A stretch of DNA of 64,000 bases, from positions 248,001 to 312,000 of the forward strand of contig JANTQA010000020.1 of assembly GCA_027625915.1 (NCBI GenBank), given 5' to 3'. How positions within the stretch are numbered: position 1 is the stretch's first letter; each line of letters starts with the position of its first letter. A program made the translations under genes and the position numbers. Positions 1 to 64,000 of this stretch are shown in pieces. The DNA comes from Anaeramoeba flamelloides. Lineage: Eukaryota > Metamonada > Anaeramoebidae. Under the pieces are notes generated by a model. That model was given only the letters and a program-made list of their open reading frames with translations. It did not search any database and was not told where the DNA came from.

Positions 1-372
1 AGGTTAGAGTATGACCTGGGTGGTTTGGATGTTTGGGAGGTATACTAGAAAATTTTGGTAGGATTTTGAAAATAAAAAAAAAAAAATATTAAGAGACCAA
101 TTAGACTTTGGAAACTTGTTTTAAGGGGAAAAAATTTTCCACTTAACTTTTTGTGCTAAAATTAGATTTTCGAACAAATTTATGAAAATATTTAGTATCG
201 ATGATTTCAATATTTTGAATATTCTACAATTTAAGTTATAAAATACTACCAATCACAAAATAATCTTTTCGATTTTTCCACCCACAATAATAAAAAACCA
301 TTAAAAACAATCATACCAATAATAATAATCAAGAAACTCTTCAAAAATATGAAAAAATTCAATTTGACCAAT
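1..372 (-). repeat. Dispersed repeat family R, copy 1 (cut by window edge)
   Basis: Read on the minus strand, this stretch matches 52310-52690 over most of its length. Shared landmarks are a TTTTTGAAGAGTTTCTTGAT block, AAGATTATTTTGTGATT, and GAAATCATC followed by ATACTAAA. It ends in the same GGTTTGGATG-type short tandem tract and a ctag-atac step. Copy identity is moderate. No coding potential is seen. The family type is unknown. Confidence 0.7.
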
Positions 373-514
373 TTTGAAATTTAATAATATACCCCAAAAT
401 AGGCATATTTCGGAGTTTTACTCTTTTTTCGAGTCTGTGTGTATATCTATTCAAACCATTACATAATTGTTTCAGTTTGAATAGACTTGTTGATGATTTA
501 CAGTAAAAGTAAGG

Positions 515-652
515 CTATTTTTTGTTAAAGTTTTCTGGGAATTGGCTGATTTTGAGGTATTCTTTCAGCAACCAGTTTCCTTCACCTAGTAATGAGTCCA
601 CTTTGTCTTGTATTGTTTTGATCTGTGCTTCATGGATTTTTTTCTTGATCTC
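515..652 (-). CDS. Last exon of an unrecognised minus-strand protein
   Basis: About 45 sense codons end in TAG at 517-515. They use a balanced, clearly protein-like vocabulary (GTG, CTG, ATC, TAC, CTC codons) that is richer in GC than the surroundings. The peptide starts around IKKKIHEAQIKT, continues through DSLLGEGNWLLKEYLKIS, and ends QFPENFNKK. The frame has no ATG and runs into a stop about two codons above a possible acceptor (attgag|atcaag), so an upstream exon is implied. A candidate lies around 740-790, where ITQQQIENQE can be read before a GTAAAA. The first half looks like a charged helix. No family is recognised. It lies just 5' of, and opposite to, the gene at 888-1828, so one of the two may be a remnant. 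Confidence 0.45.
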   Translation of the reverse strand, partial: EIKKKIHEAQIKTIQDKVDSLLGEGNWLLKEYLKISQFPENFNKK

Positions 653-887
653 AATTTTCAATTATAGTTTAGTTTAGATTACAAAATAATACCTGATTTG
701 ATACCAAAATATTTTGTTTGATAAATAATGAAAAAAAATTAATTTGAAATTTAAATTTTACTGTCTCTTGATTTTCGATCTGTTGTTGAGTTATTTTAAA
801 AATTTTATTTTTAAGAAAAATATTCTTTGTGTAATTCCAATAAAATTATTTAATATTTTTCATATTTATAATTTATATTAATTATAG

Positions 888-1828
888 TTGATAGAGTTTC
901 ATGGAGGACTGGTAATAATAGTGATCAAAAATCATCAACAAATAAAAACTCATCTAAGAAAGATTTATTAAAAAAAGTGCATGATTATGATCCACCTTTG
1001 CCAAATTTGCCAAATCCGGTTTTTTATGATCTCTTATGGTCATTAGGGGATTCTCTTGACATGCTCACTGAATTGATGGAGAATAAGCGTTTTATGTTAT
1101 GGTTGCAAACTTTCAAAACGACAATAATTAAATCAATCAGTGAATTATTTATTGAGGGCGCATCTGGTTTGTCAGAATTTTTAGTGAAAATTGAAAGCCT
1201 TTTTGCCAACTGGGACTTAAATAAACAGACAGAAAAAAAAATCCTTAAATTTGTTTCTGTTGCTTCGACAAAGATTATCAATTTTAAGTTTTTCTTTTCA
1301 ATTTTGCCTGATATATTTTTAAAAAATAATAATTTGAATTTCCCAAACCAAAAATCCTTTCCAAACACTTTTAATTTTGGATGCCAACCACAAATTCCTT
1401 GTAAAAGATTCGACCCACCCGTAAGTAATTTCAAGCAGCAACAATCATTTCAACAACCACAACCACAACCACAACCACAACAGCTGCGGCAACAACAGCA
1501 AATTGGTCAAAAAAATAAGCAATATCAACAAAGGAAAGAAGAACAAGAGCAAAAACAAAATATTCAATCAGAAAATGGCAATTTGTCAAATTTAAAGAAA
1601 ATAAAACCTACTAAGGCTAATGCAAATGTAAAAAATAACCAAAAATCACAAATAGGTACAAAAAAACAACAGAATGAAAAATTATACAATGATCAAAAAA
1701 AACAAACAACGACTAAAATAGAAAATAAGCAAAAACCTTCAATGGGCAAAAAAAAAGTAAAGCAAAAGCCAAAACAAAAGCAAAAACAAAAAAGAAAAAG
1801 AAAAAGAAAAAAGAAAAAAAGATTTTGA
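888..1828 (+). CDS. Q/K-rich protein of unknown function, 3' exon
   Basis: The frame opens straight after an acceptor-like AATTATAG and runs 312 codons to TGA. There is no in-frame ATG near the start, and the protein-like reading (VDRVSWRTGNN...) begins exactly at the AG, so an upstream exon exists but was not found. Residues about 1-140 look folded: DYDPPLPNLPNP leads into a helical stretch with W, F and L (YDLLWSLGDSLDMLTELM). After about residue 180 the chain becomes Q-rich, with QPQ repeats, and then K-rich, ending in a basic KRKRKKKK-type tail. The tail could be a nuclear or nucleolar targeting signal or simply disordered. No domain family is recognised. Antisense frames over the same region are hydrophobic shadows. 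Confidence 0.6.
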
Positions 1829-3104
1829 TCGTTTTTTAATTAAAAAATAATATTGATAAATATTTGGAATAATTTACCTCTTTTTGTTTTTCATATTTTT
1901 AGTTTTCTTTAGAATTTCTGATTTTTTGGAATTAAAATTCATTTTTATAATTGTTATTTAAAAGTTTATTATCCAATTAAAAAATTTATTAAAAACCGAT
2001 TATTAAGCAATTAAGGACATTTTTCAAATTTTGAGTACCACCATTTATGCGAAACTGAATCATTCAAATCATTTCTTTCATCAAATACATTGATATTTTT
2101 AATAAATATGGGAGTGGAATATATCCATAGTATAATATATTTTCATACCAACTAAAAAATGGAAATCAAAAAAATGAAACGGATTTAGCTTGGAATAATA
2201 AATAAAAATCATTTATTTCTTGATCTTCTCTGTAAAATTTGATACAATTACTTATTCTTTATTGGGTTTTCTTTTATATTCTCAAGCGAAAAATTTTGTT
2301 TGGAAAATTTTTGATTAACCAATTACTTTTTATTTCTAAAGAATTCCCAAAAATGAATTTTAAAAATCCTATCTTCATTTAATTAATCTAATTCTAGTTT
2401 TGGATTTCGGAAATACTGGTTATTTTGTTTAAATTTTTCTTCAGAAATATAGGTTTATTGGACAAATTTGTTTGATTTGATAATTATTTTATTTTCAATT
2501 AAATGTAAAAACTCAAAATAATTCAAAAATTGATTGAAATTTTTTCTCAAATACTCTTTTTCTTTGGATCCAAACTTTTTTTGTTGTCTTTTGATTCCAA
2601 TTTTGAGAATTCAAGCTTTTTAATTCAATCTTTGAAACAGTATTCTTTATTTTGGTTTGGTTTGATAAAAATATTTGAATATTAGAATTTTGAAAATAAA
2701 TTTGTATGAAAATGTTTTTTAAAATAATGTTAAATAGTCCTTGGGGTGAGAAATTCAAGATAATGGATTGTTTGTTCACCCAAATTAAAAAGATGAAAAA
2801 GAAAAATCTTTGATATTAGACTTATTGAATTTTTTTTTCTTTTTCATTCTTGATTTCAACAAATGTATCTAGAAATGGTGATCTTACTTATTTAGTTTTC
2901 TAAAAGAAAAGTATGATTTGTTTCAAATACACTTTTTCATGTCTATTTTTTTCGTTTATTATGGGTTTAATTTCAAACTTTTCCCATAAACACATTCTTA
3001 GATCCAAAACCTAATTTAATAAAACAAAAATTTAATCAAAAAAAAAAGTTTAAAAAATTGAATAAATTACAAAAAAATATTTTAAATAATAAAAAATATA
3101 TAAA
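1829..3104. other. AT-rich stretch, no gene seen
   Basis: Long A and T runs are present. One 88-codon minus frame (2513-2779) is rich in I, K, N and F as expected by chance, with no upstream or downstream support. Confidence 0.5.
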
Positions 3105-3425
3105 TTCATGAACCCAGTACCCCCACTCTGAGATTCCCCGAATACCAATTATTAATAACGGAATGTGGAATTTTTATCTATAATCGATAATCTTTCTATC
3201 AGGTTTTTGCCCCTCCTGTGTATTCTGGGGACGTGTCGTCAAGTGCCTAGCTGTTTTTTTAATTTAAGAAATTAAAAGAAATTTTAAGAAATTTTCTTTT
3301 TATTTCTCAAATTTAAAAAAAAGCTAACTGCGATTTTCTAGAATTAGTAAGAATTTAGTAAAATCTATGATTTTACTCAATCCTTTCAAATCCTGGAAAA
3401 CCTAACGATAGTGGATAGTTTCTAT
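3105..3425 (+). repeat. Family D palindromic-module repeat, copy D1
   Basis: It shares with 30120-30765 (other strand) a unique head (agtac-ccc, gaatacc, TGTGGAAT, gataatc, CTCCTGTGT) and the GTGTCGTCAAGTGCC step. It then carries an AAATTT/AAGAAATT palindrome. It closes with the inverted pair around GTAAAATCTATGATTTTACT that is repeated in all D copies. Confidence 0.7.
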
Positions 3426-3918
3426 TTGGTCATGAAAATGATAAATTTATTTTTTATATATATTTTAATTATTTTTCTTCTTCTCTTTTTTTTATTTGGT
3501 GATTATTCTTTAATTACTCCATTCTATAAATAAATTCAAGATTCAACTCTGATTAATTTTGGGTTCATTTTCTTTTCACAAATAGAGTAGCAAATGATAT
3601 TTGGGTTTGAAAGTCTTGATAAATCAAGGTACTCTAAAAATCATTTACTCAGTAAGGTTTTGTTAATTAAAAATTTTCAACTCGTAAAATGGAACTACTT
3701 ACAGAAAAAAAATTACCTGCCTTTTTTGTATAAGAAGGAATGATCATTTATAAACAGATACCCCCTTTCTTTTTCAGGGATTTAGATTTATTACTCATTT
3801 TCCTATTTTAAAAAATAAATACATCAATGGTTTTACAATATTAAATGATTATTGGTTATTTGGTATGGATAATGGAAGGTTCCTTTATAACAATAAATTG
3901 TCAATAAACTATTTATAA
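3426..3918. other. AT-rich stretch, no gene seen
   Basis: No open frame, repeat copy or RNA-like fold was recognised. Confidence 0.4.
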
Positions 3919-4115
3919 TACAGTCATATCCACTTTAAAGATACAGGCTTTTAACGAAATTTAAGGCACAAAAAAAACCTCAAATTAAAGTACAAAATTC
4001 AAATTCTAATAAAATAAAGTGTAAAAAAAAAAATTCGAAAAATTATGCCTTAATTTGAGATTTTTTTATGCCTTAAATTTCCTTAAAAGTTTGTTTCTTA
4101 AAAGTGGATGTTGTT
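3919..4115. mobile_element. Family A palindromic MITE, copy A1
   Basis: The left arm begins CAGTCATATCCACTTTAAAG and contains ACGAAATTTAAGGCAC. The right arm repeats these words reversed (GCCTTAAATTTCCTTAAAAG, then AAAAGTGGATG). The whole unit is one long imperfect hairpin of about 195 bp, the usual shape of a non-autonomous Tc1/mariner-like MITE. Two copies sit at 51.6-52.0 kb and one at 60857-62104. Confidence 0.75.
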
Positions 4116-4257
4116 GTCAGAAGATTTTTGGGAAAATGTTAAAAAAATTAATTATTTTATTGAAATAATAAATCTAATTTAAAAAGAAATTTGTACAATT
4201 TTAAATTTTTAATATGTGATTTTAAGCAACTTTAATTTTTGTTAAAGTGTTTCCACC

Positions 4258-4480
4258 TTAAACTCTATTATTTTTCAAAAAAACTTAATCTACTTATATT
4301 TATCAAACAATAACTGAGTATTCTATAGACACCCCACCCTAATGAACTTTTTTTAGGTTTATTACTGGGTTAATCAAAAATTTTAGTTATTTATAAAAAG
4401 GATTTGATGAAAAATATTTGAAATTACAAAGAAATTTTTCTAATATTCACAATACTCTTGGTTTCCAATTAATTAATGAA
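4258..4480. repeat. Family F repeat, partial copy
   Basis: It matches the middle of the element at 40955-41895: ATCAAACAATAACTGAGTAT, then TCTATAGACACCCCACCCTA, then GGTTTATTACTGGG, then AAAAGGATTTGATGAAAA. The terminal arm is degraded. Confidence 0.6.
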
Positions 4481-5790
4481 AAATTTTATTTCAATTTCGA
4501 AAATGAATATTAATTATTAATGCTACAATCGAATTAGCAGAGTAAAAATTTTGTCTTACAGTTATCTAAGGATGTTTATTCTATTGTCTAAAAATATCAT
4601 TTCTAAAACAACCTTGTAAAGATCTCTGGATTTTATTCAAGCTGTAAACTCGAAAAAAATTTTGAAAAGTGAACAAAAAAATTTCATTTTTTAATTGCAA
4701 AAAAAAAGCAAAAAATCTTTTCAAGGATTTTAAGCATGTCAGATATTTTTTTTTCACTTTTAAACTATTTTTTTAAATAAACCATTAGTCTTTAGTGTAA
4801 AATGCAAAAAGGGATTAAAATTGAAGATTTTCGAGACTGCCAACTTTTTGAGATGTCAATCAAACTTAAAAAGAGATCTCATTTTCACAAAAGAGCCCAA
4901 GTATAAATATTCCTATTTTATATGAATTATCATCATTAATTTTTTATCCAAAGTTAAAAAAGGAAACTAATTGAATCTCTCAAAATACCTTTTTTTGTTT
5001 ACAATTTGCTTCAAAATAAAGGGAACAAAATTTTCATCCAGCTCCAAAAAAACAGATCTATAAATCAGCTAACATTTCAGATTTTTAATCCCTTAAAAGA
5101 AGCTTAAATTAATGATTTACCATTTACAATTGGGGTTTTTGGAGACTTATTTTAATTCTTGTATGTTTATTTTTTTGCAAAGTTAAGTGAAAATTTTGAT
5201 CTTTTTATTATACAATTAATAGAAGATTTTGTGATGGTACTTACAGTTTTGTTCAACTCAGAATTTATTAAATATTTTAGAATAGGAAATAAATATTTTC
5301 GTTAGTTATTGTAAAATATCAGAATTAGCTACCAAATGAAACAAAAATCTAAACTTTTTGTATCTATTATCCCAAGTAATGATAATTTTCAACGTGTTGG
5401 TTTACTCTCATTGAAACATCAACAGTTGTTAGGATTTTTATGAACACAAAGCGAAAGAAGAGGATTTTCTATTAGAACTTGGTAATATCAGATTCAAAAC
5501 AAATAAAAGTTCAATAAACATACTACTCAATATTGCAAAAATGAACAGTTTGGAAACCATTAGAATAAGAATCCGTTTTGTATACTTTTTGAATTTGCCT
5601 TTAAATTGTGAAAAGAGTTGTTACAAAATTAATAAAATAAAATCAAAAAATTAAATTTCATATTTATTTAAACAAATCCGAATGAATCAAATTGCATTTT
5701 TTGGCTATTGCCTGAAATAAAAAGAACAAATAATCAAAAAAACAATGAGGAATAAAAAAAAATAAATAAATAAAAAAATTAAACAAAAGA
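4481..5790. other. Intergenic, no convincing gene
   Basis: The only coding-like piece is a 33-codon plus frame from an ATG at 5335, which includes SIIPSNDNFQRVGLLSLK. It may be a gene fragment but is too short to call. The rest is AT-rich and featureless. Confidence 0.35.
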
Positions 5791-6626
5791 CTAAATTTCC
5801 TCAAGTAATTTTTTATGTCGAAAATTGGATTGTCTAATTAGATTTGAAAAAAGAATTTGAATGTCATTTAAAGACAAGGTAACTGAAAATTCCGAATTGC
5901 AATTCTCATGATTACGAACAATCGCCTTTATTGCGTTCATGTGCAGTTTAATTTTGCTTATAATCATTACAAGCTGGAGTTGAATTATTTGTTGTTGCAA
6001 ATTGTCTGACCGAGTTTTTCCATTTTGCTGGTTGGGCAAAACCGTTTTGCAAAATGGTGTTTGGGTGTGCTTTCTTCTTGTGTTTGGAGAAGACTCTTCG
6101 TTTGGTAAAAAAATACATGTGTTATAGCAATTGTGAAATGTTTTCAGATAATGAGACAGCGGATCCTTTCTTGGTATTGATCTTAGTCTCTGGTGAATGA
6201 GCTTTTTGTCCTTGCGAAATTTTGTTTTCTGTAACTTCGTTTGAGGAAACGTATTCACTCTTTTCGTTCGCTTAAATTTTAAAGCCTCATTCTGTCCTCC
6301 GATAGAATGGTGTCGGCAGTTATAAGTGTTTGTCCGATCTATCAGGATTACGTCAGTGAAGCTGGGTTGAGAATTTGAAATTGGAACCAGATTATGTTGG
6401 TGGAGCTGTGGGAATTTTGGTTTTGTCGATCCAAAACTTGTCTGAGAATCTTGATTTTTTTTTTGAAGAAACTCTTTTGTTGATTTCATGACAGCCATGA
6501 TTTGGTCGGTTTCTAATTCAAATTTTGAACACTTTTGTAAAAATACTGAAGAGTTAAAAAGAGAAAAATTGAATAATCACAAAATTGTTTTTTGGTACAA
6601 GCCGTTTTTTGTAACAAATTTTTCAT
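5791..6626 (-). CDS. Unrecognised basic protein, two exons
   Basis: The main exon (6545-5791) encodes a basic, His/Asn/Gln-rich protein. It holds IDRTNTYNCRHHSIGG and NLQQQIIQLQLV, and has a C-terminal helix ending HKKLLEEI. Its codons are clearly richer in GC than the flanks. An ATG at 6498 gives 235 aa. The frame stays open further upstream (CSKFELETDQI) to an AG at 6547-6546. A 35-bp GT-AG intron (6546-6580) then joins it in frame to a short first exon starting at ATG 6626 (MKNLLQKTACTKKQ). This gives 266 aa, and I prefer that model. No known domain is seen. The plus frame at 6488-6673 covers the same DNA and is taken as a shadow. Confidence 0.55.
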
Positions 6627-6929
6627 TCGAGAACGAATACCTTAAACGCTCCTGGGTTTTGAGTAAAAGTTGATATTTTTTCAGTTTTTGAAAGGCAATT
6701 TTCAAAAAAACTTCAAGGTACGATATTTTTTTGTTTTTAAGAAATTAGTAACTGTTATTGATTGTGTTTCACAGAGGAGACAGAGTCCCTGTATTTACCA
6801 AAAATCAAAGAAAATTTGATAAACAAACTCTTATATCAACTTTAGAGAAATTAGTTATCATTGTTTTATGAAGTTGATTTTTTTCGATTAATTTTTGAGT
6901 AAAAAGATCTTCCTATTAGGAAAAAAAAT

Positions 6930-7345
6930 AAAACAACATTTTTTAATTGGAAAACTTAATAGAACCTGAAAACCAAATGTAAAAGTTATAACAGTTCATA
7001 GAAAAAACAAATTAACTTCAGAGAATAATCAATTATATTATTATGTTCCAAATCAGGAAAAACAATTTAAATCTCCTGTTTTATCGAAATTGTAAAAGTG
7101 GTTGTTTGAGAGAAAGTAAAAATAATCAATTTTTTGAACAAATTTTTAAAGATAAATGGTCAACCAAAGCAAAAACCAGATACCAAAAGATTGTATTTAA
7201 AAAAAACCGTTATTGTATTGAGTGCTTCATTTTGATTGTAAACCATTTGGTTTTTTACTTTTATTAATTGCTTTTACCTTGATTTTTCAGGTTATGTTCC
7301 CAATTAAAAATCATGTTTACGATTTTTTCTGTTTTCACCTTTCTT
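6930..7345. mobile_element. Family B inverted-repeat element, diverged copy B2
   Basis: The left arm (TTTTTAATTGGAAAACTTAA) pairs with the right arm (GTTCCCAATTAAAAATCATG). The interior shares CAATTTTTTGAACAAATTTT, the AACCAAAGCAAAAACC region and TACCAAAAGATTGTATTTAA with the copies at 9102 and 41372. It has no coding capacity of its own. Confidence 0.6.
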
Positions 7346-9101
7346 CCTAAAAAGATAAACCAAAAAAATTTAATTTCCAGTTTTCACATTGTAATTTTTT
7401 CTTTTCCAAACAAACACTATTTAGAAAAACTATTTGGTCACAATCCTTTGCTTCAGAGGACTTAATTATTGCATCTTAAGGAAATAGTGTCACCATAGAT
7501 TTATATATGACTAAAATAAACTGTTATTATATGAAATTACTTTCGTTTGATATTACTCCCAAGTCTTGTAAGTTTCTAAAAAAATATTATTTGTAAAAAT
7601 TATTAGTTTTTTTTAACTAATGATTCGAATATATAATCATCATTTTTCTTTTTTTTATTACAAATAAATGTTGGGGCGGGGCTAATTCCTCTTGTTTACT
7701 CTAATTCCAACTTTTTTCTTTTAAAATTATTAAAAAGACTCAAAAAAAAAAGTTTATTACCTAAAATAGCGAAAAAATCTAATAATTTTTTTTATTAACA
7801 TATTATTATGACTATTATTATGTTTTTATATATTAGAAATATTAATAATTAGTAATTTGTATATAGTGATTTTATCGTTATTTACATGTTCTGGGAAGTT
7901 CTAAAAAAAGAGACATTGTTGTGGAATCTGATAAATATTTTTATTATTTTTGCATAATTATAAAAATTGTGATTTATTTGAATTCATAAAATTAGAATTC
8001 CAGTTAAAAAAATATAGATAATTTCTTAACTTTAAAATCGAATACTAACCTCGATATTAAATATTTTTAATTACTGGGTTTTCAAGAATTGTAAATAATA
8101 GAGTTAAATTTTTGTTTGGTATAATTATTGTGTATTCTATATATTGAAAGCCATCTTTTTTGTAATTTGTAATTTCTTTATTAGGTCGCACTTTACAACG
8201 TGGTCGTTTATTAATCTTTCTTTGAATTTCAATGATTTTTAAAGGATTTTGATTATAATTTCCAACTTGAGCTATTTTCTAATGAATTAATTCAGGAATT
8301 ATCCTATCCAATTTCTATTTTTTTTTCAACTTTTAAATTCCCAATTTATATTTCCAGGTTCTTTTTTTCAAAAACAAGAAATTTAATTAATTTAACCAAA
8401 CATATAATTATGATTTTTCAATTTTTTAAAATCTTCTTTTTCATATTTTGATATTACAGTGTGTATTTATACCTTTTTTTATAAATAAATCTTGCTGAAG
8501 GTTTAGTGATTAATAAAAATTCTTTAATTTTTTTATTGATCAGGATATATATATTTCGAAAAATTATTTTTTTTCAGATCTAATATTCACAATCCGTTGA
8601 TTTTTTGACTGTATAAAACAAATTTATATAAATTGGATTTTTAGTCATATAAAATAGTTTTTTTTTATTGATGGATCTTGATCAATTTTGTGAAATTAGT
8701 TTTAATTTTTCTAGAATAAACTTAAAATTTTATTTTTATCTATCAAAATACTAGGTATTAAATTTCTTTTGAAATTTTGGTTTTTAAGATCTTATTATTA
8801 TATAAGGCCGCTTCCAAAAATATTTTTTAATTTTTAAATTTTTATTTATTAAAAAAACATTTTTATTATTATTCCTATTTAACAAATATCAGTTTGCCGG
8901 CATATGTTTGGTATTGTATTTGAATTGAAATATTTTTTTTAAAAAAAGGGTTTGTAAAATAAATCCCAATAATAAAGCAACAGTGGGATCTTTCCGGTAA
9001 TATACTATTCAGTCCAAAAATCATTAATGTTGAAATTTTACTTTTAATTTCCATTACAAAATTCAAAAAAGAAAAACCAAAAATAGTTTTGAATTAATTT
9101 T
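7346..9101. other. AT-rich stretch, no gene seen
   Basis: A 63-codon minus frame at 8875-9066 lacks support. There is a short GC-rich island (GGGGCGGGGC) near 7674. Nothing else stands out. Confidence 0.45.
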
Positions 9102-9526
9102 AACCATTGTGGAAAAAAAGAGAAACTGGAAAAAAAGTGAAACATGGTTTTTAATTGGGAAAATTACTGAAAATTCAAAGTAAGATCAATGAAAAAAAAG
9201 AATAAATAAATAAAGAAAGAAAAAATGAAGTATTCGTCACAATAACAGTTTTTTTAATACTATCTTTTGAAGGGATTTTTCTTTGATTGATCAATTATTA
9301 AAAATTTGTTCAAAAAATTGACTATTTGTGAGGATATCCAAAACCACACGCAAAATTTCGATAAATCAAGTAGATTTAAATTGTATTTTTTGGTTTGATT
9401 GATAATAAATATAATGGGTTATTATTTGAAGTTAATTGGTTTCTTCTTTTTATTGATTTTACTTTTCATTTTCAGTAGTGTTCCCAATTAAAAACTCTGT
9501 TAAACTTTTTTTCCACAACAGTAAAA
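9102..9526. mobile_element. Family B inverted-repeat element, copy B1
   Basis: The arms of about 60 bp are readable: GTGGAAAAAAAGAGAAACTG, TTTTTAATTGG and ATTACTGAAAAT on the left, with their reverse complements CATTTTCAGTAGTGTTCCCA and AACTTTTTTTCCAC on the right. The interior of about 300 bp is shared, in inverted orientation, with the copy at 41372-41795. Confidence 0.75.
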
Positions 9527-10990
9527 TTTATATTCTTATCCCCTATAAGTTATCATTTTTACACTTTTTCTTTTCAAGGATTTATTGTATAATTATACAC
9601 ATGAACCCCCAAAGATTCGTTAATATTGTTACTTTCATTTCTTTCCAATGAGAAGAGTTGGGTTTTTTAATATTTGCCAATATCGGAAAAGAATTTCTGA
9701 GTTAATTCTTTTACTTTTTTTAGAAAAAAAATGCAATTTTTTTTATAATTTAACTACAGACCAAGACAAAATTTAAGAAAGATATTTTTCAACTATAAAA
9801 TCTTTAGATTGATATATTAAAACTTGAATTTATAACGAAATGTCAATTTTTCAAGAATTCTTATGTTTTTTTTTACTAATCAAAAGGATTACCGTGCTCA
9901 AAATAATATATTACCAACTATTATAATTGGTGTTTAAAATATAAGTCATGCTTTTTTTTTCTTTTTGTTACAATAAAACATTCAATTCACTACCCAATAT
10001 TATACCTAAGTTCAAATCAAATTGAAAGTAAACCCTTTGATATTTTCTGTAATATTTAAATTCTGATTACAATTGTGTTCAAAATTTTTTGTAATATCCT
10101 GAAATTTTTTAGAAATTTTTTATTTTTTTGATAAAAAATTTTCATTAAAAATTTATACTATTTTTTGAGATAAATTTTCCATTTGATCCTTTTTTTTTTG
10201 GAATTTCCTTTTAAATAATAGAACTTTAAGAAATCAACACCATATTTTCTTATGGTTTTATTGTTGGTTTCTGATTGATTAATGTTTAGACCTTCGATAA
10301 CAAAAATACAAGTTTTTTTATTTTGAAGTTCACCTATTTAACTTTTCTGAAAGCATTGTTTTAACAACAGTAGGTTTGATTTATGAAGATCATCAACAAG
10401 AACTATTTTCCGACAAAATTTTTAGATCCATTTTACCCGAGCATACTAATATTGATTAACTTTTAGATCAACAAATTATGGTAGAGAGATTTTCAGGTGA
10501 TAAACGTCTATCACTTTAGAGGAATTCTTTTCTTTTAAATTTATCTTTTTACTTCGTTGAAAATAATTTACACTCATCAAAATATTCTCAAAAGTTCAAT
10601 AAATAAACAAAATGAAATTTCTTAAAAAATATCATTTCTATTTGATTTTGTGAAGGTCTTGGGCTTTGTTCAACTAATCATTAGGAAAACAATTTGTAAC
10701 TTGGAATAAAAACTTTCATTTTTACTTGATTTTCAGAAGATCTTTGTGGTTTTTTCAACTAATTTCCTGAAAAATATTTTTGAAATTGAAATTAAAATTT
10801 TCGTTTATTAATTGGAAAATAACAGTCTTAATTGTTTATTTCTCAACTAAAAAAAAAATATTTGGATTCGTTGTTCGAATTGTAGATGTAATTTTGATTG
10901 TTTTTGTTTGATCGGGTTTGGGAAACAAACTCCAAAAAGTAAGAAAAATGGAAAAATGTAAAAAAGCTGAAATTTTATCCGATTTCTTTT
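9527..10990. other. AT-rich stretch, no gene seen
   Basis: Only short frames and homopolymer runs are present. No repeat match was noticed. Confidence 0.45.
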
Positions 10991-11430
10991 TTAAATTCTA
11001 CTCTTAATTGTTTTTAAAGAAAGGTGTTCATTACAACGACTACCTAAAAAAAAAAAAACAATAAATGATCTAACTAAACAAGTATGACAAAAAAGAGAAA
11101 AAAGGTAATTATCAAAATTCTTAAATTTCAATAATCGACACACATCAGAAATAACAATCTCAGAGATCCAACTAGTTTTGGTTTCATTCTTAACATTGGA
11201 GCACTTATTAAAATTTATCGAAAATATTAGATTATAAAGACGTCTTTTAAATGAACGCCAGATACCTGATTCATTTATATGTTGTAAAGAATTTATTTGA
11301 ACACAAATTTTGTGTTTTAGAGAGTTCTCAAATTTATTAGATGAAAAAAAATTTTGAATTCTTAAAAAATCTGAATCCAAGTGACTGCAAATATTTGAAT
11401 GATTTTCGAATATTTTGAAGGTATACTCTT
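10991..11430 (-). pseudogene. Gene fragment without a start codon
   Basis: An open frame of about 145 codons runs from just after a TAA near 11433 to TAA at 10991. It has coding-like composition, with C, W, H and R well represented: CSHLDSDFLRIQ, then INSLQHINESGIWRSFKRRL, then KTSWISEIVISDVCRLL. No ATG starts it, and no clear acceptor was found at its 5' side. It may be an internal exon or a decaying copy of a gene elsewhere. No domain was recognised. The last 30 codons (a V/F/L run, then SRCNEHLSL) may be intron or 3' noise. Confidence 0.35.
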
Positions 11431-11721
11431 GATTTTATTTGGTTGATTAAAACAAACTAGAAGAAAAGTTTCTAGTTTGCTAGTCAAGATATTTTTTGTT
11501 TAAAAACAAAGAAGAACTATAAGTAACCAAACTAAGGATCTAACTGATCTGCATAGTGTAATATTTTTCTAATCCATTTCCATGAAAGGTTAATTCAATT
11601 TTTTCAAATAAATATTAACAATTTTCAACCATTTTGGAAAACAATATTTTGCAAATTTCACTTTTTTTTAAAAAATTTTTTTCTTCTTCATATCCTTACT
11701 TTTTGATACAACATCGAAGAC

Positions 11722-12930
11722 ATGAAGAAAAATTCTGACAAAAATCAAAATTTTATCTCTGAATTTGTTTCTAATCCTTTGTTCACCTTTATTTCAGATG
11801 GAAAAAATGAATTATTTCAACAAGAAACACTTTTAGCATTTGCAAATAAACAAAAGCTACAGAATTTAGGATCCAACAAGACAAAAGAACGTGATTATTT
11901 AACGAATTTGTTTCTTCCTGATTTGGGCTCTTTTGAGAACAATTCTTTCCGATCCCGGTATTATCAGGAAACAAAAAACAAAGATCAAATTGAAGGAAAA
12001 AAAGTAGATCAAGTCAAACAAAATGAAAATATATTTTCCAATTCCAACACAAAGACAGAGACAAACACCAACACAAATAGAAATACGAATACAAATTCAA
12101 ACATCAGTACAAACATAAACCCAAACCCAAATACAAATACAAAGACAAACTCAAATTCAGAATCAAAAGATAATGACTTAGCAAACACTGCTCAGCCACG
12201 AAGAATCCTGACAAGAAGTCGGAGAAAATTCCTCAAGGATCAAGGCAAAGTCGTCAATGAATTGGATGTTTCTTTGGACTTTTCTGATCAGAGCTTTGGT
12301 TTCTTCGAAAGAAAACGAAAGCCAAAAATCACAGAAAACGATCCAGTTTTCGAAAAAACAAAGACTACAGTCCGGGCTGAGCAATTGGAAAGCGAAGAGA
12401 ACGATCCCAACAGCTTTACAACCAATTGGTCTCTCAAAAAGAAAAAGAAAAGAAAAAAAAAGGATTGGCTGAAGATGGGTGTAAAGCTGACGAATGAAGA
12501 GAAACGAAGATGGAAGAAAGTGTTTGGAAAGAAATATCGGGTGCTCACAGAAAGCCAAAAACGAGAAAGAAAACGTTTGCGTGATCGGATTTCTGCAAGG
12601 TTCTCGAGACAAAAAAAAAAGGAATACATCCAAAATCTTGAAAACCAGATGAAAAAATTGCAAAATGAAAAATCCGGTGTAAACCAAAGGTTATTGGACT
12701 TAGAAAACGAAAACAAAAAATTTAAGGAACAAATTGGTCTCTTAAAACAATTGGCCTTTTCTGGATCAATAATCTCGTTATCGCAATTAAACCAATTTCA
12801 ACTAAATAACAGAACCAATCATTTTAACTTTACAATTGAAAAACAAGAACAAGAACAAGAGTTACAAGAAACAGAAAAGCAACAATTTGAAATCCAAAAA
12901 TATTCAAACAAACAATCACTATTTTATTGA
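11722..12930 (+). CDS. bZIP transcription factor
   Basis: A single exon of 402 aa starts at the first ATG after a T-rich leader. Residues about 110-147 are an Asn-Thr repeat (NTNTNRNTNTNSN). A basic cluster (KKKKKRKKK) lies near 235-246. The bZIP spans about 275-345. Its basic region reads RLRDRISARFSRQKKK, followed by heptads L306, L313, V320, L327, F334 and L341. Spacing from the Asn position to Arg and first Leu is the canonical x7/x9. Position 288, the invariant DNA-contacting Asn of the family, is Asp here, while S291, A292, S295 and R296 fit. The a positions are M310, K317, L324, N331 and I338, which would favour a dimer. The C-terminus is Gln/Glu-rich. It is inferred to be a nuclear DNA-binding regulator with altered or unknown site preference. 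Confidence 0.9.
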   Translation: MKKNSDKNQNFISEFVSNPLFTFISDGKNELFQQETLLAFANKQKLQNLGSNKTKERDYLTNLFLPDLGSFENNSFRSRYYQETKNKDQIEGKKVDQVKQNENIFSNSNTKTETNTNTNRNTNTNSNISTNINPNPNTNTKTNSNSESKDNDLANTAQPRRILTRSRRKFLKDQGKVVNELDVSLDFSDQSFGFFERKRKPKITENDPVFEKTKTTVRAEQLESEENDPNSFTTNWSLKKKKKRKKKDWLKMGVKLTNEEKRRWKKVFGKKYRVLTESQKRERKRLRDRISARFSRQKKKEYIQNLENQMKKLQNEKSGVNQRLLDLENENKKFKEQIGLLKQLAFSGSIISLSQLNQFQLNNRTNHFNFTIEKQEQEQELQETEKQQFEIQKYSNKQSLFY

Positions 12931-15900
12931 AATGAACTTACTAAGCCCTTTCAGACTTGACAACAAAATAATTAAGATTTTTGTTGCTTGTCGATTTCTT
13001 GTTGGTTAAATCTCATTCTTCACAGTAATCCTATTAAATTCAAAGAACATATTAGTGAATTGTTAACAAATGTATTTTGGATCATATTTATAATTTCAAA
13101 AACGATAATACAATACAGAAAATCGGAAATTTGGCTTTGTTTATTTGTTTCCAATTTTCAAATTTTGGCTGTATATTTTTATTGTTCTTTTTGGAAAAGA
13201 TTGTATCCCTCTTTTTTTTTTTTATTTTTATGTTTTCCATAAAACTCTATATCTATCGATTTGCTTATCTGTTGATATATAGAAATATCGTTTTTATACA
13301 TCGACAGATATAGATAAATCTTTGGGCACTCCTTTTAATATTTGAGTTTTCTTTTTTGAATTATATTTATTTTTTTTGAATTATATTTCTTGATTGTTTT
13401 TTTTTGAATTTTGTTAAAATTAAAAAACCGAAAAACACCCGGTATTAATAATTTGTATGAAATAACAACATATTTTTTGTGAATAGAAATAAAATATTTT
13501 TTGATTTTTAATTTTTTATCAAATTTTTTTTTATATTTTACAAGTAATTGTTTCTTTTTTTTATATGTTAAACTGTCATTTTCAAATCAAATAAATATTT
13601 TTTTGTTCATTTCCTCCTAAATAAGATTTTATCACAATTGAATGAAAAAACACAGGATCTTGAGATTATCATTTGTATATAAAAATTAAAAGACTATTGA
13701 TTTAACTCTTTCTTATTAAACTTGGGAGATCAAATGTATTTTTTTAATTTGAACCTATCAGTATATTTAAATTGGTAAAAAGCAGTTTTTGAAACCTATA
13801 AACAATTTTATTTTTTTTTAATTTCAACCAACAAAGATCTTTTTGAATTAATCAACTATTTTACAGATTCATGTAAAAAAATACTGTACCTTAAATTTGA
13901 AAAACAACATCACTGTAGCTATTAACCTATATAAAACTTAAAACTTCAACAGAATTTAAATCCTGAAAAAATATTTCAAATTTAAACACAAAAATTTAGA
14001 TTATTGGAAAATAAACTGATAAAAAAAAAAACAAACATCCTATCATCGTTAAATTGGAATTTAAAGGTTTGACCGACTTTTAAAAGAAACAACCTAAAAA
14101 GTTTTACTGGCTACAATTTAAATACATGAAATGTAATTCACTTGGGATTAAGTCAGAAAATAGATAAATAGCACCCAATATTCAATTCAATAATCATTCT
14201 TTTAAAGCATTTATTTATTTTTTTTTCATTCTTTTTATAATATATTGTATTATTAATTAACTTACTTTTTTTTTTAGTTAATTGTACACTTATAGGGAAC
14301 CAACTTTGTACAAAATTCAAGGCCTCAAAACAATACAAATTTAGGATCATTTATGCCCATTTTTTTATCAATTTATTTTCCAAAAATCCAATTTTTTTGT
14401 TTAAATTTGAAATTTTTTTTCAGGATTTAAATTACTTTGAAAGTATGTACTTTAAAATTTTGACTAAACTTAAACTATTTTCTAGGCATTTAAAACCAAT
14501 TTGGAAATTAAATTACTTTATCAAGAGTTTGACACTTATTGTAAATGGATAAGCTTTTGAAATACCTGGTTTCTCAAAATTGGTTTCTACAATTATTAAA
14601 AAATATAAATTTTAGAGAAACTATCTAAATCTGATTTTAAAAAATTAAAAAATAATTTAGAAACTAAATGATATTTTTAAATACCAAAAATGTATAAGAA
14701 TAACTTTTTAATATATAAGACCATTTACAGTTTCTGAAAATAATCAAAATATAAAATTAAATTTTAAACAATCTTGTTGTTTTTTTCTCACAAAATTAAC
14801 TTTCAGTACAATTTTCATACCTTTCCAATATTTCTACAGTTTCATGTTTAAACAATTAATTATGTAAAAAAAGAGTATTTTCTCAAATATTTTGTTTTTT
14901 ATTTTCGTGTTAATTGGAGGATTAATCAGATTCAAGAGTTGAAATAACCTTTTTATATCTTTTCAAAGATGTTTATTAACTTCACAGAATGCAGAGTTAA
15001 GTATAACATTTTCAAAAATTGGATTCTTTTTCAAAAAATTGTCATTTTGAAAAACGATTTTGAAAAATGAAATTCGAAATTTTGCTTAAAAGGATACAAA
15101 ATCAATATTTTCTTGATTCTACTTAATGTACTTGAATTATTTTTTATACCAATTTAATTTTATTCAAGTTTATCACCACGTCTACAGTTAATTTGGATCT
15201 AATTAATCTTGATATCAATCAAAAATCAATTTTAAATTAGCGTTATTCTGTTCATTGAATTATTACATTTTTTAGACCAATAATTTTTTTTTTTTAATAA
15301 TCCTAAAATTTGCAATTTTTTCAACTTGCCTTTAATTGAAATTATTTAAAATCATTTTTATTGATGAAAATATTATCTTCAAAACACAGCTTTGTATAAA
15401 ATATTAATAATTATAATGAATTGACTCATAAAATTTTAATTTTCATTGAACAATGAACTTTTTAAAAAAAAACTGAAAAAGTTTATTTGTAGATATTTGA
15501 TTTTATAACTTTTTTATTTAAAAATCAATTTAAATTCTCAAAATGGTTTTTTAATAGCTATAACCTTATATTTTTTGAACATTTTAATTATTTTTTTCTG
15601 GTTCAAATCTTTTTTCATTTACAAAAAATAAATAACAAATGCACAAAAAAAAATAATGAATGGAAATAAAATCAAACGAAAAATAAAAACAAAGATTGAT
15701 TATCTTGAAGAGTAATAAAAAAAAATGAAAATTGTTAATTAATACAACCAAAAATATGGGTTTGTTAAGAGGACAAATTAATTTATTAATACTTGTATTT
15801 TTAAATATAAATATTTTTACTTGATTTTGGTCTAATTGTTTTTGGCTTCTAAAAAAGGTTTATAATTAACACAAAACAATTTTTGGACTGGTAATTCATA

Positions 15901-16077
15901 AAAAAAATAAAAATTTTGATTATTTTAATTAGTTTAATAATTAAGTCCTGGAAAAAGAAATAATATTAATAGTAAAAAGAACTCCAGTATAATAATCTAA
16001 AAAGAGCTATTTTTTTTTTATTGATTATTAAAATTATTTTTAAAGAAATAATAGTATTTTATAAATCATTTGATATA
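12931..16077. other. Gene-poor 3.1 kb
   Basis: It begins with the T-rich 3' flank of the bZIP gene. At about 13228-13318 there is an imperfect hairpin (TATATCTATCGATTT against ACATCGACAGATATAGATA). No gene, repeat copy or structured RNA was identified in the remainder. Confidence 0.4.
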
Positions 16078-16624
16078 TAAACCAAAATTAAAAATCGTTA
16101 ATCCTCTAAAATTCAACTTTTGAAAAAAAAATCTTATTTAAATCAATTCAATAAGAAATACCAACTTAGAACTATTCACTAACTTAAATGTTAAAAATTG
16201 TTTATCAATTGTAATAACTTGAAAAAGAAAAAATAAATAATTGCCAATACTAATAAATCAAGGGTGAGTAAAAAATTTTGGCGAGAGGCTCACAAAAAAA
16301 TGCAATGGTAAATTTTTTATTTTCTATTAACAAATATTGATCGATCAAATGGTTATATACAATCAACTATTTTTTTTTTTTGAGTTCTTCTATTATGAAG
16401 AACTCAACTTTAACACAATATCTACAATTAAAAAAAAATAGTTTTGATCTAGTGAAATATATTATTTAATTCTAAAAATTTAATAAAAATCAACAAAATG
16501 AAAGATGAAAAAATGATTTTCATCTTTTAAAATAAAACAAAATTATTTCCAATTTGAATGAAATTATATTATTGTGATTCATTGGAAAATTTTAACTCTG
16601 TGAAAAAAATTGAATTTTAGTTTA
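16078..16624 (-). mobile_element. Family C mariner-like MITE, copy C1
   Basis: It starts TAAACCAAAATT and ends AATTGAATTTTAGTTTA, flanked by TA. It is the reverse-orientation relative of 17435-17968 and 58757-59294, sharing TTGATCGATCAAATGGTTA, a GAGTTCTTCTATT tract and ACTAATAAATCAAGGGTGAG. It is internally decayed. Confidence 0.75.
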
Positions 16625-17434
16625 CAAACCATTGAAAATATTAAATATTTACTATGTAACTGTGGAGATTATGAAAATAATCCTAAAATCTAGATTTCTT
16701 AAATTCAAAAAAACCTAACAACATTTCCAACTTGGACTATGTTGAAATTTTTTACTCTGAAATTTTCTAGTTCATTTTCTAGTTGTTTTACATTTTAGGA
16801 ATATCAATTACTATTTTCAGATTCTTTTTTTCTAAAAGGAAGATAATTAATCAATTCATCTAAATGGGGGATTTTTAATATTTGAATTAACTTAAATCTT
16901 TCTTTTGTATACTGTTATTCTAACAGGATCATTTTTTTCTTCAGTTTTATAAATAAGCCTTGGAGAATGTTGGATGAATAACAAAAATTTGTAATTTTTT
17001 TATTAATCCAATATATCAATAACTTTAAAATCTCTTTTTGCCAAATCAAATATTTCTAATCTATATAATATCCGATTATGTAACACACCTTTTAAAAAAA
17101 TAGATTTTAAACCCATTAGAAAAAAATTATTTTGTTATAAGATTTTGATTAATTTTTTGAAATCATCACAAACTTTATCAAGGCTAAATTTTAAATGAGT
17201 TTTTTTATCTCGCCAAATACCAATATATAAAATTTCTTTTAAAATTAATGTTTTTTTTTTATTTTTATCATAATTTATATTCACTCCAAAATCTCATATT
17301 ATTTTATATATAAATTTTATTATTGATAATTGATTTCTATCAATAAAAAAATATTTTATTCTTGTTTTTTTTTTTTAGATCTTGATAATTATTCTAATTT
17401 ATGAAAAGATATATGAGTGGATATATAGTTGATA
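16625..17434. other. AT-rich spacer between two inverted family C copies
   Basis: No gene is seen. The spacer separates two inverted copies of the same element, so the 16.1-18.0 kb region could fold or recombine. Confidence 0.4.
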
Positions 17435-17968
17435 TAAACTAAAATTCAAAATTTTCCACACAACTAAAATGTTCAAAACAATCACAATAATACAATTTCA
17501 TTGAAATTGGAGATAATTTTGATTTTGGGAAAATATAAAAATCATTTTTTCATCTTTTAGTTTTTGTTTTCATTTCATAGTTTGAATTATGTAATTTGCT
17601 TCGTTGGATCAAAATTTTTCGACAAGGTTTATATTATGTTAAAGTCAAGTTGTTTCAAATAGAAGAACTCAAATAAAATTAGTTGGTAGTATCTAACCTT
17701 TGATCGATCAATATTCCTAATAGAATTTCAACAAATTTACTAATGTATTTTTTTGTTTTGCTCTCTCCAAAATTTTTAACACACCCTTGATTTATTAGTA
17801 TTGATAATTATTTATTTATTGTTTTGTGAGTATTGTGATTTATAAAAAAGTGATAAAATTTCAATTAGTGAATGGTTCTAATTTGGTAAATCTTCTTGAA
17901 TTGATTAAATAAGTTTTTTTTTTCACAAATCGAATTTTGGTGTACTAAAAATTTTGAATTGGGGCTTA
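17435..17968 (+). mobile_element. Family C mariner-like MITE, copy C2
   Basis: Left end TAAACTAAAATTCAAAATTT, right end AAATTTTGAATTGGGGCTTA. These are near-perfect terminal inverted repeats of about 28 bp. It is very similar to 58757-59294 along its whole length. The minus strand encodes a broken peptide around KTKKYISKYVEIL that also occurs in the H-type copies, suggesting a relic of a transposase gene. Confidence 0.8.
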
Positions 17969-18540
17969 TATAGTGATATTTTTAAAAATTGTGGAAAAGG
18001 TTATTGTCCTCAAAATTTGTAAATCGTATCCTTGATGGTATATTACACATTGTACAGGTATAAAGAAAAGTAATTGTTTTTGATGATCAAACTTTAATTC
18101 ATAAATTTTCACCGTAGAAGATTTATAACTGATTATTAATTAGAGCATAGAACAATCTTCTGAATGAAAAATAAAATTGATTTTTATGCTTTATTCGTCT
18201 TCTATATTATTTTTTTTCGAAATGATTTCATATTCTATATTAATTTCAGTACAATATATCAGTCCGTGCAAATACTTTACTTAAAAAAACAGAAAATAAT
18301 CATAACATTGGTTTATTCAAGACTCAAGAATTTGTTCTTGTATTTTCTTTTAAATATTCAAAAGAATTCAAAAAAATATATAAGTAAAATTCAATCAAAA
18401 CAAAAATTAAACTTTGCAAAATTTTGTTTATGTATGTACAATTAATTTTTTTAGAGAAAAATAAGAACTCAAAACAAACTTTAATATAAAAAATAATTTA
18501 TTTTCAAAATTTTTTTGAGTAATTTATAGCCATAATACTC
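17969..18540. other. Spacer, no convincing gene
   Basis: A 93-codon plus frame from an ATG at 18164 is dominated by F, I, Y, L and K and has no recognisable domain. It is judged a chance frame. The rest is the 3' flank of the RhoBTB gene. Confidence 0.4.
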
Positions 18541-20634
18541 TTATTTTTTATTTGCTAAGAATCCAAATTTTTTTGCCATTTTGACTTTTAATTTATTTTG
18601 TATTTTGCGATATTCTTCTGGGGGGTACATATTATCCTTCACTAATTTTTGATCATCGGGATTTATCCATTCTAAAAATTTTTGATTTTTAGAAATTGAG
18701 TCCCATTTTTGGCCCATCTCCCAAACCATCAATTCTACAAGCTTATCCGAAGAAGAATTTTTCCCAACTAAAAAAAGATGGATTAAGTTGTCTTCGTCTT
18801 TTGATTGATTTACCAAATCAACTAATTTCCTTTCGCACAATTTTTTTAAATCGTTTAATTGAAAATAATCCGAGGCAACTAACAAATTTGATAACTCTTT
18901 AAATGATTTTGCGTTGGTTTTATCTGTATAAATATATTGAATGACTAATTTCATTGTTTTATTTGAAAATTTTGTTACGACAAGTTCCTTTCTATTGAAT
19001 TCAATCATTCCTGTTCTAAATAGGGATCTAAAATAATTAGATCTCATACCTAAAATTGCCTTATGAAGAGGATGCTTTGAATTGTTTTTCTTTTTATTGT
19101 TCTTTTGATTTTTCTTTTTCTTTTTCTTTTTCCTTTTTCCCTTTTCGTGTCCTTTTTCATTTTCATTTTCATTTTCATTTTCATTTGTCTTTTCCTTCCC
19201 CTTGCTATCTTTGTTTTTATATTCGTTTTCATTTTCGTTTCTCTTGTTTTTGATTAAATGCTCATCCTTTATTAAATTATTATTTGCTTGTTTGATCTTT
19301 TCAAGTTTTTTTGGTCGTCTGATTATATCTTCATCCTCATTTTGATTTTCGTTTTTATTTTTATTTTTTTTTTCTTTTGGCTTATTTTTTTCCTTCACCT
19401 TACCCTTTTCCTTTTCCTTTTCCTTTTCCTTTTCCTTTTCCTTTTCATTTTCCTTCGCCTTACCCTTTTCCTTTTCCTTTTCTTTTTCTTTTTCTTTTTC
19501 TTTTTCTTTTTCTTTTTCCTTTTGATAATTCCTTTTTCCTTTTGTTTTATTTTTTCCCTTTCCTTTTGATAATTCCTTTTTCTTTTTCAAGTTTAGATCC
19601 TTTTTTTTTTCATGTTTTTTTGTTTTATTTTTAAATCCTTTTTCCTGGTGTTGTTTTTTTTTCAATTTCTTCTTCTTCTTCTTCTTCTTCTTCTTCTTGC
19701 TCTTGCTCTTTTTTGTATTATTTTGGCAAAAAATTACAAAATCACAATTATTTTTGTGGGCTAATTCATTTTGTAAACAAGAAGTAATATCTAACAACTC
19801 CTTTTCTTTCATTTCTGCTCGCTTTCGAAATAATTTTTGGTGTTGTTCTAATAAATCAAAAGTTATTTGATTTTGGTTAATCTTGTTTTTTTTTTTTAAA
19901 GAACTCAAAAAAAAATCGCATAATCCCGTTAGACCAGAGATGCCAAAAATAATACTTAGTTGTTTCAGATCATTAAACCATTGCATTTTAGATTCTGTAA
20001 CGTTTTCACCACTAAATTCTCGGTCTCCCATATCAATTTCACCACAATAAATAAAACGTAACAATTCAACAAATAGATCAAACTCCCAATCAACTTGAAA
20101 ACAAAACTTTTCAGATTTTGATTGGTTATCATTAATTAATGTGATTCCTTCAAATTCAATCAATTTTGTTTGTTTTAAAATCTTTTTGTTTAAACTTAAA
20201 TACTGAAAAATTTCTTTAAATTTTATTGATCTTTCACATAATAAAATTTGATGTGAAAAGATACAATTATGATTATTTGAAGGTGAATTATAATTCCTTA
20301 ACAAGGATTTATTTTTTTGCTTTTCAAGTATTGTGAACCCAATTTCTTTTTCTATTTCGATTTTTTCTTCTTTTTTTTTTCCCTTTTTCCTTTTTGGTAT
20401 TTCTTTGTCATTTTCATTTTTATTTTTGTGCTCTTTTTGATTTTGATTTTCTTTTTCTTTTAGTTTTGGTTCATTTTTTCCTTTCTCCTTGACTATCTCA
20501 TTTTCCTTTTCCTTTTCCTTTTCCTTTTCTTTTTCCTTTTCCTTTTCTTTTTCCTTTTCCTTTTCCTTTTCTTTTCTTTTTCTTTTCCTTTTTCTTTTTC
20601 TTTTTCTTTTTCTTTTTTTGTTTCTTTCTCTTTT
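18541..20634 (-). CDS. RhoBTB-type protein, C-terminal part: two BTB domains
   Basis: This open frame has no ATG of its own. It starts in a KE repeat that overlaps the end of the GTPase frame (20493-21542), so it is read as the second half of the same gene. After the KE tract come the rest of BTB1 (NCIFSHQILLCERS, then LLRFIYCGEI, then LKQLSIIFGISGL) and a linker. Next is the first strand of BTB2 (NCDFVIFCQN), a Lys/Glu/Asn-rich insert of about 210 residues, then the rest of BTB2 (HPLHKAILGMRSNYFRSLF, YIYTDKT). It closes with a BACK-like tail ending in a YPPEEYRKIQ motif, like the WPPxWY segment of RhoBTBs. BTB domains dimerise and recruit cullin-3 in known RhoBTBs, so a role as a ubiquitin-ligase adaptor is a family inference. 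Confidence 0.85.
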   Translation of the reverse strand, partial: KRERNKKRKRKRKRKRKRKRKEKEKEKEKEKEKEKEKEKEKEKENEIVKEKGKNEPKLKEKENQNQKEHKNKNENDKEIPKRKKGKKKEEKIEIEKEIGFTILEKQKNKSLLRNYNSPSNNHNCIFSHQILLCERSIKFKEIFQYLSLNKKILKQTKLIEFEGITLINDNQSKSEKFCFQVDWEFDLFVELLRFIYCGEIDMGDREFSGENVTESKMQWFNDLKQLSIIFGISGLTGLCDFFLSSLKKKNKINQNQITFDLLEQHQKLFRKRAEMKEKELLDITSCLQNELAHKNNCDFVIFCQNNTKKSKSKKKKKKKKKKKLKKKQHQEKGFKNKTKKHEKKKDLNLKKKKELSKGKGKNKTKGKRNYQKEKEKEKEKEKEKEKEKEKGKAKENEKEKEKEKEKEKEKGKVKEKNKPKEKKNKNKNENQNEDEDIIRRPKKLEKIKQANNNLIKDEHLIKNKRNENENEYKNKDSKGKEKTNENENENENEKGHEKGKRKKKKKKKNQKNNKKKNNSKHPLHKAILGMRSNYFRSLFRTGMIEFNRKELVVTKFSNKTMKLVIQYIYTDKTNAKSFKELSNLLVASDYFQLNDLKKLCERKLVDLVNQSKDEDNLIHLFLVGKNSSSDKLVELMVWEMGQKWDSISKNQKFLEWINPDDQKLVKDNMYPPEEYRKIQNKLKVKMAKKFGFLANKK

Positions 20635-21542
20635 TTAATTTCTTCATTTTCCTTATTGCTTTCATCACCTTCTTCTTCTTCTTTTTCTTTTTCAATAATA
20701 TTCAGATGATCATTTTCATCTTCTGTTTTTCGTAAAATTGCCTTAATTTTTTTCAAATTGTTGGATTTAGGAAGATTCGAAGTCCACACAAATTTAACAT
20801 CACCAAACCTTGTAGTCTCCCAAGAATCGCTTTCTTTATGGAAATTGTTCTTATTGTTAATTACGAGCAAATCTTTTAACTGTTTCCTCATTTGAGAAAT
20901 CGCATTGCCGATCTGTGGCTTTGGCAACATTCTTGGCTTCTCGGGTATTGTAACAGTCAGCTTTTTTTTAAACCAAGAAGTCTTTTTTCTTAAATAGTTT
21001 GGTTCAAGGACTACACGAATGGCCGTTTCAAAAATGTCTGATAGCCCGTTTTGTGTCCTTGCAGAGCATTTTAAAAACCCTAAAGCGCCAATCTTTTTTT
21101 TAATTTTGTTTGCTTGCTTATCGCTTACAGGGTGAATGTTTTGCTCTTGCAGAAACTGGATCGTTTGTTCGTTTTCTAATAAGTCATATTTTGTACCTAC
21201 TAGCAAAATGGGTACGCCAGAACAGTATTTTTCAATCTCAGGCTTCCATTTTGTAACAATCGATTCAATAGTTTTTGGCTCAATGACAGAGAAACAAAGA
21301 AAGAACACATTTGTCTTGGAGAAGGACAACGGACGGAATCTTTGATACCAAATACCCGGTTGAGGAGTGTCCCAAACAGACAGGGCAATGGGCTTATTTT
21401 CAAATACAATTGGCGACGAAAAATTGACCCAATCAGGGACATAATCAACAGGAAACATGTTTGTGGAATAGCTAATTACTACACACGTTTTGCCAACACC
21501 AACATCACCAATTAAGACACACTTGATTTTTTCTAATTCCAT
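20493..21542 (-). CDS. RhoBTB-type protein, N-terminal part: atypical Rho GTPase
   Basis: It starts at ATG 21542 and the GTPase fold covers residues 5-180. Seen motifs: P-loop GDVGVGKT (12-19), TKYD (117-120) and CSARTQNG (159-166). Switch I has Asp37 where Rho proteins have the Mg-binding Thr. The DTAGQE motif of switch II reads DTPQPG, so the catalytic Gln is Pro62 and the Gly is Gln61. It can be expected to bind nucleotide but hydrolyse poorly, as human RhoBTB and Rnd proteins do. No CAAX box is seen. Residues about 245-256 (RFGDVKFVWTS) look like the first strand of a BTB domain, then a KE-rich tract begins. The frame ends at 20493 in basic noise. A one-base phase change of the KE hexamer repeat at 20572-20576 separates it from the BTB frame. 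Read together they give Rho-BTB-BTB. Confidence 0.88.
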   Translation of the reverse strand: MELEKIKCVLIGDVGVGKTCVVISYSTNMFPVDYVPDWVNFSSPIVFENKPIALSVWDTPQPGIWYQRFRPLSFSKTNVFFLCFSVIEPKTIESIVTKWKPEIEKYCSGVPILLVGTKYDLLENEQTIQFLQEQNIHPVSDKQANKIKKKIGALGFLKCSARTQNGLSDIFETAIRVVLEPNYLRKKTSWFKKKLTVTIPEKPRMLPKPQIGNAISQMRKQLKDLLVINNKNNFHKESDSWETTRFGDVKFVWTSNLPKSNNLKKIKAILRKTEDENDHLNIIEKEKEEEEGDESNKENEEIKKEKETKKEKEKEKEKGKEKEKKRKRKRKKKRKRKKKRKRKRKRKMR

Positions 21543-22030
21543 TAAAATGGGCTATTGAAGTTTGGCTTGTTTGACTTGTTCCTAAAAGTTTTGTAATTAT
21601 TTTTTAAATAAGCCAAGCAAAAGTTTTAAATTTTAAATTTGATTTTTTTTTTTTTTTTTTTTTTTGTTTGACTTGTTTGGATCCTTTGTTTTTGGTTTTA
21701 AGTTTTAGGCTTGAGGCTCTTGGCTATATTTCTTTAAAAACCAAAGGAAAACAACCAAGCAATTTTTTTTTGTTGTCCCAGAGGTTGTTTTGTGAAGAAA
21801 TTATAAAAAAAAAAAAAAAAAAAAGAGAGTGTTCTTGTGAATATTTCAAAAAATGATCATTTTTTTTGTTAAAAACACAAAAATCTTTGCTGTAACCTGT
21901 CTAAATTTCAACAATCAATCAGAGTGTCTTTAAAAACTTTTACTCTCTTTTATGATTCTAACTCAAAAAACTAAATTTTAAACTGGTTGAAAAATTATGT
22001 GAGGGTAATTTGAAATCACTATTGTCTTTT
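21543..22030. other. 5' flank of RhoBTB, homopolymer-rich
   Basis: It contains a T run of about 24 bp (near 21642-21665) and an A run of about 20 bp (near 21806-21825). No gene is seen. The promoter is probably within this stretch, but no motif can be named. Confidence 0.35.
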
Positions 22031-22234
22031 TCAAAAAGAACAAGAGAAAAATATTATTAATGAAACAACTAAACTGATCTTCTCAAACTGTTCGTCTTCT
22101 TTATATACAATTGAGTTTTCACTTTTTGAAAGTTGTTTAACAATTATTCCATCAACTACAAATTTACTTATTTTTCTTTTATCTTTTGAAGTTTCAACAA
22201 TAATAATGAACTGAACAACCCTTATGTTTAACAA
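22031..22234 (-). CDS. Possible exon of unknown gene
   Basis: An open frame begins right after an acceptor-like ATTGTAATAG. It reads with a plausible charge balance (VQFIIIVETSKDKRK, then KFVVDGIIVKQLSKSENS, then YKEDEQFEKIS) before running into hydrophobic, AT-driven codons. No ATG is present. A neighbouring exon could not be placed. Nothing is recognised, and it may be a remnant. Confidence 0.3.
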   Translation of the reverse strand: MLNIRVVQFIIIVETSKDKRKISKFVVDGIIVKQLSKSENSIVYKEDEQFEKISLVVSLIIFFSCSF

Positions 22235-23399
22235 CTATTACAATTTCACTCTCAAAAAATAAAACTGTGAGTTGAACCTTACTTTAAAATTATTGCAAAT
22301 TATAAAAAATGTCAAAAAAATAATTTATTGTATGGAAACAAAAAATTTCGACTTCTATAATTTTTCATCCTTATTATATTAATTACCTTGCAAAAACATC
22401 AATCTGATTTATAAAATACAATGCAACAAAAACAATTAATGAATATTTGTCTTTAAAACTCAGTTGAACATTCAAAAGGTTAACATTTTGATTTTTTTAA
22501 ATTTGATATTGTTTGTTTATTAATAGTGACATTCAGGTTGTTGTTCACAATTACCTCTGAAATTAATAACATTACAACGAATTAACCTCAACCATCAAGA
22601 AGTCTAAAATTAAAGTATGTTGTTATTGGGGATAAATTGTATTAGTAATATATTGTCCAAAGGCCTCTAAAAAATTCAATTAGTAAAAATAGTAATTAAA
22701 GTTGATCTCATCAATGAAAAATGATCTTTGTATTAGTAAAAAAAATACAAGAATTTCAAGAAAAAAAATCTGCATTTCGAGATAAATTTAAAGGTTGAGT
22801 TGCTAATAGCCAGACTTGAAAGTTGAAAAATATCTTTCTTAAATTTGTCGCAAAATATCAATTAGTTAATAAAAAAATCCTTTTTTGATAAAAAAATTGA
22901 ATAATTAACTTTAGATTTTTTGACACATTATTACTGAAATCATGATTGGAAATACATTTATCCTATTAAACAATTAGTTTTTGAAAAAGGAAACAAAACA
23001 AATCAGCCTTTGGGGTTTAAATGCTAATGGTTATTAAGTTAATCTTTGAAACGAAAAAATTTCAAAAAATAGTTTCATTTGGGAACTTCTAAATATGTAT
23101 TATTAAAGACTGGAATATTATTGTTTTGAGTTTCGATTTTTAGATTTAGAAAAGGAATTAAAAAAAAAATCAAAAATTCAAAATTTAAGGTTGTGATCAT
23201 TAGTAAAAAACTATAAAAATTATTATAAAATAATTTTAATAAAAGATTTTTTGGATCAATATAAAAATCATTTCATTTAGAACTAACTTCATTTACAAAG
23301 TATTATAGTCTACTTTGATTATAGAAAAATCTAGCTTGATGATAACCCATTAAGACCATTTTTAATATAAAATCAAATAGGTAATTTTTAATATCTAAT

Positions 23400-23760
23400 A
23401 GCCCCACTTTACATACCTAAAATTTAAATTTAACCCAATCATCAATTTCATTGTAAATTTTGACACTCAGCTATTTACAAAAAAATAGGGCAAAGTTATT
23501 TTAAAATAAATTTAATAAAATCAATCTTCAAAAAAGTATTTACATATAAAAAATCATTTATTGCCCTTTATTGATTTTGATGATAATTTAAATTGTTTCC
23601 TTGTAGAGTATTACGGAAATAAAAGATATTAAATTTTCTGATCTCAATTTTATCTGATATTTTTTCGGGGTGAAAATTGGTGTTGATTATTATCTTTTTG
23701 ATCCAAAAATATTTTTTATAACTTTTTTAATCTCAACAAATTACCAAAGAGAATTTAAAA
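23400..23760 (+). repeat. Family G diverged repeat, copy 1
   Basis: It resembles 55090-55480: an ATTTATTG...TTGATTTT block, then AAATAAAAGAT, then a GATATTTTTTCGGGGTGAAA-like step, then TTGGTG and GATC. Similarity is patchy, so the boundaries are approximate. Confidence 0.35.
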
Positions 23761-24676
23761 ACAGAAAAATTTATTCTATTATTTAAAAAATCATTTATAT
23801 TCTTGTGGTATTTCCAGGTTTATTGAATGTGGTCGTACACTGATATCTAAAAAAATAAGTACTATTTTTCTTTTCATGATTTGAAAATATACAATGAATA
23901 GATTTATAAATAAATACCTTATTCAATGATTCAAACCGAATTAATATTAAACTAAATTTAGTATTGTCAATAAAATGAATAACTCCACAGATAAAGACGA
24001 TTTTTTATGAAATGTAAAAAAATTTTTCCCACTTTTTTGGAAATATATGATATATCACTTATCACCCCCAGATTAACATAAATATAATAAGGTTTTATAT
24101 AAAATATTTTAAAATGATATTGATATAATAATATATTTATTTTCTGATATATTTTTAATCCAGATTTCCATGATAATAAAAGGTGAGAAATCGTTCAAAG
24201 TTAAGGTAGTTTTGATATTGTATTTTTTTTTGATATTTGAAAAAAAAATAATAATTAATCTTTTTAAGAATTTTTTGAGGAGAGTATTATTTTATTTTTT
24301 TTTTTAAATTATTAATTTATTTATAACTTTAGTAATTCAAAACTGAAAATATTGATGTATTAATAATAAATAAACAATAATTGTGTGAATAGTATGATGT
24401 AAAATAATGATAAATAAAAAAAGACATTACTAAGTAATTATAATTTTTTTTCAGATAAATTTATAATAAATTTTGAATAAAAGAGAATTATGAAATTTAT
24501 TTCTTTAGATCAGAAAGTAAAATTTAAATATGAATAATTTTTTTAAAAAATCAATTCAAACAATAGAAAAAAAATTGTATAAAACAAAACAAATGTAAAA
24601 TAATTTCATTTAATCTTGATGGTATTAAATTAATACTAAATAGTTTAATAAAAAAAGTAATCAACCTCTAAAAGTA

Positions 24677-24699
24677 ATATATATATATATATATATATA
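24677..24699. repeat. (AT)n microsatellite
   Basis: An uninterrupted alternating AT run of about 23 bp. Confidence 0.9.
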
Positions 24700-25187
24700 A
24701 GAACTTGTAATATTATTTAAAGATAATTAAATTATCTTTCTAATAAAGAAAAAACAATTTTAGTTTTTTGAATATGTTATTGGTAAAAATTTAATTTAAA
24801 TCTCTTTGAAAATTGAATATGTCAATCTAAACACCATTTCAAATAATGTATATCACATAAAATAATAAATTGAAAAAAATATCTATCTTTTAGTAGTAAA
24901 AAACCACAAATATTTAAATAGGATTAGTAATTCTCTTTTGAATCATTCTAAATATATAAAAACCTGATCTTTTACAAATTAAATAAAAATAAATAAACTA
25001 AAATAAAAATGAGTCATAAATTTTTAAAATGTGTATTACAGATTTTTTATTACTGGGCTTTCACTGATAAAAGTTTAACAACAAGATTTTTGATTAATAT
25101 TTAAATCTTTTTAAAATGAATTCCAGAGTAGTAATTTTATATAATGTTTAATTTTCTCTTCGAAGATCTTTTTTTAACAATCTATTG

Positions 25188-25330
25188 TTAAAAAAAAAAA
25201 AAAAAAAAAAATAGAAAAAGAAAGAGAAAAAAAGGAAAAAAAAAAAAAAAAAACAAAAGAAAAAAAAAGAAAAATAAAAATAAAAAAAAATCCAAAAAAG
25301 AAAAACAAAAATTGGGAAAACGAGAAAAAA
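25188..25330. repeat. Purine-only A-rich tract
   Basis: About 140 bp of almost pure A with scattered G. It may be a low-complexity expansion or an old poly-A tail. No retroelement body is recognisable next to it. Confidence 0.7.
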
Positions 25331-26219
25331 TAATTCTGATCCTAAAAGTAAAAATTTAGAGAAAATGATTTTGATTAAAATATTGTAAATATTTATTTAT
25401 TAATATGAATATGGAAATTAAAATCTCAAAAAAAAACTTCCATTAACATTATAAATCGTGTCAAAGTTTTTGATAAATAGTTTGATTAAACTAAATCTTT
25501 GAAAATAATTTTTGATATATGTTCTCTTATTCAATAATATTGTTTATTTTATCTCTCTATTTTAAAAAGTCAAAAAAAAAAAAATTAATAAAAATTAAAA
25601 AATAAATCAATTGCCAATCAGACTCGAACTATTGACCAATTTTTTACAATTTATTAAATGATGTCGAAAAAACTTACAAATTTTAAAAGAAAAAAAATTT
25701 GATTTTTTTTTCTAATTTAATTTATATTTTTTTTTTATTTTTAAAATTAAATAACTTTTGAAATCGAAATTAAATTTTAATAAAAATCCATAATGAAAAC
25801 AAATTTTCTATGTGATGTTTAATGTAACAAGTATGAACAAATTAGTTGGTAAAGTATTTTATCTTGTTCTCATTTGAAAATATTCCCAAAAAAATTTTCA
25901 GTAAAGAATGATACAGAGTAACTAGTAAAACTATCAAATTTTTAATATTGAGAAAAACTTTTTCAAAACAAAAAAAAAATAAACAAAAAAATTTTTATGA
26001 CTAAATTTTCATTAAAAAATAATCAAATCTATAGAATCAAGAAAAAAAAAATTCAATCTATGTTTCTATTATAAGCATTTATGGAATTTTTAATTACAAA
26101 AAAACTCGTTATAGGAAGATTTTTTTATAAATTTTGTATCATTAAATTTTTCATAACATGTTAAATTAAATTTTTATTTCAAAGATAATTAGTTTATTTT
26201 GGGTTCTGAGGTATAAAGA

Positions 26220-26745
26220 TATATATTATAGCAGTGAAAAAAAATAAAGTACATGGAAAAATCCACTGACAAGATTTTTAAGTATTAATTTTATAAAAAT
26301 TTTTTTCTAATTTCTTTTATTTTCAGTCAAATCCTTTTCATTAATAAACCAAAATTTTAATGAGATTAATAATAAAGGTACATAAAGTTCATTAAAGTGG
26401 GGAATATATTTTAAATACTTGATTAATACTTTGATAAATATAAGTAGATCAATTTTCTTTGAAAAAAAATAGAGTTTTTTTGGGGTTTTCTAGAGTTTTG
26501 AAAATCATAATTTTAATTCTTTATTTGTGATTAATCGAATATTATTTTGAATAAGGGTGAGTTTTTTAATAATCGTATTAAGAAGTGGGTAAGTTATAAT
26601 TTACAATTTTTGATTCTTAAAAAAAAGGATTTGATCTAAAATAAATGGAATTACTAAACAATTTTTCTAATATTAACAATTAAAAATCTTGTCGGGGATT
26701 TTTTTCATAAAATGTTTTTTTTTTTTCACAACTCTATATAATAAG
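26220..26745. mobile_element. Family F inverted-repeat element, copy F1
   Basis: The left arm carries CACTGACAAGATTTTTAAGT. The right arm carries AACAATTAAAAATCTTGTCG followed by GGGATTTTTTTCAT. The inner part shares AAGTTCATTAAAGTGGGG with the copy at 40955-41895, in reverse orientation. It has no open frame and is non-autonomous. Confidence 0.65.
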
Positions 26746-27257
26746 TTTTATTTTTATTTTCATAAAGATTAATTTTCTACCCTTTACTAAATATACATTC
26801 TGAAATTTTTTTTTTTTTTTATTAAAAATTAATAATTCTAATAAAAAAAAAAATATATATAATCTTGAAAAATTTGATGAAATATTTTAAAGATCTCTTA
26901 TAACGCAAAGTTATGTTAATATTGGTTATTAATTTATTTAATAAAAAATTTTTGAATCCACTCTTTTTTAAATTGAATGAAAATAATTATAATCTTTTAA
27001 TTTTTTAATTTATATTAGGATTTTATGATAATTTTTTTTAAAATATACTATAAATTCATAAAAATCGTTAATATTTTTAACGAATTGCGATATTATATAC
27101 TGACTTGATAAACAATAAATCACAATAATATCACAAATTACAATATTCTCAAAAATCAAGATAATTGTTGAAAATCGTGATAATTCACTTGTAAGATACA
27201 AACAATTGTAAATTTCAAGCTAAACTTACCTATTACTACAATTAACCCTTCATACTG
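26746..27257. other. AT-rich stretch, no gene seen
   Basis: Nothing recognisable beyond A/T runs and a few short hairpins around TTAATATTTTTAACGAATTG. Confidence 0.4.
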
Positions 27258-27494
27258 TTAATAGAGTTTATTCGCTATATAATTAATATTCCAGTTCGTA
27301 ACAATCTCGGGGGTGTCGTATTTAATGTTTTTAATAGTACCACGATTTTTAAAAGTCTCTAGTCCAGAAAAAAAGGTATTTTGTAAAAAATTTCTTATAA
27401 ATGGAAGTGACAATGAATTTTCCTTAAATTTGATGTTGAGATTTTTTTTTTTTGAAGAGATAATAACTGATAGTTTTGAAAACACCCTACTCAT
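27258..27494 (-). CDS. Small hypothetical protein, 78 aa
   Basis: It begins with ATG (MSRVFSKLSVIISSKKK) and ends NWNINYIANKLY before TAA. Codon content is a little richer in GC than the flanks, with a mixed residue set (SGLETFKNRGTIKNI, DTPEIVTNW). The basic, hydroxylated N-terminus could be an organelle-targeting peptide, but this is a guess. No homologous family is recognised. There is no overlap with repeats. Confidence 0.4.
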   Translation of the reverse strand: MSRVFSKLSVIISSKKKNLNIKFKENSLSLPFIRNFLQNTFFSGLETFKNRGTIKNIKYDTPEIVTNWNINYIANKLY

Positions 27495-28183
27495 CTAAAA
27501 AAACTCAAATATAGAAAAAAAAATAACTACAATAATGATACACGTGTTTTTGTCACTTTTTGGTGATTATTAAAACTTTTTAGTGTTAATTTTGATTATT
27601 ACACCTTATGATGGGATCTGTACATCATAATTTTTTAACACTTCCTTTAAACAGAATTTGTAAGTTGAGAATATGCCCCAATAACATATGTGAGTATTGC
27701 CAACCGATTTTGTAAAATTATACCAATAATTATATTTAATTAGCTGTAAAATCAAAAAATGAAAGAAAAAAAAAATGAAAATAATTTTGTTTGATTGATA
27801 AAAAATGAAAATTGAACGAGGATTGTTTTATCTTTTTTTGGAATTATCAGTAATGATTTTTTTTTAAGCATTTCCTTTAATTGAAAATTTCAAAAATCGA
27901 CTACGTTACAAATGTGTATTTACACCTCAACCAATAAAATTCTTAATTCAAAGGCAAGATGAATCAAAATCTAAAAAAATTGAAAAATGGTAATCGAAAA
28001 AACAAAAAACACTTATTTGAATTTATCAGTAAAGGAGAAATAAAATACTTTCTGATATATTAAAAGGGTTTAAACACATGTGGCAACCAATTAAGGATTG
28101 TTAATTTTATTGATTGATGCTTATTTCTGATTTTTTTTTATTTTATTTGATTGTTTGAATTTGATCTTTGCTTTTAGTAAAAA
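27495..28183. other. Spacer downstream of the ELMO-type gene
   Basis: AT-rich sequence without a gene. It includes the 3' flank of the minus-strand ELMO-type PH gene. Confidence 0.35.
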
Positions 28184-28954
28184 TTACAAGAATTGTGTTG
28201 TTTTAACTTTAAAATTTAAGTCGATTGGAGGAGGAGGTAATACTGGAGAGATTTTTGGTGAGTCAAAAAGTTCAATTTCTGTATCAACATCAATTAATTC
28301 ATCAATGGCATTTTGGGTTATGCTTTCTTCTATTGGCTTTCCAATTAAATAACGAAATCCATCAGACCAATTTGCAAATTGCTGTTGAAAGAAGAAGAAG
28401 AAGAGGAGGAGGAGGAGTTAAAGTTTAAAAGAAATAAATTGTGTTTAGTTATTTATTAGTTCATTTTTGTTTGTTGACATTTAAAGGAAAAAAATTCCAG
28501 TTTTTAAAAAAAAAAATTTAAATAAGAAAGAAAAGAAAAGAGAATAAAGAACAAAGAAAACAATTTGAAAAAAAAAAATCATTACTTTTTCATTTTGTGC
28601 AACAAATGTGAGAAGTGGTTTTTTTTGTTTGTCATTGATGATGAAAAGAAAGTTTATTAATTTTTGATCCAATTTTTTTGTTTTGGTTTGTTGACGATCT
28701 TTTGTAACACTGCCAATATTTGAAACCGAAAGAATTGTTTTAAAGGGACCTCTTAAATTGGGACCACTGATAACAGCTTTGAGATCTTCATTTAATTTAA
28801 GAAATGTATGAGCAATTTTTCCGTTTTTCAGTACTTGTATAAACATCTTTCCTTTTGTCATTTTTTTTAATTGAAGCTTCATAATAATATCAACAGAAGG
28901 TTGCCTGTATTTTGATCTGATTTTTTTAATTCGTTCTGTTTCTTCTGAGAACAT
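28184..28954 (-). CDS. ELMO-type PH domain protein, two exons
   Basis: Exon 1 (28954-28586, 123 codons) is joined in phase 0 over a 204-bp GT-AG intron with a good CT-rich tract to exon 2 (28381-28184), giving 188 aa. The spliced product matches the C-terminal PH domain of ELMO/CED-12. It has DLKAVISGPNLRGP, LINFLFIINDKQKK, LLTFVAQNEK and, across the splice, FANWSDGFRYLIGKPI, equivalent to the W-DG-LLGK block of ELMO. It ends in a Pro-rich VLPPPPID followed by LNFKVK, like the DOCK SH3-binding tail. ELMO proteins partner DOCK exchange factors to activate Rac. The ARM/ELMO N-terminal half is absent here. ATG 28954 is used, but TTCTCAG just after it could instead be an acceptor, leaving room for an upstream exon not found. 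Confidence 0.8.
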
Positions 28955-30119
28955 GTTTGTTTTTTTTTTCAGAAATTAAAGAAATTATGAAAACATACAA
29001 AGAGAAAAAAAATCTCAAAAATGAAATTTTGCATTATTAAATCTGGATTTCCTAAATAAATCATTTATTTGAGTATCAACAATTTTCTAAGAAGTTCAGA
29101 GTAAACTTTTTGGAATAAGTATGTCTACTCCAAGGGGGGGAAGAACACAAAAGAGTCATTCATGTCAAGTGTGTTGTTAATAATTTTAGAAAGTTTTTAA
29201 TTCCAAAATTATTAATTAATGTCTTATTGTTATTTAAATTATAAATGGGTTAAAATTTTCACTTCCGTACCAATATTTTGGATCACTAAAATGAGTTCTC
29301 AAAGAAGTTAGATATAATTTGTGCCTTTTACTAAAAAAGAAAAATTTAAAATGAAGTGAAATTTTTTCCCATTTAAAATTCAAATACCAGTATTTATAAT
29401 AAACAAATAATTAGTAAAGATATTAAATATTCGTTTTATCATGTTAAAATAATAAAAACACTGCTTTAAATCTCATTAATTTGATTAAGGATCTTGAAAA
29501 TCTTCTAAAGGAGAAGATAACAATATGATTAAAGAAAAAACCTTTATACTAACCAACTATCTATAAAAACAAGTAAACAATCCTCCAAAATATACATTTT
29601 TTTGTATAATACATCTGAGTTATATAGGATATCAGAGAAAATTGTCTTCCCTAAAAACAATTTTTATCATATGTTATAGAAAAAACCATTCTTTATCATT
29701 CCAATTAAAATTATAACACTATTTCTAATCAAATTCTAAAAAGAGAATTTATTGAATTAAAAAAGTAATCAAAAAAAAAGTAAAAATTTGGATTTTATTA
29801 TTATTATAATTAAAAAATCTAAAATTTGGTGTTGATCTACTTTTTCATATATTTTTATCCAAAAATACAGATAATAAAAAAAGGAAGTAAATAAACACAA
29901 TTTTTGAAAATTTTTTTATAAGATATAATAAATTAGAAATTTTATAATTTAAAATTTGAAAATAATTTATTTTTTTTTTGGGTGAATTTTCTCTGTTTTC
30001 ATTTATTTATCTATTGTGGGGAAGGAGTAATCAAAGAAAATTTACTAAATAAAAAAGAGAAGAAGAGAAACAACTAAAATATTAAAGTAAAAAATATTAT
30101 ATCATTTACAAATCCAAAT
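28955..30119. other. Intergenic, no gene seen
   Basis: 5' flank of the ELMO-type gene. No ELMO domain exon (FQG-DP or similar) could be read on the minus strand here. Confidence 0.4.
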
Positions 30120-30765
30120 TAAAAGTTATCTATTGTAGTTAGGTTTTCCAGAATTTGATAGAATTAAGTAAAATCCTTGATTTTACTAAATTCTTTCAGA
30201 TTTGGAAAAACCCCATTAGCTTTTTTTTAAATTGAGAAATGAAAAGAATATTTCAAGAATTTACTTTTTATTTCTCAAATTAAAAAAAAAAGCCCTTAGA
30301 TTTTCTTGGGGTTTTCTATTTTATTTCGAAAATCTATTGATTTTCGTTAGATTTTTTTGAGTTTTCTATTTATTTGGAAAATCTATTAATTTTCGTTAGG
30401 TGTTTTTTACTTTTTGAAATAAACCGAAAATTTATTAAATTTTCGGTGTATTTCAAAATGTAAAAAAACCCTAGAGCACTTAAAAAATAAAATAAAAAAC
30501 CTCAAAAAAACCTAGAAAAACTTTACAAATAAATATAAAACTCATAAAAACCTAACAAAAAGTATTAGATTTTACAAATAAAATAAAAAACCTAAAGAAA
30601 ACCTAGGAACTCTACGGCACTTGACGACACGTCACCTAAAACAGGAGGAGTAAAAACACAATAGAATGATTATCAGCAATAAATAAAGATTCCACAAACT
30701 ATGAATATAAGTCGGTATTCCACCGCTCCGAAAAGTGGAGCACCATGTACCCGAATTTGTATATT
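30120..30765 (-). repeat. Family D palindromic-module repeat, copy D2
   Basis: The fullest D copy. On the plus strand it runs: a GTAAAATCCTTGATTTTACT hairpin, an AAATTGAGAAATG hairpin, several TTCGTTAGGTTTTT/TCTATTTATTTGGAAAATC modules with their inverted partners, then CTCTACGGCACTTGACGACA. It ends in the unique head shared with 3105-3425. Confidence 0.75.
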
Positions 30766-32862
30766 TTGTAATTTTCCTTGTTTTTAAAAAAATATTGAAT
30801 AAAAGATATTATTTTTAAAAGATTCTGAAGAAAATCCAATGAAATATTCTTTTTTTAATTATTAAAAATAAAGTTATAAAACATAAATCAAAAGGGTGAA
30901 AGAAATGTTTATAAAAGTTTGGAAAAACATAAAAAAAATATATACCTTTGATTATCACAAGTTTGCAATTTTTTTTAATAGAATTTGTGAATGTGTAGAG
31001 GGGGTGGTGATGGAGGGTAATTATTGTTAATTGTGTTGAAAACTATATTTTGTATAGATTTTTTTTTGATATGCTGTTTCTACTCTTTCCAATGGCTTTA
31101 ATAATAATTTGTTTAGTTTGTCCATTTCTTTTATTTTATACTTTCCATTTAAAAAGGTTTTACTGGTATTTTTTAAAAACTATCTTCAGATCTGAGCTTG
31201 ATTTTCATTCCTCCCTTTATATATTATTTTTAACCATTTTCAAATTATAAGATCCAATTGAATTGTTATTTTTTACTGCTTAATAGTTTTGTATCTAAAT
31301 TTGTATTATTTTGTTCTAATATTTTTTTCCTTTTTTTTTTTTTTTTTTTCTGTTTTTTCACTAGTATTATTCTTTTTTTTTTGAGGGTAGACCTGATATG
31401 AATTCTCTTTGAATTTGATATATTATTTAGTTTTCATTTATAAGTCTTGTCTAGTTTGTATTGATTATTATTCTTATGATTATTATTATTAATAATTGCA
31501 AAATGTACATTTTCTTTCACTGATTTTCTAAATAAAAATAAAAAATTAAATGAGTAAAAACCACAAATAGTTTTCGAAAAAGTTATTAATATTATTTTAA
31601 AAATCCTGTAATTTTCTAATTAACCACCAGGAAAAAAAATATTTTAATTCAGAATAGGAATGAAAACTGTTTTTTTTTTTTTTCAAATCTTAGATACTTA
31701 TTTTTGGAATTTCAATTTCAGATATCTTTATTGTATATCACATTTAATTAATTCAGTTGTTAAAATATTAAAACAAATTTAACATGAATTAGAAAATTAT
31801 GACAACAAAATAAAAAATTTCAATTTTACGAATGGTTTATAATTAAAATTCAAATTTTAAAAAACAAATATGTTCAAATTTTGGCTTAATCTGATGTTTG
31901 AAATTCTATTATTGATTCAAATAATCCTATCAATTTTTGGACTTGGATTTTGAATTAAAATAATCAAGATAAAAATAACTCAAAAAATATAAGAAAGTAT
32001 ATATCCGACTACTCTTTTATAAGTAAAAAATCCATTCATCAATTTTTTTTCATTTGAATTTTTTTCCAGAATTGATGAATTTTTTAAAATTTCAGGATCA
32101 ATTTTAATAAGATCAAATTTTGGGAACTTTTTTATTATTCAAATTTTTCGAAACCTTGAACCATAGTGAACTTTAAAGATTTATATTCAGTCGCAAAATA
32201 CTTGATTTTTCAACTTCTTTGTCGTCGGTTTTAATCCCTTAAATGATTTAATTATCTTTAGATTCAAAATATTTCCAAAATATCACAAAAGGTAGAAATA
32301 AAAAAGTGCTAAAAAAATAAATAGAAATAAAAATTATCAGTTATTTATGAAAAATAGCACAGGTTAATATGACGTATTAAAAAGAAAGCCGAAGAGAAAA
32401 TTTTTTCTCATTTATTATTCAAATTCCACTAATATTATTATTTTTCAACAAAAAAATAATATAAAAAACTAAAAATACAAAATATTAGATCAAGAGAACT
32501 TTATTTTTTAAATTATTAAAAGGTGAACATAAAAAAATTAAGAATTGTCTTTTCTTTAACTATTTTTTTTTGGGTTTTATTTTTCCAAATAACCATCCTT
32601 TTTCAAATCATATTATTTTTAACTAGCCACAATTGTCTTCACAAAATACTTGTAAATGATCTTTTTGCACTTAAAATTGTCTTGTTTGGAATGGAATTCC
32701 AATTGGACAATAGTGAAGTTTTAAATGGATTTTTCCTTTTGCTTTTTCTTTTTTAAGTGGGACAACATTATATGCACTTTGTGTTTTAGAGTTAGGGTTG
32801 AAAAGAAAGAGGTAAAAGAAAGAAATTTAAAAAGAAATTATTTTAGGAGGAAAGTTGTTTCT
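30766..32862. other. 2.1 kb with no gene seen
   Basis: Hydrophobic frames at 31050-31250 and 32523-32756 are rich in F, L and I and lack support. There is a T-rich run near 31329-31350. It includes the 3' flank of the C2 gene. Confidence 0.4.
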
Positions 32863-33543
32863 TCAATTGTATCTAAAAATTAAAATAGAAAAATAAAAAA
32901 AGAATAAAATACCTTGATACTGGTTGTCCGCCAAGGAGATCGGAAAGTGGAATTTTAACACCACCTAAAGAATCGTTTTTGGAAAGCTATAAAAATAGAA
33001 TAAAGAAAAAAATCAAGAAATAAAAGAAACATTAGAGTTTTTTCAATTGGAAAAAATGTAAAGAAAGAAATTTTTGACAAATTGGTAATTTTTGGTTAAA
33101 AACTCGGGTTTTGTTGTATCAAGAAAGAAATAAAAAACAAACTTTATCGTGATCAAAAATTTGAATTAAAAGGTGATCACTGTGTTCATTTCCTGGGGTA
33201 ACAAAAAGAACAAAGGTTTCGTTCCAAACTGGTGATACAGTTTTTTTTATGATTTTAGTTTCTCCATCAAAGATTTTACCTTTTTTCTTGATTTTTTCAG
33301 GGATTTCTTTTCCATTAATGCTAAGTCTACAAAATGGATCGGACTATTTTTATTTTCGTTACAGAAGAGAAAAAAAAATATTCAAAGAATGTTAAAAAAT
33401 TAGCAAGAGAAAAATTACAAGAAAAAAAAAAAAGAAAGGAAAATAAAAAAAGGAGAAAAAAAAGATTAATTTCTCACTTTGCCACCAAGATCGGCACCAT
33501 GTAATCCTTCAGCAGAGATAATTCTAATATAGAGTTTGTTCAT
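32863..33543 (-). CDS. Small C2-domain protein, four exons
   Basis: Assembled from exons 33543-33478, 33343-33143, 32986-32913 and a 10-nt final exon 32872-32863 (introns 134, 156 and 40 bp, all GT-AG). The product is 116 aa, essentially one C2 domain: MNKLYIRIISAEGLHGADLG, then GKSDPFCRLSING, then TVSPVWNETFVLFV, then LIQIFDHDKLSKNDS, then LGGVKIPLSDLL. The five Ca-binding Asp positions are present (D18, D24, the two Asp of FDHD, and D of KND). Calcium-dependent phospholipid binding at a membrane is therefore expected from the family. The last exon is uncertain; without it the chain reads a few more codons into the intron. Confidence 0.85.
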
Positions 33544-34179
33544 CTTAAATTTGAGTGAAAGTTAAAAAAATGGAGAAAAAAATGAGAATAATCTTTAAAA
33601 ATTAGATTGGCAATTTCAGCTTAACAAACAGATTTTTCAGTTTTCTTTTTAAGTGTCCTATTTTAGACAACAAATTACTTTGAATCATTAAAATGTTTTC
33701 TGAAATGAGTCAAATATTTCTAATAAAAATGATAAAATTTGATAGGTTTTCTTTTTATTTTTTTAGTTTAAGTGAAATGAGAAATTAGATTTACTATTCA
33801 AGGAATTATTTAGAATGTTTCAAATTATAACACCTCATAAATGGAACACCTGGTTGACAAATTCATCGTTAGAAATTTTTAGGGAATAAATTGTGGATTA
33901 ACTTGGACCAAATTCTTAAGTGGATTTTTATTTGAGTAAAAAAAGATCTGTTGTTTTGATAATTAAAATACTCTTCCAATGTAATATTAAAATAATTGTG
34001 ATTACACTAATGATGAGAAATTGCCTGAAACTTGACAAATTTAGAAGACTTTTCCAATCTTATCCCTTATCTTGATGGGTTACATACTTTTTTTCTTCTT
34101 ATTGATTAAAAGAGTGCCAAATAACAAAAGAAAAATAAGAGATAAAAAGTCAAATATGATTTTGAATTGATAACCTCAG
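33544..34179. other. 5' flank of the C2 gene, no gene seen
   Basis: AT-rich with no coding exon. The promoter of the minus-strand C2 gene is presumably near 33550-33650, but no motif is evident. Confidence 0.35.
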
Positions 34180-34540
34180 TTAAATCTGAAAAATCAAAGT
34201 AAGATCCATTTATAAAAGAAAAAATGGATGTCTTTAAAACAAAATGGGTATTTACTTCTTCAGTTTTTTTAATATGATCTTATTGTATATGGGTTTTGCT
34301 TTGATTGTTCAATTATTAAAAAATATTGTTCAAAAAATTGACTATTTTTGGGATTTCCAAAACACTTGAATAATTTCCATAATAACCTAGATTTAAGTGT
34401 TTTTATTACTTTGGTTGAAAATAATTAAAAGCATTATAACTTGAAGTTTCTTTTTTTGTTTGATTTTACTTTTTAGTTTTCAGTTTTTATTAAGGGATTA
34501 GTGTCACCTTAGATTTCTCTATAATCAAAGTATATTGAAT
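34180..34540. mobile_element. Family B inverted-repeat element, diverged copy B3
   Basis: It shares AATCAAAGTAAGATCCATT, ATTGTTCAAAAAATTGACTA, GGATTTCCAAAAC and GATTTTACTTTTTAGTTTTC with copies at 9102 and 41372. The outermost arm is decayed. A flank motif (TAGTGTCACCTTAGATTT) recurs near 7490, beside copy B2. Confidence 0.55.
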
Positions 34541-35735
34541 TTGGGTATAAATGATATTAGTGCACCATGGCTCAAATAGCTCTAAAAAATCTATTATAAA
34601 TCTTATTGCACAATAAATTATTACTTTTTTTACTAATGATCACTATTAAAATATTTCATTTTGAATAAATTTTTTTTAATTCCTTTTCCAAATCTAAAAA
34701 TAGAAACCCAAAATAAAGTATTATGGTATTGAATAATTTAGATTTAGAGCTTCCAAAAGTAACTATTTTTTTAACTATTTTAATAATTTTTTGAATTTCA
34801 AAGATTAACTCAATAATCATCAACATAAAAGCCCAAAGACTGAGATTAGTTTTATTTGCTTTTGATAAAGATACTTGTAGCATCAATATATTTCCATGAT
34901 TTGAGAAATAATTTGACAAAAAACTTTATTCTTTAATTATTTAATTTTTAAAAAAAAACGAATTTTTTAGTAACTAATCTACATTTCACCATAAATTTAA
35001 GAAAGATATTTTATGACTTTGTAGTCTGAATATTGATAATTCAATCTTTAAATTTATAGCCAAACGCAGATTTTATTCTGAAATTGCTGGGTTTTTTTAC
35101 TAATAAATAGATCATTTTTAATTGATGAGATCAACAAATAGTACTACTTTATTAATCGATTTTTTAGAGACATTTGAACAATGTAACACTAATGTGGTTA
35201 GGTCCAAAAACAACATACTTTGATCCAAGACTTCTCTTTGGTAGACACTAACCCCTTAAGGTTCGAAATTCAATAATCGGGTATAAAGTTTTTTCATAAA
35301 ATGGCTATACTGATAATTTCAAAAAAAAATTGAAAAAATTATTCTTTCATTTCATCCTATTTTCTCAATTGGTTGTTAATTTTTTTTTTTTTCCCAATTT
35401 AAAATTTTCTCAAAAAAAATATTTTTCTTTTCCTCAATTTCATTTTATATTGAACTTTACAAATAAAAGAACAATTGATAATTTTAAATCTTTTACCTTA
35501 GTTTATTTTTCACAAGAAAATTTTTTTTAATTTAAAGATCTGAAACAAAAAGATATATAAATTAATAGAGTATTTTTCAACAAATCTGATTATTAGATAT
35601 GTTTTAACCCTGAAAAACATTAACTTTTTCACTAATAAATACTTTTACAAAAAAAAAAATCACATCTTTCCGTAAACAACCCAACTTTTCCTAAAAAAAC
35701 TACTTATTCTAAAAAAGTATTTACCATCAAATTAA
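34541..35735. other. Intergenic, no convincing gene
   Basis: An 87-codon minus frame (34656-34919) starts only with TTG and has one long hydrophobic stretch. It is not called. Confidence 0.35.
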
Positions 35736-35996
35736 AATTATAAGGAAAAAAATGAGTATTTGCAACAAAATATTTTTACTCTGAATAATCCGTATTCTCA
35801 AAACAATAGTTATATATGGGGAAATGGTTCATTCTTAAAAGTGGCAATATTTACTAATTTGACACATTTAGATGTAAAACTCTATTATAATTTAAAAAAT
35901 CCAAACCAAGCTTATTTTATCAAAAATTTCTTGACTTCAAAAATAAAACTAAAACAAATTATCATTAAAAAAAATTTTTTTGATGTTATTTTTTAA
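35736..35996 (+). pseudogene. Possible gene fragment
   Basis: About 85 codons from a stop near 35730 to TAA at 35996, without an ATG in frame. It reads NIFTLNNPYSQNNSYIWGNG, then VAIFTNLTHLDVKLYY, then TSKIKLKQIIIKK. The NLTHLDVK step faintly recalls a leucine-rich repeat. It could be an exon or decayed copy. The neighbouring tRNase Z gene ends on the other strand 54 bp further on. Confidence 0.3.
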
Positions 35997-36049
35997 AGAA
36001 TTAATAATTCTTCGTGTCTAATAAAAAAAAATGATAAAATCAAAAATAA

Positions 36050-39000
36050 TTATTTCTTTTTTTTAGTTCTTTGCTTTTTATTCTTCTTCTTTTTTCCATC
36101 TTTCTGCTGATTATTTTTGACCTCTGTTATAAATAATTGTGTGATTAATGGTGAAAGTTTGGTTGCCTTTTCAACATTTGAAGGGGTAATTGTCATAAAA
36201 TCATAGGAAATAATGATTTTTTTGTCAGTATCAAATTCAAAACTATTTTTGCTATACCTTTGTGATAAATGTGTTAATATTGTATATTTTGCATTCATTT
36301 GGTCTGCCACTTCTATTGCCTCTGTTATTGTTGAGTGGTCTTTTTTCGTGGCAAGTTCTTGTTCATCTTTATCAAACGTTGCCTCATGTATTAATATTTG
36401 GGCATCTATTCCATGTTTAATGAGTTCTTCATTTGGCCTACCGTCACCCGAATAAACGAGTTTCAAACCATTTCTAATTAAAACTATTGCTTTAGAATCC
36501 TTGCAGTGGATCATTTCCACCTGAATTATATCATCAAAACACGAAAATAGTCCTTTATTAAGGGATAATTCTTCAGTGTATATTTTATTATTGTTATTAA
36601 TATTACTATTATTCTTATTTTCGTTACTATTATTATTTTTATATTCTTGAATCATAATTGAAAACTGATCATGTGTGAAAGTCTTAAAGGAAACTAATTC
36701 GTCTGTGATTTCAATAATATGGTTCCAATAAATGATGAAATCAGGTGGCCCGATGATTAATGGTTGCTGATAGCCATCCAAATTTCCAAATTTCTTTTTA
36801 TAGTAATTTTCTCGCATTTTTAATACTTTAATTAAACCAAGATGGTGATCAGCGTGTACATGACTTATCCAAATCAATTGAATATTTAATAGCACTTCCA
36901 TTGTCTGTAGGTCATAATTTAATAAAAGCTGCCCAAATGTACCCTCTCCTGCATCTAATAGTATATTCAAAGTTGAATCCACTTTTATTAAAATCCCAGT
37001 CACATTTCTATATTTTGAAGGCAAAGCACTTCCCGTGCCTAAAAATAAGATCTCATGAAATAATTGTTTGAGTTGATCGTTCTTTAGTAAATTTTTAAAG
37101 TCCGATATAAACTCCTGGAAGTCTATTTCCTTTTCGTCAATTGTAATTTTTTCGTTAAGCTTGTTGCCAAATTTTTGAATTAATGTTTTTTCTTCTCGTT
37201 CCTTTTTATTTTGATCTTCAGGAACGCAAATTCCAATTTTTTTTGGTCCTAAATTCATTTTGAACTTATTGTAACCAAAATGGATCAATTTTGGGTTGAT
37301 CTTTAATTGCTTTTTAACCTGATTTTGTTCTTCAACTTGCTTTTGTGCCCATTTTAAATTATTGGAAATATCTAATGGGAATATATCTTTATCAATTAAA
37401 TTCAATTGATTTCTGAAAATGAAAGATGAATAATTTGGAAATTTTGATGGCAAAATTGATGAATTGTTTAATGTTACAAAAACATGTGAAGTTTGGCCAT
37501 CAAAGCGTGAAATCCATTCTTTAAATCTTTCCTCTAATAATATTTCGTTATCAATCCAATAAAAAATCGTTCCTAGTTTCTTATTACTGTTTTCTTTCTC
37601 TTCTTTTGAGCAATAATCCGAAAAGATTTCATTAGTTAATAAACTGTCAAGTAACCTTTTATCATAAAGATCAATAATTGCAATTTGGATGCCTGGTGTG
37701 TCAGGATTAACACAATCTTCTGGATTCACCACCTTACCATCAGGTGTTTTTACAGATACTCCTTTTTTTAATAGTCCTTTTTTTTTTTTTTTTTTTTTTT
37801 TTATTTAAATTTATTAGTAGTTAAAAATTAAATTAGATTATTTTTTTTTTTTTTGATTTTTGTTTTTAATAAAAATAAAATATGAAGATATTTGATATAT
37901 GTCCCTACGACCCAAAAAACACTAAAAATGGAAAACTGATCAAATACCTTCTATTAAAAAAATTCAAAAAACTAAATGAAAAAATAAAAATAAATAAAGT
38001 TTCCATTTAACTTTTTCTTGAAAACATTTTTTTGCCAAACTCATCGAATTCAAAGTTGAAATTGTGTATATTTTTATATACAATATCTTGTTTTAACTCA
38101 TTTACTGAAGCAAATTCTAAATTATGGAAATTTTATTTTCACAAAAGGGACTATTTTGGTCTTGAAATGTTTTTTTTTTTATTTTTAAATGGTAAAATTA
38201 AAAAAAAAGTTCAACTAAAAAGATAAACTCTCTGGAAAAATCTTCTAATTTAATATATTAACTTATTCTTTGATTTCAAAATTTTCTCAACCCCATTTTT
38301 CTAAAAAAAAAAATAAAAAAGTGCTAGTAATTTCAAAAATATTTTCGATATTCAAAAGTTGAGAGTGTTTTTATTCTAAAAAATTTTATCCCAGTGTTTA
38401 ATGGAATTAAGTTAGAACCTAGATTTCGAAAAATATTAATCAGAAAAAAATAGTGCTTCATTTTATTAAGGACATATAAATAATTGTTTTATGAAAAATT
38501 ATCAAATGATCAATAGTAAAATATTCAATAAAAAAAAAAAAAAAAAAAGTTAATTTTAGTTAAAGTAAACCATTTGTCAGTCAATGGGGTAAAATGTGAT
38601 GGAGTGAATTACATCGGTTTAAAGGATTTGTATGGATATTAGAAGAACAAATAAAATTTTGGAAATTTCAAAATTAAAATCATTTTTTCATATTTTTGCT
38701 TTTTTCTTTTTTTTTTACAATTTTTTTCATTGGTAAGATAATTCATTGGCAAATTTTTTTTTTTTATTGCAATCTCTATTGTCACTTGATAAAAGCGTGT
38801 TATTCTAATGTTATTGAATCAGTGAAAACCCGAATAAAAAAAAATTTTTTTTTAACATCCATATAACATTTTTATAACAAAATTTCCTTTTACATGATGA
38901 TTTTTTCTATATTTTTTGAAAAAATAACTCATTATAACAGGCTTATAGTATGTTACAAGTTTTATAGCACATTTTATAACCAACATTCATGTTAAAAAAG

Positions 39001-40679
39001 TTTTGATTATAAAAATTTATAACATTTTAAACGTTTATAACACCTTTACAATACGTTTATAACATGTTATAAAATACTTTTTTTATTAGGGAAATAACTA
39101 AAAAAATCATATTGATTTCTATAAGAATTTTTATTTGATCTTCAATTAAAGATCAAAACGAGCATTATTGTTTTTCTCAAAGAAAACCTCAGAATATTTC
39201 GTTTTTCAATTTTTAAGTAAATATATGGAATTATTAATTTTACTTAATACAGATCCCTCAACTTTTCTTTGATGTGCGTTATTCTACTTATTTCTTATTA
39301 GTTCTTCAAAATGTCAATTATAAAAAATAATTGATATTTTTTGGAAAAAATGTTTTTTTTTGGATTCCACTTTGACTGAAACAAAATTTATTATTGATGG
39401 TATTGTATTTGAATTGAATTTATGGTGATGATGGTCGCCATAAAAAAGTGAGTAAAAAAAAAGTGTGACACAGACTACTTATAAAAATGTAAATTGAAAG
39501 AATAATTTTTTCAATTTTTTTTTGAAATTATCAGTAATTGACTTTTTTAAATCTTGTAACTCTAACAATAAAACAGTTCTTAACAAAGAATATTTTGAAG
39601 ATCAAATAATTTTACAAAGTTTCTGAACATTTAAACCCATAAAATGTTTTATTCAAAGCATAGGTAAATAAATTTATCTAAATGAAAATGAAAAATGAAG
39701 CAAAAATTTTCAAAAACTTTGTTTAATTTATCAGCAGACATCTTTACCAACAATTTTTCTCTTGAAGTTCGTTGTATTTTATAGACACTTTTGAAAACTT
39801 TTTTTATACACTTTTTGAAACAAAAATATGGCTTCTTATGTCTTAACCGTCTATTGTTGTATTTTAATTTTTTTTTTTTCAGAAATCAATTGAATTTAAT
39901 TGATAAAGATATATTCCCATTAGATATTTCCAATAATTAGAAATGGGCCAAAAACAAAATGGAAAAGAAAAAAAATGTGTATAAAAGACTAATTTCTTAC
40001 CAAATTTTTTCCCGTTTTTAATACCTAACTGTCTTGCTTTTTGAACATTTAAAGATCCCTTTTTTGGTGGCAATTCTATAATATAAGCCAAACTTGAAAG
40101 TGGTTGCTTTTGTGCTTTTCCTAACTCATTGTAAACTTTTAGAAGTTCAGTTGTATTTGAGAGATCGATTGTCTTTTTTAAATTTGTTTGTTGCGAATTA
40201 TTATTTGTCTCATTATCAAAAGATAGCAGAGTTGTTGTGAACTTTATTACCTCAACTTTTTCGTTTTCTTTTTCTTTTTCTTTTTCTTTTTCTAGTTTTG
40301 TTGGGATTGAAAATGTTGTTGAATTAGGATATTCATTAACACCCAAGACCAACAATCTGTTCCATGTGATTTGAGAAAGGGACATCAAATGGTGATAAAG
40401 GTTTGGTGGTCCATGAAGGTTTGGATATTTTGGACCAGTTTCGTCATTGAGTCCTAATGCAACACTCAATAATTGACCAGGAATGCCTGACATCCGATCG
40501 TGTTCTAGCCTTGTAAAAAAGATATTTTGAATTTTTGAAAACTTGACATTTGATTCTGGTAAAAGTCTTTGGAAACCTTCACTTGAATTAAACAAAAAAC
40601 TTTGTGATGGTAAAGAAAGAAAAAAGGATGGGTGAGATAAGTCATCCGAATTTCCTATAATTTGAAGAAAAAAGTCCAT
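36050..40679 (-). CDS. ELAC2: tRNase Z, long form (ELAC2-like)
   Basis: Two exons: 40679-40001 and 37776-36050, joined across a 2224-bp intron with donor GTAAGA. Splicing restores KKFG-LLKKGVSVKTPDG, colinear with the middle of known long tRNase Zs, and gives 801 aa, close to the human ELAC2 size. The N-terminal half is the degenerate metallo-beta-lactamase domain (NIFFTRLEHDRMSGIPGQ). The C-terminal half is catalytic: LGTGSALPS (472-480), zinc motif HVHADHH (532-538), H650 in HCKDS, D671 in SGDGRP, HEATF (690-694), H707 in HST and H729 in HLSQRY. It should cut tRNA 3' trailers endonucleolytically, in nucleus and/or mitochondrion-related organelle. Low-complexity inserts occur near 362-383 (Asn-rich in the exon-2 frame) and in exon 1 (KEKEKE). 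The basic tail is KKKNKKQ-like. The usual Thr of SGDT is Gly. Confidence 0.93.
37777..40000 (-). other. 2.2 kb intron of tRNase Z
   Basis: The intron ends, in the sense of the gene, with a run of 25 A followed directly by the acceptor G (37777-37802) instead of a pyrimidine tract. It also holds an A run near 38530 and a cluster of TTTATAACA words (38855-39085). A short coding-like stretch on the plus strand near 38565-38660 (KPFVSQWGKM, then a stop, then WSELHRFKG) is too small to call. Confidence 0.7.
38855..39085. repeat. Cluster of TTTATAACA / TGTTATAAA words
   Basis: About ten occurrences of TATAACA or its complement lie within 230 bp, including CGTTTATAACATGTTATAAA. They are irregularly spaced and in both orientations. 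Inside the tRNase Z intron. Confidence 0.6.
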
Positions 40680-40954
40680 TTTGAAAAAGTAAAAAAAAAT
40701 TAATGTTTAATTTGTTTCTGTTTATTCATTGATTTTTTATGTTTTGGTTCGAAAAAAAGAAAGGAAATTTGGGTTCACTATCATTATCAGAACACTTTTT
40801 TGATGAATTTCGTTTTCTATTATTTATTCCAAAAGTGACGTTTGAAAAAATAATTTTTTGCAAAATCTTGAATAATTTCACAAACACTTGAACATAAAAA
40901 TTAATTTTATTGTAATCTATTTATCAAATAATTGGGGTAAATTTCGAAAAAAAA
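40680..40954. other. 5' flank of tRNase Z
   Basis: AT-rich leader upstream of ATG 40679. No element or promoter motif can be named. Confidence 0.3.
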
Positions 40955-41895
40955 TATATAGTAGGGAAAAAAATACTGGAAATGAAAAAAATACCTGACA
41001 AGATTTTTAATTGTGAATATTAGGAAAATTTATGTTTAATTTCATCTATTTACAATCAAACCCTTTTTATCTAAGAATCGAACTTTTTCAATTATAACTA
41101 GTCCACTTATTAGAATAATGGTTAATGAAATTCCACTTGTTCAAAACACCATTCAATCCATCAAAAAACGAGAATAAAAATTATCATTTCCAAACTCTTG
41201 TAAACCTCAATAATTCTCGATTGTTTTTCCAAAAAAAATTGATCTTCTTAGGCTATCAAACAATTACTTAAGTATTCTATAAAGGCACCCTACTTTAATG
41301 AACTTTAGGTGGGTTTATTACTCAGGATCATAAAAAAATTGGTTATTTATGAAAAGGATTTGTTTGAAAATAACTGTTATGGAAAAAAAGTGAAACTGGA
41401 AAAAAAGTTCAACACGGTTTTTAATTGGTAACATTACTGAAAATGAAAAGTAAAATCAATAAAAAGAAGAAACCAATTAACTTCAAATAGTAACCCATTA
41501 TATTATTTTCAATCAACCCAACAAATACAATTTAGATCTACTTGATTTATCAAAATTGTTGTTGTGGTTTTGGAGATCTTAAAAATAGTCAATTTTTTGA
41601 ACAAATTTTTAATAATTGATCAATCAAAGAAAAACCCTCATACTAAAAGATAGTATTTAAAAAACTGTTATTGTGACGAATACTTCATTTTGTCTTTATT
41701 TATTTATTTATTCTTTTTTTCATTGATCTTACTTTGAATTTTCAGTAATGTTACCAATTAAAAACTGTGTTTCACTTTTTTTCCATAATGGTAAAAGAAA
41801 TTAGACAACAATTTTACTAAGTGTCACAATTAAAAATCTTGTGAGGGTTTTTTATCATGTCAGTATTTTTTTCCCGACTATACATAACACTTTTT
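40955..41895. mobile_element. Family F element, copy F2, split by a family B insertion
   Basis: Left arm: TAGTAGGGAAAAAAATACTG, then CTGACAAGATTTTTAATTGT. Right arm: CACAATTAAAAATCTTGTGA, then CAGTATTTTTTTCCCGACTA. The arms pair over about 70 bp. The interior is shared with 4258-4480 and 26220-26745. The family B element at 41372-41795 interrupts the right half; without it the unit would be about 515 bp. Confidence 0.7.
41372..41795. mobile_element. Family B inverted-repeat element, copy B4
   Basis: The best preserved B copy. Left arm TGTTATGGAAAAAAAGTGAA and GTTTTTAATTGGTAACATTA. Right arm TAATGTTACCAATTAAAAAC and TTTCACTTTTTTTCCATAA. It is inserted inside family F copy F2. No transposase is encoded. 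Confidence 0.8.
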
Positions 41896-44800
41896 TTCCA
41901 AAGGTGGTATTAATTCAAGATCTCTTCTCACTTATAAGAAATTTCCTTATTCATTTTCCATATTTTGTCCAAAAAAATTATTATTTTCCAACACGATCTT
42001 TTGAGAAATAAATTTAAGGACTACGTTTGAAATTCAAGAATTTGTCCCAAGACATTGTGTTCCAATATAGTTTTCATTATATTTGAATGATCTTAACAAT
42101 AGTCTCCAATTTGGATCAAAAAATCATTTTATGAAATTTTTTAAAGAAAAATTGAACAAGAAATTTTAAGATATATGAACTCGAACACCTTGTTAAGGAA
42201 CGTGGAAATGAAAATGAAAATGAAAAAGAAAAATAATCACGAGTTTCTTACACAAAAAAAATGAAGATCTTTAAACAACTTTCATGTTTAATAAAGGTAT
42301 TGTCAATGATTTTTTGATCATTGAGTTTCTTGAATTGTTACATTGTCTCCACAAACAAACAATCCTTCGCAATCCTACTGAGAAATATAATAAGATAGAG
42401 AAATTGGTTGTCTATTATAAAATTGTGTTTTTTGAAATAGAAAATTCAGTGTCGATCATAAGATAAAAATTTTCAACTTCTCTTACTTCATTTTAGTGAT
42501 TTTTTTTTAGAAATAAAAACAAAAATTAAAAAATTCTCAAGAATTAAAATCTCATAATCCCTGGCAACTTGAAGGTATTTTTCGATCTTTGTTTTTAAAT
42601 TGTAAAAAGCTGAGATTTTAACAATTTTGTTTTTTGAAGATCCACATTATAAATGAAAGTATTTTATGGATTTGTTGGTCAATTTCTAAAACCATTTTGA
42701 ACCAAAAGTAAAAAAACGGATAACTTATTTTTAATTTTCGATATTAAATGTTTTAGTTTATGAAAGCTTTAATAAACCCCTTTAAGGTTTGTTGTACAAA
42801 ATAAAATTTCATATAGAAAATCAATTTCAGGGTCTTATAAATTTTCACGGTATTGCTGGATTGAATTTGTTAATTATTACAAAGGGGTTGTGTGATTTTG
42901 TCTTATTTTTGTTGTTCTTTTTGTTTTTCCTTGAATTAAATCTCATAGTAATTACTAAGAGGAGTGTGTCTTCTCAGATTTTTTGTGAAACAACATGATC
43001 CATGCCAAACCTACTTCACATTTTTTAATACTTATTTGATAAAGCATTTTTTTTTGTTTAATCCTTTCTCTCAAACTCCAATTTGTTGTATCAATATAAA
43101 TTAGGTTGGTGCTGTGAGGAATAGGCTTTGAAGAATGTGACATTCAATTATCTTTTGGGAAATAGCATTTGCAAAAATTAGTCATTTTTTTTTTTTAAAA
43201 TATTGTATTAGTGAGAAAAAATGATCTTTCAATTTTTGAAATGGATTTTAGTAGATTTGATCCAACTTCAAACACTTGATAGTAGACACTATTCAAAAAA
43301 TATCGTTATTGTAAAACAACGCGACTATTTATCCTTAATTTTCACTTTTCTCCTTTTTGACCTCCAAGTTATTTTTTAAAACCTTCTTAGCTTATCTCAA
43401 TAATCAATTTTCAAAGTATTTAAATGGCCAACAATGTGTAAGGGTTTTAAAAAATTTCATAAAAGGTCATTTTTCAAAAAGTAAAATTTTCAAAGTTTCT
43501 TTGTCATTTTGAGATATGAGTCTTAAAAATTCAGAAATCACAGAAACAAGGCTAGAAAAAATTCTGGCCTTTTTAGGAAAAATTTGTAATTTTTTTCTGC
43601 TTAGATCTCACAGAATAAAAGTTTGTGAGAATTACTAACCACCAAACCCTATTTAAAATACACTTTTACTTACACTTTTAATTTGAAATGTTGTTGTTAA
43701 CAAATTTTTCATTCTGTATCTAAAAAAATTGTTTGGAGCTAAAAGAGAAATTTATATTCTTGAACCATGTAGTGTTTACTCAATAAGGTGTGTTAACTTT
43801 TAGAGTTTTTTCTGACTACTAGTGTTGTTTTTGAAAAATTTTGTTTTTGATTATTATTTTCAGATATTTTTTATTTTTTTTTTAAATACTATTCAAATCA
43901 AACATTTTAGAGAGTGTGTTTATTTATAAAAGGGAAGTATATTTTTTTATTATTCTTTTTATTCATAAAGTTTATATCTAAAAAAATTTTGTTCAAAGGT
44001 ATTTTATATGTTTTTTCTGCTAATTGAAAGAAAAATTGAAAGATCTTGTTATACTCAATGAAAATTGAAATTTTTAGAGACAAATTATTTAGCTTTCATT
44101 ATTAAACTTTTTGAAAAAAAAATCGATATTCAGTTGATTTAAAAAATGTACCTATTCTTAAATATTTTTAATAGGTATAAAATATCAGCGAATGAACTTT
44201 TTTTTTCAATTCAAATTTTAACTCCATTTAGGATTCTTATGTCGATATATAGAACACAAAAAAACCATCAAAAAAATAAATATTGTTCATCAATTACAAG
44301 AGATGATTTTATGGCGATTGACGAAAGGAAAAAAGTATATAAAGTGAAATTTTTAATTATTTTTTATTTCTATAATAACTTGAATGATTTTAAAATAATT
44401 TTTGCACAGTGGATAAATACATAAAGTATTTCCTATAAGAATTGATATCTTTTTTATTTATTTTTTTTTTGTTTTTATTCAAATTGAAAGATTCAGTTGT
44501 TGTTTATTTTGGTGTTGTTTAAATTCAGTTGAATTAGATCTCTTTTATAAAGAGATGGGCCTTGAGGATTGTAGAAAAACACTTTGATAATAGGTTCTAT
44601 TGTAAATACTGTTTGATTTGGAAAGAAAAGTTTTACTGAACTGTATTTCTCCTAAAACACAAAATAAAATTTTAAAACCACAGCTAAAGAAAAAATGAAT
44701 ATGTTGAAAAAAAAAAAAAACAGTATTTAGAGATATATACTAAAAATTTTCAAAAACACTAAGAAAAAACTGAACACATATTATTGAAAGAACTGTGAAC

Positions 44801-44982
44801 TAGTTTTATTCTATTTTGATCACTTATAGAATTGGGTGTGTTGTTTATTTGTTGGATTATTGTTATTGCTCTTTAAATTGGAAAGTTAGATATAAAATTT
44901 AAATATTTAAATTGTAAAATTAATACTCTGTACAAAAATTCAAGTTTTTATATTTTGTTCTTTTCCAATGTATTTACAGAAT
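41896..44982. other. 3 kb with weak open frames only
   Basis: The most protein-like piece is a 92-codon plus frame from ATG 44146 (PFRILMSIYRTQKNH, then KYCSSITRDDFMAIDERKK before a GTATAT donor-like step). It could be an exon, but no partner was found. Other frames (42284-42466, 42789-42998, 42955-43143) have no support. The rest is AT-rich. Confidence 0.35.
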
Positions 44983-45405
44983 ATCTAAAAAAAATAATAT
45001 TAAGAGGGAAAAATTCACAAAACATCAGGGGAATGCCCTTGTTATCTCATGATATCGAGAAGAACTATTAATTTTCATTTTTTTACGAATTCAGAAATGT
45101 TAAAGGATAAGACTCTTAGTTGTAAGTTGATACTGAAAAACACAAAAAACAACACAACTTTTTTTGTTCTAACACGATTTTTTTCAGAGGTTTTTATGGA
45201 AAAGCTAATAATATTGAACTGTGTAAAATACAGGATTTTCCTTTGAAAAACACTAACATCTTCCATTTAGGAATTTGATCATTAAAAATCTCTTAATTCC
45301 TTAAAATTCGAAAATTAATCATTCACATGGATCTCAAGAGATAACAAGGGAATTCCCCTGATGTTTTGTCTCATAATTCCTTTTCAATGACATTTTTTTT
45401 TAGAT
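44983..45405. mobile_element. Family E long inverted-repeat element
   Basis: Two arms of about 65 bp flank an interior of about 290 bp. The core of the left arm is ACAAAACATCAGGGGAATGC and CCTTGTTATCTC; the right arm gives the exact complement with one mismatch. The outer parts (ATCTAAAAAAAATAATATTA against ACATTTTTTTTTAGATA) also pair. Only one copy is in the window. No coding capacity. Confidence 0.7.
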
Positions 45406-45608
45406 AGGCTTAAATATTGTTTTCGAAATTTAGTTACGGAACTTGTAACAGCAGTTATTGATTTTTTTTTAAAAAAAATCAATAGCGGATGTTATATTTT
45501 GAGGGCAAACAATATGAAAAAAATAAAAAAGACTAAAAACAAAAAAAAAAAAAAAATTTTTATTTATTTTTCATCCTTTGCGATCTTTTTGGAAAATAGT
45601 TAGAAATG
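45406..45608. other. Short spacer, no gene seen
   Basis: It contains a perfect-looking hairpin ATTGATTTTTTTTAAAAAAA over its complement near 45457-45484 and an A-rich run near 45540. Confidence 0.4.
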
Positions 45609-45758
45609 TTAAAAACAACAAATATAAAAGATCTTCATTTGTATTTTAATTTCTTTTAATATTTGTTCCAAACTCTCATCTGATATTGGAACTTCGTCTG
45701 GTGAATCGTTGTTATCTGATTGGCCACTAAAAGAGTAAAATTTTGGACCATTAAACAT
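45609..45758 (-). CDS. Small acidic protein or first exon, 49 aa
   Basis: ATG-initiated frame reading MFNGPKFYSFSGQSDNNDS, then PDEVPISDESLEQILKEIK, then a short Cys-rich end before TAA. Codon quality and acidity are unlike chance frames in this DNA. It could be a free microprotein or the 5' exon of a gene whose later exons I could not place downstream (45.5 kb and below). No family recognised. Confidence 0.45.
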   Translation of the reverse strand: MFNGPKFYSFSGQSDNNDSPDEVPISDESLEQILKEIKIQMKIFYICCF

Positions 45759-47684
45759 CCTAATACAACAAACTTATAAATAAAAAAAAATGTTTTGTTA
45801 TTTTCTCTTTTTGAAATTCTGTCATTTCAATTATTTAAAAAAAAAGTAAAAATGAAACTGAATTTTTCCAACTCCTTTTAAATGGTTGATTGCTTCGATT
45901 GCTACTCTTTTTTTAATCCTTAGCAAAAAATTTTTATCAAAAAATTGATATTTTTTTTGATTTCAAAAAGTAAATTGATAAGATCCAAAAGCCAAAATAA
46001 ACCTTTTTATTTGCAATAATTTTTTTTTTGATAAAGTGATCTGATATTTTTAAAAACTTGAATTTTTCACTTTATGAATTTGAATTTTCTTTCCCAAAAA
46101 AAAAACCCAAAGTCCAATTTAAACAATTTCCTCCTATATTTTTAATTTGAAAAAGTTTTGATATTTTTTCACTAATTTTTAGCTTATTTTTTTCTGACCA
46201 GAAAAGAAAAGCTTAACCCAATACAAGAACATTTGGTAAACAATATCGAATATGTTAGGTGTGGTTGATCAGAAAAATATAGCAACATTTTTTATATTTT
46301 TTCTAATATTTTTGCATGAGAAAAATAACTCTAATATATTTTTTTTTACAAAGGTAATAAAGTAATTATTTACACAAGGGTACAGTTAAACCACTATATA
46401 ATAACATATTATTCAACTTTCAAAAAAAGAATTATCATTTTTAAAATAAGTTCTTTTTTTCCCTTGGAAATTTTCAGTCAAAAGATCCTAATCCTTTTTT
46501 GGTTATGATTTTTAGATCAAAATAGAAATTGAAAAATTTACAAAAAATATTTATTTTCAAGAAAATCTCACTTTTAATAATTTCTGAGAGTCTGAAGGAA
46601 CAAATAACCTTGAAAAAATAATCTTATTTTAAAAATATCAGAAAAAAAAAACAAATATTGAATCTTATAAGATCTAAAAAATTGATCCTTAAGTTTTTAT
46701 ATAAAGATTATTTAAAATTCTTGAGATTTAAAAAATTAGGTAATACCTCTATTCAAATACCCAGAGTTTCAACAAAATTTTATTATTAAAATCATTTATT
46801 TGATAATATTTATTATTTTTTTTTTATTATGTTTATAAATTTGAATTAGTTTTTTTTGTTTTAAAATCTTTAAAAAATTGAGATATAATAATAAAAGCTG
46901 ATTGGTACTTTAAATCGTTTGGTGTTATTACAAATCAACTCAAATCGAGATTGTGTTCTTAATTTTTGATTATTAATAATCAAATTAAAAAGTATTTCAT
47001 TAAGTTTTAAGTTGAAATTTACAAGGTTTTAAATAAATATTTTGACACTATTTTTAATTAAATAGAATGATGGTTTCTCTCATTTTTGTTGTTTAAAAGA
47101 ATGAAAAAATTGAATCGAAATTGGTAATGAATCAATAAAAAAGTCGATTATTTTAAGATGTTTAAAATAATTAATGTAATTTTTTTGAAATAAAGTAGAT
47201 TTTTTAAACTGTATTATTTTAGAACTTAATGGTTTTATTTTTAAAGTGTGTTTTTAGTACACTTCCTTTATAGATATTAAGATTTCTTAAATCTTCTCTA
47301 AAAGAAAATATTTTTTTTTAAATAATTCGAAAAAATGTTGGATTTTCAACTTTTAAAAAATAAGAAAAATGGAACTAACTTTGTAAAAACAATAATTCAG
47401 ATCTGAAAATAGTATTAAAAGTAATTTTGGCATTATAGAAATTGGATTTTTACATTTTTTTCAATTTAATAAGATATGTTAAATTTTTTGAATTTACTAT
47501 TCGAGTAACCCAAGTTTTTTAACGTGAACAGTCCAATAAACAATATTTCAATTAAATGCTGAAATGCTTGATGAAAAATCCATTTCTCCTGTTAAACATT
47601 AAAACTTGTTCAAAGATATTTTTAAGTTCAAAATTTAATCATTTTTTCTTTTTTTATTTTAAAAATATAACTCTTTAGTTTCTG
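45759..47684. other. 1.9 kb intergenic, no gene seen
   Basis: AT-rich between the small minus ORF and the plus-strand DIL gene; the two are divergent, so both promoters should lie here. No motif is evident. Confidence 0.4.
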
Positions 47685-50042
47685 ATGAGCGAGAAAAAAA
47701 ACCAAACACTTTTCGACGAGAACGAAAATGAAAATTTGACTCGGCTTGATCTGGACTTTTCAAAGCCATCATCCGATTCTTCACAACCTACAAGTGATTC
47801 TGATGAATTGTTTGGTGATACTAATGATGATGAAAGTAATAGTGATGATGGCAGTGATAGTGGTAGCGGTGGCGAAGATGATAATTATCAGGATGAAGAT
47901 GAGGGTGAAGAAGAAACTGTGGATGAAATAAAAAAAGAAAAAATGCAATTTCAAAAAGAAATTATTAAGAAAAATACTGGAAATGAAAAAAAACAAAATC
48001 AAGAAACAAAAAAAGAAGAATCAGGCACAGACAATGATCAGAAATCAAACTTAAATAGGATTTTGAATAATTTAGATAGTGAAAAAGGATTTAATAATAA
48101 CGGATTACCGATGAACGGGATCGGAGAAAGCATTTCATTAAAAAATTTTACAATGAACGATTTTCTTTTCAAGGATCCACTAACAATTAAATTAAATATG
48201 ATCGAGAAGGAAGAAAAAAAAAGATTAAGAAAAGGAATTCAGCCATTAAAAAAGAAAAAACAAAAAAATGAAAAAGAAACACACAAACAACAACAAGAAC
48301 AAGAACAAGAACAAGAAAAAGAAAAAGAAAAAGAAAAAGAATTGTCTGAAGAAAACAATTATTTGGAACAATTAAAGAATGAGATTGATGAATTAAATTT
48401 AAAGGAAAATGAAACATCAAAGCTTCTAGAACAGGAAATACAATTAGACTCGATTTTAGATCTCCAAAACGATATTGTTAAAACACAAAAAAAAAGCCTT
48501 GTTTATTTAACCCTTATGAATGAACATTTTGAAAACTTGTTTTTGGAGAAATTATTATTAAACCAATTATTTTTACAATCACAGCCAAGATATTTACCAA
48601 ACGGATCACCGAATTCTGCCTGCGTGCTGTTTAAAGCATTACTTAAGTGGGACACTTTCTTCCAAATTGAATACTTTAATAATCCAATATTCAATCTAGA
48701 TTATCAATTTAACAACTCGATCCAAATTGAGAAAACACAAACACAAGATTTAAATAATTTAAAGTCTCCAAACAAATTCCATTTCAGGCAAGATCTTGTC
48801 AATATTTTTGAAAACTTTTTTTTGGATACCATTGATCATTTTAAAGAAGATATGAAAAAAAGTATTTGGTTATTTTTAAATATTGTGACTTTAATTTCGC
48901 TTGTCGAAACTTTTAAATATGACAAATATTGTAAAGAAAAAAATTCTTCTTCCCAAGAAACAAAATTAAATGGCGGGACTAATAAGAATAACAAAAATTT
49001 ATTTAACAAATCACCAAATAAGGAAATTATTAATAATTTCATTCAAATCTTAAAAAAATTATTCAATAAATCATTTAAAATAATTTGTAATGAGCATTGT
49101 TTAAAATTGATTTTGCCTTATTTTTCCAAAGGATTTTTACCATTTTCAAAATCTAACACAAATGGGATTAACGATAAAGAGAAAGAGAAAGAGAAAGAGA
49201 AACAGAAACAGAAACAGAAAGAGAAAGAGAAAGAGAAAAAAAACCAAAAACAGAAGCAAAAAGATGAACAAAAGCAAGGAAAGAAAGATCAAGGAAAACA
49301 AAAAAATATTAAAGAAAGCGCCAAATCTGCTAGAATGATCGTTAAAAAAACTCTACACAATTTCAAATCTGAATTAATTCAGAAACAAATTCCACGTGAA
49401 ATTCAAAATTTAATGATCACAGAAATCTTAAGAGTCTTAGATTTAGAATTGGTTAACCACATGTTGCTGAATGGCGAATACTGTACTTCGGGCAATGGAT
49501 TTCAAATTAAAGATTTGCTATCGCAATTGGTTGGATGGTTAAAAAAAAAACACATAATAAAAACAATAAATGATAAATTTTTGAAAATCAAGCAAGTTGC
49601 TAATTGTTTAGTAATGAAAAATTCAATTATAGAAATGCTAAAAAATAATTCTGATGAATATAAAAATATTTGCCCAGATTTAAATATTTTGCAAATTGAA
49701 CGCATATTAACAAATTTTCAAAATGATGAATGGGACTCAATACCACTTTCACAAAAAAGCTTTAATAATTTGGCCATATCTGTCGAACAGATAATAGAAA
49801 ATAAAATTAATAAACAATCACCATCATTGTCGTCATCAAAAACAACAACAACAACGGAAACATCATCACCACAGTCGTCCTCACCCTTTTCCCATTTTGA
49901 AGAAAACCAGACAATACAATCCCCCTCTGATTTTGATTTTTCTTCAATTAAAACCAGTGGCTGGAATAAAGCAAAACCTTCAGAAATTTTAAAGAAAAAA
50001 AGTAAATTTGGGTTCCTTTTTAAAGATAAATTTCTTTTTTAA
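47685..50042 (+). CDS. DIL (dilute) domain protein without a myosin motor
   Basis: Single exon, 785 aa. Residues 1-100 are acidic and Ser/Asp-rich (SDDGSDSGSGGEDD). A KE/QE coiled-coil-like segment spans about 170-250. From about 268 the chain follows the globular tail of class V myosins: ENLFLEKLLLNQLFLQ, ACVLFKALLKWDTF, KKSIWLFLNIVTLISLVETF, then, after Lys-rich inserts near 425-445 and 495-545, the core ELVNHMLLNGEYCTSGNGFQ, IKDLLSQLVGWLKKK and LNILQIERILTNF (about 585-690). The ...CTSGNGFQI... segment corresponds to the C-S-x-G-x-Q-I signature. The C-terminus is Ser/Thr-rich. There is no motor or IQ motif, so it is more like an adaptor that binds cargo or small GTPases than a motor. The exact partner is unknown. 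Confidence 0.8.
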   Translation: MSEKKNQTLFDENENENLTRLDLDFSKPSSDSSQPTSDSDELFGDTNDDESNSDDGSDSGSGGEDDNYQDEDEGEEETVDEIKKEKMQFQKEIIKKNTGNEKKQNQETKKEESGTDNDQKSNLNRILNNLDSEKGFNNNGLPMNGIGESISLKNFTMNDFLFKDPLTIKLNMIEKEEKKRLRKGIQPLKKKKQKNEKETHKQQQEQEQEQEKEKEKEKELSEENNYLEQLKNEIDELNLKENETSKLLEQEIQLDSILDLQNDIVKTQKKSLVYLTLMNEHFENLFLEKLLLNQLFLQSQPRYLPNGSPNSACVLFKALLKWDTFFQIEYFNNPIFNLDYQFNNSIQIEKTQTQDLNNLKSPNKFHFRQDLVNIFENFFLDTIDHFKEDMKKSIWLFLNIVTLISLVETFKYDKYCKEKNSSSQETKLNGGTNKNNKNLFNKSPNKEIINNFIQILKKLFNKSFKIICNEHCLKLILPYFSKGFLPFSKSNTNGINDKEKEKEKEKQKQKQKEKEKEKKNQKQKQKDEQKQGKKDQGKQKNIKESAKSARMIVKKTLHNFKSELIQKQIPREIQNLMITEILRVLDLELVNHMLLNGEYCTSGNGFQIKDLLSQLVGWLKKKHIIKTINDKFLKIKQVANCLVMKNSIIEMLKNNSDEYKNICPDLNILQIERILTNFQNDEWDSIPLSQKSFNNLAISVEQIIENKINKQSPSLSSSKTTTTTETSSPQSSSPFSHFEENQTIQSPSDFDFSSIKTSGWNKAKPSEILKKKSKFGFLFKDKFLF

Positions 50043-51583
50043 AAAATTTTTATAATTTTTTTACTATTACTATTATTACTATTCCTATTATTCATATTAT
50101 TATGATTATTAATATTATCATTACCGCACCTTCTTTCTTTAAATATACTCAGCCCCATTCAAATAAAAATTTCATATTTTTATATTTCAATCTATTTTAT
50201 TAAATATCGAATATTATTTTTTTTACAAATTACAATATATTTTAAGTAATATTAAAACTTGAAATATTATAAAGTTTTTACTATAACAAAATTAAATAAT
50301 TTAATATCACCGTTAAATAAGTATTTCAACAGGTTTTAGGTAATTCACATTAAGAATTATGTCTCTACAACTATAATTCAAAATATTATTTATTTTTATT
50401 TTAATTCGTTTTTTAAGAAAGAAACAAGTTGAAAAAAAAAGACCCATGAAAATACCACTAAATATTAATACATTTACGATAATGTGATACCTTTTCAAAT
50501 ATAAATCATTAACAACAAATAATTTTATTGTCAACATTTTTTCATTGAAAGTTCATTAAAAAAAAAATCTATATGCTTATTTCAAAAATTTTGATTTGCT
50601 TTTTTCTTGATTTTGATGATTTATGTTTCGGGTCTTTTTTCAAAAAAAGTTTTTTTGATTATTTTTTGGATATTATTTATTAATTTTGAAAAGAAAAGCC
50701 ACAGCTTTTGATTAGTTTCAATTAGTAGAAACTTCTTATTGATGATTGATACAAAAAATTAACAAAAGATATTTTTATTAATTTTTTTATTTTTTCATTT
50801 TGAGAATTTATTAAAAGTGATTAGAAAAGTAATAAAATAATTCTTTTCTATTATGTACGAAATGCTTTAGTCATTTTTTTTTTAATCCAATAATTTTCTA
50901 TTGACTAATATATTTTTTAAAAAAATGTTATAAAAATTGAAAAGAAGAAACAAAAATTAAGTGAAAAGTAGCCTCTTGATGTTTTAATTGATGATATTAA
51001 AGAAAATTTTGATCCTGGCTTTATCAAATGATTTAAACATACAAGGAATAATAAAAAAAAAGCTATTGAAGGAATCATGAAAAAAAAAGAAAAAAAAATA
51101 GTATGGAAAGTGGGAAGAACAAAAGGAAAAAATAGATCCTTTAATAAAGAAAAAATTTTTTCTAGATTTTTCTTTATTTACCAATTGAGTTTGATTATTT
51201 ATAAGTTTTGTACAGTTAGCTATGAATCAACAGAATATTATAAATTCTATCTTCTTGGGTGTTTTGCATAATCTATCACTATTCAAACACAACTAATGTA
51301 AAATATTAGTTCTTGTAAAAAGGAATATCCCACATACCCTTGAAATCTTAAGAACTTGGGCATGTTCTGAACAAAAATTTTAATAACTTTATAATATTCT
51401 TTTTAAAATGTTTAATGGTTTTAATCAATACGTATAAAAGTATTTCTGATAATCAGCACTCTTTGGAACAATAATAATCGGTATTTTTGTTATTTTTTAA
51501 AATTTCAGAATTTTATGTTTTCATAATAATCAAAAAGTTAATTGTGAAAAAGATTTAATAATCCGTTATTATTGAATATTATA
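50043..51583. other. Intergenic, no gene seen
   Basis: It opens with a TTA/CTA-rich trinucleotide tract (50058-50124) after the DIL stop codon. Short frames near 50313-50537 and 50984-51271 overlap on both strands and are not supported. Confidence 0.4.
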
Positions 51584-51778
51584 GACAATTTCAAATTTAA
51601 GTCACATATTTTCAACGAAATTTAAGGCAAAAAAAAATCTTAAATTAAGGTACAAAATTTTAATTTTTTTATTTTAAAAATTATTTTACTAGAATTTGAA
51701 TTTTGTGCCTTAATTTGGGATTTTTATTGTGCCTTAATTTCCATTTAAAGTTTGCCTTAAAAGTGGAACTGACTATAA
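51584..51778. mobile_element. Family A palindromic MITE, copy A2
   Basis: Left arm AACGAAATTTAAGGC and AATTAAGGTACAAAATTT. Right arm TTTGTGCCTTAATTTGGGAT and CCTTAAAAGTGGAACTGACT. About 190 bp and foldable end to end. Confidence 0.75.
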
Positions 51779-51845
51779 AGAATATATTTTTTCGATATAT
51801 AATTCCCTGTGAGTATAAATATTTGAAATATTTTATGTTATTGAT

Positions 51846-52046
51846 ATAGCCAGTTCCACCTTTAAGATATAAACTTCCAACAAAAATTAAGGTAGAAAAA
51901 AAAATATCAAATTAAAACTCATTTTTGGATATAAGTAGAATCATTTGTATTAAAAAAGAAATACCAAATAGTCTACCTTAATTTGTGATTTTGTTTTCCT
52001 TAAATTTTTTTTGGGGTTAGTACCTTAAAATCAAAACCAACTGTAT
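51846..52046. mobile_element. Family A palindromic MITE, copy A3
   Basis: Left arm CCAGTTCCACCTTTAAGATA, right arm CCTTAAAATCAAAACCAACTG. It lies only about 70 bp from copy A2 and is more diverged. Confidence 0.65.
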
Positions 52047-52309
52047 ATTTTAAAAAAAATCCTAATATTTCATATTGTTAAAGTAGTATATGGCTTTGAA
52101 TGTTTTTAATTAAGATTTTAAGTTGATCACAGATTTTCTAATTTAAAACGAGAATGAGAAAAAAATTTGTAACAATGTGATTGGGAAAAGATATTGTAAG
52201 TTAAAAACACAAAAAAAAGTAATCTAAATTTTAGAGAAAAAAACGCAAATGTAAAAATAATAAAAAGTTTACAATTTAAAAAAAATGTGAATATTATTAA
52301 TTTCCCAAT

Positions 52310-52690
52310 GAGGTAAAATTGAAATTATTTATATTTTTGAAGAGTTTCTTGATTGTTTACAACTATGTGATACTTGTTAATGGTTTTCAATGGCTCTGAT
52401 TAAAAAGTTTAAAGATTATTTTGTGATTAGTAGTTTTTAATTACTTAAATTGTAGAAAAATCAAAATGTTGAAATCATCAATACTAAACACTTTTTAAAA
52501 ATTTGTTTAAAAACAATTTTAACCACAAAGAGTTAAGTTAAAAATTTTTACCCTTTATAACAATTCAAAAGTCTAATTGGAGTCTTAATTATTTTTTTTA
52601 AAAAAATTCTTGACAAAATCTTCTAGCATACCATCCAAACCATCCAAACCATCCAAACCACCCAAAATACCTTAACCAGCCAGAAAAGGG
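52310..52690 (+). repeat. Dispersed repeat family R, copy 2
   Basis: It matches window positions 1-372 read on the other strand. It ends with a short tandem tract of 9-mers (CCATCCAAA repeated three to four times) just before GGTATTTTGGGTGG on the complement. The other boundary is soft. Confidence 0.7.
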
Positions 52691-52724
52691 GAGTTTTAAA
52701 CTACCCATTACCACTATCTCAATA

Positions 52725-53254
52725 TAAACTGAATTCTAAAAATTTGTACATAGTTTAAACTGTGGAAAAAACATCAATACTGCACTTTAAATTCAATTTG
52801 GAAAGAATTTTGCCTTTACAAACTATTTCATTTTTTGTCTTTTTTTTTTGTTTTCATTTCCTTTTTTCAAGTTACTCAATCTCTTTGGTTAGATCTGAAA
52901 TATTTTTTCAATGTTTGATATAAGGTCAGTGTTGAGTTTTTTAAAGAGAAAAATCATATACAACTGGTGGTCGGTGTATTATCATTTAATTGATTAACAA
53001 TGTTTGGTGAAATTTCAACAAATTTAGCAATTCATTTTTTGTTCAGCTCGTTTCATTATTTTGGACACACTAATTTTTATTTTTGAGTTTTATATTTTTT
53101 TCTTTTATTTGGATGAAAATGATTACTTATTAAAACATTAATACTGGGTAACCTAAATGTTGTTTATATTAAATTTGGAAAAATACAATAAATTGAGTTT
53201 TTTTTTTACTTATTTTTGATTTTGGGCGTGTTCAAATTTTTGGAGTGGGATTTA
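52725..53254 (-). mobile_element. Family H mariner-like MITE, copy H1
   Basis: Left end TAAACTGAATTCTAAAAATT, right end TTTTTGGAGTGGGATTTA. It is the inverted counterpart of 56194-56726, sharing TTCAATTTGGAAAGAATTTT, CATTTCCTTTTTTC, TTTAATTGATTAACAATG and GTTTCATTATTTTGGACACA. No intact frame. Confidence 0.75.
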
Positions 53255-53807
53255 TTTCAATCGAATTGACTATTTTATCAAAAAATGAGAATTTGAAAAA
53301 ATTTTAAAATGAATAATTGTACCAATTTTATTATCACATTGAAGATAATTTTTTACACACTATTTGACATTCTCTCTTTATATATCTTTGAAAGATTCTT
53401 ATATTTATAACATATATTTTCAGAGTATTATTTTTAAAAAAAATATTAAAACAGTTATTGTTTTTTTTATTTCAAGTATATATATATATATTGTTTTCTT
53501 CCAATCTTTCAAAAATTAAAAATAAAAAAAAAAAAAAAAAAAGAGGTTTTAATTCATAAAACAGAATAACAATGAAAAAATCATATGAATAATTGCTTTT
53601 AAAGAAAAAAATAATTATAATTTTTTTTATAAAAATTATTTGGTTTATAATTACAAATTGTTTTATTGTTCTATTTATAATAATATTTTTATAATTAATA
53701 AAGAAATATTATCCGTTGAGTTTAACTTCAAGCTTTCAAACAAGAAAAAATCTTAATCACGCCATAAAGAAATTAAATTCAAAAAAAAGAGGCTGGGCTG
53801 ATAAAAT
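53255..53807. other. 3' flank of the G-alpha gene
   Basis: AT-rich, with a short TA microsatellite near 53478 and an A run near 53525-53541. No gene seen. Confidence 0.35.
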
Positions 53808-54669
53808 TTATATAAATTCAAAGATTTTTATAAATTCTTTGGTAACTATTTCTTTAACACTATAAAATATAAAATTTATCTTTTTTTAAATAAAAATTAA
53901 GGATATAGTTGAAAAAAAGAAGGAGGTAATGAATGAGAGGAAAAGAAAGAGAAAGAAAAGAATGGTTAATAATTAATTGTATATTAAATGTAAATACAAA
54001 AAAAAAAAAAAATAAAATAAAAAATAATAATAATAATTCCATACATTTTCAGTATTTGTTTCACAACTTTGGCGAATATAAATTTTACGTTTTGAATTTT
54101 TGGAAGGTTTTTCAAATTTTTTTGTGATAAACAAAAGCGCCTTTTCATAATCAAGGCCTCCTTTGTAATCTGTGAAACACACATTTAAATTGTATTTTAT
54201 AATTTTTTGTGTAAATAAATCCATCTTGTTTAATAACAGAATGCAATTTGTGTGTCTAAAATATTCATTATTTACAATTTTTGTAAACAATTTTAATGAT
54301 TCTTGTAATCTATTGACACCCTCATCCTCAAATAAATTTTGGTTATATTCATTTATTGCCACTATATAAATTATAATAAAACTTCTTCAAATTGATGAAT
54401 CCATTTTATTCTCTCATTTCTTTGACCACCTACATCAATAATTCTATTAATAATTAATTAATTTGATCAGATACATTTTTTAAATTTTTTTATTTTTGTT
54501 TTATTAATTAAATTTATTCATCACAATTCAATTAAATTTATGTTTTTATTAATAAATTGTTATTTTAAATCTTATTAGTTGAGTACAATCATAATATTTT
54601 CGAAAAAAAAAAATAAAAATCTTATATTTAAATAGAAACACCTTGTCAGTTAAATGTGTCCTATCCTAA

Positions 54670-54671
<2 letters not shown>

Positions 54672-54711
<40 letters not shown>
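54672..54711. repeat. (AT)n microsatellite
   Basis: About 20 AT units in an uninterrupted run, inside the large G-alpha intron. Confidence 0.95.
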
Positions 54712-54712
<1 letters not shown>

Positions 54713-55089
54713 CTATAAACGCAAATCAGGAAAGGTTTCCAAAATTTTGAATTTTTGTTAAATCTGAATTGATTTTTTCAATTTTTCCTACTTTTTATTT
54801 TTATCCTTTTTATTGTTCCATTTTTTTTTTTCTTTTTTCATTTTTTGAGATGCCCAATTAATACTTAAATAAAAGAGAGTCAACCTTTTTAAACAATACT
54901 AATTTTTTAAGGTAAGCAATGCTTCGAACCAGTTAAAGTCATTAGTGTCCTTTCTATTACAATACTCATAGAGAATTTAACTGTATAAAAAAAAGTTTAG
55001 TATTGGTCAGCCAAAGGGGAACAAAAAAAAATACTCTTAATATGTTTTGAGAAAATAGTTTTAATTTTTAGAATATTTTATCTAAATCT

Positions 55090-55480
55090 TAACCCTATTC
55101 AAAATGTAAGTAAAGTTGATAATGTAGTAAAGATGTGAGCCACTCCCAAAAAAGCATGGTAAAATGATTTTAAAATATCTTGATGTAAACTAAATCCGAC
55201 TTAAACTATTCAAATATCTCAAATTGTTATTTATCATTTATTGATTCTTAATAACAATTCAATTTTTTTTATTAGTATTGCATTACATAAATAAAAGATG
55301 TAAAAGTTTCAGATTACAATTTTATATGATACTCTTTAGGGGTAAAAATTGGTGATTTATTTCTTTTAATTTTTTTTTTTCGATGTATTAATTGATCATA
55401 TTTTTCATCCGAAGGAAATACCCAAAAAAAATGATCAATATTTTTTATTATTTCTTCTGTTCATATTTTAAACATAAATT
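55090..55480 (-). repeat. Family G diverged repeat, copy 2
   Basis: Patchy resemblance to 23400-23760 (AATAAAAGATGTAAAA, GATACTCTTTAGGGGTAAAA, TTGGTGATT). Boundaries are uncertain. Confidence 0.3.
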
Positions 55481-55609
55481 GGAAAATTTAATTCCGACCT
55501 AACTAATAGATAAGCTAACATATTATTATTATTTTACAAAATTATTGGTAAAAAGGTCCTTTAAAAGTTGAAAATTTCTAAAATTTCGAAATAAGAATTA
55601 AGAAATTAG

Positions 55610-55745
55610 GGAAGCGACACAGAGTATCTAAAGTCCAGTCAAGTGCTGTACAGTGTCTTAGAGTACTTTCAAGTACCTAGATTTTCCAGAGTTCAAAAGA
55701 ATAGAGTAAAATCTTAGATTTGTTTTTTTTTTTTATTTTTTATTT
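55610..55745. repeat. Family D palindromic-module repeat, copy D3
   Basis: It carries AGTGCTGTACAGTGTC, AGTACCTAGATTTTCC and half of the AATAGAGTAAAATCTTAGAT hairpin. It abuts the 3' end of the LINE at 55747. Confidence 0.6.
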
Positions 55746-55746
55746 T

Positions 55747-57325
55747 TGAAGAGAGAAAATTGCTTTTCTCCTGTGTGCCCTAATTTCTAAACTTTTTTTT
55801 AGAAATTTTGTTAAAGAATCACAAATTTTATTATCACTTACTAATGATAATATATATGATGAATTCTTTTTTATTAATAATATCTCCGATATTATTAATT
55901 TTTTATTTTTCAAAAAATTCAGATATCCAGATTTTTCGATTTATTTTATAGGCCGGACAGTCCCATAAAAAATGATCGAAATCTTCAATGATATCAATAT
56001 TTAACTTTTTCTTTACATAAATCACAATTTTTATTTTTATTTTTACTTGTTACATAAGAGTACCTATTTAAACAATTAGTAAAATTTCGAAATTTTAGAA
56101 TTGTTTTTGAAGCTTTCCAGTTTAAATATTTTTGTTGTTTGAAATTGCAATTTTGTTGTTTTATAATATTTAGATATTGTTGAACTTTCCAACTAAACCC
56201 CATTCCAAAAATTTGGACACACCTAAAATCAAAAATATGCAAAAAAAAACCCAATTTATTGTATTTTTCCAAACCTAATATAAAACAACATTTAAATTGC
56301 TCAGTATTAATGTTTTACTAAGTAATCATTTTAATCCAAATAAAAGAAAAAAATATAAAACTCAAAAATAAAAATAGGTGTGTCCAAAATTATGAAACGA
56401 GCGGAACAAAAAATGTATTCGTAAATTTGTTGAAATTTTAGCAACAATTGTTGATCGATCAAATGATAAGATATCATCAACTAGAATGTATGTTATTTTC
56501 CAATTTAACAAACTCAACACTAACCTTCTATCAACCATTGAAAAAAATTCTCAGATCTAATGAAACAGATTACGTAACTGGCAAAAAAGGAAATGAAAAC
56601 AAAACAAAAAAGACAAAAAATGAAATAGTTTGTAAAATCAAAATTCTTTCCAAATTGAATTTAAAGTGCAGTAATGATGTTCTTTCAACTGTTTAAACTG
56701 TGTCCAAAATTTTGGAATCTAGTTTAGGTGAATTTTCCAATTCGGTTAATCGAAAAACTTTTAATTCTAAATCTAATAATTTTAATCCCTTAGTGTGCCA
56801 ATTAATATTTTCATTTTTCAATTTTCGAAAATTTAGTATTGTTTTTAATTTTTTTTAAATTTAAGAAATCTAATTTTTCTATCAATTTATATTTTCTTCG
56901 GTATACTTTTAATCTAGCGAGATCAATTTTTGCTTCAGTTTTATAAATTAATCTAGGTGAATGGATATTAATTTGTAAGAAATTTGTGACTGATTTATTG
57001 ATAAATCTATCAATTCTTTCAAAATCATTTTGTTTCAAGTCAAATATTTCAAGACCATAATAAAGTTGACTTAAAATGAGAGCTTTGAAAGAAGTTATTT
57101 TGACTCCATTGTTGAGTTTATTTTGTTGAAACAATCGATTAAGTGTTTCCAAGGACTTTTCTACTTTTTTGAAATTATATTCAAGATGTGTGTTTTTTTT
57201 CTAACCAAATCCCAAGATAAAAAATATCTTTTAATTCTTTTTTATATTTGGTTTTTTTATTATGTGGGTTCATCCCGAATCTTTTTATTATTTCAAAAAT
57301 CCTTTCTAAATTAATTTTTAGAGAG
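55747..57325 (-). mobile_element. Decayed LINE (non-LTR retrotransposon), 5'-truncated, copy 1
   Basis: On the minus strand the C-terminal part of a reverse transcriptase-type ORF can be followed in pieces. It shows IIKRFGMNPHNKKTK, LKDIFYLGIWLEKKHTS, ITSFKALILSQLYYGLEIFD and SPRLIYKTEAKIDLARLK. After a 533-bp MITE interruption it continues with YLNWKASKTILKF, the zinc-knuckle-like CDLCKEK followed by DHFLWDCPAYKINRK, and an ending RRKAIFSLQK before a stop and an A-rich tail. The RT active-site region and everything 5' of it are missing. At least three frame breaks are visible. It lies in the 3.6 kb intron of the G-alpha gene, between D modules on both sides. The related copy 2 is at 62365. 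Confidence 0.8.
56194..56726 (+). mobile_element. Family H mariner-like MITE, copy H2, inside the LINE
   Basis: Left end TAAACCCCATTCCAAAAATT plus TGGACACACC, right end GTGTCCAAAATTTTGGAATC followed by TAGTTTA. 533 bp including TA at both ends. It splits the LINE ORF between GLKLLDLELK and the following SWKVQQYLN. The interior encodes a broken peptide NKKCIRKFVEIL similar to the one in family C. Confidence 0.85.
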
Positions 57326-57329
57326 ATTA

Positions 57330-57975
57330 ATGGCCCTTAAAATCTTAGATTTGTTTAATAATTTTAAAAATTGGAAAAGCTAATGATGGTTTTCTTTTAA
57401 TTTAAGAAATAAACCAAAAATTAAATAAATTTTCGTTTTATTTCTTAAATTAAAAAAACCTAATGTGAAGTACCGTAGAGTGCCGTGGAGTACCTAGCTT
57501 TTCCGGAATTCAAAAGAATGGAGAAAAATCAAAGATTTTACTCTATACTTTTGAACTCTGGAAAAGCTAAATGCATTTTTTTTTTTTTAATTTTTGAAAT
57601 GAAAAGAAAATTTACTAAATTTTCTTTTTATTTCAAAAAACTCAAAAAAAAAATCGAAAGAAAATCTATCGATTTTCCAAATAAACAGAAAAATTAAGAA
57701 AATCTAAAGGCGCTTTTCCAGAATTTGAAAGAATTGAGTAAAATCTTTGAATTTACTCAATTCTTTTAAATTCTAGAAAACCTAACAATGTTTTTTTTTT
57801 TTACTTTTTGTTTTTGTTTCGAAAATCTATTCATTTTCTAATCAAAACAAAAATTAAAAAAAAAACCGAACGGAAAATGCCGAAAAGTATCTTTGATTGC
57901 CTAGGTTTCTCAAATTCAAAAGAATAGAAAAAAATCTTTGTTTTTACTCGATTCTTTTAAATTCTGGAAAACGTA
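57330..57975. repeat. Family D palindromic-module repeat, copy D4
   Basis: Three rounds of the GTAAAATCTTTGAATTTACT-type hairpin with flanking CCAGAATTTGAAAGAATT arms. They alternate with AAATAAACCAAAAATTAAAT palindromes and the CCGTAGAGTGCCGTGGAGTA step. It is the longest run of D modules on this strand. Confidence 0.7.
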
Positions 57976-58190
57976 ACGACTGTAGGGTAATTAATTTCCA
58001 CCCTTCGAAATAAAAAAAAGAATAAATTTAAAAAAATAAAAAATCAAATTGAAATCCTTACCTCCAAATCAAATCTTTTACTTGAAAAGATATTTCATTT
58101 ATACCAGTGGTTGGTATTCTACATCCTAAAATATCTTGATCGCTTGGTTTGTACTCAGGTTTTGAAATTTCGATAACGTTATCAAAGTAT

Positions 58191-58756
58191 CTATTATATT
58201 GGAATAATATAAATAAAAAAAAAAAAAATTCAATAATCATGTCAGGAATTGGTAAATTATTTTATGAGTAAAAGGAAATAAAATTGAAAAATATATCATT
58301 TATAATAAAAAAAAATGCATTTATTATTCCTTTCAAAACGAAAAATGATTCATTTAACAATAAAACGCTTTGCAATAATAACTATTTTTTTATTTGTTTA
58401 TTTTTTTTTCACAAGCAAATATTTTGAATTTAAATAGTTGTATTTAAAATGTTAGCGTATTAAAAAATAATTAAACCGAAGATAAAGAAAAATTCAAAGA
58501 AAACATACAAGGTGAGTAATAAAAAAAAAGTATTTATTTTTATAGTAATTATATAGTGTGATACTAGATTAAGTCCCACGTTTTATCTCAAATGGTTACT
58601 ATTATTGATGTAAAAGGATTCGTCAAATGTCCAATCAAAGTATAATGACAAACATAATAATTTTTTTTTTCATTTTTTTATTTTGAATTTTCAAAAAATA
58701 AATTTATTTCCTCTTATATCTTTTAGATTTTTTTGATTGCTATTTTGATTAGAAAA
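58191..58756. other. Region 5' of the first readable G-alpha exon
   Basis: No P-loop or helical-domain exon of G-alpha could be read here on the minus strand. AT-rich. Confidence 0.4.
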
Positions 58757-59294
58757 TAAACTAAAATTCAAAATTTTCCACACAGCTAAAACGTTCCAAA
58801 CAATCACAATAATACAATTTCATTGAAATTGGAGATAATTTTGATTTTTGTAAAATATGAAAATCATTTTTTCATCTTTTAGTTTTTTGTTTTGATTTCA
58901 TTGTTTGAATTACGTAATTTGTTTCGTTGGATCAAAAATTTTTTGAACAATTGATATTATGGTTAAAGTCAAGTTGTTCAAAATAGAAGAACTCAAATAA
59001 AATTAGTTGGTAGTATCTAACCATTTGATCGATCAATAATCCTAATAGAATTTCAACATATTTACTAATGTATTTTTTTGTTTTTGCTCTCTCCAAAATT
59101 TTTGACACACCCTTCATTTATTTGTATTGATAATTATTTATTTATTGTTTTTTGAGTATTGTAATTTATGAAGAAGTGTTAACATTTCAATTAGTGAATG
59201 GTTCTAATTTGGTAAATCTTCTTGAATTGATTAAATAAGTTTTTTTCTTCACAAATTAAATTTTGGTGTGTTAAAAATTTTGAATTGGGGTTTA
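58757..59294 (+). mobile_element. Family C mariner-like MITE, copy C3
   Basis: Left end TAAACTAAAATTCAAAATTT plus TCCACACAGC, right end AAAAATTTTGAATTGGGGTT plus TA. 538 bp. Nearly colinear with 17435-17968, so relatively young. The minus strand holds a broken reading frame from KGVSKILERAKTKKYISKY to LGLLIDQMVRYYQL. Confidence 0.85.
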
Positions 59295-59650
59295 GATAGA
59301 TTTTCCAAACAAAAACAAGAATTAAAAAAAAAACCATCAATAGATTTTTCTTGAGTTTTTCTGTTTATTTCAAAAAGTAAAAAAAAACCTAGAACACTTC
59401 AGAAATAAAATAGAAAACCTCAAAAAAACCTAGAACACTTAACAGATGAGGCAGAAAACCCCAAGAAAACCACAGTTAGCTTTTTTTTTTTATTCACTTT
59501 TTGAAATTAAAAGAAAAGTTCTTGAATTTTCTGTTTATTTCTCAAATTAAAAGAAAACCACTGTTAAATTTTCCAAAATTTAAAAGAAAAGAGTTAGCTT
59601 TTTTTTTTTTAATTTTAGAAATTAAAAAAAAAACGAGGCACTCTACAGCA
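59295..59650. repeat. Family D palindromic-module repeat, copy D5
   Basis: It contains CAATAGATTTTTCTTGAGTT, CTCAAAAAAACCTAGAACAC, an AAATTTTCCAAAATTTAAAA stretch and the GAGGCACTCTACAGCACTTC end. It directly abuts MITE C3. Confidence 0.65.
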
Positions 59651-60160
59651 CTTCCCTAATTTCTAAAATTTTGTTAAGAATATTATAGAAAGAATCCTAT
59701 TTTTTATTATCAATGTTTCCAGAAGAAATGTAAAAAAAAAAAAAATTATTGAAACTTTCAACCCAACATCTTTATTCCTTGATGCTGAATTCGGAGGGGA
59801 TTTCAATCTTAAATAAAAATAAATTTAAAAAAAAATAATAATAAATAAAATTTTGAATAACTGATAATAATAAACCAAGTCGTTTTAAAAAAGTCTTTAC
59901 TTTTTTAAAACTTGTATCAAGTTTTCTATTTTAAAAAAGTCAAAACCTTTTCAGAATTAAAAACTTTTTTGAAAGTTTTCCATTTTAATAAAGTGAAGGA
60001 TTAACCTTTAAATATGATGTAGAGATTGGAGTGTGAAGGAAAGCACTTTTTTTTAAAAAAATTTTCGCTTTATATAAACACAAAACTTTAAAAAAGTTTT
60101 AATTCTTACAAAATCTTAATAAAAAAAAGTTTCCCCCCTTTTTAAAATGGCTGTATTGTT
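59651..60160. other. Spacer, no gene seen
   Basis: It contains several short repeated words AAAAAAGTCTTTACTTTTTT and CTTTTTTGAAAGTTTTCCAT around 59885-60000, probably a small local repeat. No coding exon was placed. Confidence 0.35.
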
Positions 60161-60361
60161 TCAAATTTTTTTATTGCTTAAATCGGTTAGTATTGCTTGT
60201 TCACGAGTTTTTTTTTTTTTTTTAGAGAGTTCGTGACAAATAAACTGAATATCGTAAATTATATCCTCCCAATTGTTGAGATAATATCCATCATAATTAA
60301 AACACTCGCATTTAGTAATCTTAGTTACTTTAATAAGAATATCGCGCCTGTTATTGCAATC
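60161..60361 (-). CDS. Possible 3' exon of unknown protein in a GC-richer island
   Basis: The frame opens after an acceptor-like GACATTAG and runs 66 codons to TGA. The residue mix is convincing: DCNNRRDILIKVTKITKCEC, then FNYDGYYLNNWEDIIYDIQF, then ICHELSKKKKK, then TREQAILTDLSNKKI. It needs a 16-A run to be read as five Lys. The plus strand over the same DNA is also open (EFVTNKLNIVNYIL to LRYSYLKN, stop at 60427, then 23 more codons in frame). It would make a two-helix membrane-like peptide after a T16-AG acceptor. Only one can be real; I favour the minus reading slightly for its composition. The GC content (about one third) is well above the flanks. Family not recognised. Confidence 0.35.
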   Translation of the reverse strand, partial: DCNNRRDILIKVTKITKCECFNYDGYYLNNWEDIIYDIQFICHELSKKKKKTREQAILTDLSNKKI

Positions 60362-60856
60362 CTAATGTCTCTAACCGCTCTCGGCATAGTTTCCAATGAA
60401 CTTAGATATTCTTATTTAAAAAACTAGGATTACCAATCAACTCTTAGAAAATTATTCTGGATACTCACAACCTCTCGGAAGTATAAGAACCGATACTAAC
60501 ACAATAAAAAAAAATTAAGATGAAATTTATTGAATTTAAAGATATAATTTATAAAGAAAAAAAAAAAAAAAAAAAACTGGCCAAAAAAATTACTCCATTA
60601 ATAAAAAAATCTCTTTAGCATTTCACAACTTGTTTAATTGAATGAAAAAAAAAATAAATAACGTTACTTGGAATAAATTTATTACTGTAATAAACTTAGA
60701 ATTTATTGAAAAATAAATTTTTTTTGGAAAATAATTAATTTAATAAGGACTAAAAAAAAAGAAAATGATTTTAAACAATAAAAATATGATTTAAGAATAT
60801 TTTGGTCATATTAAATAAAAAAATTCAATTGAACCAAGTAAAAAAATTTTATAATA
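60362..60856. other. Remainder of GC-richer island and spacer
   Basis: 60428-60499 continues the plus frame (DYQSTLRKLFWILTTSRKYK) to TAA, either after a true stop or after a possible 39-bp intron. From 60520 on it is AT-rich with an A run near 60560 and no gene. Confidence 0.3.
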
Positions 60857-62104
60857 TACAGTCAGCTCCACTTTTAAGGCACAAACTTTCAACGAAATTT
60901 AAGGCACAAAAAAATCTCAAATTAAGGTACAAAATTTGGAATTTTTTTTTTTTTGCAATTTATTTTACTAAACTCAATTCCAAAAATTGGGGCACACCTT
61001 CAAAATCAATTTAATTCCAAGAAAAGTGATACTTGACTCTTAAATAGAAACATTAGATATTAACAATCAAAGTAAATAATTTTAAAGTTAATTATCTCTC
61101 ATTTTTTTTCATTATTTTTTGATTTTTGATTTTCAATAATTTTTTTGATTTTTTTTGGATTCTTTTTTTTTCAAAACTTTTTAAAAATCTCAAAATCACT
61201 TTAAAATGAAATTTAAAAGTTTTCATTCTGATCACAAAAAAAATTTTTTTTTTTTTCTCTCAAAAAGAAAAAAGATTCTTTTTTTATCGAGAAAAAATTT
61301 TTTTGAAAAAAAATCATGATATGGTGTGCTAGGACACATGGCCTACAAACAGACCTTATTATTATTAATGGAAGTGTGAATACTGAATGTATTATTAATG
61401 ATATTATCAAAAAAATCAAATGAAATTCAACTCGCTAATTCAGAATATAGTGAGTTGAAATGGATTTTCCAAAAGGATGGAGCTTGTCCACATGCCTCAA
61501 AAAAAAAACTCAAACTTACTTAAATCGGGGATGTAATGTTCTGGAACCTTGACCCCCAATTCCACAAATTTAAATTCAATTGGTAATTTATGGATAATTA
61601 TGGACACTAAACTGAAAAATTGTAACCAAAAAATGAAGAAGAATTTTTAAAATTTTCACTAATGTATGAAATACTTTGAGTTGGGAAACCTAAGATAATT
61701 AGTAAACTCTATATTTAAAACGATAGATTTAGTTATCAAAAGACAAGCTGAATCTATTAATAGTTTTTATTAATTTTTCTTTCAATAAAAATGGATTTTT
61801 TGATAACCGTGTTCCAAAAATAGTGGCACACTTTTTTTTATTTTTTCTTTTTTATTTTTTGAATTGAATTTTAAATTTACTATAAAATATATAAATAGTA
61901 TTAATTAAATATTTTGGGGTCTTTTATTATTTTAATGTTCAAGTATCATGTATTTTGGAGTATATTTTTATTAATGTAATTTTTTTTTTGTGTCCCATTT
62001 TTTGGAATTGAGTTTAGAATCTGAATTTACTGCTTTAATTTGAGATATGTTTATGCCTTAAATTTCGTTGAAAGTTTGTGCCTTAAAAGTGAAACTGACT
62101 GTAT
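60857..62104. mobile_element. Family A palindromic MITE, copy A4, split by a mariner insertion
   Basis: Outer ends TACAGTCAGCTCCACTTTTA and TAAAAGTGAAACTGACTGTA. The left arm continues AGGCACAAACTTTCAACGAA, and the right arm gives the complement. A 1048-bp Tc1/mariner-like element sits between the two half-palindromes at 60969-62016. This is the best preserved A copy. Confidence 0.85.
60969..62016 (+). mobile_element. Decayed Tc1/mariner transposon with transposase remnant
   Basis: Terminal inverted repeats of about 30 bp: TAAACTCAATTCCAAAAATT plus GGGGCACACC on the left, and GTGTCCCATTTTTTGGAATT plus GAGTTTA on the right, with TA at both ends. Pieces of a DDE transposase are readable at 61330-61630: WCARTHGLQTDLIIINGS, then WIFQKDGACPHASKK, then (another frame) PPNSTNLNSIGNLWIIMDTK. 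The last corresponds to the SPDLNPIE-LW block, with its catalytic acid and Glu replaced. At least one frameshift is present and the N-terminal part is not recognisable, so it is dead. Confidence 0.85.
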
Positions 62105-62364
62105 CAAAAATCTCAAAATAAATAATTTAAAAGAGTTAAAAATTGGTATTTATTTTTCCAATCGAAAAAATTAAAAATACAATTAAATATTTAAAAAAAA
62201 AAATCTTTAAAAGGATTTCAAAAAAATTGAAAATTTAAAATTTATGAATGAAAGTGAAGAAAATATTGATTTAAACAAATTCAAAATACAAATTATAGAA
62301 GATTTTTAATTACAATTCAAAATATATTTAATAAATGGTTAATTGAATACTACTAAGTAAAATA
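62105..62364. other. Short spacer
   Basis: AT-rich; it may contain the unreadable 5' part of the following LINE fragment. Confidence 0.3.
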
Positions 62365-64000
62365 TTGAATATATTAAAAAAAGATCAATTCTATTTATTA
62401 ATAAAAGGAGACGAAGGGGCAACTTTGAAATTTCGAGCTATTTCAATTAATAAAAGTTTACCAAGATTATTTCTTAAAATGCTATATAAACTAATTGAAC
62501 CTTGTTGGGAATTTATTCATAAGTCACAATTTGGGGTTCGAAAAAAAATTATTACTCGAATTGTATTCTTGAATTTTTTTTTAATATATATAATCAAATA
62601 AAATCAAATAATGAAAATGGGAATGATATAAACCAAATTTTAATGATTGATATCAAACAAAATTTTTGATTAAATTGGTTTTAAAATAATTAGAAAAACA
62701 ATAAAAAAGTTTATTTTAAATACAATTATTATCAACTTTTTATTAAAATGTTATTAAGGGGAAGGACTTGGTATATTCCAAGGAGACCTCTTATCACCTA
62801 TCATATTTGCTCTTCTTTCACATTTTCTTTTATTAAAAATAATGCCATTAACAAATCATTGCCAAATGTTTGTAGATGATTTAATTTTAATCATAAATGA
62901 AATATAAATCAAATAAATCAAAAATTAATATTCAATATATCAAATAATTGTTAGGTTTGGATTAAAACCTATTAAAGATAAAACAGAAATATCACAAGAT
63001 TTAAAAAAAGATTAAATATTTAGGAATTTATTGAGAAAAAAAAATCATATTTAGTATATAATCCAAAAAAAAATGCAAAAGAAACTTAGAATAATAATTG
63101 TAAACAATTATTTAATAATAATTCGCTAACAAATAATTTGAAAATGAGATTATTTAAATCTTTTATATTAAGTCAATTGACATACGGGTTAGAAATATAT
63201 AACTATAAAATTGCAACCCTAAATTATTTAAATTCTTGATTAACACATATATTGCCGAAATATACAAAATAAACGGAAACTCACCAATACTTATTTATAA
63301 AACATATTTTAAATTCAAAATTTTGGTAATTTCAATTAATTAAAAGAAATTCAAATTCAAAAATAAATTAAAAAAGTTGTCTCTACCTTATCTGAAAAAA
63401 TTAATAAAAATTAACCAAAGAATTAACAATAAAATTAATTGGAATTCAAAGAATTTAAAACTTCTTAAAAATTAAATTTATAATTATAATTATAATGAGT
63501 TGTTGAATACAACCAGTTGGAAATATCGTTAGGTTTTCCAAAATTTAGCAGATTAGAGTAAAATCTTTGATTTTTCTCGATTCTTTTGAATTTAGGAAAA
63601 GTGCCATTAGGTTTTTTCGAGTTTTCTTTTGATTTGGAAACTCAATAGATTTTCGTTAGGTTTTTTGGGTTTTCTATTTTATTTGTGAAGTGTTGTAGGT
63701 TTTTTTGAGTTTTCTATTTTATTTGGAAAATCAATAGAACACTTCACAAATAAAATAGAAAACCTCAAAAAAACCTAGAACACTTTAAAGATAAAACAGA
63801 AAACTTCAAGAAAACCTGGGCACTTGATGGCACTCTACAGCACTTACGAAACTCCACGATAATATTATAAAATAATTAAAAACCAAAAATATATACTGAT
63901 AAATTCAAATTTATTTTATAAAATTTTTAGTTCAATTTCTATTTGTGTAATCTCAGAACTTAACTTTGAAAACAACTCAAGAGAATGAATCTTTTGAAAG
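62365..64000 (+). mobile_element. Decayed LINE, copy 2, split by a D-module insertion and cut by window end
   Basis: Fragments of the reverse transcriptase can be read in order: ATLKFRAISINKSLPRLF and HKSQFGVRKK (fingers/palm), then GIFQGDLLSPIIFALLSHFL, then CQMFVDDLILI with the catalytic Asp pair, then KYLGIY-like, then LFKSFILSQLTYGLEIYN, then LLNTTSWKYR. The frame shifts many times and carries stops. After a family D insertion (63530-63862) the ORF resumes as DNIIK, matching LNIIKQQN of copy 1. Same family as 55747-57325. Confidence 0.75.
63530..63862. repeat. Family D palindromic-module repeat, copy D6, inserted in LINE
   Basis: It starts TTAGGTTTTCCAAAATTTAG and ends GGCACTCTACAGCACTTACG. 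It contains a long hairpin with arms of about 40 bp (GTGAAGTGTTGTAGGTTTTT against its partner ending AACCTAGAACACTT). The two LINE halves join cleanly if this 333-bp unit is removed, possibly leaving a 2-bp CG target duplication. Confidence 0.7.

Follow-up and report, generated by a model that had tools for sequence, protein, structure and literature searches.

Gene layout of the locus

The window analysed here is a 64,000-nucleotide stretch of Anaeramoeba flamelloides DNA (G000:C21:248001-312000), high in A+T and drawn from a genome of 254 Mb in 76 contigs. On its minus strand lie two open frames that overlap by 142 bases and differ in phase. The upstream one, ORF1 (20493..21542), begins with the ATG at 21542, ends at a stop of its own, and encodes a Rho-type G domain, a linker, the first strand of a BTB domain (BTB1) and the start of a Lys/Glu repeat. 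The downstream one, ORF2 (18541..20634, an open frame), carries the remainder of BTB1, a second BTB domain (BTB2) and a tail, and its earliest in-frame ATG, at 20031, falls within BTB1. The frame break aside, both frames are open across about 3 kb. Our analysis confirms the observation made from the sequence alone that these minus-strand frames encode Rho, BTB1, BTB2 and a tail with a YPPEEY motif in that order.

After the GTPase and a linker with prolines (TSWFKKKLTVTIPEKPRMLPKPQIG, 20906..20982, minus strand), which is similar in near paralogs, ORF1 reads SWETTRFGDVKFVW (20784..20825, minus strand). Five near paralogs have SWENTRFGDVEF, SWEKTRFGDLKF, SWDKTRYGDVKF, SWESTRFSDLYF and the more diverged KKNNFSDLIF at this position, and all five continue in the same frame from this strand into sequence equivalent to ORF2 of the window. 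In the AlphaFold model of C37, a single-frame paralog, a strand at residues 259-264 is followed by a strand at 274-279 and the BTB1 helices. Because the strand in ORF1 continues in-frame into BTB1 in these paralogs, the junction between the two frames splits BTB1 itself.

In 12 of the 19 paralogs read, a single open frame runs from the G1 region through the BTB region to the C-terminus, and a Pfam BTB is found in 11 of the 12; the exception, C48_20243, has no Pfam BTB at E 0.1 and a BTB2 match of 25.9 bits. G1 is absent from the open frame in the remaining seven, in one of which (C13_3671) an intron at the DTAG is seen in the upstream DNA. Among Rho-type paralogs, 11 keep both halves in one frame. 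The proposal that the two frames belong together is thus upheld by single-frame paralogs of the same genome, which show them to be halves of one gene; the whole domain order within one gene is borne out through these paralogs, the copy in the window being itself frame-broken.

Several other genes were recognised in the window. On the minus strand, frames at 36050-37804 and 39879-40706 have lactamase-fold matches (PF12706 and tRNase Z PF13691) about 2 kb apart, and are likely to be parts of a single tRNase Z gene. On the plus strand are a bZIP transcription factor (PF00170, 11707-12930) and a DIL (dilute) domain protein with long Lys/Glu stretches (PF01843, 47679-50042). Elsewhere in the genome, ribosomal protein L15e has 17 C-terminal matches, which fits the enlarged ribosomal protein repertoire that has been reported for A. 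flamelloides: sections of PMC11550330 put its ribosomal protein genes at more than 1100, in an assembly nearly six times as large as that of A. ignava.

The G domain

The Rho-family G domain (20982..21542, minus strand) matches PF00071 with E 2.1e-30, and the best PDB match of ORF1 is Rac1 (181.9 bits), in an alignment that includes the Rho insert, which has the same length as in Rac1. The single NCBIfam model above cut-off is a generic GTPase domain. With its GDVGVGKT P-loop, TKYD and CSA, the domain keeps, in Rac1 numbering, G15, K16, T17, D57, T58, K116, D118, S158 and A159, and it is altered to V12, D35, P59, Q60 and P61, the assignment at 35 depending on a one-residue gap in switch I. Paralogs vary at these sites. 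C1_1565 keeps all of these residues; C24_3161 and C37 keep 12 and 59-61 and are changed at 35, C37 (L053, G000:C37:1250834-1252981), our single-frame fold reference, retaining DTAGQ; C76, C41 and C13_7962 have others of these residues changed.

In the Ras superfamily, changes at positions 12, 35 and 61 are known to block hydrolysis or switching. The G domain in the window would probably still bind guanine nucleotide, with the P-loop Lys and Thr, TKYD and SA all retained, and would be expected to lack normal hydrolysis and switching, since residue 12 is Val, residue 35 is not Thr and residues 60-61 are not Gly-Gln. Given the alterations at 12, 35 and 60-61, it would serve as a fixed binding domain.

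The BTB domains and the tail

Four prolines in 16 residues mark the linker that leads into BTB1. This domain is interrupted, and its largest insert follows the first strand; its remainder (19882..20271, minus strand) corresponds approximately to model residues 12-141. By Pfam it is weak (E 0.033, below threshold), and it was found by model and alignment only. The interval between A2 and B3 holds a modest extra stretch in the window and a long one in paralog C9_3316.

BTB2 is the only clear Pfam BTB of ORF2 (PF00651, E 1.9e-17). Its first strand (19726..19740, minus strand; model residues 189-193) is separated from its core (18799..19083, minus strand) by an insert (19084..19725, minus strand) of low-complexity Lys/Glu/Asn sequence, about 214 residues long. 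Two or more Pfam BTB stretches are seen in paralog L052 and in six of seven paralogs of a further set. The BTB2 core contains MIE, an instance of the hydrophobic-x-E motif through which SPOP and KLHL3 contact Cul3, and the motif is present in six of seven aligned rows.

The helical BACK/3-box-like tail (18544..18798, minus strand) includes YPPEEY (18610-18627) and K.K.AKKFG. Its helices occupy model residues 504-579, with pLDDT of 70-95 over the block, and alignment to the BTB-BACK/3-box chains of SPOP extends to about residue 569, consistent with an SPOP-like fold. ORF2 ends in GFLANKK and has no CAAX. The PP tail motif is absent from nine of the 19 paralogs. The RhoBTB domain order claimed in the sequence-only reading was tested and is present: Rho, BTB1, BTB2 and helical tail, with a proline-containing linker between Rho and BTB1.

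Origin of the frame break

The repeat in which the two frames meet (20493..20668, minus strand) has an A+G content of 94%, and most of its codons are for Lys and Glu. We tracked its phase by translations and by Glu codon counts in 60-base intervals: the Glu signal follows the ORF1 frame for interval starts at or above 20625, is mixed at 20610 and 20595, and follows the ORF2 frame from 20580. Since the signal moves between frames inside the repeat, the phase slips within it, the coding frame switching between about 20610 and 20565. The slip may be an error of the assembly or a true feature of the genome.

Automatic annotation would report two adjacent genes here, one for a Rho GTPase and the other for a BTB protein, and ORF1 does have its own ATG and stop in a frame different from that of ORF2. 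Such a division would cut BTB1 in two, would leave ORF2 with no ATG upstream of the middle of BTB1, and is at odds with the 11 Rho-type paralogs that keep both halves in one frame; we regard it as very improbable. An intron inside the repeat, whose splicing would remove the frame change, is scarcely more credible. There is a GT at 20668 and there are many AGs, but pyrimidines make up less than 6% of the tract, unlike the T-rich intron of the one paralog inspected, which makes splicing here unlikely; moreover, the paralogs read show no frame change at the repeat. A pseudogene or decaying copy, in which the frameshift would be genomic and the altered G domain would reflect relaxed selection, is compatible with a one-gene origin and carries more weight, and we still judge it unlikely. 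The frame break does occur together with the changes at 12, 35 and 59-61, and numerous related loci give room for loss. However, both frames are otherwise open across their length, of the 23 columns that do not vary among the other six BTB2-tail rows the window copy keeps 22, and intact single-frame paralogs (C76, C41 and C13_7962) also have altered switch residues. With considerable confidence, we therefore prefer to read the two frames as halves of one RhoBTB-type gene with a single frame change in the Lys/Glu repeat and a putative Cul3-adaptor mechanism. The locus is a clear example of a repeat at which annotation would divide one gene into two.

Putative role as a cullin adaptor

As proposed here, BTB2 and the tail would dock a cullin-3 ubiquitin ligase in the manner of SPOP and KLHL proteins. 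The tandem BTBs would form pairs, either between themselves or with partner BTBs, while recruitment or regulation would fall to the G domain. The features of a Cul3 adaptor, a BTB with hydrophobic-x-E together with a BACK/3-box, are found in the MIE of BTB2 and the SPOP-like fold; the role of the motif in Cul3 contact is described in sections of PMC3616122. By analogy, these features suggest Cul3 docking by BTB2 and the BACK/3-box-like tail. A cullin search of the genome returned 93 exon matches, of which two pieces were typed, as Cul1 and Cul4; Cul3 was not found among these two.

A family of Rho- and Ras-headed BTB genes

To count related loci, we paired all 113 BTB2 matches in the genome with the best 123 of 149 G-domain matches (the 26 weakest left out), counting a locus where a Rho-like match lay no more than 3 kb upstream of a same-strand BTB2 match. 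This gives at least 21 Rho-BTB loci including the window, one of them weak (C72:947720, 37 bits); besides the window, 14 were read as sequence. A second Rho-plus-BTB gene lies on the contig of the window itself (G000:C21:1099453-1101702; L032, L085), with the degenerate P-loop GDQGVGTR, and C70 (L033, L086) carries a near copy of it.

In five further genes that were read, the G domain lacks the Rho insert and falls on the non-Rho side of the G-domain tree (100/100). One of these, C64_2558, has a whole G domain, which the tree joins to Ras and Rap (98/90); the PDB matches of its piece in L030 are Ral, Rap and Ras. The other four are partial, long-branched and Ras-like, their placement by Ras and not Rab being weak (86/35). 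L030 with L084 shows a similar BTB2-tail module and a clearly Ras-family G domain; L028, L029, L034 and L035 with L087 show a similar module and partial Ras-like G domains.

In the BTB2-tail tree, the five non-Rho genes group together (91/85) inside a larger group that contains relatives of the window gene (84/83), though the data do not reject a tree that unites the 15 Rho-type rows in one clade (p-AU 0.079). This nesting suggests that the G domain has been exchanged, from Rho to Ras. A broader reading, to which we give slightly less than even odds, is that the RhoBTB plan has grown here into a large modular family in which switch residues were lost repeatedly, yielding ubiquitin-ligase adaptors with an exchanged or frozen GTPase: about 20 loci would be Rho-headed, at least one Ras-type and probably five more, and the window gene would be a frozen member.

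Affinity to RhoBTB

For comparison with the animal proteins we used an approximate RHOBTB2 sequence, which is inexact and lacks the expected residues at five positions. A Ras-superfamily tree of the G domain had been proposed as the test of RhoBTB affinity. Across its 50 rows, the window gene falls within Rho (100/100) and within a BTB-fused clade with C76, C9, C24_3161 and C37 (95/90), and it shows no specific affinity to the approximate, long-branch RHOBTB2, which joins C41_758 and CDC42, all on long branches. Rho membership is supported, and this domain shows no specific tie to RHOBTB2.

The tail gives a different indication. A profile of 85 positions, built from the window gene and six paralogs, scores the approximate RHOBTB2 at 18.3 bits (domain 17.2), against 4.7 for the best of 2000 C-terminal shuffles. 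Searched against 177,635 PDB sequences, the same profile returns two matches to E 10, both ribosomal proteins and the better at 13.5 bits, with no BTB protein among them. By best domain, the full BTB2-tail profile does not single out the approximate RHOBTB2 (45.8 bits, versus 50.9 for KLHL22); over whole sequences it scores 58.5 for RHOBTB2, which holds two BTBs, and 51.7 for KLHL22. Only the tail is thus distinctive. A six-row linker profile fails to score the approximate RHOBTB2 (-7.9 bits). As the RHOBTB2 sequence is inexact, we treat the tail match as a lead. Relatives beyond this genome did not appear in viral_contigs or genome_contigs, searched with single-sequence patterns that detect close relatives only.

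It is conceivable that Rho and tandem BTBs were joined independently in this lineage, the whole then not being homologous to the RhoBTB of animals and Dictyostelium. Such convergence would agree with a G-domain tree in which the window gene and RHOBTB2 fall apart, with the position of the approximate RHOBTB2 on a long branch beside KLHL22 in the BTB2-tail tree, with the absence of the PP tail motif from nine of 19 paralogs, and with the similar BTB modules found behind Ras-like G domains here, since such fusions evidently occur. The identical domain order and the shared tail, which scores the approximate RHOBTB2 above anything in PDB, where the best match is not a BTB protein, speak against it, and we judge convergence unlikely. 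Filing the gene as RhoBTB is supported by its architecture; affinity to RhoBTB would rest on that architecture and, as a lead, on the C-terminal tail, and not on the G domain.

RhoBTB proteins are described from animals and Amoebozoa in sections of PMC8305917 and PMC1257465. Their presence in Anaeramoeba, a metamonad, would extend RhoBTB to a distant eukaryotic group, and would imply that the plan is very old, has moved, or was re-invented; about 20 loci and their Ras-headed relatives are material with which its origin could be settled. Among the matches listed from the open-licence PMC literature, neither a RhoBTB of Anaeramoeba nor a Ras-BTB fusion came up, and the main text of PMC11550330 has no word starting with Rho or BTB.

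Comparison with known systems

Like animal RhoBTB1/2/3, as presented in sections of PMC4931677 and PMC1257465, the window gene encodes a GTPase, a proline-containing linker, BTB1, BTB2 and a BACK-like helical tail; as in animal RhoBTB1/2 in the same sources, CAAX is lacking and the G domain is atypical. The atypical features are not the same ones. Animal RhoBTB1/2 have Asn at 12 and a deletion in switch II, and deviate where the window gene retains TKxD, CSA and a Rho insert of normal length (sections of PMC4931677), whereas the changes at 12, 35 and 59-61 are its own. The first BTB of RhoBTB is bipartite, its two parts being separated by an insertion that lies between A2 and B3 (a section of PMC1257465); in the window, by contrast, the large inserts follow the first strand of each BTB and do not lie mainly between A2 and B3.

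Dictyostelium RacA, compared by description only, is likewise a protist RhoBTB with two BTBs, a Pro-rich region, a specific C-terminal region and no CAAX (sections of PMC8305917), but a single RhoBTB protein is described there (a section of PMC1257465) versus many loci here. Compared with the Cul3 adaptors SPOP, KLHL and KBTBD, no MATH or Kelch was found in the window gene, whose place they would take is filled by a G domain and an additional BTB, and its tail profile taken alone has no BTB protein among its PDB matches.
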